Virus record (IMG/VR): IMGVR_UViG_3300035670_000439
Location: 1 to 43,574 of that record
From: a virus
DNA length: 43,574 nucleotides
Reading direction: 5' to 3' (one strand)
The notes under the pieces were generated by a model. It had not been told where the DNA came from, did no database searches, and saw nothing but the letters and a program-made list of their open reading frames with translations. The stretch's first letter is position 1; each line of letters starts with the position of its first letter. Position numbers and translations under genes: made by a program. Shown piece by piece: positions 1-43,574 of the stretch.

Positions 1-2325
1 CAGGGTCTGGCCGAACACGCCCAGGCCCACGATCTTGAACTTCACCGTCTGCTGGTACTCCACCGGCCACGCATAGGGCGCGTAGGGCTCGCAGAAGCAC
101 ACGGTCTTGTCGAAGAACCCGGCCATCATCCCGTTGGGCAGGGCCACCAGGCCCTTGAGATTCGCCGGCGGCTCGGCCCAGGTCAGGGTGGCGCAGGGCT
201 CCTGCAGCTCCTCCTGCTTCTTGGTGTCGAGGAAGCTCAGGTTGCCGATGCCGAAGTAGGCGAACGCGCCGTCCTGCAACACGGCGTTGGGCGCGTCGTT
301 GTCCACCACCAGTTGGAAGGCGGCCGAGCGGTCGGTCGTACTGGATCGGTAGAGCCGCCAGCCCACGATGTTGCGGCCGGCCACCGGCCCAGGGGCCACG
401 ATCTGAACGTGGTCGTTCTGGTCAAGCTCCAGCAGGTCCGACACCGGCGACGGCGCCGACTCCTCGCCCCAGTCGGTCACGAAGGTGACGATGTAGCCGC
501 GCGTCTCGATGTCGCGCGTCACCACCGAGGCAGCGATAGCGCCAAACACCGTGCTCTCGTTCTCGCGCAGCACCTCGCGCAGCTCGTTGTCCAGCCCGGC
601 GAAGTAGGCCTCCACCGCCTGGCTGGCAGCGGTCAGCAGGTTGATCTTGGTCGTCACCTCGGCGCCGTTGCCAGGGGTCGTGGCCAGCTGCGCCTGCAGC
701 GCCGCCTGCGCCGCGTTGATCGCGCTGACCAGCTGCAGCAGCGGGCTCACCGTCGGGTCGTAGACGTCCTCCAGCAGCGGTCCGAGGGCGTTGACCTGGG
801 TGCTGTTGAGCAGCAGCGCCGGCGGGGCCGCCGGGTTCACTACCGCGCCGATGGCCGTCTCGATGTTGGCCTCGGTCGCCGTCAGGCCGCGAGCACGGAA
901 GCCTGGCACCAGCACCGCCCAGTACTGCGCGCCGCCGGGACCGGTCACCTGCGCGCCGGGCAGCAGGCGCAGGTACTCGTTGGCCGGGTCGGCCGCCACA
1001 TAGCCGCCGCCGCTCAAGGTCAGCTCCACCATGAACGCCGCTTCGCCGGCGTGCGAAGTCGGGAGACCGGCGTAGCTGGGATTGCCGTGCCCGACAAAGA
1101 AGCCTGCCGGCACCGCCAGCACGGGGTAGGGGTCGGTCGGTCGCGTGAAGTTGCCGCTGTACCGGGTGGCAAACGTGACGCGCACCTCGTCGGCCTTGCC
1201 CAGCACCGCCTCGTTCCCGAAGTTGTGCGCGCGGAACAGGGTGCTCAGCTCCAGCCCCATGTGAATGCCAGTGCTTCCGACCTTCACGCCGTCGACATAG
1301 GCTTCGGTGTCCGTGCCTGTGTTCTGCACCGAGATGTGAACGGGCACACCGGCAGGCGCGATATTGGAGCCGTCTGGCCGCTTGCACCGCAGCGCCGTGT
1401 AGAACGACCCATTGATGTTGCTCATCAAGCAGCGGAAGGCGCCGCCTGGCGTGATGAGAGACAGCTTGCGCAGATTCGGGTTGGCGTAGTCGTCGCCAGC
1501 CCCCTTCCAGCCCTCGATGATGAGTTCGGATAGCGTCTCGGTCGGCGTCAGCCAGAAGTCCACCGTCCAGGTCCTATCGGACTCCGTGCCCAGGCGTGTG
1601 ATCTGCGAGAACGTGACGCCACCAACACCAGCCCCGCCCGTCAGGCTGGCGCAGCCAGCCCCGGCCACACCCAGCGGCCCGCTGTTGTCGTTCAGAAAGG
1701 CGACACCCGCCTCCTTGGTGATGGTGCGCTTCTGCGGGCTGGAGTCCACGAACTCGCCCGTCACGAGCTGATCGAACTTCAGGTGCAGCTGCACCTTGGC
1801 GTACAGCGGGTCGAAGGCGCCCGGTGTCCCGGCCGTGCCACTGGCCGCATTACCCAGCAGCGCGTCGGTGTCGATGGCCTTGATGGCGTTGAGCACCGCC
1901 ACCGTCGCCTCTTCCTGCGCCGTCGTGGCATCGCCCTGGTCGAACTCGTCCACCACCACCACCGTGGTCTCGGGCTTCAAGGTCGGTGCCGGCACACCGA
2001 GGCGGCGGTAGACGCCGCCCTGCCACGCCTCGGGGAAGGCGCTGCGCCCGGTCAGGTAGACGCGCTCGCTGGCCGCGTCGTTGATCTGGCCGTTCACGTA
2101 GTCCACGTCGTTGGTGCTGGTCAGCCAGACCCCGGACGGCGTGCGGAAGATCGAGGCCGTACCGGCCGGCACCGTGGCCACCGAGGCGCCCAGGCCCCGG
2201 CTTGGCCGGAAGTCGTCAAAGCGCAGGTCGACGTTCTGCGCCACCTGCGCGCCGTCGTCGGCCAGGTTGCGCGGGTCGCGCGACGGGCTGAGCCCGCCGA
2301 AGCTCTTAATGCGGATGGCCGTCAA
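1..2325 (-). CDS. Large virion protein with a LamG-like segment (3' end beyond window)
   Basis: A reading frame of 775 codons without a stop runs off position 1, so the C-terminus is missing. The start I prefer is a TTG at 2325, preceded by GGGAGG and overlapping the Rz stop as TTGA. The N-terminus (IRIKSFGGLSPSRDP, then AQNVDLRF) resembles a class of phage structural proteins that recur next to fibre genes. Around residues 180-340 there is a segment with LHLKFD, WTVDFWLTP and VHISVQNTG, the pattern of a LamG/concanavalin-A-like jelly roll that often binds carbohydrate. Position after the lysis genes, the size and this domain suggest a virion or fibre-associated protein. The exact role is not known. 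Confidence 0.75.
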   Translation of the reverse strand, partial: MTAIRIKSFGGLSPSRDPRNLADDGAQVAQNVDLRFDDFRPSRGLGASVATVPAGTASIFRTPSGVWLTSTNDVDYVNGQINDAASERVYLTGRSAFPEAWQGGVYRRLGVPAPTLKPETTVVVVDEFDQGDATTAQEEATVAVLNAIKAIDTDALLGNAASGTAGTPGAFDPLYAKVQLHLKFDQLVTGEFVDSSPQKRTITKEAGVAFLNDNSGPLGVAGAGCASLTGGAGVGGVTFSQITRLGTESDRTWTVDFWLTPTETLSELIIEGWKGAGDDYANPNLRKLSLITPGGAFRCLMSNINGSFYTALRCKRPDGSNIAPAGVPVHISVQNTGTDTEAYVDGVKVGSTGIHMGLELSTLFRAHNFGNEAVLGKADEVRVTFATRYSGNFTRPTDPYPVLAVPAGFFVGHGNPSYAGLPTSHAGEAAFMVELTLSGGGYVAADPANEYLRLLPGAQVTGPGGAQYWAVLVPGFRARGLTATEANIETAIGAVVNPAAPPALLLNSTQVNALGPLLEDVYDPTVSPLLQLVSAINAAQAALQAQLATTPGNGAEVTTKINLLTAASQAVEAYFAGLDNELREVLRENESTVFGAIAASVVTRDIETRGYIVTFVTDWGEESAPSPVSDLLELDQNDHVQIVAPGPVAGRNIVGWRLYRSSTTDRSAAFQLVVDNDAPNAVLQDGAFAYFGIGNLSFLDTKKQEELQEPCATLTWAEPPANLKGLVALPNGMMAGFFDKTVCFCEPYAPYAWPVEYQQTVKFKIVGLGVFGQTL

Positions 2326-2876
2326 GGGCTGCCTCCCAGGCGCGGCAGGCTCACGGCCCGATAGGCCCCGACGCAGATGTGGCCGGCCGTTGAGCTGCGG
2401 TCAGCAAACTCCGCGATCTCGCGTCGCTCCTCGCTGCAGCTTCCGAGCAGCTCGGTGCACACAGCGGCGGTGCGGGCGGCTGCTCGGCACTCTTCGGCAG
2501 TGGCGGAATCACTCGCGGCGAGGGCGTTGTAAGCGTCTCGATAGGCGGTGAGATCGGCGCGCAGGCTGCGAGATTCAGCAGCAGCGCGGCGAGCAGCGGC
2601 CTCGACGGACTGCAGGCGGATGTGTCCGGCATCAACGGTCTCCTGAATGCGGAACGCGGCGCGGCGCTCATCGCGGCGGGCCTGTTCGACGTCGCGGGTT
2701 TGGGCGGCAGCCAGGCGCTCGCGCTGGGCGGCGTGCTCGCGCTTGAGCTCCGCCACCTCGGCGTCGGCGCTGCGGTCGCGCCATTCGTAGCCCAGCCAGG
2801 CCCCGCCGCCGAGCAGCAGCAGAGCTGCGAGGGCGTAGGCGCCCAGGGTGGCGACGAGGCGCTGGTCGGGTGTCAT
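2322..2876 (-). CDS. Rz: Rz-like inner-membrane spanin
   Basis: The 184-residue protein has one N-terminal membrane segment (about residues 9-28, LGAYALAALLLLGGGAWLG) followed by a long charged, coiled-coil-like periplasmic region (AELKREHAAQRERLAAAQ). This is the i-spanin architecture: it links to an outer-membrane partner and fuses the two membranes in the last step of Gram-negative host lysis. A second frame inside the gene encodes the partner. It follows the endolysin and a small unknown gene, and its stop overlaps the start of the next gene (TTGA). The family call rests on architecture and context. Confidence 0.85.
   Translation of the reverse strand: MTPDQRLVATLGAYALAALLLLGGGAWLGYEWRDRSADAEVAELKREHAAQRERLAAAQTRDVEQARRDERRAAFRIQETVDAGHIRLQSVEAAARRAAAESRSLRADLTAYRDAYNALAASDSATAEECRAAARTAAVCTELLGSCSEERREIAEFADRSSTAGHICVGAYRAVSLPRLGGSP
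2351..2632 (-). CDS. Rz1: Rz1-like outer-membrane spanin lipoprotein, embedded in Rz
   Basis: This 93-residue frame lies entirely inside Rz in another frame. It has an N-terminal hydrophobic segment (RPLLAALLLNLAAC) ending in a lipobox Leu-Ala-Ala-Cys, then a proline-rich mature part (APISPPIE, PPLPKSAEQPPAPP). That is the classical Rz1 design: signal peptide, lipidated Cys, short Pro-rich chain anchored to the outer membrane. The start is uncertain: an ATG at 2671 is also in frame, but the one at 2632 puts the signal peptide near the N-terminus. The complete nesting within Rz is as in lambda. Confidence 0.8.
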   Translation of the reverse strand: MPDTSACSPSRPLLAALLLNLAACAPISPPIETLTTPSPRVIPPLPKSAEQPPAPPLCAPSCSEAAARSDARSRSLLTAAQRPATSASGPIGP

Positions 2877-2877
2877 T

Positions 2878-3114
2878 TCAGCCAGCCGCCGGGACGGGCG
2901 TGAAATCGACGTACACCTCGGTGCCCGGCTTCAGGGTTTCGCCGACATTCGGATTGACAGTGCCCAGCGTGATCTGGCCCCAGGGCGTGGCCTTGTAGAA
3001 GCGGCCGTTCTCCGACTCGGGGTTGCTGTCATAGACGGGCGAGAGATCGACCCGGAAGCCGTCGCCTTGTGGGATGACGCAGTGGACTCGGAACTTGGCG
3101 CGGACGGTGGACAT
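2878..3114 (-). CDS. Small conserved-looking phage protein, function unknown
   Basis: This 78-residue soluble protein (MSTVRAKFRVHCVIPQGDG...) is rich in beta-strand-like sequence and has no membrane segment or catalytic motif I recognise. A clear AGGAG lies 7 bases before the ATG. It sits between the endolysin block and the Rz/Rz1 pair. Its position suggests late expression with lysis and tail genes, but nothing in the sequence ties it to lysis chemically. Confidence 0.75.
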   Translation of the reverse strand: MSTVRAKFRVHCVIPQGDGFRVDLSPVYDSNPESENGRFYKATPWGQITLGTVNPNVGETLKPGTEVYVDFTPVPAAG

Positions 3115-3206
3115 GGTGATGCTCCTGGTAGTTGTGGGTGCTGCTGATCAATCGCCGCAGCGGGGCGAAACCGGAATTGCGGGTGGCGGCGGCCGCAGAT
3201 AAGTCG

Positions 3207-3338
3207 TCATCGCTTGGCTCCTTGGCACTTGGCCAGCTCGGCCTTGGCGGTGAAGTCCCGCCACTCGCAGCCCAGGCAGAAACCCGCCAGCAGCGCAATG
3301 GCGACGGTCAGGCGGCGGCCGAAGGTGTCGGTGTTCAC
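3207..3338 (-). CDS. Tiny membrane protein in the lysis block
   Basis: This frame of 43 residues starts with GTG at 3338, overlapping the endolysin stop (GTGA). It reads MNTDTFGRRLTVAIALLAGF, then CLGCEWRDFTAKAELAKCQ: one hydrophobic segment at residues 9-21 with cysteines just after it. It could be a small holin/antiholin-like or pinholin-like protein, or a lipoprotein (the LLAGFC stretch is lipobox-like). The translational coupling and hydrophobic profile support a real gene; function is inferred only from place. Confidence 0.5.
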   Translation of the reverse strand: MNTDTFGRRLTVAIALLAGFCLGCEWRDFTAKAELAKCQGAKR

Positions 3339-4249
3339 AGCAGCCCCGCGTAGCGCGGCGCGCGCACTTCGATCACGTCATGGACGTGGTGCCGGCTGAT
3401 GTCGCAGGCCGAGCGCGTGCCGTAGATCGGCTTGCGGCTGGCGGTGCAGGTCAGCTCCACATGACCCGCCCACTGGTGGGGGTCGCAGCCGGGCTTGATC
3501 TGGCAGGCGCGGCGGTCCTGGGTGACGCGGCCCCGGCCGGCGTTGTAGGCCAGGTCGGTGAAATGCAGCCGGGCCGGCGCGTCGGGCATGACCAGCCAGT
3601 CGCCGCGGCTCTTCAGCACCACGGCGCGCAGCTGCAGGTCGGGGCGCTGGTAGATGCTGGCCCAGTCCAGTTCGCGCAGCGCCGGGTGCGCCTCGCGCAT
3701 CTCACGCAGGGCGTCAAAGCGCAGGCGGCCGTCCGGGTGGTAAGCCCGCGTCAGCTGGCCCAGGCCGGCGCCCTCTTCCCGCGCGCTCTTGAGCTGGGCC
3801 GTCGGCTTCCAGCAGCTGCGCGGCCGCGGGCAGGCGCTCTCGTGGTCGATGAGGCCGCCGAAGTAGTGCGGCATGGGGTGGTCGGGCCAGTGCGCGCGCT
3901 GCTCGGCCTGCAGCAGGGGGAGCAACGGAAGCGCCTGATCGGGCACGGCGGCCATGGCCTTCCCGAACAGACCCAGCAGGCCGTTGAGCACCACGGCCAG
4001 CGCGAGCAGCGCCAAGCCGGCGCCGGTGGGCGACGTGCGCGCCATCCGGAACAGCCCGCGAGCGTCTGCCTCGGGGTAATCGTGCAGGGCCTTGCGACTC
4101 CAGTGCGCCAGCAGCACGGCCAGCAGGTTGCTCACCAGGCTCATGCCCAGCAGCGCGGTCACGATGCCGCCGTCGGGGTCGGTGAGCAGCAGGGCGCCGG
4201 CTGAGGCGGTCGAACCGCCGATCAGGAACAGGTGGCGGAAGCGCATCAC
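3335..4249 (-). CDS. Membrane-anchored endolysin (N-terminal TM segments + transglycosylase-like domain)
   Basis: The 304-residue protein has three hydrophobic segments (about 4-22, 29-50 and 76-101), then a soluble lysozyme/lytic-transglycosylase-like domain. The domain shows GLIDHESAC (probable catalytic Glu137), SCWKPTAQLK, REEGAGLGQLTRAY (the G-x-G-Q motif of SLT-type folds) and LAYNAGRGR. It should cleave peptidoglycan for lysis. Typical phage endolysins have no or one N-terminal anchor. Three segments suggest a holin-endolysin fusion or a multi-pass signal-anchor. It overlaps the upstream gene by ATGA (4246-4249). Domain family is recognised by motif pattern, not by search. Confidence 0.75.
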   Translation of the reverse strand: MMRFRHLFLIGGSTASAGALLLTDPDGGIVTALLGMSLVSNLLAVLLAHWSRKALHDYPEADARGLFRMARTSPTGAGLALLALAVVLNGLLGLFGKAMAAVPDQALPLLPLLQAEQRAHWPDHPMPHYFGGLIDHESACPRPRSCWKPTAQLKSAREEGAGLGQLTRAYHPDGRLRFDALREMREAHPALRELDWASIYQRPDLQLRAVVLKSRGDWLVMPDAPARLHFTDLAYNAGRGRVTQDRRACQIKPGCDPHQWAGHVELTCTASRKPIYGTRSACDISRHHVHDVIEVRAPRYAGLL

Positions 4250-4548
4250 GTCTCCTTGTCAGGGTCGGGGTTTGGCAGCGGCGTCATCGGCGCCAGTCCG
4301 TGGGCCGTGCCGTGCATCTCGCGGGCCAGCTGGTGGGCGCGCTCGCCGCGCAGCACGATGAAGCGAGCGCCGCGGCCGCCGGCAATCAGCCAGGCCACAG
4401 CGGTCTCGCCGGGCTCAGCGCGGCGAAGCGCCGTCTTGATGCCGTGCTGGTTGACCGCCGCGAGCTCGGCGCGTGCCTCGTCCAGGAAGACAGACCGCCG
4501 GCCGGCGGGGTCGCCCACCATCCAGGCCAATGCGCGGCAGGCAGTCAC
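4246..4548 (-). CDS. Unknown 100-residue protein in lysis block
   Basis: A 100-residue soluble protein (MTACRALAWMVGDPAGRRSV...) with ATGA overlaps at both ends (4545-4548 upstream, 4246-4249 downstream), so translation is probably coupled to its neighbours. It has no recognisable motif. The order membrane/coiled-coil protein - this gene - endolysin suggests an accessory lysis role, which is inference. Confidence 0.7.
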   Translation of the reverse strand: MTACRALAWMVGDPAGRRSVFLDEARAELAAVNQHGIKTALRRAEPGETAVAWLIAGGRGARFIVLRGERAHQLAREMHGTAHGLAPMTPLPNPDPDKET

Positions 4549-4826
4549 TTGCGCCCCGTCTGCTGCAGCGTGCGGATCTGCTCGTCGTGCAGCCGGTCCA
4601 CGCCGCGAAGCTCGGTGATGTCGCGCTGGCTGTCTGCCGTTTCCTTGCGCAAGGCATGGAGCTGGCCGGAGAGTTCAGCCAGTTGGCGGTTGGTCTGGTC
4701 CTGCCGCTCCACCAGCTGCCCACCCTTGATGGTGATAGCGCCGAGCGTCAGCATGATCCCCATGGCGGTGATCCAGTCTTTCCAGTTCATGGGGAGTTCG
4801 CTGATCTGGTCGGCGAGGGGTTTCAT
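4545..4826 (-). CDS. Single-membrane-segment, coiled-coil protein; possible holin or lysis regulator
   Basis: The 93-residue protein has an N-terminal hydrophobic stretch (about 15-33, WKDWITAMGIMLTLGAITI) followed by a heptad-like helix (residues 38-75, QTNRQLAELSGQLHALRKE). This layout (membrane helix plus coiled coil) occurs in small phage holins and holin-associated proteins, although the XhlA family has the opposite order. It is the first gene after the portal and the first of the coupled lysis genes, which supports a holin-type role. No family assignment is certain. Confidence 0.65.
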   Translation of the reverse strand: MKPLADQISELPMNWKDWITAMGIMLTLGAITIKGGQLVERQDQTNRQLAELSGQLHALRKETADSQRDITELRGVDRLHDEQIRTLQQTGRK

Positions 4827-4850
4827 GGGCGCGGTGCCTTTGCAATGGGG

Positions 4851-6347
4851 TCAGTCGACGGCCTCGGCCGGCGCGCTTGCCCCGGCATTGCCGTTGGCCG
4901 GCGGAATGTTGTTGTCGGCCTTCTCCCGAAGCCACCGGGCCTGCTGCTCGATCACGTCGATGGGGTTGCCGCCGCGCTTGCGGACGATTTCCGGGCCGCT
5001 GACGTAGGCGCGGTCTTCCAAGATGCCGTAGGCCTCGGCTTCCTTCTTGGGGTCGATCCACGGCATCTGCGGCGCCAGGTAGATGGCATCGCTCAGGGTG
5101 CTCGGGTCCACGTCGGCGGGGATGCGCAGCTTTCCGCTGGCCACCGCCGCGGCGATGAAGGTCTCGTAGACCGGGCGCGAGATGCGGCTGATGAACTCGG
5201 CCGAGAGGACCCCGTAGGTGCTCCAGCCCTCCACCAACTCCTGGCGCTGTGCCGAGTAGGTGCCGTTGTAGTTGCGGGCGATGCTGCTGTAGGTCGGCCC
5301 GGCCCCTGCTGCCACCGCGCGGAGCTGCCCGCTGCGGTAGGTCTCCAGGTTCGGGTTCGGGCGATTGGTGTCAATCGTGCCGATTTCCTCGCCGGGCTTG
5401 AGGTCGTCAAAGATCATCCCGGGGCGCATCTGCATGCTGCGCGCGGTGCCGTCGCTCTCGGGCACGTAGAGGTCGGGGCTGCCCTTCTTGATGAAGGCGG
5501 CCATGCTCGCGGCGATCTTGGCGGCGATGCGCTCGGACTCTTCGTAGTCCTTCAGGTCGTCAAAGCGATTGAGCACCGAGGCGAACACCGACACGCCGCG
5601 CAACTGGCGGATGCGGTGCACGTTCTTGAGGTGCAGCATGTCGGCCGCCGCGATGCGCTTGGTCTGGCCCTGGTAGCGCAGGAAGCCGTGCTGCTCGCTG
5701 GGGTCGGCCTTGTAGACGTGGTAAGCGACCGGGCGGCCCCAGGCGTTGATTTCGATGCCCTGCTGAATGACCGGAAACTGCGCGGCCAGGTCCATGGGCA
5801 CGAAGTCGGCCTCCAGCATCTCGATGCTGTAGGGCACCTCGGTGCCGTGGTCCAGGCCCGGAATGCGGCCCACCAGTTGCTGGTTGAAGACCTCGCCGTC
5901 GCGGAAGAACGACCGGGCCAGGATGCGCTCGGCGCTGGGCCAGTCGTGCTGGCGCGTCACCTCGGGGTTGCGCATCCAGTCCTTGCGCAGCTTCAGAATC
6001 TCGCGCGCCAGGAGGTCGTCAATCGTGCCGTCGCGTTTGCGGGGCTGCGGCTCCACGCCGATGCCCTGCGCGCCCACGGTGTTGTTCACCAGCGTGTTCA
6101 GAACACCAAGCGCCAGGTCGTGGTTTTGCTCCTGGTGCCTCGCCAGTTGCCGCATCGTGGCCCCGGCGCGCAGCACGGCGTCGTTGCCACTGCCCGTCTC
6201 CCTGCGGCCCTTGCGGGTGCGGTCAGGCTTGGCGGCTTCGTAGTAGGCGAGGACGGTGCGCGCATGCGCCCGGCGAACGGCGGCCTCGGGGCTGAACCAG
6301 GAGACGACGCGGTCGGCGATGGTGAACTGCGGGTGACGCATCGCCAT
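4851..6347 (-). CDS. Portal protein, lambda gpB family
   Basis: The 498-residue protein matches the lambda-type portal in length and signatures: VVSWFSPEAAVRRAHAR at the N-terminus, then HDLALGVLNTLVNNTVGAQGIGVEP, DWPSAERILARSFFRDGEVFNQ, PYSIEMLEADFVP, LHLKNVHRIRQLRGVSVFASVL, and a C-terminal APQMPWIDPKKEAEAYG. It forms the dodecameric ring at one capsid vertex, through which DNA is packaged and the tail attaches. The gpW-like gene sits 2 bases upstream, as in lambda. The pair, however, lies after the tail genes rather than between terminase and capsid, which is unusual. Confidence 0.95.
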   Translation of the reverse strand: MAMRHPQFTIADRVVSWFSPEAAVRRAHARTVLAYYEAAKPDRTRKGRRETGSGNDAVLRAGATMRQLARHQEQNHDLALGVLNTLVNNTVGAQGIGVEPQPRKRDGTIDDLLAREILKLRKDWMRNPEVTRQHDWPSAERILARSFFRDGEVFNQQLVGRIPGLDHGTEVPYSIEMLEADFVPMDLAAQFPVIQQGIEINAWGRPVAYHVYKADPSEQHGFLRYQGQTKRIAAADMLHLKNVHRIRQLRGVSVFASVLNRFDDLKDYEESERIAAKIAASMAAFIKKGSPDLYVPESDGTARSMQMRPGMIFDDLKPGEEIGTIDTNRPNPNLETYRSGQLRAVAAGAGPTYSSIARNYNGTYSAQRQELVEGWSTYGVLSAEFISRISRPVYETFIAAAVASGKLRIPADVDPSTLSDAIYLAPQMPWIDPKKEAEAYGILEDRAYVSGPEIVRKRGGNPIDVIEQQARWLREKADNNIPPANGNAGASAPAEAVD

Positions 6348-6349
6348 GG

Positions 6350-6562
6350 TCAGTTGTCCGAGAAATCGGCCAACTGGTGGCGGGGGTAGGCCCGAGCGGA
6401 GCCCGACTGCGCAGCAAGGCTTGATGCGATGAGGTCGCGGGCCTTGAGCATGTCGCCCATGGACTGGTAGGTCACCAGCTTGCCGTCTGCGGTGCGAACC
6501 GTCAGGACGCCGGCAGCGATGGCGCCATCCAGGGCGTCAAGTTGGGTCTGGGTAAAGGCCAT
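6350..6562 (-). CDS. gpW-like head-tail joining protein
   Basis: This short protein (70 residues from ATG 6562) begins MAFTQTQLDALDGAIAAGVL and continues with a KLVTYQSMGDMLKARDLI helix. That is the standard gpW pattern: a helix, a beta hairpin and a second helix. gpW plugs the portal-side connector after DNA packaging. It lies directly upstream of the portal as in lambda. A longer TTG-started form (6592) is possible, but the ATG fits the family start better. Confidence 0.85.
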   Translation of the reverse strand: MAFTQTQLDALDGAIAAGVLTVRTADGKLVTYQSMGDMLKARDLIASSLAAQSGSARAYPRHQLADFSDN

Positions 6563-6622
6563 GCCGGCGAGGGTGCCGACTTGCCTGTGCAAACTCTCAA
6601 ACGAGTCTGCACTTTCTCCCGG

Positions 6623-8047
6623 TCAGTCGCCGGTCTGGATAAACAGCTCATAGCCCTCCAAGCGTGAGATCGAGCTAGCGCCCGTCCCATAGCGCAAGGT
6701 GATGCCGCCAGCCGATATAACTTCAACAGGCATCGTCTCGTCGAAAGTTGCATTTGGCCTGTAGCGAAGCGCTGCGTTGAACTTGAGCACCCCGGACTTC
6801 ATCACCCGCAGTTCCACGATGTAGTTTGCATCTCCCGGTGTCAGGGAAAAGCTTGGGCGGATCTGCACCACGTTGAACAGCTCGCCGCCACCATAGCCGC
6901 TGAATGTCATCGCCATCTGGTTGCAGACCAAGAGCCTTGGATGATCCGCGCTCGGGTTGCCGCCTTCGGTCGGGAAGCCCCAGACAAACCAAGGCCCTGC
7001 ATCGTTGTCGGCGATTGCCCGGCAGAGCGTCAGGCTGGTCCAGCCGCCACGGTCAATTCTGTAAGAGACATCAAGCCCACCGAGCACCGAGATTTCAGCC
7101 ATCAGTTCATCATTGATGACCTCGAATCCGTATACAAAGCCCGCTTTGTTGAAGTAAATGAAGGGGAAGTCGCACGGCCTGGGATGGTCAACAAACCCGA
7201 TCACCTTGGGGGTGTTCCAATTTTGGCCAACGAACTGCACAACCACACGATCTCCGACCTTGAACGCTCCGCAATTGCAGGTCATGTATTGCACCGAAAC
7301 GCCAACCAAGTTGATACCCTGGTTCACGTCAATCCCGATGGCGCTGCTGTTGGCCGGCTCCAAAGTTACGTTCGCTGTGTCATCTTGGTAGTTGATCGCG
7401 GTGATCTTGCCGATGCGGTAAGTCGGTTTGAACTTCTGCCATCCAGGCAAGATAGCGGCATTGAAGAATGCCTGAGACGGCGTCATGGCGTAGCGCGACA
7501 GGAGCAAGCCATCGTTCAAATTGGGCCCACGGCAACCCGGCGCAATGATGAGATGCTGACGCTCACCAGGAACTTCAATCGTCGCAACAGGACCACTGCC
7601 GTCCTCGGTGAAATCCGCGCACCAAGCTGAAACCGTCGCTTCAATCTCCCCGGCCATAAGTTCGCTGATTTGCAGCTCAAGCCCCAGGATCTCGGCTTTC
7701 AAGGATTCAATCGGCGTTTCAATCGCAAGCTTGTCCGCTTCCGCCCTCAAAACGCGCTGCCGCGCCGTGTTCACGTCTGCCAGCAGGCGCTGTACGATCT
7801 GCTGAGGGGCGCTGAGCTGAACTGCCTCGATATAGACCCGGATGGCGGAGCTTTCCAAAAACCTAGCCGCCTCTAGCTCTTCATCCAAAGACCCGCGCTT
7901 GCTCTCCAATTCCGGGAGCTTTGCCAGCAGGGCGGCAATGCGCGCGTCATATTGCGCCTTTATGGCATCACGGCGACCTTTGCCAAATTCAAGCCCCAAG
8001 GTGTAGAGCCCATCAGGCCCGCCATTGATGATGGTTCCCTGCCCCAT
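6623..8047 (-). CDS. Distal tail protein with N-terminal coiled coil and OB-like segment
   Basis: The 474-residue protein has a long helical, heptad-rich region (residues 25-145, e.g. IAALLAKLPELESKRGSLDE). A compact beta segment around 230-285 (MTCNCGAFKVGDRVVVQF, NTPKVIGFVDHPRPC) resembles the OB-fold segments of phage baseplate or hub proteins. The C-terminal 180 residues are beta-rich. It lies after the other small tail genes and before gpW. It may do the hub or tip job that gpL/gpI/gpJ do in lambda, none of which I find here. The base composition looks less GC-rich than in the head genes. Confidence 0.7.
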   Translation of the reverse strand: MGQGTIINGGPDGLYTLGLEFGKGRRDAIKAQYDARIAALLAKLPELESKRGSLDEELEAARFLESSAIRVYIEAVQLSAPQQIVQRLLADVNTARQRVLRAEADKLAIETPIESLKAEILGLELQISELMAGEIEATVSAWCADFTEDGSGPVATIEVPGERQHLIIAPGCRGPNLNDGLLLSRYAMTPSQAFFNAAILPGWQKFKPTYRIGKITAINYQDDTANVTLEPANSSAIGIDVNQGINLVGVSVQYMTCNCGAFKVGDRVVVQFVGQNWNTPKVIGFVDHPRPCDFPFIYFNKAGFVYGFEVINDELMAEISVLGGLDVSYRIDRGGWTSLTLCRAIADNDAGPWFVWGFPTEGGNPSADHPRLLVCNQMAMTFSGYGGGELFNVVQIRPSFSLTPGDANYIVELRVMKSGVLKFNAALRYRPNATFDETMPVEVISAGGITLRYGTGASSISRLEGYELFIQTGD

Positions 8048-8049
8048 GC

Positions 8050-9174
8050 TCAGGCTTGGTAAGAGCCAACGTCCATGTACTGCTCGAACTTGTTGACGTA
8101 GTAGTTGATGTAAGTGCCGACCAACGACAACTCACCGTAGGTTGCCGTCCTACCTGGCCTCAGAAGCCAGTCAACCGCGCAGCGTATGCGAGTACCGCCC
8201 TCGCTGATGGAGATGCTGCGGACTTCTTTCAACGCTCGATCCATGGCAGGCGTGCCCGGAGCGTCATTGGCAAAGGCTCCAAAATAGCCTGCCAACGTGG
8301 CGGTGTGGCGCGATGCGCCCTGATCTATGGTCATTTGATCCAGTGGGGCGCGCACCATCTCATACTCCAAAACCCCGCCGCCAGGCACCTCAGCGGTGCG
8401 GTAGATGGCAAATGTCTTTGCGGTCTGAAGCACGCCTACATATCCCTGAACACCCGGTACCACGCACTGCGCATAGTTGCTGCCCGTTCCGCTGCGCAGC
8501 GTGGCTTGCCAGCTGCTGATGGGAATGCGGGTGGAGATCCCATTCGCATCAAGCACATCCATGACATAGCGCGTAATGCCGTCGCCCAGAACGTCAGTGA
8601 AGTCCTGGAACACCATAGGGGCGGCCCTGGCGCCTGCTAGCGGGCCGGGAGCGTCCAGACGCGCATCGTAGTCTGCGGGGCTGTATACGGCGAAACCATT
8701 TGATAGCAACGGCCCCACCGTGGGGGCTGCCGTTGCCGTGACCCCTCGGAATGCAAGGCCATCGGAAAGCAATGCCGGCAAGGCAGAACTCCCCGCCGCA
8801 GAGACGCCTGAAGCCGCAGAACCTGAAGATTCCAGCGGAGCCAGTGTGGACGCGGCCGCGGAGACAACGCCATGCGCCGCGACACCAGACGTTTCAAGCT
8901 GCGGCAAATTGATCGCCGCGGCTGCCTCTACGATGCCGTTATCGTGCTCGCCGAGCCCGACCGAAAGGACGGCCGACAAGACCACCGCAGCGGTAGCCGC
9001 AATGCCGTGCGCAGCAACTGCCGAAACGACCAGCGGCCCCACGATGGCCGCACCAGTCCCCGAGAAGACATCAGGCTCAAAGCTGAAGTCGACATTGTCG
9101 GCGGCGGGGCGGACATAAGCAGCGCCGGTAAAAGCGAAGTTGACCGCGTCGGGATTTGGCCTCGTGTAGCTCAC
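8050..9174 (-). CDS. Repeat-containing tail protein
   Basis: A GTG start at 9174 overlaps the upstream stop (GTGA). The 374-residue product opens with MSYTRPNPDAVNFAFTGAAY. Residues about 43-165 hold five to six degenerate repeats of about 22 residues (pattern L-x-x-L-x-S-x-G-x-A-x-x-G-V, e.g. LAPLESSGSAASGV and LPALLSDGLAFRGV). The C-terminal 200 residues are a separate beta-rich domain ending KFEQYMDVGSYQA. Such repeats occur in tail proteins and resemble those in the two proteins encoded at 41931-43574. A structural tail or tip role is inferred from place. Confidence 0.7.
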   Translation of the reverse strand: MSYTRPNPDAVNFAFTGAAYVRPAADNVDFSFEPDVFSGTGAAIVGPLVVSAVAAHGIAATAAVVLSAVLSVGLGEHDNGIVEAAAAINLPQLETSGVAAHGVVSAAASTLAPLESSGSAASGVSAAGSSALPALLSDGLAFRGVTATAAPTVGPLLSNGFAVYSPADYDARLDAPGPLAGARAAPMVFQDFTDVLGDGITRYVMDVLDANGISTRIPISSWQATLRSGTGSNYAQCVVPGVQGYVGVLQTAKTFAIYRTAEVPGGGVLEYEMVRAPLDQMTIDQGASRHTATLAGYFGAFANDAPGTPAMDRALKEVRSISISEGGTRIRCAVDWLLRPGRTATYGELSLVGTYINYYVNKFEQYMDVGSYQA

Positions 9175-9551
9175 GGACCAATAACCCGGTGAACGCGATC
9201 ATTCGCCAGGCTCCCCGCATCGTCATCCAGGCAAACGATTTGCACTTCTACGCCAAAGGGAACCAACAGTGAATAGGCGCCGGTTGATGCGTTGCTCATG
9301 ACCGCAGCGACAAGCCTTCCCGTGTCGCGCTCAATGGCGCGCACAAGCCGAGCAACTGGCGTGCCTTCAAAGGCAACCGTGCCGCTGTACGCAATCCAGT
9401 TCTCGCGCCTTGGAACAGCCCGAGAGGTCGAGCTGCTCAGGTCAAAACATGAAATCGGGTTGTTGGTAATGTTCCAAGAGAAGGCAACGTCAAAGACTAC
9501 CGGGATGCCGACCGCATCACCGTCAAAACCAACCGCACCGAGTTCCGCCAT
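9171..9551 (-). CDS. Small tail protein with carboxypeptidase-regulatory-like fold
   Basis: The 126-residue protein contains ARLVRAIERDTGRLVAAVMS followed by STGAYSLLVPFG. This is the pattern of the carboxypeptidase regulatory-like (transthyretin-type) beta sandwich seen in many phage tail and fibre proteins: a variable ligand loop, then a short Gly-x-Tyr strand. It overlaps the next gene by GTGA. Probably a structural part of the tail tip or an adaptor; the function is inferred. Confidence 0.7.
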   Translation of the reverse strand: MAELGAVGFDGDAVGIPVVFDVAFSWNITNNPISCFDLSSSTSRAVPRRENWIAYSGTVAFEGTPVARLVRAIERDTGRLVAAVMSNASTGAYSLLVPFGVEVQIVCLDDDAGSLANDRVHRVIGP

Positions 9552-9554
9552 TTC

Positions 9555-10487
9555 TTAGCTCCACGTGTTCGATGTCTCGACAGCGTATCGACAGCGAGTC
9601 GAAAGGTTGCCTGCGTCAACCATGATGAAGGTGCGGCCGAAAAGATCGCCGGTGCCGCTGAACGTGTCGCCAGGCGCCGCCGGAAGGGTATGCAAAGGAC
9701 TCCAAAGCCCAGGGATCTTGCCCCTGCACAGGCCGCCAGTCGGTTCATTCACAAAAACCCTTGCGAGTTGAATGCCTCCTGTGACTGGGTCTGGATACGC
9801 ATAGCCAGAAGTCCCGGAGCTCGTTGCGCCTTGGCTGGCCACTGCATTGGATGTCTTGTTGACACCTATTGAACCGCCAGTCTGCGTGTAGCTGCGCGCA
9901 ACGAAATTCGCCGCGTGAGCTGCCGCATTCGCGGCCGTCGAGAGCTGCCCGACCCGCGATGCGGATAGAGAACCGGCATCACCGGCAGCGATGAAGCTAT
10001 TGAATGCGTCGCCCGCCTTGAAGCTGACAAGATCGCCAAAAAGCAGGGCCTGACCAACTGCCGAACTGCTGGCAATCGTCGCCGATGCGTTGGCAATGAA
10101 GAGCATGAAAAAACGGTCGTTCGCTACAAGCAGCCACCCACGCGCCGTCGCGTCTGCCGTCGAGGACTTTGCCAAATACGCGCCGCCGCTGAGCTGGCTG
10201 TCAGTTGGGAAAAGACCCGTGCCAGTGTTTACATCGGTCATCGCCTCATAGCCCCTGACGCGCGGATATTGCGCCGGGCTGTCATCCACTCGCAGGTAAT
10301 GTCGATTCCCGGCAGGCGCACGATAGGCCGCCAGGTTTGTGCCGGTGTAGGCTTTTTCCCAACCGGAAGACAACTTGCTGCCGTAGCCGGTGACTAAGCA
10401 GGCATCAAGGACGCCGATCAGACTTCCAGCCGTACCACTCAGGCTCGGGGCGCTGGCGTCTGTGCTTTCGTAAACGCGAACAGTCAT
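9555..10487 (-). CDS. Tail-region structural protein, 310 residues
   Basis: The protein starts MTVRVYESTDASAPSLSGTA and is rich in Gly, Ala, Ser and Thr, with short beta-type segments (YLRVDDSPAQYPRVRGYEAM, WLLVANDRFFMLFIAN). Proteins of this kind recur in siphophage tail modules without a defined role. It is one base from the upstream gene and 3 bases from the downstream one, so it belongs to the tail transcription unit. I see no enzymatic motif. Confidence 0.75.
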   Translation of the reverse strand: MTVRVYESTDASAPSLSGTAGSLIGVLDACLVTGYGSKLSSGWEKAYTGTNLAAYRAPAGNRHYLRVDDSPAQYPRVRGYEAMTDVNTGTGLFPTDSQLSGGAYLAKSSTADATARGWLLVANDRFFMLFIANASATIASSSAVGQALLFGDLVSFKAGDAFNSFIAAGDAGSLSASRVGQLSTAANAAAHAANFVARSYTQTGGSIGVNKTSNAVASQGATSSGTSGYAYPDPVTGGIQLARVFVNEPTGGLCRGKIPGLWSPLHTLPAAPGDTFSGTGDLFGRTFIMVDAGNLSTRCRYAVETSNTWS

Positions 10488-10488
10488 A

Positions 10489-10905
10489 TCAGTTCCCCGG
10501 CATGGTGATCGTGAAGCTCGTCATGGCGATAGGGCCGCCAGTCACAACGGTCGTTGTGTTGAGCTTGATTGCCCCATCCCCTGCGGTGCCTGTCACGTCA
10601 AAGTCCATGATCGCATCGCCGCTGTTGTCCAGAAGGCGAGCCCAAGTGGCGGTGCCATCGGCGTCGGCCGCGTTGTCCTGAGTGATTGTCCCGAAGGTGA
10701 TGACGCCGTCAGTCGCTGTGGCGGCCGGGTCGCTCAGCGTCAGTGTTCCTAGCAAGATCTGACCGCTGATAGCAGTGCCAGGGCCTGCGGGTTGTGCGCC
10801 GGTGTAGAACTTCAGCGTGCCAGGACCGACATCAGCGTCGATCTGAGCAATCAGCGCCAAAGCCATGGCTTGGCGCGCGGCAATAGATAGTTTGGTGATG
10901 GCCAT
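10489..10905 (-). CDS. Small tail protein (paralogue of the 10928-11302 product)
   Basis: 138 residues, beginning MAITKLSIAARQAMALALIA. Its arrangement matches the gene just upstream: an N-terminal helix, LKFYTGAQPA, a LLGTLTLSDPAA strand, then FGTITQDNAADADGTATWARL and a C-terminal beta tail TSFTITMPGN. The shared order and short identities suggest duplication. The likely role is a repeated structural subunit of the distal tail; this is inference. Confidence 0.72.
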   Translation of the reverse strand: MAITKLSIAARQAMALALIAQIDADVGPGTLKFYTGAQPAGPGTAISGQILLGTLTLSDPAATATDGVITFGTITQDNAADADGTATWARLLDNSGDAIMDFDVTGTAGDGAIKLNTTTVVTGGPIAMTSFTITMPGN

Positions 10906-10927
10906 ATGGGCTCCGGTGTATCAAGGT

Positions 10928-11302
10928 TCAGCCCAGCGTGCTGGGCAGCAAGTTAACCGCCGCGCCGGCGATTAGCGTGGTGCTGTTGATTGCCAGGCGG
11001 CCAGGCACTGCCACGCTGGATGAGGACGCCGGCAGGGCCAACAGCACGGCGCCGCCTGGATCGCAGATTTCGCCATATGCGGCAGACCCGCCCGCTGTCA
11101 CCGCACCGCTAGCCGCCAAGAGCGTGAGCACACCCGTGGCTCCGTTTACTGAGCCGGCAGGGTTCCCAAGCGCAAGCGTTGCCAGAAGTGCATCGTTCGC
11201 GTCCCGTAATTTGAGGCTGCCGCCATTTATCTGGGCGAGCAGGCCGGTATGCGCCGGGATCAGAGCGGCCGCGGTGTAGGTGGCTTGGGTGGGCACACTC
11301 AT
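10928..11302 (-). CDS. Small tail protein (paralogue of the 10489-10905 product)
   Basis: 124 residues beginning MSVPTQATYTAAALIPAHTG. It shares a layout with the next gene: LKLRDANDALLATLALGNPAG corresponds to the LKFYTGAQ...LLGTLTLSDPAA stretch, AYGEICDPGGAVL to the WARLLDNSGDAIM stretch, and both end in a beta segment after NSTTLIAGAAVN or NTTTVVTGGPIA. The ATGA overlap with the upstream gene (11299-11302) indicates coupled translation. No enzymatic motif. Confidence 0.72.
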   Translation of the reverse strand: MSVPTQATYTAAALIPAHTGLLAQINGGSLKLRDANDALLATLALGNPAGSVNGATGVLTLLAASGAVTAGGSAAYGEICDPGGAVLLALPASSSSVAVPGRLAINSTTLIAGAAVNLLPSTLG

Positions 11303-11649
11303 GCCAGCCTCGAAAGCACAAGCATGCTCAAACTCGACTCGTTCGCGGCCGTGCGGAAAGTCTCCGGCGCGGCAACGAATATTCCTTCACTGGTCGAGAC
11401 ATTGAGCTTGGCGTAGTTCTGCACCAAGCGCACCACACGGGCGTCATTTTCGCGGCTGTGCGGGCGCCAGCGCAGGGTGATGCTGCGGTCGGCCTCACTA
11501 TGCCCGTAGTCGTTGAGCGCAGCGCCACCGTCAAGGGTTGCCACGCGGTTGACTCGCCGCGCGACGGTGCCGAAATCGGACGTTGGCAGCAAGTCGAGCG
11601 CAACAGATCCGTCGAGGTCGAAAACAGGCGTTGAAAGGGTGATTCGCAT
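11299..11649 (-). CDS. Minor tail protein following the tape measure
   Basis: 116 residues (MRITLSTPVFDLDGSVALDL..., GTVARRVNRVATLDGGAALN, ...LRWRPHSREND). It lies 3 bases after the tape measure stop, where lambda has gpM, but I see no gpM signature. The ARRVNRVATLDGG motif is one I associate with small tail proteins of related phages. Probably part of the tail tip assembly; this is place-based inference. Confidence 0.72.
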   Translation of the reverse strand: MRITLSTPVFDLDGSVALDLLPTSDFGTVARRVNRVATLDGGAALNDYGHSEADRSITLRWRPHSRENDARVVRLVQNYAKLNVSTSEGIFVAAPETFRTAANESSLSMLVLSRLA

Positions 11650-11652
11650 GTC

Positions 11653-14382
11653 TTACACCCCCACCAGAAGTTCGAGGCCATCGCGGCTGACCCGCGTCTG
11701 GATGGCGCGCAGGATTTCCCACATGAAGGCCTCAAGGTGGGGCTTGAGGCCGGACCCATCGATCTTGATAAGCGCATCGCCGCTTTCTAGCTTTGCGGTT
11801 CGAGCCGTGATTTCCTTGATCTGAGCTTCAATCAGCCTCGACTGCATATTCAATGCGTCGTCGCGCGCCTTGTTCTCTCGGTCAATCTGCTGTTCGATCT
11901 TGCGAATCTGAGACCAGTCCATTGAGTTGTAGTCCTTGAACAAGCTGAACAGGCTGGCGAGCGTTGTCCCGGTGCTCACGACCGTGGTATTGATGGACTC
12001 AAAGGCTGCCGTTATCTTCTTGGCGTCGGCCTCCAACTGCGCCGTGGTGATCTGGGTCTGGGACTCGATGAGCTTCAGCCTTTCGGCGTGCTCCATCTTG
12101 CGAAGCTCTTCGTTCCACCGGCGCTGCGAGTCCTCGGCTTCCTTGGTCTTCTTGGCAACCTTGTCCAGCGAATCGCCGGCCTTGGCATTCTTGTCGCTGA
12201 TGCCAAGAAGCTCTCGCTGTGCAGCCGTCAGACCTCGCTCATAGCCGGTGATTGCGCCGGTGGCCGCATCAATGATCGGAACGATCTGCTGACCAGCCTC
12301 CAACAAGCCCGCCTGCTCATACTTCAGCGAGGCAGCAGCGAGCGCGGCTTCCTTGCTGTTGGCGGCCGCTTCGAGGATTGCGCGGTTCTGCTCCTCGAAT
12401 GGGTTGATGGTTCCGCGAACCGCGTCGCCAACATCGCGAAGTGCATCGCCAGCTTTGAAGTAGGACTTGGTCGCCTCGTCCCACACCACCGTGCCATCGT
12501 CCACCAGCGCCAGGGCTTCATCCAGCGAGCTGACGACGATGCCGGTCTGCTCGGTGAACTCGGCCAGGCGCTCTTTGACCGTGGCTGCAGTCTGGGCAGT
12601 GAACTCCTGTGACTCCTGTAGCTGCTTTTCGGCGGCTTTCAGGTCTTGGTAGGCATCAACGATGGCCTTAGTGCCGGCGTAGGCGGCGATGGCGGCAGCG
12701 ATTGCAGGCGCTGCCGCGAGCGCCGTCGCACCAAGCCCGGCCATTGCCGTAGTCAGAACTGGCCCGATGGTCGCCAGCGACCGAAATGCGCCAAGAAGGC
12801 CGATTCCTTGATTGGCAATCAGCAGGGCAAGCAGCGCATTCAATCCGCCGGTCAGAAAGTTGATCTGGGTGAGCAACCCGCCAAAGTTGCCCGCGCTCTT
12901 GGCCGCCTCCAGGTCCACACTCTCCAGACCCTGACCTACGCGCACCAAGAAATCAAACATCGGCTTGAGCGATTCAATGACGCCCGAGACGTAGCCGGAC
13001 AGCGCAAGGAAGGCGCCGCCAACGGCCTGAATGGCGGACTTCAAGCCGTCCACGGTAGAGAGGTCAATCTCTCCGAATAGGCCTTTGACAGAACTTAGCA
13101 CCGCATCAAGGCCACGCTTGAAGCCACTGAAGTCGGCCTCGGCCAGAGCCTGGGGCAGGTTGCGCGCCACAGCCTCAAAAAGCCCCTGCAAGTCCTTCAG
13201 GTTCTTCTCAATGTAATCGACAAGCTCGCCGAGCGCGCCGCTTTGCGCGCTGGCACCAAGGGCCTGGAAGATGCCGGCAATGGCATTGGCGACGCCCCCG
13301 AACTCGTCCAGTAGCGGCTGACCAATGGAGACCGCCAATGCATTGAAGGCCGAAGCGATCTTTGCGCCGGACACCTCCAGGCTGCCGGTGACCTTTTTGA
13401 AGGCATCGTCGGTTGCGCCTGCCACGTTGCCCATCTGGCTGAGAGTCTCGGCGAACTTCTGCGCCTGCGGCCCTGCCAGCGTTGCGGCAGCAGTGAAACC
13501 GCCGATGTCGCCGAACAAGACCTTGAGCTTGTCGGCGCTGCCGCCCGTTGCAGTGGCAACCTTCTGCAGCAGGCCAGCAAGACCGTCCGCCTTCAGGCCC
13601 GCTGCGTTGAACTGCAGGCCGAGCTCCTCGGCCAGGTCCTTGGCCTGACCCGAGGGGCTGATGATGTTGCTGATCGCGCCGCGCAGGTACTCGATGGACT
13701 CGGCCGGCTTGATGCCCGAGGCGGTCAGTGTGGCGATGGCAGCGCCGACCTCCTCAATGGAGACGCCGCTGATCTTGGCGATGGGGGCAACCTTGGCGAA
13801 GCTGTTCGCCAGGTCGGCCATGCCGATGTCGCCCTCGTCAATGATCTTGAAGAAGACATCGCTGACCTTGCCGGCCTGGTCGATGCTGAGGCCGTAGCTG
13901 TTCAGCGTGGAGACCAGGACCTTGGTGGTGCCGTCCAGGTCGGAGCGGGTCGCCACGGCCAGTTTCTCGGCGGTGCTCAGCAGGCTCAGGGACTGCGCGT
14001 AGTCCACGCCGGAGCCGATGGCGTTGGCCAGGGCGTTGGTGATCTTCTCCAGCGGCTGCGTGCTGGTGCTGGCGTAGTCGAGGATGGACTGCTTGAACTT
14101 GCCCAGGTCCGCGTCCGACGCGTCGATGATGGTGCTGATCTGGCGGAAGGCCGAGTCGAAGTCCGCCGCGCTCTTGACGCTGAACGCGAGGATGGCCGCA
14201 CCCGCAGCCAGGAGGCCGGCCTCCAGCTTGAGCGCGCCGACCGTGAAGTCGGCGATGGGCTGGGTGACGTTTTGAACGCCGCCGCTGAACTTCTCGACGT
14301 TCGAAAGCGCCGACTGCGTGGCCGCGGCGGTCTTGTCGATCCCCTGGAAGATCAGCTCAATGGTCTTGGAGGCTTCAGCCAC
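11653..14382 (-). CDS. Tail tape measure protein
   Basis: The 909-residue protein (GTG start at 14382) has the TP901-type tape-measure core near its N-terminus: SAADFDSAFRQISTIIDASD, then EKITNALANAIGSGVDYAQS and SGIKPAESIEYLRGAISNII. Long helical and Ala-rich hydrophobic stretches follow (around 560-610, ATALAAAPAIAAAIAAYAG), and the C-terminus is coiled-coil (KKTKEAEDSQRRWNEELRKM). It sets tail length and is threaded by the chaperones encoded just upstream. At about 1.5 angstrom per residue the tail would be roughly 135 nm, an inference from the general rule. Confidence 0.95.
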   Translation of the reverse strand: MAEASKTIELIFQGIDKTAAATQSALSNVEKFSGGVQNVTQPIADFTVGALKLEAGLLAAGAAILAFSVKSAADFDSAFRQISTIIDASDADLGKFKQSILDYASTSTQPLEKITNALANAIGSGVDYAQSLSLLSTAEKLAVATRSDLDGTTKVLVSTLNSYGLSIDQAGKVSDVFFKIIDEGDIGMADLANSFAKVAPIAKISGVSIEEVGAAIATLTASGIKPAESIEYLRGAISNIISPSGQAKDLAEELGLQFNAAGLKADGLAGLLQKVATATGGSADKLKVLFGDIGGFTAAATLAGPQAQKFAETLSQMGNVAGATDDAFKKVTGSLEVSGAKIASAFNALAVSIGQPLLDEFGGVANAIAGIFQALGASAQSGALGELVDYIEKNLKDLQGLFEAVARNLPQALAEADFSGFKRGLDAVLSSVKGLFGEIDLSTVDGLKSAIQAVGGAFLALSGYVSGVIESLKPMFDFLVRVGQGLESVDLEAAKSAGNFGGLLTQINFLTGGLNALLALLIANQGIGLLGAFRSLATIGPVLTTAMAGLGATALAAAPAIAAAIAAYAGTKAIVDAYQDLKAAEKQLQESQEFTAQTAATVKERLAEFTEQTGIVVSSLDEALALVDDGTVVWDEATKSYFKAGDALRDVGDAVRGTINPFEEQNRAILEAAANSKEAALAAASLKYEQAGLLEAGQQIVPIIDAATGAITGYERGLTAAQRELLGISDKNAKAGDSLDKVAKKTKEAEDSQRRWNEELRKMEHAERLKLIESQTQITTAQLEADAKKITAAFESINTTVVSTGTTLASLFSLFKDYNSMDWSQIRKIEQQIDRENKARDDALNMQSRLIEAQIKEITARTAKLESGDALIKIDGSGLKPHLEAFMWEILRAIQTRVSRDGLELLVGV

Positions 14383-14391
14383 AGGTCACCA

Positions 14392-14580
14392 TCAGCGCGC
14401 CGCGTGGCGCTTCTGTTGCTCGGCCCGCTCTTCGTAGAAGAGCCCCCACAGCATTTCCTCCAGCGGGGTGAGGTGGCCCTCCGGGAAGAGGTCGGGGCGC
14501 AGCTCGAAGAGGAAGCGCCCGCCGCGGTCAGCCAGGTGCATGGCTGCTCTCACACGACCGTCTCGCCAGAGGGCGTCGGC
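14392..14580 (-). CDS. Frameshift extension of the tail chaperone (gpT-like part of gpG-T)
   Basis: This 62-residue reading frame has no start of its own but is entered by a -1 shift at the GGGAAAG heptamer (14580-14586). It reads ADALWRDGRVRAAMHLADRG and onwards to ERAEQQKRHAAR, ending 9 bases before the tape measure start. In lambda the equivalent gpT domain is made only as a gpG-gpT fusion, which coats the tape measure during tail assembly. The position, the in-frame opening and the slippery site agree. The whole product would be gpG to codon 144 plus these residues. Confidence 0.85.
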   Translation of the reverse strand, partial: ADALWRDGRVRAAMHLADRGGRFLFELRPDLFPEGHLTPLEEMLWGLFYEERAEQQKRHAAR

Positions 14581-15011
14581 TTTCCCAGCTCACCCCCTTG
14601 CACGAAGAGCATCTCCACCTCGGAGACGAGGCGGAAGAACACGGCCGGGTGCTGCTCGCTGAGCTTGACCACGACTTCCCGGTGCTCGGGCTTGATGAAG
14701 GGCGAGACGCTGGCCGTGACCAGCAATTCGATCTTCTTGCTGAACTCGCCGGGGGTCTGCTGCGCGACCTCGCGCAACTGCGACACCGAGTCTTCCGACC
14801 CCGACAGCGCGGTGGACAGCGCCTGGTGCAGCCGTTGGATGGCCTCGTTCTGGGCCTGGGCGCACCGGAAGAACTCCAGCGCGCTCAGGCTTCGAACGGT
14901 CCAGACCAGCGGCTCGCCCTCTTCGTACAGGCCCCACCCGGCCAGCTCGGGCACCGGGACTGCTTTGGTGCGCGGGCTGGCTTGGGTGTTCAGGAACTTG
15001 TCGAGGTTCAT
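14550..15011 (-). CDS. Tail assembly chaperone (gpG-like)
   Basis: 153 residues beginning MNLDKFLNTQASPRTKAVPV. The central helical part (SLSALEFFRCAQAQNEAIQR, FSKKIELLVTASVSPFIKP, HPAVFFRLVSEVEMLF) is typical of tail assembly chaperones. These small helical proteins bind the tape measure and recruit tail tube subunits but are absent from the virion. It lies between the tail tube and tape measure genes, as in lambda. Ribosomes that slip near its end make the longer G-T product. Confidence 0.85.
   Translation of the reverse strand: MNLDKFLNTQASPRTKAVPVPELAGWGLYEEGEPLVWTVRSLSALEFFRCAQAQNEAIQRLHQALSTALSGSEDSVSQLREVAQQTPGEFSKKIELLVTASVSPFIKPEHREVVVKLSEQHPAVFFRLVSEVEMLFVQGGELGKPTPSGETVV
14580..14586 (-). 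other. Programmed -1 frameshift slippery heptamer GGGAAAG
   Basis: Read on the minus strand, the chaperone frame passes CTG GGA AAG. The heptamer G-GGA-AAG is identical to lambda's G/GT slippery sequence, and slipping by -1 gives GGG AAA and opens the 14392-14580 frame. The upstream frame stops 30 bases further on, as expected for two products in unequal ratio. Confidence 0.85.
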
Positions 15012-15019
15012 GGCCTGGA

Positions 15020-16015
15020 TCAGGCCGTCACGTCAACCGTGGCATCACGCGGGGTGACCGTGCAGGCGGCGGTAAAGTTGCCGCCACCGGCCGGGAAGGT
15101 GCGGCTGACGCCGAAGATGCCCTGCGTGAGTTGCTTGGGCGTGCTCTTGTCGCGGTCGGGACGGAACTCGAACCAGATGTTCTTCCCCTTCTGAGCCAAG
15201 AAGCTGTCGGTGATGCCGTCGCGCAGAACCGCGTTGAAAGTAGCCTGGCCCAGGGACGAACTCGAAGAACCCACCGGGCCGTCGTAGGTGTCGGTAGAGT
15301 TGATCGAGTAGGTGGCCTCGGCCGGCACCCAGTCGCTGGTATTTGGAACCGGGGCGAACAGCGGCGTACTGCCCTTGATATAGACGCGCTTTGGCACGTT
15401 GCCGGTATGGATGAGCGGCAGCGCGTCGGCGAACAAAACCTTGCCGGTGGCAAAGTTCATCTGGTAGACCGGGTAATCGCTGCGCTCGACGTGCAGGCCG
15501 GGAACGGCGTAGATCTGCTCCGCGGTGATGACGCCTGCAGTGTTGCTGGTGACGCGCACCTGACCAATCTCAATGGAGCCAACCGGGATCAACGGCGGGC
15601 CGCCGGCCGCGCCGCGCGTCTCGCTGAATGCCGTTGTGGTGCCATCGGTGCCGGCAACTGCAGCCAGGGCGCCCGCTGCGGTCACGGTGATGCTGTTGAT
15701 TTTGGAGACTGCGGTGGCGGGGCGGGTGATGACTACCGTGCCAGTGCTGACGGCCAGCACGCCATTAACATCGGCGCCCGTGGCGCCGGCCATGCTGGCG
15801 GTGAGGGCCGCAATGGAGACCTCGTTGTTGTTGACCGTGGGGGCAATGGCGCCGCCGGTCATCAAGCCGTAGGGAGCGACCACAGGCTCGGCGCCGGCCG
15901 CGTTGGAGATCGGGGCAAAGGATGCCGAGTGGGTCTTGGCGTCCGTGGCCACGGCCATGATCTCAAATGGATAGGGAGTCTGACCGGATTCGTAGCGGAT
16001 GATGGGTTGGCCCAT
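15020..16015 (-). CDS. Major tail tube protein
   Basis: The 331-residue protein (MGQPIIRYESGQTPYPFEIM...) lies between the tail terminator and the tail chaperone, where the tail tube gene belongs. It has a beta-rich N-terminal part, an Ala/Thr/Val-rich middle (residues about 70-130, NSITVTAAGALAAVAGTDG) that looks like an Ig-type surface decoration, and a C-terminal FRPDRDKSTPKQLTQGIFGV. It is larger than lambda gpV (246), consistent with the inserted domain. Identification rests on gene order and composition. Confidence 0.8.
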   Translation of the reverse strand: MGQPIIRYESGQTPYPFEIMAVATDAKTHSASFAPISNAAGAEPVVAPYGLMTGGAIAPTVNNNEVSIAALTASMAGATGADVNGVLAVSTGTVVITRPATAVSKINSITVTAAGALAAVAGTDGTTTAFSETRGAAGGPPLIPVGSIEIGQVRVTSNTAGVITAEQIYAVPGLHVERSDYPVYQMNFATGKVLFADALPLIHTGNVPKRVYIKGSTPLFAPVPNTSDWVPAEATYSINSTDTYDGPVGSSSSSLGQATFNAVLRDGITDSFLAQKGKNIWFEFRPDRDKSTPKQLTQGIFGVSRTFPAGGGNFTAACTVTPRDATVDVTA

Positions 16016-16039
16016 GGTGTGCTCCTGTTGGGATGGGGT

Positions 16040-16468
16040 TCAGGGCGCGGGATCGCGCAAATAGGGATTGCCGACGAGATGCCGCCAGCGGACGCGAAAG
16101 GTGGCCTCGGCGAAGACGAACTTGCCCTGCTCGGCCTGGATGCCGCCGCCCACGTAGTCCACGCCGTCGGCAAGACCGCCGAATGTCGGGTCTGCGGTCA
16201 TGGCGACGTAGAGGCGGGCGAGGGCTTCGTTGGCTTGCTGGCGCAGCTGCAGGCGATCGCCGATGAGGGCCTGCTCGGCGCGGCCGATGGCGATGGGGGT
16301 GCTGATCTGCACCTCGTCATAGCGGGTGGTGGCCTCGTCGGCGTCGTCCTGCACGATGGTGACGGGCAGGTCGCGCTCGTCCTCGGGGGCGGGAAGGCCG
16401 TACTCACCCCCGACGGCGGCGGTGATGGCGGCCAGGAGGCGCTCGCGGATGCTGTGCGGGGCGGGCAT
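16040..16468 (-). CDS. Tail terminator-like protein (gpU position)
   Basis: 142 residues: SIRERLLAAITAAVGGEYG at the N-terminus, DLPVTIVQDDADEA in the middle and FVFAEATFRVRWRHLVGNPY at the C-terminus. The helix-strand layout and the closing beta strand with R-x-R-W are common in minor tail U / tail terminator proteins, which cap the tail tube and meet the head connector. Order (after Z-like, before tube) matches lambda Z-U-V. Confidence 0.8.
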   Translation of the reverse strand: MPAPHSIRERLLAAITAAVGGEYGLPAPEDERDLPVTIVQDDADEATTRYDEVQISTPIAIGRAEQALIGDRLQLRQQANEALARLYVAMTADPTFGGLADGVDYVGGGIQAEQGKFVFAEATFRVRWRHLVGNPYLRDPAP

Positions 16469-16471
16469 GGC

Positions 16472-17104
16472 TCACTCCACCGGCATCTGCTTGCGGGTCA
16501 GGTAGCGGATGGCGTCGAGCAGCTGCGCGCCGTAGATGGCGCCAGCCTGCGGGGTCACGTCATCGCGCACGGTGTCGAACACCTGAGAGAGGCTGGGGCC
16601 GCTGAACACCTTAAAGCGCTTGCGCTCGTTCTTCAGGCGCGCCGCAATGCCGACGTTTTGGCCCTTGTTGAGCACTACATAGAACGGGGCACCCTTGGTC
16701 TCGTTGTCGCCGCGGACCTCCTTGGGGGCGCCGTCCGGCTTGACCTTGACGCGGATGCCGCGAGCAGGGATAGCCGGAGGCTTGATCCAACTCACCTTAT
16801 CGCCGGCAATCAAAGATTCGGTGCTAAAGCGGGACAGCAGCAGGCCACGCGATGGCGTGCTGATCGCGCCACTGAGCTTCTTGGCCGTGGCCCGGCGCAC
16901 GACCAATCGGTCGTTAACGTAGCCGGCCGTGAGCCGAACCTGACTGCGGATTGCAGCGCTGGCCAGCGTTCGCACGCGCGGCGCGGTCTTGTTGATGGCG
17001 ACCTTTATCGCCTCCTCGGTGTTGCCGCCGATGAACTCGAATGAGGAGATCGCGTCCTTGACCTGCTCCTGGTTGGCCAGGAACTCGAAGCTCAGGCGGC
17101 TCAT
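16472..17104 (-). CDS. Tail completion protein (gpZ-like)
   Basis: 210 residues with KVAINKTAPRVRTLASAAIR near the N-terminus, then YVNDRLVVRRATAKKLSGAI and a C-terminal SLSQVFDTVRDDVTPQAG. This is the pattern of the minor tail Z family: a basic, helical N-terminal half with repeated A-I-N-[KR]-T. gpZ helps complete the tail end that joins the head. It overlaps the upstream gene by ATGA (17101-17104) and is 3 bases from the U-like gene. Confidence 0.82.
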   Translation of the reverse strand: MSRLSFEFLANQEQVKDAISSFEFIGGNTEEAIKVAINKTAPRVRTLASAAIRSQVRLTAGYVNDRLVVRRATAKKLSGAISTPSRGLLLSRFSTESLIAGDKVSWIKPPAIPARGIRVKVKPDGAPKEVRGDNETKGAPFYVVLNKGQNVGIAARLKNERKRFKVFSGPSLSQVFDTVRDDVTPQAGAIYGAQLLDAIRYLTRKQMPVE

Positions 17105-17409
17105 GCTGCAAACACCCGATGTTCAAACTCGTTCGTGGCCTGCAGGCCGTCCACGGTGAGTGTTTCCGACTCGGACAGGCTGAAGGTGTCGCCGCGGCGC
17201 GGGGCGTCGGCCAGATCAGAGCGGCGCACACACACGATGGCCGTCTTGGCGTTTACCTTGGCCACTTCGCCGAAGCGGGACAGGTCGCGCTCGACCAGCA
17301 CCGTGACGGGGACCGGCGCAGCGTAGGAGTCGCGGGGCTTGAAGCCCGCAGCAACCCCGAACGTGCGATAGACCACGTTGGTGCCTTGGCTGAGCGCGGC
17401 TATGGTCAT
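17101..17409 (-). CDS. Head-tail joining protein (gpFII-like position)
   Basis: 102 residues: NVVYRTFGVAAGFKPRDSYA, VTVLVERDLSRFGEVAKVNA and RRGDTFSLSESETLTVDGLQ. It is a small beta protein whose strand pattern and place (after the capsid decoration gene, before Z) match the FII-type connector that forms the junction between head and tail. It overlaps the Z-like gene by 4 bases. The family is inferred from layout more than from sharp motifs. Confidence 0.72.
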   Translation of the reverse strand: MTIAALSQGTNVVYRTFGVAAGFKPRDSYAAPVPVTVLVERDLSRFGEVAKVNAKTAIVCVRRSDLADAPRRGDTFSLSESETLTVDGLQATNEFEHRVFAA

Positions 17410-17415
17410 GGCGGC

Positions 17416-17763
17416 TTAGGTGCCTTCGATGACCGAGTTGCCAAGCTTGACCAAAACGGTCGCGCTCGGGTTGGCGGCAGCGGAGACGGCCACGCCGATG
17501 CACTCCTGGTTCAACGTGGTCTTGTTCACCACCTTGTTGGTGGGATCCCAATAGACGCGGTCGCCAACGGCGATGGCCAGGGCGCTGGTCTTGGGCAGCT
17601 CCCACACGCCTTCGGTGGCAAACGGGCCGGGGACGCCGTTGGCAACATCCTTCAGAGCGATGCCAAAAAGGGCCGTGCCGAACAGGTAGCCCGTGCCAGA
17701 CGCAACGGCCGCGCCCGGGGTGAGCGTGAGGGTGTTGCCCTCTTGCTTGAAATTCTTCGCCAT
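17416..17763 (-). CDS. Capsid decoration (cement) protein, DUF2190-like
   Basis: 115 residues beginning MAKNFKQEGNTLTLTPGAAV. The sequence SGTGYLFGTALFGIALKDVA, GVWELPKTSALAIAVGDRVY and a final ATVLVKLGNSV follow the DUF2190 / capsid-cement pattern, a small beta protein that binds the outside of the expanded head. It comes just after the capsid fusion gene, as gpD flanks gpE in lambda. Confidence 0.85.
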   Translation of the reverse strand: MAKNFKQEGNTLTLTPGAAVASGTGYLFGTALFGIALKDVANGVPGPFATEGVWELPKTSALAIAVGDRVYWDPTNKVVNKTTLNQECIGVAVSAAANPSATVLVKLGNSVIEGT

Positions 17764-17798
17764 GGTGATTGGCTCCTAGTTGGGTTGGGTGTTGTGAG

Positions 17799-17827
17799 GC
17801 CGGCCCTGTCTTTCGAGCAGGGCCGGC
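17799..17827 (-). other. Strong hairpin between capsid and decoration genes
   Basis: GCCGGCCCTG and its exact inverse flank a 9-base loop, giving a 10-base-pair GC-rich stem in the 71-base gap between the capsid stop and the decoration gene. No run of U follows in the minus transcript, so it is not a standard terminator. A partial terminator, or a processing or stability element that tunes capsid versus downstream expression, would fit. Confidence 0.7.
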
Positions 17828-17834
17828 AGGCTCA

Positions 17835-19880
17835 TCATGCGCCTGCGTTGGTAATGGCGCCGCGGTAATCGATGGCGGCCACGCCGTAGTCCAGGCGGAC
17901 CTTCCAGCGCGAGCCGTCCACGTCGAAGCCGCTCTGTTGCTCCAAGAAGGGCTCCTGCACGCCGTCCAGGAACGCGACCTCCAGCACCGGGGCCTCGGTC
18001 GGGTCGGCGAACAGGTAGCGGCGGGTGCCCGAGAGGCGCGGTGTGTCCACAATGTCGCGGAACAGGCCGTTCACCATGTTGGGCTTCTGCAGCTTGTTGG
18101 CCGTGTCGGGGTCGTAGACCGCGTCGTTGATGGTGCGAGCAGTGCCGCCCAGGCCGATAGGCACAAGCAGGACGGCCGGGCGCAGGTCGAGGTAGTCGTT
18201 GCCGCCAACGTCCATCTGCGAAGCCATGGCCACGCGGTCGGTATCGATGGCGGCCATCGTCAGAGCGGCGCCCGTGGTGATGTTGCCGTGCGTGGCATGG
18301 AACAGGGTCTGGCCGTCAGCCATGGTCGGGCCGAGGCCACTGTTCAGCGCCAACATGGCGTAGACATCAACTTCCACCGTGCGCGCCGCAGCGCGGCCCA
18401 GGCTGGCCGCCAGGCCCACGAAGGCGCTCAGGTCGTCATTGACGATGGCCTCGCGGGACAGGTTGATGATGTTGCCCTTGGTGCCGGCGGTGATGCTGCC
18501 CTTCTCGCCGTCCGGGATCGTCTTGTTGACGAACTCGCCCAGCTCGTTCTTGGCGTCCAGCGAGCCGAAGCTGCCGGTGCGGTAGCGATTGTGAGCGCGG
18601 AAGTCGCTCACCGAGCCGGTGGCGCAGAATCGGTTCCAGGTCAGCGCGGCGCGGGCGTAAGCAGCCTGCAGCGACTTGTGCATGGTGTTTTCCAGCAGCA
18701 CCGGGAAGTCGCTGGTGGATTGCGTGAAGGCCGCAGCCACGACCTCCAGCTGACTCATGCCGCGGATGTCGCGGCCAGCGCGCTCCAGGCTGGCGCGGGC
18801 CACGTCCAGCAGCTTCATGCCGCGGAAGGGGTTGGCGCTCATGCTGGCGCGCACGCTGTCGGCCACCGGCACAGCGGCGCGGACCATCAGCGCATTCACG
18901 ATGGCATCGCGGCGCTTGTCGTCCTCGTCGGCGACGGTCTGGACGCGCGTGCCGGCGTTTTGCGGATTGGCCGGAGTGGCGTTCTTGCCCACTTCGGTGA
19001 GCAGGCGCGCCTGGATCTGCTCGACGGTCAGCGCGGGGTCGGCCAGCACTTCGGTCTGCAGGGCCTGGATGCCGTCACGGTCCAGGAAGGGCTTGAACAT
19101 GGCGAGCACTTGCTCGTTGTGTTCCTTGGTGCGGGCGAAGGGGGCCGGGGTGGCGGCCTGGATGGGATCGGGCATGTTTGCCTCCGTTTGAGTGACAGCA
19201 GCCGCCGTCGATTGGGAAAGGGGGGCCGCAGGGGCGGCAGGCTTGCCCGATGCGGCGGGCGCCGCGGGCTTGAAGCGGGAGAGGTCGAAGCTCTGCGCGA
19301 GGCTGGCCTGGGCATCGCTGGACTCGCCGACGACATCGGCAAAGCCCTCGGTCACGGCCTCTTCTGCCGAGTACCAGTGGTCCTTGCCATCGGTGAGCAG
19401 GGCCAGCGCGTCGTCCATGGACTTGCCGGACTTGTCGGCGTAGCCGCTGGCCATGGCCTTGGCGTAGCGGTCCAGCACGTCGGCCTGGGTTCGCATCTCG
19501 GCAGCGTTGCCAATGGCATAGCCCCAGGGCGCATGGATCATGAGCTGGGCGTTCTTGGCCATGGTGACGGTGTCACCGGCCATGGCGATGTATCCCGCAC
19601 AGGAGATGGCAACGCCGTCGACGTGCACCGCGACGGTGGCCCTGTGGCGCTTCAGGGCGTTGTAGATCGCCTGGCCGTCAGTGACGGAACCGCCGTAGCT
19701 GTTGATGCGCAGGACGATGTCATCGACATCAAGCGCGGCAATCTCGCGGACGAACTCAGAGGCGACTACGCCGTCTTCATTCCAGCGGTCGCCGATGTTC
19801 CCGTAGATGTAGACCTCGGCAGACGCTGGCTTGTCTTCAGCGCGTGCCTGGGCCTTGATTTCGTACCACTTGGCGGTCAT
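17835..19880 (-). CDS. ClpP-like prohead protease / major capsid protein fusion
   Basis: The 681-residue protein joins two functions. Residues 1-185 are a ClpP-type serine protease: VLRINSYGGSVTDG, the nucleophile in VDGVAISCAGYIAMAGD (Ser93) and the His in QLMIHAPWG (His116). A Pro/Ala-rich linker leads to a scaffold-like stretch (about 220-340) and then a major capsid protein with an HK97-type fold (ELGEFVNKTIPDGEKGSI, MLALNSGLGPTMADGQTLFH, LLVPIGLGGTARTINDAV). Proteolysis should release capsid subunits during maturation. AGGAG lies 5 bases before the ATG. This fused arrangement is a known but minority design. Confidence 0.93.
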   Translation of the reverse strand: MTAKWYEIKAQARAEDKPASAEVYIYGNIGDRWNEDGVVASEFVREIAALDVDDIVLRINSYGGSVTDGQAIYNALKRHRATVAVHVDGVAISCAGYIAMAGDTVTMAKNAQLMIHAPWGYAIGNAAEMRTQADVLDRYAKAMASGYADKSGKSMDDALALLTDGKDHWYSAEEAVTEGFADVVGESSDAQASLAQSFDLSRFKPAAPAASGKPAAPAAPLSQSTAAAVTQTEANMPDPIQAATPAPFARTKEHNEQVLAMFKPFLDRDGIQALQTEVLADPALTVEQIQARLLTEVGKNATPANPQNAGTRVQTVADEDDKRRDAIVNALMVRAAVPVADSVRASMSANPFRGMKLLDVARASLERAGRDIRGMSQLEVVAAAFTQSTSDFPVLLENTMHKSLQAAYARAALTWNRFCATGSVSDFRAHNRYRTGSFGSLDAKNELGEFVNKTIPDGEKGSITAGTKGNIINLSREAIVNDDLSAFVGLAASLGRAAARTVEVDVYAMLALNSGLGPTMADGQTLFHATHGNITTGAALTMAAIDTDRVAMASQMDVGGNDYLDLRPAVLLVPIGLGGTARTINDAVYDPDTANKLQKPNMVNGLFRDIVDTPRLSGTRRYLFADPTEAPVLEVAFLDGVQEPFLEQQSGFDVDGSRWKVRLDYGVAAIDYRGAITNAGA

Positions 19881-19942
19881 GCAGACTCCTATGGGTCTGC
19901 AGATTGCCTAGCGGGGTGTGCAAAGGTTCAAATGGCGTTGCA

Positions 19943-20362
19943 CTACTTGCGCGGCAGCTTGTGACGGCGCCGCGTCTCCTGCGCGATGACCATGTAGAAC
20001 AGGCGCCGGCTGATGCCGAAGTGCCGCATGACCTCGATGCGGTTCGTGCCGTTCCACATGGCATAGATGGCCTGGTTCCTGGCGGCGAGGGTCTCGGCCC
20101 GGAGGTCGCGCTTTGGCACGTAGCGGCCACCGATGGCGGCACCCAGCTCGACGGACAGCCGCGCGGCGTCGGCCTTCAGGTCTTCCTGCGTGGCATCAAA
20201 GCGCAGCGACTGCAGGCCCTGCTGACGATGGAAGCGCATGAGGATGCACAGCACGTCGTGCTGCAGCGCGCCGGCCTCTTCAGCTTCTGCGGTCAAAGTT
20301 CCAGTCGTCATGGTCATGTCGGGCGGCAGGTTGTGATCGCTGGGTGGCTTTGTGTTCGGCAC
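19943..20362 (-). CDS. Mor-like helix-turn-helix protein
   Basis: The C-terminal part reads ARNQAIYAMWNGTNRIEVMR, then HFGISRRLFYMVIAQE. This is the shape of the Mor/C-type helix-turn-helix: a W-x-G-x-N turn and a recognition helix after the FGIS motif. I start it at GTG 20362, which has GAGGAG 4 bases upstream, giving 139 residues; an ATG at 20404 is in frame, and ATG 20311 would shorten it. It overlaps the end of the large terminase gene. The place is where gpW and portal usually sit. A regulator of late genes is possible; direct evidence is lacking. Confidence 0.7.
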   Translation of the reverse strand: MPNTKPPSDHNLPPDMTMTTGTLTAEAEEAGALQHDVLCILMRFHRQQGLQSLRFDATQEDLKADAARLSVELGAAIGGRYVPKRDLRAETLAARNQAIYAMWNGTNRIEVMRHFGISRRLFYMVIAQETRRRHKLPRK

Positions 20363-23300
20363 GGCGCTCCTCGCTGGTGATGAGTTCGCTGTTCTCGGCA
20401 TCAAGTCGTCGCGCCCAAGGCGGCGGGTTGTCCCAGCTCAGGCGACCCTTCGGGCCATAGCCCAGGGCCTCGCAGACGGCCAGGGCATACACCCAGAGGT
20501 CCAGGGCTTCGTTGCGGGTGCGGACCTTCTTCCACTTGCCCTTGGCGTCACGGACCTCGGCGCGGAGTTCCTCGAAGTAGCTGGCGTGCAACCACTTGGG
20601 GGCGTGGAAGTAGCCGGGGCCGGGAACCTTGCGGCGGAGCGATCCAGCGACGAGGTCCTTGAAGTAGTCGGTGGCAACCAGCCAGATGGGCATGTCGGGC
20701 ATGGCCCGGCCTTCGTTGGTGCGGGCCGTTCCCTTGACCACGGGCTTGCCGTCGTTGGAGCGGTCGGCGCCTTTGATGAGCATGACGCGTGCGGAGAGGT
20801 TGAGCTTTCGCAGGCGGCGGAACCAGGCGTAGGCGTTCGGGGTGGTTCCCGCCTCGCCGCCCGTGTCGACTGCCGTCCGCAGCACGCGGAGCTCGCGCCC
20901 GTCGCTCGTCTTGTAGGTGGCCTGGACCAGCTTCTGCGTGAGGAGGTCCCAGTCTTCCGGGTAGCCGGCCGGGTCCACTTGAGCGGCGATGCCGCTGCGC
21001 TCGGTGGTTGTGAGGCTGAAGCGGTCGACCAGCCAGGACTCCAGGTACTCGCCAAAGGCCCGGACCTCGCAGACGAAGCGGCCATTGGTGCCGCCCTGCA
21101 CGTCGGCGGTGGCGATGAGGAAGCGCGCCTGGTCGGGGACGTGGAAGCGCGGAAGGTCCTCGATGCGGTCTTCCAGGCCGGCTTCCTTGTCAGCCAGAAG
21201 GTGGCGGGGGATGTAGGGCGCCCCCTGGTCGGTGTTGATCGTGGCCTTGAGGGTCAGGTCGGAGCCGCTCAGGACGTATTCCCGCAGCCCTTGCAGGTAG
21301 CGCAGCAGGATGGAGTCCCACTTCTGGTAAGCGGCGGCCACCCCCCCGAGCCAGTAGCCGGCGATGCTGGAGCGCGGGGCCTCGCCGATGACCTCGCGGT
21401 CGCGCGTGACGGTCTGGCCGTCTGCCAGCCAAAGGGCCTTGGCGGGGTTGTTGAGGTGCGGCTTGTGGCGCTGCTCGATGAGGCTGGCGCAATGCGGACA
21501 GACGACGATGGCGTGCTTGTCGGCCAGGCTCACAAGGTTGGCGCTGCGGACCTCCTCCAGCAGCTCGGCCTCGGTGGGCAGGGTGGAGAAGAGGCCGATC
21601 CCGGGGGATGCCTCGAAGAACTCGGAGCAGTCCGGGCACTGCCAGTACCAGCGGCGGCGGTCGCTGCGGTTGTAGATACCGACGATGCCGGTCGCGGGTG
21701 GGGCTTCGTGCGGGGTCTGCGGCTTCCAGTAGGGGTCCGAGTAGTCGCGGCCAGGGCTGCTCTCGACCATGCACATGCCGCGACTCAGGAAGGTCTGGGT
21801 GCGCTTGAGCCCAAGAGCGTAGGCCGAGCCTTCGCCGTCGATGTTGTCGGGCATGCGGTCGTAATCGGTCAGCGCGACGTAGCGGTAATCCGAGGACGAG
21901 AGCTGGGTGGCGGAGGGCCATCCGATCTTGACCCACATGCCATGGCGGAAGAGCTTGTCGTGCGTGTTGTCGTCGTGCCCGCGCTGGCTCATCAACTCGG
22001 CGAGCTTGGGGCTGTGGCGGATGGCGCGATCTACGCGGGTCTTGCTGTATTCGCGGGCCTTTTCCTGGCTCATCTGCGTGATGAGCATGTCGCCGGGGTC
22101 GCAGGTGACGTTGCGGGCGAGCCATCCGTCCAGAAGGCCTAGGGTGTTATGCGTCGGCACCATCCCAGCGCCAGCCAGAAACAGGTGGCTTTCGTTGTCA
22201 ACCAGGATGCAGCGAACCGGGCGCGTATCGACCGGCGTGACACTGACGATCTGCCGAAAACCGACATCCACGCCAGCAAACCGGACGCCCTCGGCCTTAC
22301 GATTGAGGTCGAACGGGTTGATGCTCCCGTCAATCGGGAAGGTGACGCGGTACGCCTTGCCGACTTTCCGCTCGCCACCGTAGGACCAGCTTGTCTTCTT
22401 TTCCTTCTGCACTGGCTTGAAGCCGAGCGACCGCGCCAGCTCGCAGAAGCCTGCCGCCAACCCAGGCAAGACGCTCACAAACTCGACATTGCCAGCGTTC
22501 TTGTTGTGGCAGCCGTCGGTGTCCATCAAACCCCTCAACAGCGCTACGCGCTGCGCCACTGAGGCGCGCAGGTAGGCCGCTGGGATGTGTTTGTTCCCGT
22601 GGACGCCCAGGGCGTGCAGCTTCGAAGAAAAGCTGCCCGCGAACATCGTCAGCGGCGCCATTTCTTTGCCGTACTTGCGACGGTGATGGCCCTGCCGCAG
22701 GCACTCCATGCACGCGCCATTGCCGGCTTTTCCAGCCTCCGCAAACAGGTGGCCACGCTGGCAATGCGTCGTAAGTCTTTCGCGCAGGTCGACGGCGATC
22801 CAGACAGTGTTGCCCTTGTCGGCCTTGACGACAGCCCGGTGGCCTGCCGCTTCGAACCGCTGCACATAGTGCTCGGCGTCCTCACGGTGGGCGGAGATGG
22901 CTGCCTGGGTGGCCGAACCGTCGCCTAGCCACACGCCAAGGAGGTATGGGTCTAAGGGCAGATCGGCGTCCGGGCACTCTATCGGGGCGGTGTTTCTGAC
23001 CCGGTACCGAAACCGCTTTCGCCCGTTGTTCCGCTCTGAATAGACCGTCTCGGCGGCGATCTCTGCCGTGCTCTTGATCTCAAAGCGCCAATTCGGCGCC
23101 CTCCAATAGAACCGCTCCACGCCCCACAGGTGCTCACTGTCGGCTATCAGGTGCGATCCGTCGGAAAACTCGACGCGATAGCAGGGCAGGCCATGCTTGA
23201 CCGCATAGGCCTCAAGAACCTTTGTTGGCTTACCGTCTGGCCCATAGACCAAATCACCGGCTTGCAGCTCGCCCATCCGCTTCCAGCCGGTCGGCGTCGG

Positions 23301-23561
23301 GATTGGCGTATCGATGTCAAGGCATTTGCCGGTGCGCGCCGGGCCGACGAAGCAGACGGCCTCATGCTTGCGGCTGGCCAGCATGTCCATGGGCTCGACC
23401 ATGTAGGGCGTCTCGGTCGGCGACCAGGGGCCGGAGTAACCGCCCGGCTGGCGAATGACCAGGGAGTCGGCGGCACCCTGCGACACGCTGACCCGGCGCG
23501 GCGGGCGGAAGGCGGCGGCGGCGTGCCGGATGATGGGCGCGGCGGAGGCGAACACCGTCAT
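20280..23561 (-). CDS. terL: Terminase large subunit (gpA family) interrupted by an intein
   Basis: The 1093-residue frame encodes a gpA-type terminase of 700 residues plus a 393-residue intein. Extein: VEPMDMLASRKHEAVCFVGPARTGK at 55-79 is the first half of the ATPase P-loop, and TLGLLDGW continues directly after the intein. Further on come YVALTDYDRMPDNIDGEG (Walker-B-like), paired zinc motifs (CPDCSEFF, CPHCASLI) and ADVQGGTNGRFVCEV (nuclease acidic residue). It cuts concatemeric DNA and drives it into the prohead; it can only work after splicing restores GPARTGKT. The start overlaps the small subunit stop (ATGA). Confidence 0.95.
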   Translation of the reverse strand: MTVFASAAPIIRHAAAAFRPPRRVSVSQGAADSLVIRQPGGYSGPWSPTETPYMVEPMDMLASRKHEAVCFVGPARTGKCLDIDTPIPTPTGWKRMGELQAGDLVYGPDGKPTKVLEAYAVKHGLPCYRVEFSDGSHLIADSEHLWGVERFYWRAPNWRFEIKSTAEIAAETVYSERNNGRKRFRYRVRNTAPIECPDADLPLDPYLLGVWLGDGSATQAAISAHREDAEHYVQRFEAAGHRAVVKADKGNTVWIAVDLRERLTTHCQRGHLFAEAGKAGNGACMECLRQGHHRRKYGKEMAPLTMFAGSFSSKLHALGVHGNKHIPAAYLRASVAQRVALLRGLMDTDGCHNKNAGNVEFVSVLPGLAAGFCELARSLGFKPVQKEKKTSWSYGGERKVGKAYRVTFPIDGSINPFDLNRKAEGVRFAGVDVGFRQIVSVTPVDTRPVRCILVDNESHLFLAGAGMVPTHNTLGLLDGWLARNVTCDPGDMLITQMSQEKAREYSKTRVDRAIRHSPKLAELMSQRGHDDNTHDKLFRHGMWVKIGWPSATQLSSSDYRYVALTDYDRMPDNIDGEGSAYALGLKRTQTFLSRGMCMVESSPGRDYSDPYWKPQTPHEAPPATGIVGIYNRSDRRRWYWQCPDCSEFFEASPGIGLFSTLPTEAELLEEVRSANLVSLADKHAIVVCPHCASLIEQRHKPHLNNPAKALWLADGQTVTRDREVIGEAPRSSIAGYWLGGVAAAYQKWDSILLRYLQGLREYVLSGSDLTLKATINTDQGAPYIPRHLLADKEAGLEDRIEDLPRFHVPDQARFLIATADVQGGTNGRFVCEVRAFGEYLESWLVDRFSLTTTERSGIAAQVDPAGYPEDWDLLTQKLVQATYKTSDGRELRVLRTAVDTGGEAGTTPNAYAWFRRLRKLNLSARVMLIKGADRSNDGKPVVKGTARTNEGRAMPDMPIWLVATDYFKDLVAGSLRRKVPGPGYFHAPKWLHASYFEELRAEVRDAKGKWKKVRTRNEALDLWVYALAVCEALGYGPKGRLSWDNPPPWARRLDAENSELITSEERRAEHKATQRSQPAARHDHDDWNFDRRS
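22146..23324 (-). mobile_element. Intein with LAGLIDADG-type homing endonuclease in the terminase P-loop
   Basis: Residues 80-472 of the terminase frame. It starts with Cys80 (CLDIDTPIPTPTGWKRM, block A), has GSHLIADSEHLWGV (block B, His144), and ends LFLAGAGMVPTHN with the His-Asn pair (block F/G), followed by Thr as the +1 extein residue. The endonuclease repeats are YLLGVWLGDGSA (about 207) and LLRGLMDTDGC (about 341), each with an Asp for metal binding. Between them is a C-x3-H ... C-x2-C cluster. The reading frame is unbroken, so splicing is expected to be active. Boundaries follow directly from motif positions. Confidence 0.93.
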
Positions 23562-24076
23562 GCGGGCTCCTCTTCGGCGATGGGGGCCAGGGCGGACAGC
23601 CGGTCGGCAATGCCGTCCATGGCCTCGTTCAGCGCTTCCTCGACCTGCTCGGCCACATCACCCGAAACACCGTGCTTGCGCTCCAGGTTGTCGGGAATGG
23701 CGCGGATGTCAGACGCCAGGGCAGCAAAGGCGGTGGCGACGACGCGCTCGACCTCCTCCACCGGGATCAGCTCGCGGTCCTTGACCTGCAGGTCGCGCTT
23801 CTTGACCTCTCCCTCGTACCAGGCGCGGCGCTGCATCGGCTCCAGGCTGTCGGGGTCCACGTCCGCCCCCGAGGTCTGGCCGGCGAAGCGCCACTTGCAG
23901 ACCTCCAGGAGGTCAATCTCCCATGCGACCTGGGTACTGCCCTGCTTCTGAACCGGCATGCCCTTGCGAATCCACGCGGCAACGGTCGGCAGCGAGACTT
24001 CGAAGAACTCGGCGCACTGCGCCTTGTTGACGATGCGGATACCCCCCCCTGGGAACAGTTCGGTTTTGGCCGTCAT
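23558..24076 (-). CDS. terS: Terminase small subunit (Nu1-like)
   Basis: 172 residues from ATG 24076. The N-terminus carries a winged helix-turn-helix: RIVNKAQCAEFFEVSLPTVA, then AWIRKGMPVQKQG, the Nu1 pattern for cos-site recognition. A charged helical part follows (RRAWYEGEVKKRDLQVKDRE), then a C-terminal region that should bind the large subunit. It chooses the packaging start on viral DNA and loads the large subunit. The frame is open further upstream, but that part is composition-shadow and the HTH would lie deep inside. It overlaps the next gene by ATGA. Confidence 0.88.
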   Translation of the reverse strand: MTAKTELFPGGGIRIVNKAQCAEFFEVSLPTVAAWIRKGMPVQKQGSTQVAWEIDLLEVCKWRFAGQTSGADVDPDSLEPMQRRAWYEGEVKKRDLQVKDRELIPVEEVERVVATAFAALASDIRAIPDNLERKHGVSGDVAEQVEEALNEAMDGIADRLSALAPIAEEEPA

Positions 24077-24248
24077 TTGTGGCGCCGCAGCAACAACCCA
24101 TAGGGGGCGAAAAACTGTCGAATTCGGCGACTCTGCGCACCCGCACCAGCAAGTGCCCGGGAGGACCCAAAAGCGTTGCACGCGCGCAACATTGCACCAA
24201 AACCGTGCGAATCCGTCGCGCCGCCGCAACACGCTGCCGCCTGCGCGC
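24077..24248. other. Non-coding gap before terminase; possible cos/packaging region
   Basis: The 171 bases between the zinc-type small gene and the small terminase hold no convincing gene. They contain a perfect inverted repeat GTTGC-N6-GCAAC (24175-24190) and a short CCC-ATA-GGG dyad (24097-24105) close to the terminase start. In lambda-type phages cos lies just upstream of the small terminase, so this is the natural place to look, but I see no match to a known cohesive end. Confidence 0.3.
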
Positions 24249-24494
24249 TCATTCCCGCGCTCCTCGTCCGCTGACGGCGATCTGCTGGCGCCGGTGGCGC
24301 GCTCCCCGGGACTGCGCGTACAGGTCGGACTGGCCGAGGTGCCAGCCGTGGCAGCGGCAGCAGTGGTAGGGCTGCACTCGGGACTTCCCAGAGTCGTTTA
24401 CGCGCTTGGCCAGCTTCTTGGCCGTGGGCTCGTTGGGGTAGGTTCGCTTCCCGCAGTCCTTGACGGGGGCGAGCTGGGTGCCGAGGTCGCTCAT
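24249..24494 (-). CDS. Small Cys/His-containing phage protein
   Basis: 81 residues: MSDLGTQLAPVKDCGKRTYPNEPTA, a basic stretch, then PYHCCRCHGWHLG. One Cys near the N-terminus and a C-C-x-C-H-x-x-H cluster suggest a small zinc-binding fold. Small proteins with the YP-N-x-x-x-A...Y-x-C...WHLG layout are common just before terminase genes in such phages. The start overlaps the upstream stop (ATGA at 24491-24494). Function unknown. Confidence 0.72.
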   Translation of the reverse strand: MSDLGTQLAPVKDCGKRTYPNEPTAKKLAKRVNDSGKSRVQPYHCCRCHGWHLGQSDLYAQSRGARHRRQQIAVSGRGARE

Positions 24495-24733
24495 CGGATA
24501 TCGGGCTCAGGCTGGCGCAGCGACAAAGCTGGCGGACCCCCCATGCCGAACGCGCGCGGGGATGCATAGATCAGCCCTTCGCGTGGCACCGTCCCGCAGT
24601 AGCTGCAGGCTTGCTCGTTTGGGTGAACCTGTGCGCCGCAGCCGTTGCAGGCCAGGGTGGCGGCGCGATGCACCCGGGGCGGGGCTGGTGGCGCCGGTGG
24701 TCGCGGATAGAGGGTTGGTCGATTGATTCCCAT
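24491..24733 (-). CDS. Zinc-ribbon protein, 80 residues
   Basis: Starts at ATG 24733 (MGINRPTLYPRPPAPPAPPR). After a proline-rich lead it has ACNGCGAQVHPNEQACSYCG, a four-cysteine zinc ribbon with C-x2-C spacing on both sides. It overlaps the following gene by ATGA. It could bind nucleic acid or protein; nothing more is visible. Confidence 0.7.
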   Translation of the reverse strand: MGINRPTLYPRPPAPPAPPRVHRAATLACNGCGAQVHPNEQACSYCGTVPREGLIYASPRAFGMGGPPALSLRQPEPDIR

Positions 24734-24741
24734 GGCCGCTC

Positions 24742-25422
24742 TCAGACGATGCAAGCGCCCATGTAGGCACCCGAGTCGGGGGGGATGGGGGAGGTGCTGG
24801 CCTTGAGCGCCCTCAGATCGGCTCGGGCCTTGTCGCGGATCTGGCGCACCTCGTCCCGGGTCCACTTGTGCACGCGGTTGTCGGCGTAGAGGGCGTCGGC
24901 CACTTCCTTGCCTAGAAGCCTTTCGGCGGCTTCCCGCATGACGTGGTCCTTGGTGGAGCCGGGGGCGTTGCAGGGCTTGCACTGCCCATGCACGTTGCGG
25001 GGGTCGTAGCGAAGGTGGTCGGCTTGGCTGCGAGAGCGGATGTGGCCGGCGTCAAAGCCTCCACCCACGCCACCCATGACCAGGGTCACGCCGCAGACGA
25101 AGCAGCCCTTGCCCTGGTCGCGGTAGCGGACGTAGGCGTTCACGGCCTCCTGGGCTTCGGCCTTGAGCTCTGGGAGGCGCTTCATGGATTCGGCCTTGGC
25201 GCGGTCTGCCTTGGCTTCCTCGCGCCGCCGCTCCTTGGCCTGGCCCTCTGCAACCTTGCGGGCGTAGGTCATGCCGCAGGCTGGAGTGCACACGGTCTGC
25301 ATGGGGCGAGCGGGGAAGAAGTCGGCGCGGCAGACCTTGCAGCGCTTGGGCCTTGCCTTGGCCTCCCTGGGTGCAGAGGTGCGGACCAGGGGCTGGGTGC
25401 GCTTGAGGGCGGACCTTTTCAA
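24742..25422 (-). CDS. ninG: NinG-like recombination endonuclease (Rap family)
   Basis: 226 residues with the NinG layout: basic N-terminus (MKRSALKRTQPLVRTSAPRE), CKVCRADFFPARPMQTVC and a second cysteine pair in the zinc region, a long helix (RRREEAKADRAKAESMKRLP), then CFVCGVTLVMGG, FDAGHIRSRSQADHLRYDP and VHGQCKPCN, an HNH-like core. In lambda, NinG (Rap) cuts Holliday junctions and D-loops and helps RecA-like or Red recombination. It is 4 bases coupled to the preceding gene. The family is clear by motif order. Confidence 0.9.
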   Translation of the reverse strand: MKRSALKRTQPLVRTSAPREAKARPKRCKVCRADFFPARPMQTVCTPACGMTYARKVAEGQAKERRREEAKADRAKAESMKRLPELKAEAQEAVNAYVRYRDQGKGCFVCGVTLVMGGVGGGFDAGHIRSRSQADHLRYDPRNVHGQCKPCNAPGSTKDHVMREAAERLLGKEVADALYADNRVHKWTRDEVRQIRDKARADLRALKASTSPIPPDSGAYMGACIV

Positions 25423-25619
25423 GCCTTCGCCCCCGGCAAAGCCCCGCCCAGGTACTTCATCCCCAGCGGCGTCAGGTAGCAGGTCGCCGTGTTGAACGGT
25501 CGACCAAGGCCCGCAGGGTGGCCGGTGTCAATCGCCTGCACCCTGGCCTTGTCCCCGTCGATCTTGAGCACGATGACCTCGCGGACGCCGTGCTGGCACT
25601 TGTCGCCGGCCTCGATCAT
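25419..25619 (-). CDS. Small phage protein in the nin-like block
   Basis: 66 residues (MIEAGDKCQHGVREVIVLKI..., then RPFNTATCYLTPLGMKYLGG). The first half looks like a short beta barrel segment (REVIVLKIDGDKARVQAI). It overlaps the NinG start by 4 bases and the preceding stop by 4 bases. No known motif; function unknown. Confidence 0.65.
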   Translation of the reverse strand: MIEAGDKCQHGVREVIVLKIDGDKARVQAIDTGHPAGLGRPFNTATCYLTPLGMKYLGGALPGAKA

Positions 25620-26017
25620 TCGGAGCCCCGCTTCATCTCCTGCTGCATGTCTTCAGTCCGAATGCCACGAACCTTCCGTTTCGCTGTGCATCGAGGGCAC
25701 GAGTCAAAGCCAGTCTTCTTCGCCTTGATCGATTTGGCCGTCCGAAACACATAGAAGGCGCAGTCGCAACGACACACCCATCGCTTTGCAACACCACAGG
25801 AGAGCCCAATCGCCACCAGGCTTCCTGATCGTTCACCTCGCAGGTCAATGAACCCTTGGGCCTTTTGCTCTGCAAACGTCGGCGGACGAGTCAGGGGCTG
25901 CACATCGAACACAGGCTCGGACTGGCAGACCTCCGGGCTCCAGTTCACACCCCTACCCACAACGCTGGCGGAGAGCCTGTTGATGGGCACTGAGGCAAGC
26001 AAGCGATCCAGCTTCAC
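25616..26017 (-). CDS. Zinc-binding phage protein, 133 residues
   Basis: A GTG start at 26017 overlaps the upstream stop (GTGA), with GAGG seven bases before. The C-terminus contains RWVCRCDCAFYVFRTAKSIK and then SCPRCTAKRK, a C-x-C-x-C ... C-x2-C knuckle that I recognise as a recurrent phage zinc domain of unknown function. The N-terminal half shows no motif. It appears less GC-rich than its neighbours, which suggests separate acquisition. Confidence 0.68.
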   Translation of the reverse strand: MKLDRLLASVPINRLSASVVGRGVNWSPEVCQSEPVFDVQPLTRPPTFAEQKAQGFIDLRGERSGSLVAIGLSCGVAKRWVCRCDCAFYVFRTAKSIKAKKTGFDSCPRCTAKRKVRGIRTEDMQQEMKRGSE

Positions 26018-26193
26018 GAGACGACCTCGGCAAACGCCATCGCATCGGGGAAGCGCAGAGCAGCCCGCAGCGCATCGCTCCTTCTGGTGTACGCCTCCCC
26101 GCTGTCCGCGACACAGTGGCCGTTCTTGGCCACCAGGCGCCACCGCCAGCCGTCGCGGGCTTTGTAGATGGTGAGGGTGTGGGTGGGTTTCAT
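26014..26193 (-). CDS. Short DUF1508 (YegP-like) protein
   Basis: 59 residues, MKPTHTLTIYKARDGWRWRL, then AKNGHCVADSGEAYTRRSDA. This is one DUF1508 unit: an F/Y-x-I-Y-K-x-x-x-G-x-W-R-W-R strand pair and the x-x-N-x-x-x-x-x-x-S-x-x-Y-x-x-x-x-x-A helix. Its role in phages is not known. It overlaps NinB by ATGA and the next gene by GTGA. Confidence 0.78.
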   Translation of the reverse strand: MKPTHTLTIYKARDGWRWRLVAKNGHCVADSGEAYTRRSDALRAALRFPDAMAFAEVVS

Positions 26194-26642
26194 GCTGCTA
26201 CCTCCTCCGGCCAATCGCGGCCAAGACTGGTTTTGGACCACCTCACGCCCTGCTGGTCGCCGTAGGCGTGGGCCAAGGTGATGAGGTCGGCCATCTCGGC
26301 GACCGTCATGCGGCTGGTGCGCTGGCCCAGGAACACGAGGCCCCCGTCGATGCCGCGGCACATGCGCTGGTGTTTCTTCAGGCCAGCGGTGAGGATGTCT
26401 TTGACCTCTTCCGGCTCCAGCTTGACCATCGAGCCGTCCACGGCCCACTCCAGCTGGTTGGCCAGGTCGGTGAGCAGGGACCAGAGAAGCCGGTTCTGCG
26501 CAGTGCTGCGCGTCTCCCGCTTGATGGTCAGGCTGAGCTTGTGGCCGGCGATCAGGTAGGGCTTGGCCCATGTCGCAGCGTCCAGGATGGCCGTGCGGCC
26601 GTGCTGGGCGTTGAGGAGGACGGTGGAGAACTGTTCGCTCAT
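26190..26642 (-). CDS. ninB: NinB-like recombination protein
   Basis: 150 residues from ATG 26642. The segment LTIKRETRSTAQNRLLWSLL, followed by MVKLEPEEVKDILTAGLKK and a C-terminal MADLITLAHAYGDQQGVRW, is the NinB signature (Q-N-x-x-L-W at its centre). NinB (Orf) binds single-stranded DNA and helps load recombinase in lambda recombination. Both ends overlap neighbours by ATGA. Confidence 0.9.
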   Translation of the reverse strand: MSEQFSTVLLNAQHGRTAILDAATWAKPYLIAGHKLSLTIKRETRSTAQNRLLWSLLTDLANQLEWAVDGSMVKLEPEEVKDILTAGLKKHQRMCRGIDGGLVFLGQRTSRMTVAEMADLITLAHAYGDQQGVRWSKTSLGRDWPEEVAA

Positions 26643-27094
26643 AGGGCCACCGCCTCTACGCCCGCGGCGATCATCTTGCGCACCTCGTCGGCCGTGCGCT
26701 GGAAGGCCTCTTCGACCTGGCGCTCGGTCAGAAGGGTCAGGCACTGCTCGTAGATCGCCAGCACCGCCCGCACCGCCTCGATGCCCTGCCCGTCCAGCCG
26801 CAGCGAGGCGCCGGCCTTGTAGCGAACCTGGGCGGCCTTCATGGACTCATTGGCCGCTCGGGTGTAGACCGTGGCCTCCAGGTCGAGCTGCTTGAGGTGC
26901 ACGGCCAGGGTCTCGGTGACGTTCACCACGTCCGCCAAGTCGCGCCAGGCTTCCACGTCATTGCCGGCTGCGCAAGCGGTCAGCGACTCCAGGGCGGTGT
27001 AAGCGCGAAGGACGAAGCGCTCACGGACATGCTTGGGCAGAGGCATGAGGCGGGCCAGGGGGTTGCGGTGGCGGGTGACGGGGTGGCGCTTCAC
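26639..27094 (-). CDS. Helical phage protein before NinB
   Basis: 151 residues from GTG 27094, which overlaps the preceding stop (GTGA). The sequence is almost entirely helical (RERFVLRAYTALESLTACAA, AVLAIYEQCLTLLTERQVEE). Proteins of this kind with a KRHPVTRHRNP-type basic start are common in Burkholderiales phages in this location. No catalytic motif; role unknown. Confidence 0.7.
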   Translation of the reverse strand: MKRHPVTRHRNPLARLMPLPKHVRERFVLRAYTALESLTACAAGNDVEAWRDLADVVNVTETLAVHLKQLDLEATVYTRAANESMKAAQVRYKAGASLRLDGQGIEAVRAVLAIYEQCLTLLTERQVEEAFQRTADEVRKMIAAGVEAVAL

Positions 27095-27324
27095 AGAGCC
27101 TCCCGCTGGAGAGCTTCGGGGCCGCAGGCCTGGCCAGCCAGTCGCGCCAAGCTGGCCGGGCCGTTGATGAGGCTGCAACGCAGGATCAGGCCCGAGCCGG
27201 CCGCGCGGTTCCTGGAGACCCGGCTGATGCTGTGCCGGCAGGTTTGGCAGGCCTCGCGCTGCTGGTCAAAGATGAACGGGGGCAGCTTGGGTGCGGCGGG
27301 GTGGAAGGTCAGGCGCCAGGTCAT
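27091..27324 (-). CDS. Small Cys-containing phage protein
   Basis: 77 residues from ATG 27324 (MTWRLTFHPAAPKLPPFIFD). It has EACQTCRHSI and later LILRCSLI and GQACGPEAL: four cysteines, with one C-x2-C pair. It is coupled to its neighbours by 4-base overlaps on both sides. A short zinc-binding protein is likely; no family recognised. Confidence 0.65.
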   Translation of the reverse strand: MTWRLTFHPAAPKLPPFIFDQQREACQTCRHSISRVSRNRAAGSGLILRCSLINGPASLARLAGQACGPEALQREAL

Positions 27325-27863
27325 GCGGCAGGCCTCCAAGTGAAGACCGAGGCGTTCTGGGCCTCATCGCGCCACATCCGCCCGTGCCTTATCTTGCTGA
27401 TGGCCTGCGGGGTCAGGCCAGTGCGTCCGGCCAGCGCCACATTGGTCTCGCTGCTGCTCAGGATCTCCGCCCGCAACTCCGGCGTGTAGCGGGAGAGACC
27501 GCGCGAGCGGCGCGTGCGGGCAATGAGCGCACGCTGCAGCACGGGCAAGGGCTTGCTTCGCAGCTGGCAGTAGGCCGCCCACTTCATGAGCTTTCGGTGG
27601 GCGGGGTTTCCGCAGGCGCGGTCGCCGCAGTTCGGCGCCCAGATGGTTCCCTTGGCCGGCAGCGAACCCGTCTTGAGCACGCTCACCAGGGCGCTCAGGC
27701 TGAGCACCTTGCCCAGAGCCGGGCAGTAGATGATCCCGGTCGATTGCTTTCGGGCGGCCTGGAAAATCCAGCACCCAGTCAACTCATCGATCACAGACCG
27801 AAGGCGCAGGTCCTCAAAATCGCGGACACCGCCAAGGTCCTGCCCTTTCTTGACGCCAGCCAT
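27321..27863 (-). CDS. HNH-like / zinc-motif protein with C-terminal HTH
   Basis: 180 residues. The N-terminal half has TGCWIFQAARKQSTGIIYCP and IWAPNCGDRACGNPAHRKLM, which resembles the CW...H-x-C-x-N-x-x-C-x-N-P-x-H-L motif of phage HNH proteins, but the first catalytic His is replaced (NCGD). The C-terminal half (TPELRAEILSSSETNVALAG, QAISKIRHGRMWRD) is an HTH or NUMOD-like DNA-binding module. It may be a decayed homing-type endonuclease or a DNA-binding protein. It sits between the helicase and the nin-like block. Confidence 0.65.
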   Translation of the reverse strand: MAGVKKGQDLGGVRDFEDLRLRSVIDELTGCWIFQAARKQSTGIIYCPALGKVLSLSALVSVLKTGSLPAKGTIWAPNCGDRACGNPAHRKLMKWAAYCQLRSKPLPVLQRALIARTRRSRGLSRYTPELRAEILSSSETNVALAGRTGLTPQAISKIRHGRMWRDEAQNASVFTWRPAA

Positions 27864-29257
27864 CAGAGATCCCCTCCCCTGCTCTTCGGGCTGAACTCAT
27901 CGAGCCGGCGCGTTGACTCCAGCCAACGCTGGCGCTCAAGGTCGAAGCCCATGACGGCCACGCCGCGCTTGCCCGATCGGTTCTTGGCAACGTCCATGCC
28001 GGCGTGAACGAAAGTCTTGCCCTCGTAGTCCTCGACGGGCCAGAGGAAGAGGATCGTGTCGGCGTCCTGCTCGATCTCGCCCGAGTCCCGAAGGTCGGAC
28101 AGCTGCGGGCGCTTGCCGGGGCGCTTCTCCACCTCGCGGTTGAGCTGGCTCAGGGCAATCACGCAGATGCCCAGCTCCATGCTCAGCGCCTTGAGCCCGC
28201 GGCTGATCTCGCCCACCTGGGCCGTGCGGTTCTCCTTCGTGAGCGTGGAGCTGCAGAGCTGCAGGTAGTCCACCACCAGCACCTTGAGGCCCTTGATGCG
28301 GCGGGCCTTGGCGCGGATGTCGTTGAGCGTGAGCGCCTGCTGGTCATCAATCCACAGCGGCATGCGCGCCATTTCGTCCACCGCTTCGGTCAGCGCCCTC
28401 CAGCTTTCGTCGCTGAGCCGGCCGCTGGTGATTTCCTCACCGCTCACGCCGGCCACGCTCGCGGCGGCGCGATCGGTCAGCTCATCCGCCGGCATTTCCT
28501 GGCTCAGGAACAGCACGCCGCGCCCATCGCGCGCCAAGCGCATGCCGATCGACATGGACGCCGAGGACTTGCCCACGCCCGGCCGAGCGGCCAGGATCAG
28601 CAACTTTCCGGGCCGCAGGCCGCCCTTGAGGTAGCGATCCAGACTGGGCCACCCCGTTGGCCAGCACTCGCCCAAGTCACCCTCGGCCGCGGCGTTGATG
28701 CGGTCCATGACGCCGGTAATGAGGTCGCGCATGAGCTTTGGCTCACGGCCGGCGCGCTTGGTCTCGTTGGCGATGCCTAGAACCAGGGCTTCCGCCTCGT
28801 CCAGCACTGTGGCCACGGGCCGGCCTTTGGTGTTCATGGCCGCGGTGGCGATCTCGTCGCCTGCAGTGACCAGACGGCGCAGCACCGATCGCTCCCGCAC
28901 GATCTCGGCGTAGCGGCGCAGGTTCGACGCGCTGGGCACGGCCTGGGCCAAGGCGTTGAGGTAGTCCAAGCCGCCGCAGTCCTCGGCCTTGTCGGCGCGG
29001 CGCAGCTGCTCGTGCACCGTGATGACATCGGCCGGCTTCCCGGCGGTGATGAGCTGGCCGAGCGCCGCAAAGATGGCCCGATGGTCGGGGCGGTAGAAGT
29101 CGCCGTCCGCCAGCAGGTCCGCAGCGCGGTCCCATGCGGCGTTGTCGATCAGCAGGCCGCCAAGGACCGACTGCTCGGCCTCGATCGACTGCGGCGGCAC
29201 GCGCAAGCCAGCTACTTCAGCGTCGATCGGCGGCGCGGGGCGGGTATCGATGCTCAT
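27863..29257 (-). CDS. dnaB: Replicative DNA helicase, DnaB family
   Basis: 464 residues. The N-terminal domain has PPQSIEAEQSVLGGLLIDN and FYRPDHRAIFAALGQLITAG, standard for DnaB. The RecA-like C-terminal domain contains ILAARPGVGKSSASMSIG (Walker A), VLFLSQEM, LKVLVVDYLQLCSS (Walker B), ALSQLNREVEKR and DADTILFLW. It unwinds DNA at the phage fork. The start overlaps the stop of the O-like gene by ATGA, so initiator and helicase are made together. The phage does not need the host helicase, only priming and polymerase. Confidence 0.96.
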   Translation of the reverse strand: MSIDTRPAPPIDAEVAGLRVPPQSIEAEQSVLGGLLIDNAAWDRAADLLADGDFYRPDHRAIFAALGQLITAGKPADVITVHEQLRRADKAEDCGGLDYLNALAQAVPSASNLRRYAEIVRERSVLRRLVTAGDEIATAAMNTKGRPVATVLDEAEALVLGIANETKRAGREPKLMRDLITGVMDRINAAAEGDLGECWPTGWPSLDRYLKGGLRPGKLLILAARPGVGKSSASMSIGMRLARDGRGVLFLSQEMPADELTDRAAASVAGVSGEEITSGRLSDESWRALTEAVDEMARMPLWIDDQQALTLNDIRAKARRIKGLKVLVVDYLQLCSSTLTKENRTAQVGEISRGLKALSMELGICVIALSQLNREVEKRPGKRPQLSDLRDSGEIEQDADTILFLWPVEDYEGKTFVHAGMDVAKNRSGKRGVAVMGFDLERQRWLESTRRLDEFSPKSRGGDL

Positions 29258-30063
29258 GCTGCGGCCTCCGTGCGCTCCAGGACGGCCTTGAGGCCCCGGT
29301 CGGTGAGCAGGAACTCCAGGTCAGCCTTCCAGTCCGGGTGCGATCGGCTGGGGCTTCGGCCGGTCAGCCAGTCGTTGTGCTGCACCCGGTCGAAGTAGGC
29401 GGCGAACCACGCCAGGGCCTCGTCGCCGTTCGTGGCCCTGGGCGTGCCGTCCTGCTTTTTGCTGCTGAGCACCCAGGCCCAGAGCTTGCGCATGGCCTTG
29501 CGGCGCTTCTCGTCCATGAGCCGAACCCGGGGCAGCATGGGCAGCGCCGAGTGGTAGGCCTCGACGATGGCTTCGTAGGGGCAAGGCACCGACGCCCGGC
29601 CCTTGGTCGCCGCTGGCGACGAGGATGAAGCGTTAGCTTCATCCGGTTCTTTATCCTGCTCCTGTTCCTGTTCCTGGTTAAGCAAGGGTTGCGGAACGGT
29701 TTCAGAAGGGTTCAGCCAAGAAACCTCTTTTGGCAGCAGCGACAAGCACTTATCGACGGCCTTGCGCTGATTCGGGTTCTCGGGCGGGTTCCAGTCCAGG
29801 AACTTGTGCACCTTGACCCATTTCGTGCGCTCGCATCGGGTTGCGAAACCGCAGCGGAACAGTTCCTCGAACCCTTTGCGAACCCTTTCCGGCGACCAGT
29901 CCAAGTCTTCCGCGGCGTAGCCGTCCGGGCAGCGGAACACGCCAGCGATCGTCTGGTGCTGGCAGGTCAGAAGGTAGATGGCCAGCATGCGGCCGTTGTC
30001 CGACAGCGCCTTGAACGTGGGGCTGGCCCACATGGCGGTGTGGATCTTTCCGTACTCGCGCAT
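29254..30063 (-). CDS. Replication initiator / helicase loader (lambda O-like role)
   Basis: 269 residues. The N-terminal 110 form a winged-helix module (REYGKIHTAMWASPTFKALS, RMLAIYLLTCQHQTIAGVFR, LDWSPERVRKGFEELFRCGF) like phage replisome-organiser proteins. A low-complexity linker (QEQEQEQDKEPDEANASSSS) follows, then a helical C-terminal domain. Place just upstream of dnaB supports origin recognition and helicase loading. The linker DNA holds a strong inverted repeat and short direct repeats, as lambda's origin does within gene O. The order and domain layout are seen; the origin role is inferred. Confidence 0.82.
   Translation of the reverse strand: MREYGKIHTAMWASPTFKALSDNGRMLAIYLLTCQHQTIAGVFRCPDGYAAEDLDWSPERVRKGFEELFRCGFATRCERTKWVKVHKFLDWNPPENPNQRKAVDKCLSLLPKEVSWLNPSETVPQPLLNQEQEQEQDKEPDEANASSSSPAATKGRASVPCPYEAIVEAYHSALPMLPRVRLMDEKRRKAMRKLWAWVLSSKKQDGTPRATNGDEALAWFAAYFDRVQHNDWLTGRSPSRSHPDWKADLEFLLTDRGLKAVLERTEAAA
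29623..29644. repeat. 9-base-pair inverted repeat in the initiator gene; candidate origin element
   Basis: GGATGAAGC-GTTA-GCTTCATCC is a perfect 9+4+9 palindrome, followed at 29651-29676 by repeated TCCTG units, and at 29680-29722 and 29867-29892 by several GAACCCTT-type repeats. The local stretch is visibly AT-richer than its surroundings. Repeats and a dyad inside the initiator gene recall lambda ori. Confidence 0.45.
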
Positions 30064-30260
30064 CAGACCCCATGCCTTTCTGCAAGGGCGCGCATGGCCT
30101 GCTCATGCTCATCGGCGCTGGCGCCGGGGTGCTGGCACTCCCAGAGGTGCTTGGCGGCCTCGTAGGCTTGCCAGCGCTGCTGCTCGGTGGAGAGCTGGCG
30201 CAGGGTGATGTGGCGGGGCGGCAGAGCGCGCGGCCGAACGGCAATGCGATGCCCGCTCAT
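30063..30260 (-). CDS. Small protein upstream of the initiator gene
   Basis: 65 residues from ATG 30260, MSGHRIAVRPRALPPRHITL, then RWQAYEAAKHLWECQHPGAS. The end overlaps the O-like start by one base and the start overlaps the preceding stop (ATGA). The mostly helical acidic C-terminus has no recognised motif. Its place suggests early expression and perhaps a link to replication. Confidence 0.65.
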   Translation of the reverse strand: MSGHRIAVRPRALPPRHITLRQLSTEQQRWQAYEAAKHLWECQHPGASADEHEQAMRALAERHGV

Positions 30261-30559
30261 GCCAGCCTCCACAGCCGCTCAGACCGGCCGCTCAGGGTCT
30301 TTCGCTCGCCCGGGGCCAGCGCGATGCGGCCGGCCTGGTGCAGCTCGGCCAAGCGCTTGCGGGCTTGGTAGGGCTCCAGGTTCGCCAGCACGCCGATCTG
30401 CTCGGCGCCCAGGGGGACGAGGGACAGGCGCAGAGCGCTCAAGATGCGCTGCTGATGAGCGTGGGCCAGCCCGGAGGCTTGAGCGGCTGCAGCGTGGCTG
30501 GTAGCCGGATCGCTGCGGCGAGCGCGCGGCGGGTCGAACAAGTCGGACTGAGCAAGCAT
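30257..30559 (-). CDS. Winged-helix-type phage protein
   Basis: 100 residues from ATG 30559. DPATSHAAAAQASGLAHAHQ at the N-terminus is typical of short phage proteins with a C-terminal winged helix; here the helix part is LGAEQIGVLANLEPYQARKR, then LAELHQAGRIALAPGERKTL. Probably a DNA-binding early protein. It is the first gene after the Cro-like gene in the early minus-strand operon. Confidence 0.7.
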   Translation of the reverse strand: MLAQSDLFDPPRARRSDPATSHAAAAQASGLAHAHQQRILSALRLSLVPLGAEQIGVLANLEPYQARKRLAELHQAGRIALAPGERKTLSGRSERLWRLA

Positions 30560-30596
30560 CACCACACCCCCCACACATGAACCGCCCCGCCATTGG

Positions 30597-30616
30597 TTCG
30601 GGGGTAGAAACCCGAA
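30597..30616 (-). other. Short hairpin between cro-like gene and early operon
   Basis: TTCGGG and CCCGAA (6 bases, 8-base loop) lie in the 119-base gap between the Cro-like stop and the next gene (30559). No U-run follows on the minus strand. This is the place of lambda's nutR/tR1 region, so an attenuator or antitermination element is possible but unproven. Confidence 0.35.
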
Positions 30617-30678
30617 GCCCTGGCACCCATGCTTGCGCCATGGGATCGAACAGCACCGCGCAAATGAATCGACATGGA

Positions 30679-30936
30679 TCAGGCCGCCTGCTTGGCGCGC
30701 TTGGGGGCCTTGAGGTCGGGCCAGATCAGCCAGTAGTCGTCGGGCCGGAGGTCGGCGCGCGTGACGGCGCCTTTGGTGGCGCGCTCGATGGAGACGCAGT
30801 TCGCCGCGTCAGGCTGCCGGCCGGCATAACCGTGGCGCCACTGCCGCAACTGGTCCGGGTTCTTGATCTTGGCCGCCTTGCAAAGCTCGGCGGACGTCAT
30901 GGCCCCGGGTGACAGGAGGTAGTCATGCAGCTTCAT
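30679..30936 (-). CDS. Cro/YdaS-like repressor
   Basis: 85 residues from ATG 30936. MTSAELCKAAKIKNPDQLRQ and WRHGYAGRQPDAANCVSIER follow the YdaS/Cro pattern: helix-turn-helix with a P-x-x-A-x-x-I-E turn and an ERATKGAVTRADLRPD C-terminus. It is divergent to the CI-like gene with a 75-base shared control region holding three operator-like sites, as expected of the lytic-side switch protein. No Shine-Dalgarno stands before its ATG, and a -10-like box (CAGAAT) lies only 8 bases upstream, so its mRNA may be nearly leaderless. Confidence 0.88.
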   Translation of the reverse strand: MKLHDYLLSPGAMTSAELCKAAKIKNPDQLRQWRHGYAGRQPDAANCVSIERATKGAVTRADLRPDDYWLIWPDLKAPKRAKQAA

Positions 30937-30948
30937 GGCCGCGATTCT

Positions 30949-31001
30949 GTAGCAATGGCTACCGCATTGCAAGTAGCATCTGCTCGCGTAGCATTTGCAA
31001 C
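30949..31001. promoter_or_regulatory. Divergent cro/cI operator-promoter region
   Basis: Three copies of a 14-base site occur here: GTAGCAATGGCTAC (30949-30962, perfect GTAGC-N4-GCTAC dyad), GTAGCATCTGCTCG (30973-30986) and GTAGCATTTGCAAC (30988-31001). On the minus strand TTGCAA (30967-30972) and CAGAAT (30944-30949) are 17 bases apart, with the perfect site between them. It should be where the CI-like and Cro-like proteins compete. Confidence 0.7.
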
Positions 31002-31011
31002 AGTGCGGGGT

Positions 31012-31653
31012 ATGGCTTTTCGCATCGACCCCAAGGTTCAGGAGGCGCGCATCCGCTTCCTGGAGAGAGTCTGGAAAGAGGCCTTCGACGAGAACAAGGC
31101 CGAGCTCGGCCGCCGGCTTGGCTACAAGGACGGCTCGTTCGTCGGCCAGATGCTTCGCAACGAGAAGCCTGTCACCGAGGCCACCTGGAACAAGCTCACC
31201 CGCCTCTCAGAAGTCAGAGAGCGCGGCTTGGCCGGCAACGTCATTGCGCTTCCTCCATCCCCGCAAATAGGCGACGAGGACAAACCCGGGGTGGCTCGCG
31301 CCGTGAGCGAGCGTTCACATATCGTTACACCCAGAACATTGATCTGGGGAGACTTTGTGCTGTCGGAGATTCAGGGAGAGTTCGTCATGGCCGTTGCGGG
31401 GGATGCCCTCGCACCGCACTACCTACCAGGGGAGCGCGGCATCTGGTTGGCCTGCGACTACGGGAGGCCCGGGAAGGCCGTCTTGCTTGTGGATGAGGCA
31501 GAAGAGTTCTATCTCCGCATCTACGAACCGAGGGCCGGCCAATCGTGGGCCGGCGTGTCGGGTCGGCCTGGCCAGCCTGGTCATCGAGAGCTGACGCCCG
31601 AGCGGGATGGCGTGCGGATCGTCGCGCGCATCCTCTGGCGCTCGGAAGACTAG
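31012..31653 (+). CDS. CI-like repressor with S24-type C-terminal domain lacking the catalytic serine
   Basis: 213 residues from ATG 31012. The N-terminus (DENKAELGRRLGYKDGSFVG, MLRNEKPVTEATWNKLTRLS) is a helix-turn-helix. The C-terminus is shaped like a LexA/CI peptidase domain (FVMAVAGDALAPHYLPGERG, GKAVLLVDEAEEFYLRIYEP, VRIVARILWR). At the position of the catalytic Ser (GDSM) it has Ala132 (GDAL), and no Lys is where the general base should be (YLRIY). It probably dimerises but cannot cleave itself. It is convergent with and overlaps the next gene by 3 bases. Confidence 0.85.
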   Translation: MAFRIDPKVQEARIRFLERVWKEAFDENKAELGRRLGYKDGSFVGQMLRNEKPVTEATWNKLTRLSEVRERGLAGNVIALPPSPQIGDEDKPGVARAVSERSHIVTPRTLIWGDFVLSEIQGEFVMAVAGDALAPHYLPGERGIWLACDYGRPGKAVLLVDEAEEFYLRIYEPRAGQSWAGVSGRPGQPGHRELTPERDGVRIVARILWRSED

Positions 31654-32156
31654 CCTCCGCAGACCTTCTTGAAACGCTCCTCGAAGGTCGCCCTCTTCAG
31701 ATTGGCATAGGCTACATCGGCTGAAGAACCGAACGCCTTTTCATCTGGCCGCAGCTCGGCGGCACTGAAGGGGGCCGCAGAGATGAAGGGCTGGTTGCCG
31801 ACGTAGCCGCCCATCGAGTTCTTGGCGTTCACGTAGCCGCACACATGCGAGCCATCGCGCGATTTGCGGACATTCGTGAACTTGGCCGAGTCTGGGTCTT
31901 TGAGTTGGCCGCGCACTGTTTCCATGGCATCGCGCACGTCCTGGCCTGAGCGCCAGTAGAAGGCGCCAGAAAAGGCCGCCACGGTCAGCGCCGCAAAAAC
32001 CCATCGACGGCGTTTCTGAGCGTCGGTGTAGCCTTTCTGTTCGGGCAACTTCCTGCGCAGCTTTCCGCTCATGTCGCGACCGCAGTGGCGGCAAACGATG
32101 GCGTTCGCGTTGATCGGCTCCGCGCAAAAGGCACAGTTCTTCCTGGTCTCTGCCAT
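31650..32156 (-). CDS. Zinc-ribbon membrane protein, probable moron
   Basis: 168 residues from ATG 32156 (GGGAG before it). CAFCAEPINANAIVCRHCG is a double C-x2-C zinc ribbon at residues 8-26. A basic stretch and one membrane segment follow (WVFAALTVAAFSGAFYW, about 51-67). The C-terminal domain (LKDPDSAKFTNVRKSRDGSH, GYVNAKNSMGGYVGNQPFI) is one I associate with bacterial membrane-anchored proteins of unknown function. It is a lone minus-strand gene between the repressor and the plus-strand operon, the usual place for a gene expressed in lysogens. Its function is not known; superinfection exclusion is one option. Confidence 0.75.
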   Translation of the reverse strand: MAETRKNCAFCAEPINANAIVCRHCGRDMSGKLRRKLPEQKGYTDAQKRRRWVFAALTVAAFSGAFYWRSGQDVRDAMETVRGQLKDPDSAKFTNVRKSRDGSHVCGYVNAKNSMGGYVGNQPFISAAPFSAAELRPDEKAFGSSADVAYANLKRATFEERFKKVCGG

Positions 32157-32225
32157 TGAGTTCTCCCGTTTTCCAGAGTCTGCCAGTAGCGCTCCCCCTA
32201 GCTTGTCTAGGTGCATTCCCTAAAT

Positions 32226-32267
32226 GTAGCGTTCGCTCTTGCCTTAATCGGTAGCGTTCGCTACATT
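32226..32267 (+). promoter_or_regulatory. PL-like promoter with two operators
   Basis: GTAGCGTTCGCTCT (32226-32239) and the perfect dyad GTAGCGTTCGCTAC (32251-32264) match the sites at the cro/cI region. TTGCCT (32239-32244), a 17-base spacer and TACATT (32262-32267) form a good -35/-10 pair for the plus-strand operon, with the perfect operator inside. A bound repressor would block it. Confidence 0.72.
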
Positions 32268-32306
32268 GCTCCCACTCGCCCACCACAGCGGCGACGGGAG
32301 CAGGAG

Positions 32307-32510
32307 ATGGACGCAGAGAGCAAGACCGAAGCAAGCAAGAGCGCCGCGAAGTTCACGCCTGGCGCGTGGCAGATCGTCCGCACCTTCAACGGCTTCCGCG
32401 TCACCCGCACCTGGACGAGCGGGCTGATTCAGCGGCATCGCACCGGCCACTTGAAGACCGAGGCCCAAGCGCTTGAAGCGCTCGCCATTGCGAACGGGGC
32501 CGCAGCATGA
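32307..32510 (+). CDS. First gene of the plus-strand early operon, 67 residues
   Basis: MDAESKTEASKSAAKFTPGA, then WQIVRTFNGFRVTRTWTSGL. GGGAGCAGGAG lies before the ATG, a strong ribosome site. The second half (ALEALAIANGAAA) is helical. There is no known motif; the start overlaps nothing upstream and sits 40 bases after the -10 box. Early, probably anti-host or regulatory; unknown. Confidence 0.72.
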   Translation: MDAESKTEASKSAAKFTPGAWQIVRTFNGFRVTRTWTSGLIQRHRTGHLKTEAQALEALAIANGAAA

Positions 32511-32725
32511 GCCCCGCCGCCACCCTGCAGGCCATCTGCAATCCCTCCACCCCCTACACCGACCGCCTGATCGCCCTGCGCGCAGCGTGGGACGAGGACG
32601 ACCGCGAGCCGAGTGACTACACGCCGGTGCGCCCGGGCCGCTGCCGCTGCTTTGGCCCGGGTGAAGGCCCTGGTCGTTGCCCTGGGCCGGATAGCTGCCC
32701 GCTGTGCGAGGGGGATGAGGAATGA
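32507..32725 (+). CDS. Small Cys-rich protein
   Basis: 72 residues: RLIALRAAWDEDDREPSDYT, then CRCFGPGEGPGRCPGPDSCP. Five cysteines in the last 30 residues (C-x-C ... C-x5-C-x2-C) suggest zinc binding. The start overlaps the previous stop by 4 bases (ATGA). Unknown function. Confidence 0.68.
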   Translation: MSPAATLQAICNPSTPYTDRLIALRAAWDEDDREPSDYTPVRPGRCRCFGPGEGPGRCPGPDSCPLCEGDEE

Positions 32726-32934
32726 GCGCCGTCATCAAGCCGCCGCCGGTTGCGCGCTTTGCCGTCGTCACCAATCCCGGCACGTTGTTCGAGCGCGTGG
32801 ACAGCTACCACGCCTCGCTGCTGACCGCCCAGGCCGAGGCTCGCGACCTTCGCGAGGACTTTGAGAGCGTGGATGTCATGGCCGTGCGCCATTCCACGCT
32901 GGACAGGCCCGCTCACCTGACCACGGAGTTCTGA
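32722..32934 (+). CDS. Small phage protein, 70 residues
   Basis: MSAVIKPPPVARFAVVTNPG, then DSYHASLLTAQAEARDLRED. Short strand then helix, no motif. Coupled to its neighbour by ATGA. Unknown function. Confidence 0.66.
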   Translation: MSAVIKPPPVARFAVVTNPGTLFERVDSYHASLLTAQAEARDLREDFESVDVMAVRHSTLDRPAHLTTEF

Positions 32935-32936
32935 GC

Positions 32937-33257
32937 ATGACCCCCCGCATCCAAGAAGACATCTTCGGCGACCCCCTGCGGCACGCCGACATGGACGAGG
33001 TGGCCGACCACGCCATGGAAACCCGCCAAGGCGGCGCCGTCATCGTGGACGGTGTTCGCCTGCCCCTGGGGTGCGACTACCAAGGCCGCTGGCCGCAGGC
33101 TGCTGAGGCATCCACGGAGATCGGCGCAGAGGCCGCCCCGCGCAATCCGCAGCACGACGGCTTTGGCGCGGTCATCTGGCCGTTGGCGGTTGTTGCCGGG
33201 ATCGTTGCCCTGGTGCTCTTCGGGAGCATGGGCTCGCGGCTGTGGGGTGGGGCATGA
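32937..33257 (+). CDS. Small protein with a C-terminal membrane segment
   Basis: 106 residues. The first 75 are soluble and acidic (MTPRIQEDIFGDPLRHADMD). Residues about 79-96 (VIWPLAVVAGIVALVLFG) are a single membrane helix, so the protein is probably tail-anchored in the inner membrane. It overlaps the next gene by ATGA. Function unknown. Confidence 0.68.
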   Translation: MTPRIQEDIFGDPLRHADMDEVADHAMETRQGGAVIVDGVRLPLGCDYQGRWPQAAEASTEIGAEAAPRNPQHDGFGAVIWPLAVVAGIVALVLFGSMGSRLWGGA

Positions 33258-33592
33258 ACTCCGAGCTCAGCGAATTTCAGCAGCGCGCCTGCGCCGTCGT
33301 GGTCGTGAAGATGCTTGGCGGCACCAGCTTCAGCATCTGCGACCTTGACGCCATCGGCAAAACGATGGGCCGGCAAAGCGCATTGGCCGGCCGCGACTAC
33401 GAAGCTCTGCGCGCCGTGCATTGCGTTGCCTGGGCAGACATGGGGCCTGAGCTGTCGCTCATGGTGCGCGAGAAGTGCCTGGAGATGCTTGGCCTGCCGC
33501 CGCACACCATTGAGGCGCTGACGCCAGCCCGGCGTGCAGAGCCGGCTCATGAGCCTGCAAGTCGGCTGCGTTTGGCGTTCTGGAGGAAGTGA
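33254..33592 (+). CDS. Phage protein, 112 residues, unknown
   Basis: Starts at ATG 33254 inside an ATGA overlap (MNSELSEFQQRACAVVVVKM). Helical with some beta; ends in a basic LRLAFWRK. It has no motif that I recognise. Confidence 0.66.
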   Translation: MNSELSEFQQRACAVVVVKMLGGTSFSICDLDAIGKTMGRQSALAGRDYEALRAVHCVAWADMGPELSLMVREKCLEMLGLPPHTIEALTPARRAEPAHEPASRLRLAFWRK

Positions 33593-33768
33593 TGGTCGCC
33601 CTCCTCCGCCCCCTCCTCACCCACTACCTCCTCTGGCGCGCATCCCAAGTGCGAGCAGAGCGGGAGCAATACCAGCAGGCCGGGATCGTCGGGCCTCGCT
33701 ACCTCTTCAACAGCCACGTGGCCGAGCTTGAGTTTCGGATGCGCGCGGCGGCAATGGGAGCCAAGTGA
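33592..33768 (+). CDS. Small basic protein, 58 residues
   Basis: The reading frame MVALLRPLLTHYLLWRASQV, then RAEREQYQQAGIVG, starts one base into the previous stop (TGATG), with GGAGGAAG before the ATG. Hydrophobic N-terminus (residues 2-15), then a charged helix. Possibly membrane-associated. Unknown. Confidence 0.6.
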   Translation: MVALLRPLLTHYLLWRASQVRAEREQYQQAGIVGPRYLFNSHVAELEFRMRAAAMGAK

Positions 33769-33769
33769 A

Positions 33770-34870
33770 ATGAGCATCTTCAAACCGGCCGTGAATGGCC
33801 AGGCATTCCTCAAGATGGGCCTGATGGGCTTTGCTGGCGACGGCAAAACCTACACGGCTGCGCAGGTCGGCATCGGCCTGGTCGAACTGATGCGCCGCCG
33901 TGGTCTGCCCATGGGCGACCGTCCCGCCTTTTTCCTCGACACCGAGACGGGCTCGGACTGGGTGAAGCCCCGCTTTGACGAGGCCAACATCCCGCTGATG
34001 GTCGCCAAGACGCGGGCCTTTGTTGACCTTGTGGCCGCCGTCAAGGAAGCCGAGCAGTCCGCGTCGGTGCTGCTGATCGACTCCATCAGCCACTTCTGGC
34101 GCGTGCTGTGCGATGAGTACGCGAAGAAGCGTGAACGAAAGCGCGGGCTGGAATTCAGCGACTGGGCGTGGCTCAAGTCAGAGTGGGCGCGCTTCACTGA
34201 CCTCTTCGTCAACTCGCAGACGCACATCATCATGTGCGGCCGGGCCGGCTACGAGTACGACTTCTTCGAGGGCGACGACGGCAAGAAGCAACTGGAGAAG
34301 ACCGGCATCAAGATGAAGGCCGAGACCGAGACGGGCTACGAGCCGTCCATCCTCGTCCTCATGGAGAAGCACCAGACGCTGGAAGGCAACCGGGTCTGGC
34401 GCACGGCCACCGTCCTCAAGGACCGCAGCACCAAGATTGACGGCCTCACGTTCGAGAACCCGACCTTCAAGGACTTCCTGCCGCACATCGAGTTCCTCAA
34501 CCTCGGCGGCCAGCAGGTCAGCTTCGACCAGACCCGCGACAACTCCGAACTGTTCGCAGACGACGGCACGCCGCGCTGGCAGAAGGAGAAGCGCGCCCGC
34601 GAGATTGCGCTCGATGAGATTCAGCAGCTGCTGGAGAAGCACCACGCCGGCACCAGCGCCGACGCCAAGCGCGCCCGCGGCGACCTTATCGGCAAGGCCT
34701 TCGGCACCCGCTCCTGGGAACGCATCCAGACGATGGACTGGGCCACGGTGCGCGGTGCGCGCAACTGGCTGTGGCAGCAGCTGGAGGGCTGCGACTACCA
34801 GCTGGCTCCGCCTGCGCATGAGCAGCAGGCCCAGGCACAAGCCGAGCCGATGGAAGACGTGCCGCTGTGA
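33770..34870 (+). CDS. P-loop ATPase of the AAA_24/RecA-like group
   Basis: 366 residues from ATG 33770. Walker A is MGLMGFAGDGKTYTAAQVG (near residue 20) and Walker B is ASVLLIDSISHFW (near 105). Further RecA-like signatures are DTETGSDWVKPRFDEANI and HIIMCGRAGYEYDF. This type recurs in phage early regions and resembles annealing or recombination ATPases (Sak4-type are shorter, about 230 residues). It could support recombination or replication of phage DNA with NinB and NinG. The ATPase call is firm, the role inferred. Confidence 0.82.
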   Translation: MSIFKPAVNGQAFLKMGLMGFAGDGKTYTAAQVGIGLVELMRRRGLPMGDRPAFFLDTETGSDWVKPRFDEANIPLMVAKTRAFVDLVAAVKEAEQSASVLLIDSISHFWRVLCDEYAKKRERKRGLEFSDWAWLKSEWARFTDLFVNSQTHIIMCGRAGYEYDFFEGDDGKKQLEKTGIKMKAETETGYEPSILVLMEKHQTLEGNRVWRTATVLKDRSTKIDGLTFENPTFKDFLPHIEFLNLGGQQVSFDQTRDNSELFADDGTPRWQKEKRAREIALDEIQQLLEKHHAGTSADAKRARGDLIGKAFGTRSWERIQTMDWATVRGARNWLWQQLEGCDYQLAPPAHEQQAQAQAEPMEDVPL

Positions 34871-34887
34871 GCCGCGAGGAGAACCCC

Positions 34888-35193
34888 ATGACCACCAAGA
34901 CCGTCACCGTGTCCGGCTGGATTGGCTTTGACGCCTTCCGCGCGCAACACCCCGCTGCCTTTCCCGAGGGGCCGTGGACTTTCACCACCTACAAGCCGGG
35001 CGGCAACGACACCGTGCCCGTCCGCGAACACAGCTTCACCGCAGAAGTCCCCGCTGACTTCGACCCCCGCCCCGGCATGGTCGAAGCCCTGCAGGCCAAG
35101 AAGCGCCAATTGCAGGCCGAGTTCACCAAGAGCGTGACGGATATCGAGCGGCAGATCAGCGAGCTGCAGGCGCTTGAGTTCACGCCCGCCTGA
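34888..35193 (+). CDS. Phage protein following the ATPase, 101 residues
   Basis: Start at ATG 34888, with GAGGAG 6 bases before it (a longer form from 34867 overlaps the ATPase stop). MTTKTVTVSGWIGFDAFRAQ, then HSFTAEVPADFDPRPGMVEA and a C-terminal helix of about 30 residues (KKRQLQAEFTKSVTDIERQI). A beta domain plus coiled coil next to an ATPase hints at a partner protein, but it is not a recognised SSB. Confidence 0.7.
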   Translation: MTTKTVTVSGWIGFDAFRAQHPAAFPEGPWTFTTYKPGGNDTVPVREHSFTAEVPADFDPRPGMVEALQAKKRQLQAEFTKSVTDIERQISELQALEFTPA

Positions 35194-35216
35194 ACCCCTT
35201 CCAACCAGGAGCAATC

Positions 35217-35456
35217 ATGAAAGCAATCCTCGGCCTTGGCCTCATCGTCGCCGGCATCCTCTTCGGTCTGTACGCCGGCCTCTGGTGGGCCTTCATCGGC
35301 GGGATCATGGATGTTGTTCAGGCGATCCGCGCCCCCGATCTGCAGCCCATGGCGGTTGCCATCGGCATCGCGAAGGTCTGCTTCGCCGGCCTCATCGGCT
35401 ACCTGTCGGCACTCGTCGCCATCGTCCCCGGCTACGTGCTCATCAAGCGCGCCTGA
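35217..35456 (+). CDS. Small membrane protein, two segments
   Basis: 79 residues, almost wholly hydrophobic: AILGLGLIVAGILFGLYAGL (3-22) and VAIGIAKVCFAGLIGYLSAL (47-66). AGGAG lies 6 bases before the ATG. A two-helix inner-membrane protein in the early operon, with possible roles in exclusion of other phages or as an antiholin. Function unknown. Confidence 0.72.
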   Translation: MKAILGLGLIVAGILFGLYAGLWWAFIGGIMDVVQAIRAPDLQPMAVAIGIAKVCFAGLIGYLSALVAIVPGYVLIKRA

Positions 35457-35465
35457 CACCCCTTT

Positions 35466-35539
35466 CCAGGCCGCGCCTGGTCGGACCCAGAGCCCGCAAC
35501 AGCTCCCGCCATTCGTCAACTGGCAGTCGTTCCGACCAG
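35466..35539 (+). other. Intergenic RNA region with two competing stem-loops
   Basis: In the 121-base gap, CCAGGC-CGC-GCCTGG (35466-35480) forms a perfect 6-base stem. CTGGTCGGA (35477-35485) also pairs perfectly with TCCGACCAG (35531-35539) over 45 bases. The two share 35477-35480, so both cannot form at once. It is the largest gap in this operon and lies just before 35578. Confidence 0.5.
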
Positions 35540-35577
35540 CTCCGAGAGGACGGTCTTTCTTCTTCAAGGACTGAACC

Positions 35578-36015
35578 ATGACCAAAGAACAGCTTGCCGA
35601 CCTCCTCAACGGTCGCCAGTACCGCAACGAGATCACCAAGGACGAAGAGGCCCATGCCAAGGCGGCCGGCCTGCTAGTGATCTTCGGCGCCAGCGATGAC
35701 CTCGTGGAGTTCCGCGGTGCTGTTCATGACGAGATCGGCGCCTATGACGGCGCGACCTTCCGCCTTTGCCCCGAGGGCCTGCTCCCGGAGTGGCCCGATG
35801 AGGTTGACGAGGGCTGGGACGAAAGCGAAGCCGAGGACTACTTTCGTCGCAAGGCACTGGGCTTTGTGGAAATCGAAGCGAAGTGGGACGAGGGCGGCTA
35901 CTCGTGGGTCATCGAGCCCAAGCAGAGCTTCCCCATCGCCGTGTTCACGATCCTGGACGACAGCGACAACTACTGCCGCGGCATCGTCATCGACATGGCC
36001 GATCTGAAGGCCTGA
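35578..36015 (+). CDS. Acidic phage protein, 145 residues
   Basis: MTKEQLADLLNGRQYRNEIT, then AKAAGLLVIFGASDDLVEFR and later FVEIEAKWDEGGYSWVIEPK. I recognise it as a recurrent phage protein with the LLVIFGASDDLVEF segment but without a known function. It is acidic and soluble and begins after the RNA-structured gap. Confidence 0.72.
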   Translation: MTKEQLADLLNGRQYRNEITKDEEAHAKAAGLLVIFGASDDLVEFRGAVHDEIGAYDGATFRLCPEGLLPEWPDEVDEGWDESEAEDYFRRKALGFVEIEAKWDEGGYSWVIEPKQSFPIAVFTILDDSDNYCRGIVIDMADLKA

Positions 36016-36030
36016 GCAGAAGAGCGAGCC

Positions 36031-36204
36031 ATGACCCTCACCGAACGAGACATCGAAACCATCCAGGCCTACCGGCAGCGAGTCCGTGAGCTTGGCAAGA
36101 CGAGCAGAGCCCAGGAGGCGGTAGCTGTGTTCCAGGCATTCAAGGGCCTCTACACGCTGGAGCAGGTTTGCCTGGCGCTTGAGGCGCAGGGGGTGGAGGC
36201 GTGA
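36031..36204 (+). CDS. Small helical protein, 57 residues
   Basis: MTLTERDIETIQAYRQRVRE, then AQEAVAVFQAFKGLYTLEQV, ending LEAQGVEA. Two helices, no motif. The stop overlaps the next gene's GTG (GTGA at 36201-36204). Unknown. Confidence 0.62.
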   Translation: MTLTERDIETIQAYRQRVRELGKTSRAQEAVAVFQAFKGLYTLEQVCLALEAQGVEA

Positions 36205-36734
36205 GTCGCAGCGGATACACCGACGACAACGACGATCCGTTGGCGCATGGGCGCTGGCGGCAGGCCGTGAAGCGCTCGCTCGAAGGCAAGCGCGGCCAAG
36301 CGCTGTTGCGCGAATTGGTGGAAGCGTTGGACGCCATGCCGGACAAGCGCCTCTATCCGGGCAGCTTTGCTACGGCGGAAGGCGAGTTCTGCACCCTTGG
36401 CGTGCTGGGAGCCAAACGCGGCACAAAGATGGATGACCTCGGCGACGAGGACTACTGCGACACCGATTTGGTGGGCCAGCGATTCGGCATTGCGCCCGCG
36501 ATGGCGGCCGAGATCATGTACATGAACGACGAGTACGCCGTCGATGAATGGACGTGGGCGGCCGTGGAAATCTGCGGCCCGATGCGCCCCAACTGGCCCG
36601 ATTGGGGAAGCCACACCAAGAGCGTGCGGGTGCACAACGACAACCACCCGATTGAGCGCTGGCATCGAATGCGCGCATGGGCGGTCAAAAACCTCGCCGC
36701 CCGCGCCACTGGCACTGACGGAGCTACGCCATGA
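36201..36734 (+). CDS. Phage protein, 177 residues, unknown
   Basis: GTG start overlapping the previous stop. RWRQAVKRSLEGKRGQALLR, RLYPGSFATAEGEFCTLGVL, MAAEIMYMNDEYAVDEWTWA and VRVHNDNHPIERWHRMRAWA. I recognise this as a recurrent protein of phages and plasmids. Function unknown; the invariant-looking EFCTLGVLGAKRG and NDE regions suggest an enzyme or binding fold. Confidence 0.75.
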   Translation: MSRSGYTDDNDDPLAHGRWRQAVKRSLEGKRGQALLRELVEALDAMPDKRLYPGSFATAEGEFCTLGVLGAKRGTKMDDLGDEDYCDTDLVGQRFGIAPAMAAEIMYMNDEYAVDEWTWAAVEICGPMRPNWPDWGSHTKSVRVHNDNHPIERWHRMRAWAVKNLAARATGTDGATP

Positions 36735-36997
36735 GCGCGCCCGACAGCCTGCCTCCGCTGCCGGAGCCGATCACAGTCATCAACACCGGGATGCAAGCCC
36801 TGCGAGGCTTTAGCGCCGAACAGATGCGCGCCTACGCATTGGCTGCTGTGCTGGAAGAGCGAGAGGCATGCGCAAAGGTCTGCGATGACAAGGAGCGCCG
36901 CAAGTGGGAAATCTTTGCGCACGGCGGGCAAGTTGAGGGCATTGGCCCGCTGGACTGCGCCGCCGCAATCCGCTCCCGCACCAAGGAGAGCACATGA
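36731..36997 (+). CDS. Small phage protein, 88 residues
   Basis: SAEQMRAYALAAVLEEREAC, then KVCDDKERRKWEIFAHGGQV and LDCAAAIRSRTKEST. The motif A-x-x-x-E-R-E-A-C-A-x-x-C-(D), ending with ...CAxAIRxR, is widespread in small phage proteins of unknown function. Overlaps neighbours by 4 bases on both sides. Confidence 0.75.
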   Translation: MSAPDSLPPLPEPITVINTGMQALRGFSAEQMRAYALAAVLEEREACAKVCDDKERRKWEIFAHGGQVEGIGPLDCAAAIRSRTKEST

Positions 36998-37269
36998 GCA
37001 ATGAACAGACTGACGACCTCGTGACGCTGACCCTGCCCCGCGCACAGGCCGAGGCGCTGCTGCGCTGCACGGAGATTGCCCTCGCCGCGCACGACTCCCA
37101 GCCTCGCACTGTGCTGGAGCCGCTGACGCGCCAGCAGATCGACAAGATCATGACGCAGCACTACCCGTTGGATTCGCTGCTGCGCGAGAACGTCGATGCT
37201 TTTGAGGCATGCGTGCGAGATATCGAACGCGCCCACGGCATTGGTCTTGCGGATAGGGGGCAGGGATGA
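36994..37269 (+). CDS. Small helical protein, 91 residues
   Basis: MSNEQTDDLVTLTLPRAQAE, then ALLRCTEIALAAHDSQPRTV and DSLLRENVDAFEACVRDIER. Short helical protein, no motif. Overlaps the next gene by 4 bases. Confidence 0.68.
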   Translation: MSNEQTDDLVTLTLPRAQAEALLRCTEIALAAHDSQPRTVLEPLTRQQIDKIMTQHYPLDSLLRENVDAFEACVRDIERAHGIGLADRGQG

Positions 37270-37490
37270 GGCTCGAAACCTTCGGCTACCTCCTGATCGC
37301 GCTCGGTCTCCTGATCGCGCTCTCTAGCTGCGCACCCAAGGACGACACCGACCCGCCCGACGGCCGCAGCGGCATGTCGCTGCACACCGATCATCTGACC
37401 GGGTGCCAGTACCTCGCCAAGCCCTTCGGCGGTATCACCCCTCGCGTGGACGGCAAGAGCCGTCACGTTGGTTGCAAGGAGACCCAATGA
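37266..37490 (+). CDS. Small lipoprotein
   Basis: 74 residues: FGYLLIALGLLIALSSCAPK has a signal peptide and a lipobox ending in Cys23. The mature part DHLTGCQYLAKPFGGITPRV is like DUF6440-type short domains (T-G-x-Q-Y-L ... G-G-x-T-P). It should be exported and lipid-anchored. A lipoprotein in an early phage operon could act in exclusion. Function not known. Confidence 0.74.
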   Translation: MRLETFGYLLIALGLLIALSSCAPKDDTDPPDGRSGMSLHTDHLTGCQYLAKPFGGITPRVDGKSRHVGCKETQ

Positions 37491-38020
37491 CTAACCCCAC
37501 CCCCGGCCTGCGGGCCGATGAGCGAGATGCGGCGCCAAGCGCAGAGACCTTGCGGGAAGTTTTTGACCTTGACCCGACTACTGGCGTTCTTCGTTGGAAG
37601 CGTAGCCCTCGAAGCAAGCTCAGGGCCGGTGATGTTGCAGGGTCGATAGATAGCGACGGATACATGGTAGTTAGCCTGTTTGGTCGCCGTGTCGGCATTC
37701 ATCGGGTCATCTTCGCAATGACGAACGATTACTGGCCGGAGACCGTCGATCACATCAACTGCGACAGGCTGGACAACCGCCCCTCAAACCTTCGGGCCGC
37801 AACTCGGGCCGAAAACATGAGGAATTGCCGCAGGCAGTCCAACAACACCAGCGGCGTCAAAGGCGTCACCTGGAACAAGCAAGGTCAGAAGTGGGTCGCC
37901 CTGTGCAGGGTGAATGGCAAGCGCTACCACCTAGGACGATTCACAGAGATTCAAGACGCGGCCAGCGCATTGCGCGCTTTTCGTGAGCAACACCACAAGG
38001 AGTTTGCCCGCCATGAGTGA
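37487..38020 (+). CDS. HNH endonuclease with AP2 DNA-binding domain
   Basis: 177 residues from ATG 37487 (ATGA overlap). The N-terminal part FDLDPTTGVLRWKRSPRSKL and YMVVSLFGRRVGIHRVIFAM is the usual lead. The catalytic motif is WPETVDHINCDRLDNRPSNL (D-H...N...N). Residues about 113-165 (QSNNTSGVKGVTWNKQGQKW, YHLGRFTEIQDAASALRAFR) are an AP2 domain. This is a free-standing homing-type nuclease that spreads to related phages. It appears lower in GC than its neighbours, which suggests a recent insertion. Confidence 0.9.
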   Translation: MTNPTPGLRADERDAAPSAETLREVFDLDPTTGVLRWKRSPRSKLRAGDVAGSIDSDGYMVVSLFGRRVGIHRVIFAMTNDYWPETVDHINCDRLDNRPSNLRAATRAENMRNCRRQSNNTSGVKGVTWNKQGQKWVALCRVNGKRYHLGRFTEIQDAASALRAFREQHHKEFARHE

Positions 38021-38972
38021 ACAGAACACGCAGCCCGCCGCCAGCGATGAGCGAGAGGCACTGGTGCAGCGGTTGCGCGATGCGGCTGAAGTTTGGGCCG
38101 GAAACAAGGCTTGGACGGAAATCGCGCCGCTTTTGGACGAAGCCGCCGACGCCCTGGCGCAGCCTGTCCTGGTGGCAGTGCCGGAGGGCCTTCTGACCGC
38201 TGCGCTGCGCTGGGTCTACTGTCCGCCGCAAGGCGGCTACAAGAATGGCGCAAGCGTCGAGGATTGTTGCGAGGCGCTGACCGATGAAGTCGTGAAGCTG
38301 ACCGGGGTTCGACCCGGCGATGAGTGGATCAGCGAAAGCGAGATTCCCCAGCTCGCCGCCTCCCCGCAGCCCGCGCAGCAGCCCCACCCTGACGACATTG
38401 CCGTCGATGCGTTCGCCGCAGCGATGAAGGAGAAGCTGGCCGCAGCCCGTGCTAAGGGCCGCGCTGGCTGGCAAACCTGCGAGCCGTGGGCGCTGTCTGA
38501 GATGCTGCGCGACCACGTCGAGAAGGGCGATCCGCGTGACGTGGCGAACTTTTGCATGTTCCTGTGGTCGATTGGTAGCCCGATCACCCTGCCGGTTCCC
38601 GGCTCTGAAGCATTCGACCGTTGGGCCTCTCGTGGTATGGGACGAGTCGCGCCCCAGCCCGAGCGGCCACGTGTCTACAGCCTAGACAAAGACCCCGAAG
38701 GCATCCGCGCCCGAGTCTGTGGGGCCATCGCTTGGGGTGCTCAGAACACCAACCCGCCGCCGGATGGACACTGGCTGGGTGAGTTCTGGCGCATGGCGCG
38801 AGCTGAGCGAGAGGCCGCCACCCCGCCAGCCGCAGCGGAGCCGCCAGCAGCTTCTACCTACACGACCGAGCACATGCATGCTGCTTGGTACGCCATCGGT
38901 GCCGATGTTGCTGGGCTGCGCTGGACGGATTTTGTTGACGCCCTCGCCAAGTTTGGAGGCCGGAATGGCTAG
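38013..38972 (+). CDS. Modular phage protein with an ea22-like segment, 319 residues
   Basis: Starts at ATG 38013, with AAGGAG upstream. Residues 8-60 are helical; a middle part has LLTAALRWVYCPPQGGYKNG. The third part (DDIAVDAFAAAMKEKLAAAR, GWQTCEPWALSEMLRDHVEK, DPRDVANFCMFLWSIGSPI) is the block often found in ea22-like and related early proteins. The last 100 residues look like a short separate domain. The patchwork suggests fusion of modules. Function unknown. Confidence 0.75.
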   Translation: MSEQNTQPAASDEREALVQRLRDAAEVWAGNKAWTEIAPLLDEAADALAQPVLVAVPEGLLTAALRWVYCPPQGGYKNGASVEDCCEALTDEVVKLTGVRPGDEWISESEIPQLAASPQPAQQPHPDDIAVDAFAAAMKEKLAAARAKGRAGWQTCEPWALSEMLRDHVEKGDPRDVANFCMFLWSIGSPITLPVPGSEAFDRWASRGMGRVAPQPERPRVYSLDKDPEGIRARVCGAIAWGAQNTNPPPDGHWLGEFWRMARAEREAATPPAAAEPPAASTYTTEHMHAAWYAIGADVAGLRWTDFVDALAKFGGRNG

Positions 38973-39156
38973 TCTGCTCTCGCTTTTGCAAGACCAATCG
39001 CTGCCAGAGCGTATTGAGGCGGCGATCAAGCACGCCGAAGCCCATGAGCAGATGAACAGCGCTCTGTGGCCTCATCAATGGTTTGCACTCACCACCGGAG
39101 AGCTTCTGCTGGCGGCACGGCGCGGCCTCGCCCAAGACCCGAAAGGAAAAGCATGA
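38965..39156 (+). CDS. Small helical protein, 63 residues
   Basis: MASLLSLLQDQSLPERIEAA, then WPHQWFALTTGELLLAARRG. GGAGG lies 4 bases before the ATG. It starts inside the end of the previous gene in another frame. No motif. Confidence 0.65.
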   Translation: MASLLSLLQDQSLPERIEAAIKHAEAHEQMNSALWPHQWFALTTGELLLAARRGLAQDPKGKA

Positions 39157-39338
39157 GCAGAGCCAAGACCATGCTCGCCGCAATGGCCGCGATGGAACCT
39201 CGAATCCTCGGCTACCTGCCGGAGCCCAAGCCACAGCGCATCTACACGCACGCGGACGAAGAGCGCCAAGCTAAAGCAGAGGCTAAGCGGCAGCGTAAGG
39301 CGGCGAAGCGAGTCAGGCAGAGCGGAGGTGCAGCATGA
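39153..39338 (+). CDS. Small basic protein, 61 residues
   Basis: MSRAKTMLAAMAAMEPRILG, then HADEERQAKAEAKRQRKAAK. Strongly basic C-terminus, typical of nucleic-acid or acidic-partner binding. It overlaps both neighbours by 4 bases. Function unknown. Confidence 0.65.
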   Translation: MSRAKTMLAAMAAMEPRILGYLPEPKPQRIYTHADEERQAKAEAKRQRKAAKRVRQSGGAA

Positions 39339-39904
39339 GCACGAAGGCGATTGAGGCCCTCAAGGTGGCGTACGAAGCCCTGATGCTGAGTCGCCCAGGC
39401 TCTGAGATCAACGAGGCCACCGAGGAAGAATGGGCCGCGCACTTTGCAGCCCGCCGTGCAGCCAGAGACGCCCTCGCATCCCTAGAAGCTGAGGCAGCGA
39501 TGGGAGGGTCGGTGGCTTGGCCCGCAAAGCATGTCAGCCTGAAGCAGCGCAAAGACAAAAAGCTGCTGCTCACTGTGGAACTTGATGCAGTCCAGGGGTG
39601 GCCGAATTATTGGATTACGCGATCAGATGCTCGTGGCAAATGCTCGACGCCTGTTGGGTGCTCTGCGCACGGCTGTCATGGCGAATGCTTGAACTACACC
39701 CACCCCCACCCCTCTACCGAAGAGGCGATGGAAATGGCGCTCTGTGAAGCGCACAGCGTCGTGCTGCGAGAAGGACAGCTTTACAGGTTCCGCAAGCTCG
39801 GCGATTGCGAGCGGTGTGCTCGCATGTCTGCGGCTTCGCTTGAAGCCTATGGGCCTCCCGCCGCCATGCAGGCGCAGAAGGGAGGCAGCAATGCTCCCCT
39901 TTGA
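39335..39904 (+). CDS. Unknown early protein with Cys/His cluster, 189 residues
   Basis: The N-terminal half is helical (SEINEATEEEWAAHFAARRA). The C-terminal half has CSAHGCHGECLNYTHPHPST and later RKLGDCERCARMSA, a zinc-type cluster of Cys and His. It may bind metal; no family recognised. Confidence 0.68.
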   Translation: MSTKAIEALKVAYEALMLSRPGSEINEATEEEWAAHFAARRAARDALASLEAEAAMGGSVAWPAKHVSLKQRKDKKLLLTVELDAVQGWPNYWITRSDARGKCSTPVGCSAHGCHGECLNYTHPHPSTEEAMEMALCEAHSVVLREGQLYRFRKLGDCERCARMSAASLEAYGPPAAMQAQKGGSNAPL

Positions 39905-40070
39905 CGTAGCCCGCTGCCCCGGTGTTGGCAGCGATGCTGAGGGATGGCGCGAGGGCTGTGAGGATTGCCTGCGCCGCACCAGCCCTGGCCCATTGCAGTC
40001 CTGGCATGTAGTGCCGCCGCCGATCATCGTGTTTGAGTGCGAGTTCAGGATTGCGGAGGGGGAGCGATGA
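39891..40070 (+). CDS. Small Cys-containing protein, 59 residues
   Basis: MLPFDVARCPGVGSDAEGWR, then EGCEDCLRRTSPGPLQSWHV, with GGGAGG 5 bases before the ATG. Cysteines in C...C-x2-C spacing could hold zinc. It overlaps the 39335 gene by 14 bases and the next start by 4 bases. Confidence 0.65.
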   Translation: MLPFDVARCPGVGSDAEGWREGCEDCLRRTSPGPLQSWHVVPPPIIVFECEFRIAEGER

Positions 40071-40432
40071 ACGCCCTTCCAGCGATTCCCGAGCTCCTCA
40101 CCGCCGAGGAAGTGGCCTCGCGCTTGCGCCTGGCACTCTCTACCATCTATGGCCTCGCCCGATCCGGCGAGCTGCCCAGCGTGCGCATCGGCGGCGCCGT
40201 GCGCTTTGATCCCGCCGACCTCAACGAGTACCTGAGCCGATGCCGGTCTATTACGACAAAGCCCGCAAGCGCTGGCGCTACGAGTTTGACCGCGTTGTTG
40301 ACGGATGCCGACAGCGCGCTCGAAAGCTACTTCCACGCGGCTGGACGGCAGCCCAAGCCGAAGGCTACTCCCGCACGCAAGACGCGCGCCTCTACGCCGC
40401 TGCGACTGGCGCACAGCAAGACGAACCGCTGA
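40067..40432 (+). CDS. xis: Excisionase-like HTH protein overlapping the integrase
   Basis: 121 residues. LLTAEEVASRLRLALSTIYG, then LARSGELPSVRIGGAVRFDP and LNEYL is the MerR/HTH_17 pattern of recombination directionality factors: they bend DNA near attachment sites and favour excision. The domain ends near residue 55, but the frame stays open for 66 more codons inside the integrase gene in another frame, giving a basic tail (QPKPKATPARKTRASTP). Confidence 0.8.
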   Translation: MNALPAIPELLTAEEVASRLRLALSTIYGLARSGELPSVRIGGAVRFDPADLNEYLSRCRSITTKPASAGATSLTALLTDADSALESYFHAAGRQPKPKATPARKTRASTPLRLAHSKTNR

Positions 40433-41184
40433 TCGCCGAGGCGGTGCTGGCCTATCTGCAGGAGCGGGTTCCGCAGCTCAAGAGCGCCGCCAAGATCGAG
40501 GCCGACTTGGCGCTGTGCGCCGAGTGGTATCAGGGCCGGCGCATGAGCGAGCTGGCTGAAGTTGTCAGCGAATACCGTGACGACAACCCCGACCTGGCGC
40601 CCGGCACTCTGCGCAACCGCATGGCCTACCTTCGCTCTGCCTGCCGCTGGGCCTGGAAGCACAAGCGCATGGGCGAGCACGACCCGGCCGAGCGGGTGGC
40701 CATGCCGCAGGTGCGCAACGAGCGGCATGTCTACATCGACCGCAAGCAGGTGCTGCAGCTGGCGCGAGCCATCCCAGACCTTGACCAGCGGGCCTGCGTG
40801 CTGGTGGCGTTCTACAGCGGCATGCGCTTGGGCGAGGTGCTGCGCGCCAAGCCCACCAAGCGCGGCTGGCTGCTGGCCGACACGAAGAACGGCGAGCGCC
40901 GCCTCGTCCCCATCCATCGAAGGGTCGCGCACTTGGCCCGAAGCTGGCCGCGCGCCGTCAAGGCATCGACCCTGCAGCACGAGTTCCGCAGCGTGGCGGA
41001 TTCCCTGGGCATGACCTGGCTGCGCTTCCACGATCTGCGGCACAGCACCGCGTCAGCCCTCATCGAGGCCGGCATCGACCTGTACACCGTGGGCGGGGTG
41101 CTCGGGCACAAGACGCCGGCCAGCACGCGCCGCTACGCGCACCTGGCGAACAGCACCCTGGCTAAGGCCATCGGCGCGCTGTGA
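40240..41184 (+). CDS. int: Tyrosine-type integrase
   Basis: 314 residues. The N-terminus (PVYYDKARKRWRYEFDR) looks like an arm-binding domain, then a core-binding helical part (NRMAYLRSACRWAWKHKRMG), and the catalytic domain with FYSGMRLGEVLRA (Arg196), LADTKNGERR (Lys216), RFHDLRHSTAS (His264, Arg267), GVLGHKTPASTRRYAHL (His290, Tyr299). It recombines attP with attB in the tRNA-Leu gene. The start lies inside the excisionase-like gene. The gene ends 76 bases before the attP tRNA segment, as usual for phage integrases. Confidence 0.95.
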   Translation: MPVYYDKARKRWRYEFDRVVDGCRQRARKLLPRGWTAAQAEGYSRTQDARLYAAATGAQQDEPLIAEAVLAYLQERVPQLKSAAKIEADLALCAEWYQGRRMSELAEVVSEYRDDNPDLAPGTLRNRMAYLRSACRWAWKHKRMGEHDPAERVAMPQVRNERHVYIDRKQVLQLARAIPDLDQRACVLVAFYSGMRLGEVLRAKPTKRGWLLADTKNGERRLVPIHRRVAHLARSWPRAVKASTLQHEFRSVADSLGMTWLRFHDLRHSTASALIEAGIDLYTVGGVLGHKTPASTRRYAHLANSTLAKAIGAL

Positions 41185-41224
41185 TGCCAATAAATCCCCC
41201 CACACTTGAAGTCGGGCGGGCATG

Positions 41225-41247
41225 AAAAAAGCCCCTCGGTGGGGGCT
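41225..41247 (-). terminator. Rho-independent terminator downstream of tail genes and attP
   Basis: On the minus strand AGCCCC-(6)-GGGGCT is followed by TTTTTT (41225-41230). It would end transcripts coming from the tail or fibre genes at 41.6-43.6 kb. After integration it would also lie behind the rebuilt tRNA-Leu gene and may serve it. Confidence 0.8.
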
Positions 41248-41260
41248 ATTCTCATAGAGC

Positions 41261-41316
41261 TGGTGCCCGGGGCCGGACTCGAACCGGCACGCCTTTCGGC
41301 GGGGGATTTTGAGTCC
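41261..41316 (-). other. attP core: 3' half of tRNA-Leu(CAA)
   Basis: Read on the minus strand, 56 bases run from the anticodon stem (GGACTCAAAATCC, anticodon CAA) through a variable arm (CGCCGAAAGGCG), a T arm (GCCGG TTCGAGT CCGGC), to the acceptor end and CCA. The 5' half (D arm, acceptor start) is absent, so this is not a working tRNA gene. Phage integration at tRNA 3' ends works by carrying such a copy, which restores the host gene. Phage genes lie on both sides. Confidence 0.85.
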
Positions 41317-41444
41317 TATTGCACCCTGTGGAGAGTCGTCCTCCCCAGAGAGCATCCCGGGCATGGTTGGTGTTTGGAGGGGGTCAAAGCGCCTGTCATG
41401 GCAATTTTTCCCCCACCGCTTGGCGACATCTTAGGGGAGCTGTC

Positions 41445-41639
41445 ATGTACCGCACGAAGAGACTCTGCCAGCGCGTCAAGCGCATTCTGTCCCAGGCCCA
41501 GGAGCCCGAGCGCGCCAGCTTGAAAGGCCTCGAAGTCAGCGAGAGCGGCTGGGGTGAGTTCATCGAGGCCGGGGGCGAGGATCGGCGCAAGGAGCCGCGC
41601 CGCCCGGTCAGTTGCCCGGGCTCCGCCTCACCACGCTGA
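41445..41639 (+). CDS. Possible small gene beside attP
   Basis: 64 residues, MYRTKRLCQRVKRILSQAQE, then LKGLEVSESGWGEFIEAGGE, with GGGGAG seven bases before the ATG. It is the only plus-strand candidate right of attP and converges with a tail gene, overlapping its 3' end by 32 bases. No homologue recognised; could be spurious. Confidence 0.4.
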   Translation: MYRTKRLCQRVKRILSQAQEPERASLKGLEVSESGWGEFIEAGGEDRRKEPRRPVSCPGSASPR

Positions 41640-41922
41640 GCTCCCAGTACCGCGAGTCATCCCGCGGCGGCGTCGAGTTGGTGATGACCTTGAAGCGGAT
41701 GAAGACCTTGGAGCCAGGGGTCTGATCATCCGGGCAGCTCACCCAGACCCGCGTGACGCTGCCGGTGAGCGAATGGCTGTCGATGGTCAGCCCACCCTCG
41801 ACCGAGGGATCAAAGGTGGCGATGGACTCCCCGGTCTGGAGCCAGGGATCGGCTGGATCGGCCCAGTCCAGCTCAAAGTCCAGCGAGGCCCCAGGGGCGA
41901 TGAATCGTGCAGGGTCGGTCAT
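41608..41922 (-). CDS. Fibre-tail adaptor-like protein
   Basis: 104 residues. LDFELDWADPADPWLQTGES, then GLTIDSHSLTGSVTRVWVSC and KVFIRFKVITNSTPPRDDSR. This is the pattern of the small phage fibre-tail adaptor: D-x-x-D-W near the N-terminus, G-L-x-I-D-S, then a strand with N-x-x-x-T...R. It would join fibres to the tail. It is the last gene before attP on the structural strand. Confidence 0.78.
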   Translation of the reverse strand: MTDPARFIAPGASLDFELDWADPADPWLQTGESIATFDPSVEGGLTIDSHSLTGSVTRVWVSCPDDQTPGSKVFIRFKVITNSTPPRDDSRYWELSVVRRSPGN

Positions 41923-41930
41923 GGCAATCC

Positions 41931-42800
41931 TCAGTGTTTGGTGACGCTCTGCCGGCGCACCTCGGCGCGGACAGACTGGCGGCGGAGGTCGGAGCTGACG
42001 GATTGGCGGCGGTCGGGTGGGGTGGGCGTGATGACGCCCGTGCCAGTGCCCGTCACCTCACCCGTCGCGGTTTGCAGGTAGGCCGACAGCGCAACGCTGC
42101 TGCTGCCGAGGATGGTTCCCAGGCCAGTGACAGAGCCGGCTGCGGCTTGGCTGTAGGCGGACAATTGAACGGAGCTGCTGCCCGTCACCGTCCCAACACC
42201 CGTGACCGTGCCCGCGGCAGATTGCGAGTAGCTGGTCAGCGTCACCGAGCTGTTGCCCGTCACCCCCGAGGTCACAAGACCCGTCGCGGCCTGCGAGTAG
42301 GCCGACAAGGCGACAGAGCTCGCGCCGCGGACCTGCACGGCCCCGGCCGCGGTCTGGGTGTAAGGCTGCAGGCTGACCGAGCTGGCGCCCGAAACAGCCA
42401 CAGCACCCGCGGCCGTCTGCGTGTAGGCCGAGAGCGTCACAGCACTGGTGCCGGTGACGCCTCCCGATCCGATGGTGATCGTGTCAACCTGCGGGCTTCC
42501 CGTGGCAACCCCGTCCACGTAGAGCTGGTAGGTGAAGGAGTAGGAGCCGTCCGGCGCTCCGGTCAGCGTGAAGCTGCCATCCTCATAGGCCAGGAAGGTG
42601 CCGGCCGAGGGCTCCACGGTGATGAGGCCGCGGAACTCCTTGGGGTCGTCGCTGGCGTCGTCCCAGTCGTTGTAGAGGTAGCCAGCGCCATGCGGCCCCG
42701 TGGCCGTGGTGGCTCGAATGACCGACCCGAGGATGCCCAGGCCGCCCGACCCGTAGGTCTGCGCGCCCGAGATGAGCCCTGCGCCGTAGACCTGGCTCAT
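41931..42800 (-). CDS. Repeat-rich tail or fibre protein with RRQSV C-terminus
   Basis: 289 residues. The N-terminal 110 (MSQVYGAGLISGAQTYGSGG, YLYNDWDDASDDPKEFRGLI) form a beta domain. Residues about 113-252 have six repeats of 22-25 residues (S-S-V-x-L-x-x-Y-x-Q-x-A-x-G-x-V). The end has three RRQSV units spaced nine residues apart. It is coupled to the next gene by ATGA. Probably a fibre or tail-tip component. Confidence 0.75.
   Translation of the reverse strand: MSQVYGAGLISGAQTYGSGGLGILGSVIRATTATGPHGAGYLYNDWDDASDDPKEFRGLITVEPSAGTFLAYEDGSFTLTGAPDGSYSFTYQLYVDGVATGSPQVDTITIGSGGVTGTSAVTLSAYTQTAAGAVAVSGASSVSLQPYTQTAAGAVQVRGASSVALSAYSQAATGLVTSGVTGNSSVTLTSYSQSAAGTVTGVGTVTGSSSVQLSAYSQAAAGSVTGLGTILGSSSVALSAYLQTATGEVTGTGTGVITPTPPDRRQSVSSDLRRQSVRAEVRRQSVTKH
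42044..42464 (-). repeat. Six tandem protein repeats in the 41931-42800 gene
   Basis: Degenerate units of about 66-75 bases encode S-S-V-x-L-x-x-Y-x-Q-x-A-x-G-x-V. The DNA copies differ at many positions, so this is an old or diversified repeat. It is coding sequence, not a CRISPR array. Confidence 0.75.
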
Positions 42801-43574
42801 GGCGAGGCCGTGAAGGTCTTGGCGCCCACGTTGGCGCCGGTGGCGTCACTCAGCAGGCGGATGTAGGGAATGCCCGCAACCAGCGTTGTGCTGCTGATCG
42901 GCAGATTGCCAGATGCGTCGGTGACCTGGTTCGTGAGCGTCAGCACGGTGACCATATCGCTCACCCGCACCAATGCCACCTTGGGGATGTTGGTGCTGGC
43001 CAGCACCGAACCGGAGGGCGTCTTGATCGGCTCGCCGGCAATGCTGGGCGTGGTGACCAAGCCGGTCGCGCTTTGCGTGAAGGCGCCGAGCGTGACGCTG
43101 CTCGTGCCGGTGATCGCACCCAAACCCGTCACGGTGCCGGCCGCGCTCTGCGTGAACGGGCTCATCGCGATGCTGCTGGTGCCCGTGATGCCGCTGGTGA
43201 CGGTGCCAGCAGCTGACTGCGCGACCTCGCCGAGTGTTATGCTGCTCGCGCCTGTGATACCGCCGCCACCAGCGGACGGGTTGACCGGAACCACCATGTG
43301 AACCGCATCTTGCAGTCCGCCGTCGAACGACCAGCCCATCGTCGTCGCGCCGGCCAAGTAGCTCGCACTTGATGTCGAAACACCGGCACTTTGTGTCGTT
43401 CCCGCCTTCGTCTGAGAGCCCGATTGCGTCTGCGTCCGCCCCGTCGAGCGGTTCGAGAACATGTCAATCGCCATGCCTCCCGAAGCAACCGTGACGGCGT
43501 TGCTGAGCGGGCTCGCTTGGTTGTTCGTCCCGCTGCTGACGACGGTGCCGTTCGGCGTCGTCTGGTCAACCCCA
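42797..43574 (-). CDS. Repeat-containing virion protein (5' end beyond window)
   Basis: The frame is open to the right edge: before the first ATG (43474), 33 more codons read GVDQTTPNGTVVSSGTNNQ and AVTVASGG and look like real coding. Internal WSFDGGLQDAVHMVVPVN is a beta-sandwich-type end. Three repeats of about 24 residues follow (43049-43264, e.g. SSVTLGAFTQSATG), then a C-terminal beta domain (VALVRVSDMVTVLTLTNQ). Its stop overlaps the next start by ATGA. Confidence 0.75.
   Translation of the reverse strand, partial: GVDQTTPNGTVVSSGTNNQASPLSNAVTVASGGMAIDMFSNRSTGRTQTQSGSQTKAGTTQSAGVSTSSASYLAGATTMGWSFDGGLQDAVHMVVPVNPSAGGGGITGASSITLGEVAQSAAGTVTSGITGTSSIAMSPFTQSAAGTVTGLGAITGTSSVTLGAFTQSATGLVTTPSIAGEPIKTPSGSVLASTNIPKVALVRVSDMVTVLTLTNQVTDASGNLPISSTTLVAGIPYIRLLSDATGANVGAKTFTASP

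Follow-up and report, generated by a model that had tools for sequence, protein, structure and literature searches.

The terminase gene and its intein

The DNA analysed here, referred to as the window, consists of positions 1 to 43,574 of the virus record IMGVR_UViG_3300035670_000439. On its minus strand a single open reading frame of 1093 codons without a stop (23561-20280) encodes a large terminase subunit interrupted by an in-frame insert. Pfam identified the two domains of gpA-type terminases in the flanking sequence, GpA_ATPase (PF05876, 9.7e-67) and GpA_nuclease (PF20454, 2.6e-70), and the Walker A loop (P-loop) of the terminase, GPARTGK^T, was split between its Lys and Thr residues. The features of this locus, all on the minus strand, were:

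23558..24232, minus: terminase small subunit, directly upstream of the large subunit (phrog_141, 7.4e-27; Pfam DUF1441)
20280..23561, minus: precursor of the gpA-type large terminase subunit, 1093 aa, or 700 aa when spliced, from the open reading frame and the GpA_ATPase and GpA_nuclease domains
23325..23561, minus: N-extein, 79 aa, ending GPARTGK, from the open reading frame and empty-site relatives
22146..23324, minus: 393-aa intein with a HINT splicing domain and a LAGLIDADG endonuclease, from the open reading frame, Pfam, and solved-structure and fold matches
23322..23324, minus: intein Cys1 (precursor Cys80); Ala, Pro, Cys, Ser or Gly in relatives
23181..23183, minus: intein Cys48, which corresponds to Cys48 of Mycobacterium smegmatis DnaBi1, a redox partner there
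23121..23162, minus: block B, DGSHLIADSEHLWG, with Asp62, His65 and Trp67 (class 3 DxxH and Trp B:12)
22917..22943, minus: LAGLIDADG repeat 1, LLGVWLGDG, with Asp135 (intein residues 128-136)
22701..22763, minus: C-x2-GH-x12-CxxC motif (intein residues 188-208), probable zinc site, in 29 of 46 gpA-type inteins
22512..22541, minus: LAGLIDADG repeat 2, LLRGLMDTDG, with Asp268 and Asp270 (intein residues 262-271)
22209..22211, minus: Cys372, block F:4, predicted initiating nucleophile (class 3)
22146..22166, minus: block G, GMVPTHN, with Thr391 (G:5), His392 and Asn393
20280..22145, minus: C-extein, 621 aa, beginning with the +1 Thr (TLGLLDGW), from the open reading frame and empty-site relatives

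In precursor numbering, GPARTGK occupies residues 73-79, the intein begins at Cys80 and ends at His471-Asn472, and Thr473 is the +1 residue. The insert contained intein blocks A, B, F, and G, the block B His (B:10), a terminal Asn, and a hydroxyl residue at +1. The Pfam family LAGLIDADG_3 matched within it, and both LAGLIDADG motifs that mark a homing endonuclease kept their acidic residues (D135 and D268/D270). The initial annotation, which had described a full-length intein of 393 aa in the terminase P-loop at 22146-23324, with intact splice residues and both endonuclease repeats, was thus confirmed to the base. The splicing domain itself was not identified above cut-offs by Pfam or NCBIfam. 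The C-x2-GH-x12-CxxC motif lies between the endonuclease repeats and was absent from the shorter gpA-type inteins; this insert probably binds zinc, and could help in DNA recognition.

The exact junction was established by comparison with intein-free homologues, the check that had been named when the intein was first noticed. Viral contigs were scanned with the C-extein alone, a query blind to the insert, which gave 73 gpA loci, and the upstream frame could be read in 71. In 65 of these the P-loop ran straight into the C-extein, and the other six had an intein. The empty homologues read GPARTGK^T across the junction and none aligned through the insert, both ends of which are present. The nearest terminase, L004 (92% identity in the C-extein), has no insert: its DNA is joined cleanly, reading ...ggaaag^acgatg..., where that of the window reads ...ggcaaa^TGC...AAC^accct. 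This comparison supports the reading as an intein. The sequence itself shows the anatomy, the exact junction, the membership of the family, and a distribution that points to mobility; the intein is real, not a chance match, and very likely functional.

The phage had also been described as lambda-like, which is borne out by the terminase, NinG, and the portal family and not by the gene order. A gene for a lambda-family portal (Phage_portal_2, 3.4e-90) was found at 4851-6347 on the minus strand, past the tail genes, unlike L009 and L017, in which the portal gene lies between the terminase and the capsid protease. A portal-like match was sought between terminase and capsid in the sister locus L004, and none was found. 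Because L004 is likewise without a portal there, the placement in the window probably characterises the clade and does not stem from misassembly. The phage also encodes its own DnaB helicase (27863-29257, minus strand), which is free of inteins; the P-loops of DnaB helicases are a common home of class 3 inteins.

Predicted structure of the intein

An AlphaFold2 model of the intein, for which 46 gpA-type inteins were aligned as input, had a mean pLDDT of 94.2 and a pTM of 0.89. When compared with solved structures, the model as a whole resembled PI-SceI (E 6e-20), itself an intein with a LAGLIDADG endonuclease. The splicing domain of the model was closest to 6rix and 6bs8, both class 3 DnaB inteins, at TM scores of 0.84-0.85 on the target. 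Sequence searches agreed, finding the splicing domain similar to solved class 3 DnaB inteins at an E-value of about 1e-29. The model therefore assigns a HINT fold to the window intein with high confidence.

Splicing class

Class 3 inteins have been defined by signatures in which the N-terminal junction is opened by the Cys at block F:4 rather than by residue 1 (PMC3196547, PMC5222942, PMC6195587). The window intein had the complete signature: DxxH (Asp62 and His65), Trp67 at B:12, Cys372 at F:4, Thr391 at G:5, and Thr473 at +1, where class 3 inteins have Ser or Thr. Trp67, Cys372, and Thr391 make up the WCT triad. It also had Cys at position 1, a possible counterpart of the Cys, Ser, or Thr that forms the linear thioester in class 1 inteins, while the block B Thr of class 1 was replaced by Asp62. 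The original definition of class 3 ruled out a nucleophile at position 1; elsewhere such a nucleophile is described as merely not required (PMC5222942). The splice ends given in the initial annotation, Cys80 and His-Asn, are present, but Cys80 had been treated as the splice nucleophile, and the WCT triad had been overlooked. To our knowledge, inteins that combine the triad with a position-1 nucleophile can be assigned to a class only by mutagenesis. Inteins of this kind were reportedly put to the test by Tori and Perler in 2011.

A set of 147 non-redundant WCT inteins was assembled from two scans with an intein alignment as the query and from loci found earlier; an alignment query was needed because a scan of viral sequences with the single protein gave only two relatives of the intein. 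Terminases of the gpA type accounted for 57 of the 147, and in the majority of these, though not in every one, a P-loop could be read at the junction. The search patterns included Trp67 and Thr-His-Asn, so the conservation of these residues was partly selected. No pattern covered F:4, and the presence of Cys there in all 147 relatives is therefore not a selection effect. Position 1, likewise outside every pattern, was Ala in 119 relatives, Pro in 11, Cys in nine, and Gly, Ser, Leu, or Gln in the few others.

In the intein tree the window intein fell in a clade of eight members (support 100/100), all at the gpA P-loop, of which six had Cys1 and two (L016 and L158) had Ala1 with the other splicing residues the same as in the window intein. 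The rest of the tree was mostly Ala1, and Cys1 turned up independently placed on several branches among the class 3 inteins. A single origin of the six Cys1 inteins was not rejected by the AU test (p 0.173), nor did the tree establish it, so that Cys1 may have arisen once or twice in the clade. A class 3 lineage that gained a position-1 Cys would be the most economical reading of this tree, though counts on an unrooted tree alone cannot give the direction of the change. Close gpA-type inteins were sought in 401 sampled genomes from the family of Ramlibacter, and none was found outside Ramlibacter. In the Ramlibacter aurantiacus genome of locus L090 (genome G001), a single bacterial contig (C27) had two separate copies of a gpA-type terminase intein, with about 118 kb between them. 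In L084 one open frame of 1415 aa, starting at 2094, encodes a gpA-type terminase that contains a pair of class 3 inteins: the first interrupts the P-loop, and the second lies 66 residues downstream.

Proposed splicing route and alternatives

The best explanation of these data, and in our judgement a probable one, is a mobile, full-length intein of the class 3 lineage that splits the P-loop of a gpA-type terminase and has Cys1 besides the WCT triad. The terminase gene would be translated as a single 1093-aa precursor, in which Cys372, activated by His65 and Thr391, would attack the Lys79-Cys80 bond. The N-extein would then be transferred to Thr473, Asn472 (intein Asn393) would cyclise, and the exteins would be joined into a 700-aa terminase with an intact Walker A loop, GPARTGKT. 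Until then the precursor would presumably be inactive as an ATPase, and we infer, on sound grounds, that DNA packaging depends on splicing. The LAGLIDADG domain would direct homing into the empty terminase P-loops of co-infecting phages.

Cys372 is most likely the initiator rather than Cys80, because the WCT triad is complete, the F:4 Cys is universal while position 1 is mostly Ala, and relatives at the same site and in the same clade have Ala1. Were the intein a canonical class 1 intein, the initial N-S acyl shift would fall to Cys80, leaving the WCT residues as relics or bystanders. Cys1, His65, Asn393, and Thr+1 are all in place for this route, and six clade members keep Cys1; on the other hand, block B has Asp62 where class 1 has Thr, and L016 and L158, close relatives at the same site, have Ala1 while their remaining splicing residues are unchanged. 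With the triad complete and Ala1 neighbours this close, the plain class 1 assignment was set aside as the less likely one, and we regard that route as unlikely. Splicing might instead start from either Cys1 or Cys372, with Cys1 serving as a second entry or a backup. Both nucleophiles lie in well-modelled active-site blocks, and the recurrence of Cys1 on separate class 3 branches favours such a dual route, but gains of a single Cys residue could be neutral, and we give it little credence.

That the insert is a non-splicing remnant or an assembly artefact, which would leave a dead terminase and a defective phage, is very improbable. In its favour, the record consists of just one virus contig. 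Against it, the frame is open throughout, every catalytic position is intact, the extein domains are intact, the surrounding structural genes are normal, and homologues at the same site come from independent isolates and contigs. An artefact or frame-shifted remnant was rejected on the single open frame and on these independent records. The window intein is filed with the class 3 lineage, as one that probably works like class 3, and not as a strict member, because Cys1 is present; close relatives at the same site have Ala1. It is possible, if doubtful, that class 3 inteins of one allelic family re-acquired Cys1 at this one site and stand as natural intermediates between the two classes, perhaps able to take either route. 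A direct origin of class 3 from class 1 has been argued to be impossible (PMC7664689), and a re-acquired Cys1, if true, would bear directly on the interconversion of the two classes.

Comparison with known inteins

Inteins in the P-loop of phage terminases are known from mycobacteriophages. TerL1-a splits the P-loop between its invariant Lys and Thr, K^T, called the "classic" site, and a LAGLIDADG endonuclease was reported for TerL1-b; the terminase inteins of that survey were confined to terminase_1, terminase_6, and one family described as terminase-like (PMC5050341). Like the window intein, TerL1-a and TerL1-b interrupt the P-loop of a large terminase, but one of the Terminase_1 family rather than gpA, and the best mycobacteriophage intein was only 37% identical to that of the window. 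Public records also have such inteins in gpA-type terminases. Acidovorax phage ACF1 (MZ547449) has an intein at the same GPARTGK^T site with Cys1 and the WCT triad, 55% identical in the alignment; it differs in its length (351 aa), in lacking the insert with the C-x2-GH-x12-CxxC motif, and in having Asn for the catalytic Asp in repeat 1. Its GenBank record names the terminase and leaves the intein unannotated. The Marinobacter phage-plasmid phiTHAF39 (NZ_CP045368) has a mini-intein in the P-loop of its gpA-type terminase, also with the WCT triad, but with Ala1 and without an endonuclease domain.

The suggestion that the intein may be a new allele was therefore abandoned: the K^T site is filled in many gpA terminases, including those of ACF1 and phiTHAF39, and most of the 57 gpA-type terminases with related inteins have them at the P-loop. 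The window intein is a member of a widespread family at this site. A search of a literature collection with few subscription journals turned up no paper on inteins in gpA-type terminases. With this family, the terminases known to have P-loop inteins come to include those of the gpA (lambda-type) kind, which is an extension rather than a new kind of intein. Such inteins are common, yet in the public records seen the genes are labelled plain terminase.

Where the sequences aligned, the splicing domain shared about 42% identity with those of M. smegmatis DnaBi1 (PDB 6bs8) and M. chimaera MchDnaB1 (PDB 6rix). The WCT triad, DxxH, Cys48, and insertion in a P-loop before a hydroxyl residue are shared with these mycobacterial DnaB inteins. 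DnaBi1 starts with Ala, has no endonuclease, and resides in a helicase, whereas the window intein starts with Cys, has a LAGLIDADG domain, and resides in a terminase. In DnaBi1, an oxidative disulfide between Cys48, there termed non-conserved, and the catalytic Cys stops splicing (PMC6195587). Among the relatives assembled here Cys48 was present in 141 of 147 (57 of 57 gpA-type inteins and 84 of 90 others of the same class). Because this near-invariant Cys48-Cys372 pair matches the redox pair of DnaBi1, redox control of terminase maturation through Cys48 and Cys372 is a fair hypothesis, by analogy, and no more; a switch of the DnaBi1 type could then apply to phage DNA packaging.

Mobility and the probable homing cycle

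The presence and absence of the intein was mapped onto a tree of C-exteins, disregarding two distant rows with very long branches. At least eight changes were required, and the window was sister to the empty locus L004. The closest intein, that of L002, was 74% identical to the intein of the window, while the terminases were only 55% identical, the opposite of the order expected from shared descent. This relationship, together with the scattered presence on the terminase tree, indicates an intein that is mobile, as if moved by homing.

To judge from their sequences, the gpA-type inteins display the usual homing cycle, with full-length, endonuclease-mutated, and endonuclease-lost forms. The inteins of the window, L002, L011, and L016 were full-length with intact acidic residues. 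In ACF1 (L077, 460-1512), L003, L158, L192, L199, L214, and L233, Asp in repeat 1 was replaced by Asn while all splicing residues were kept; because Asn stands for the catalytic Asp of the first LAGLIDADG motif, a dead endonuclease is suggested for these inteins. The endonuclease was lost in L010 (162 aa) and phiTHAF39. With Cys1 and Ala1 variants and these three forms at one site, the family offers a natural series bearing on class 3 versus class 1 splicing. The mini-intein of L010 (1474-1959) and the full-length intein of L011 (878-2059) had nearly identical splicing halves, and were found in closely related terminases from the same metagenome.
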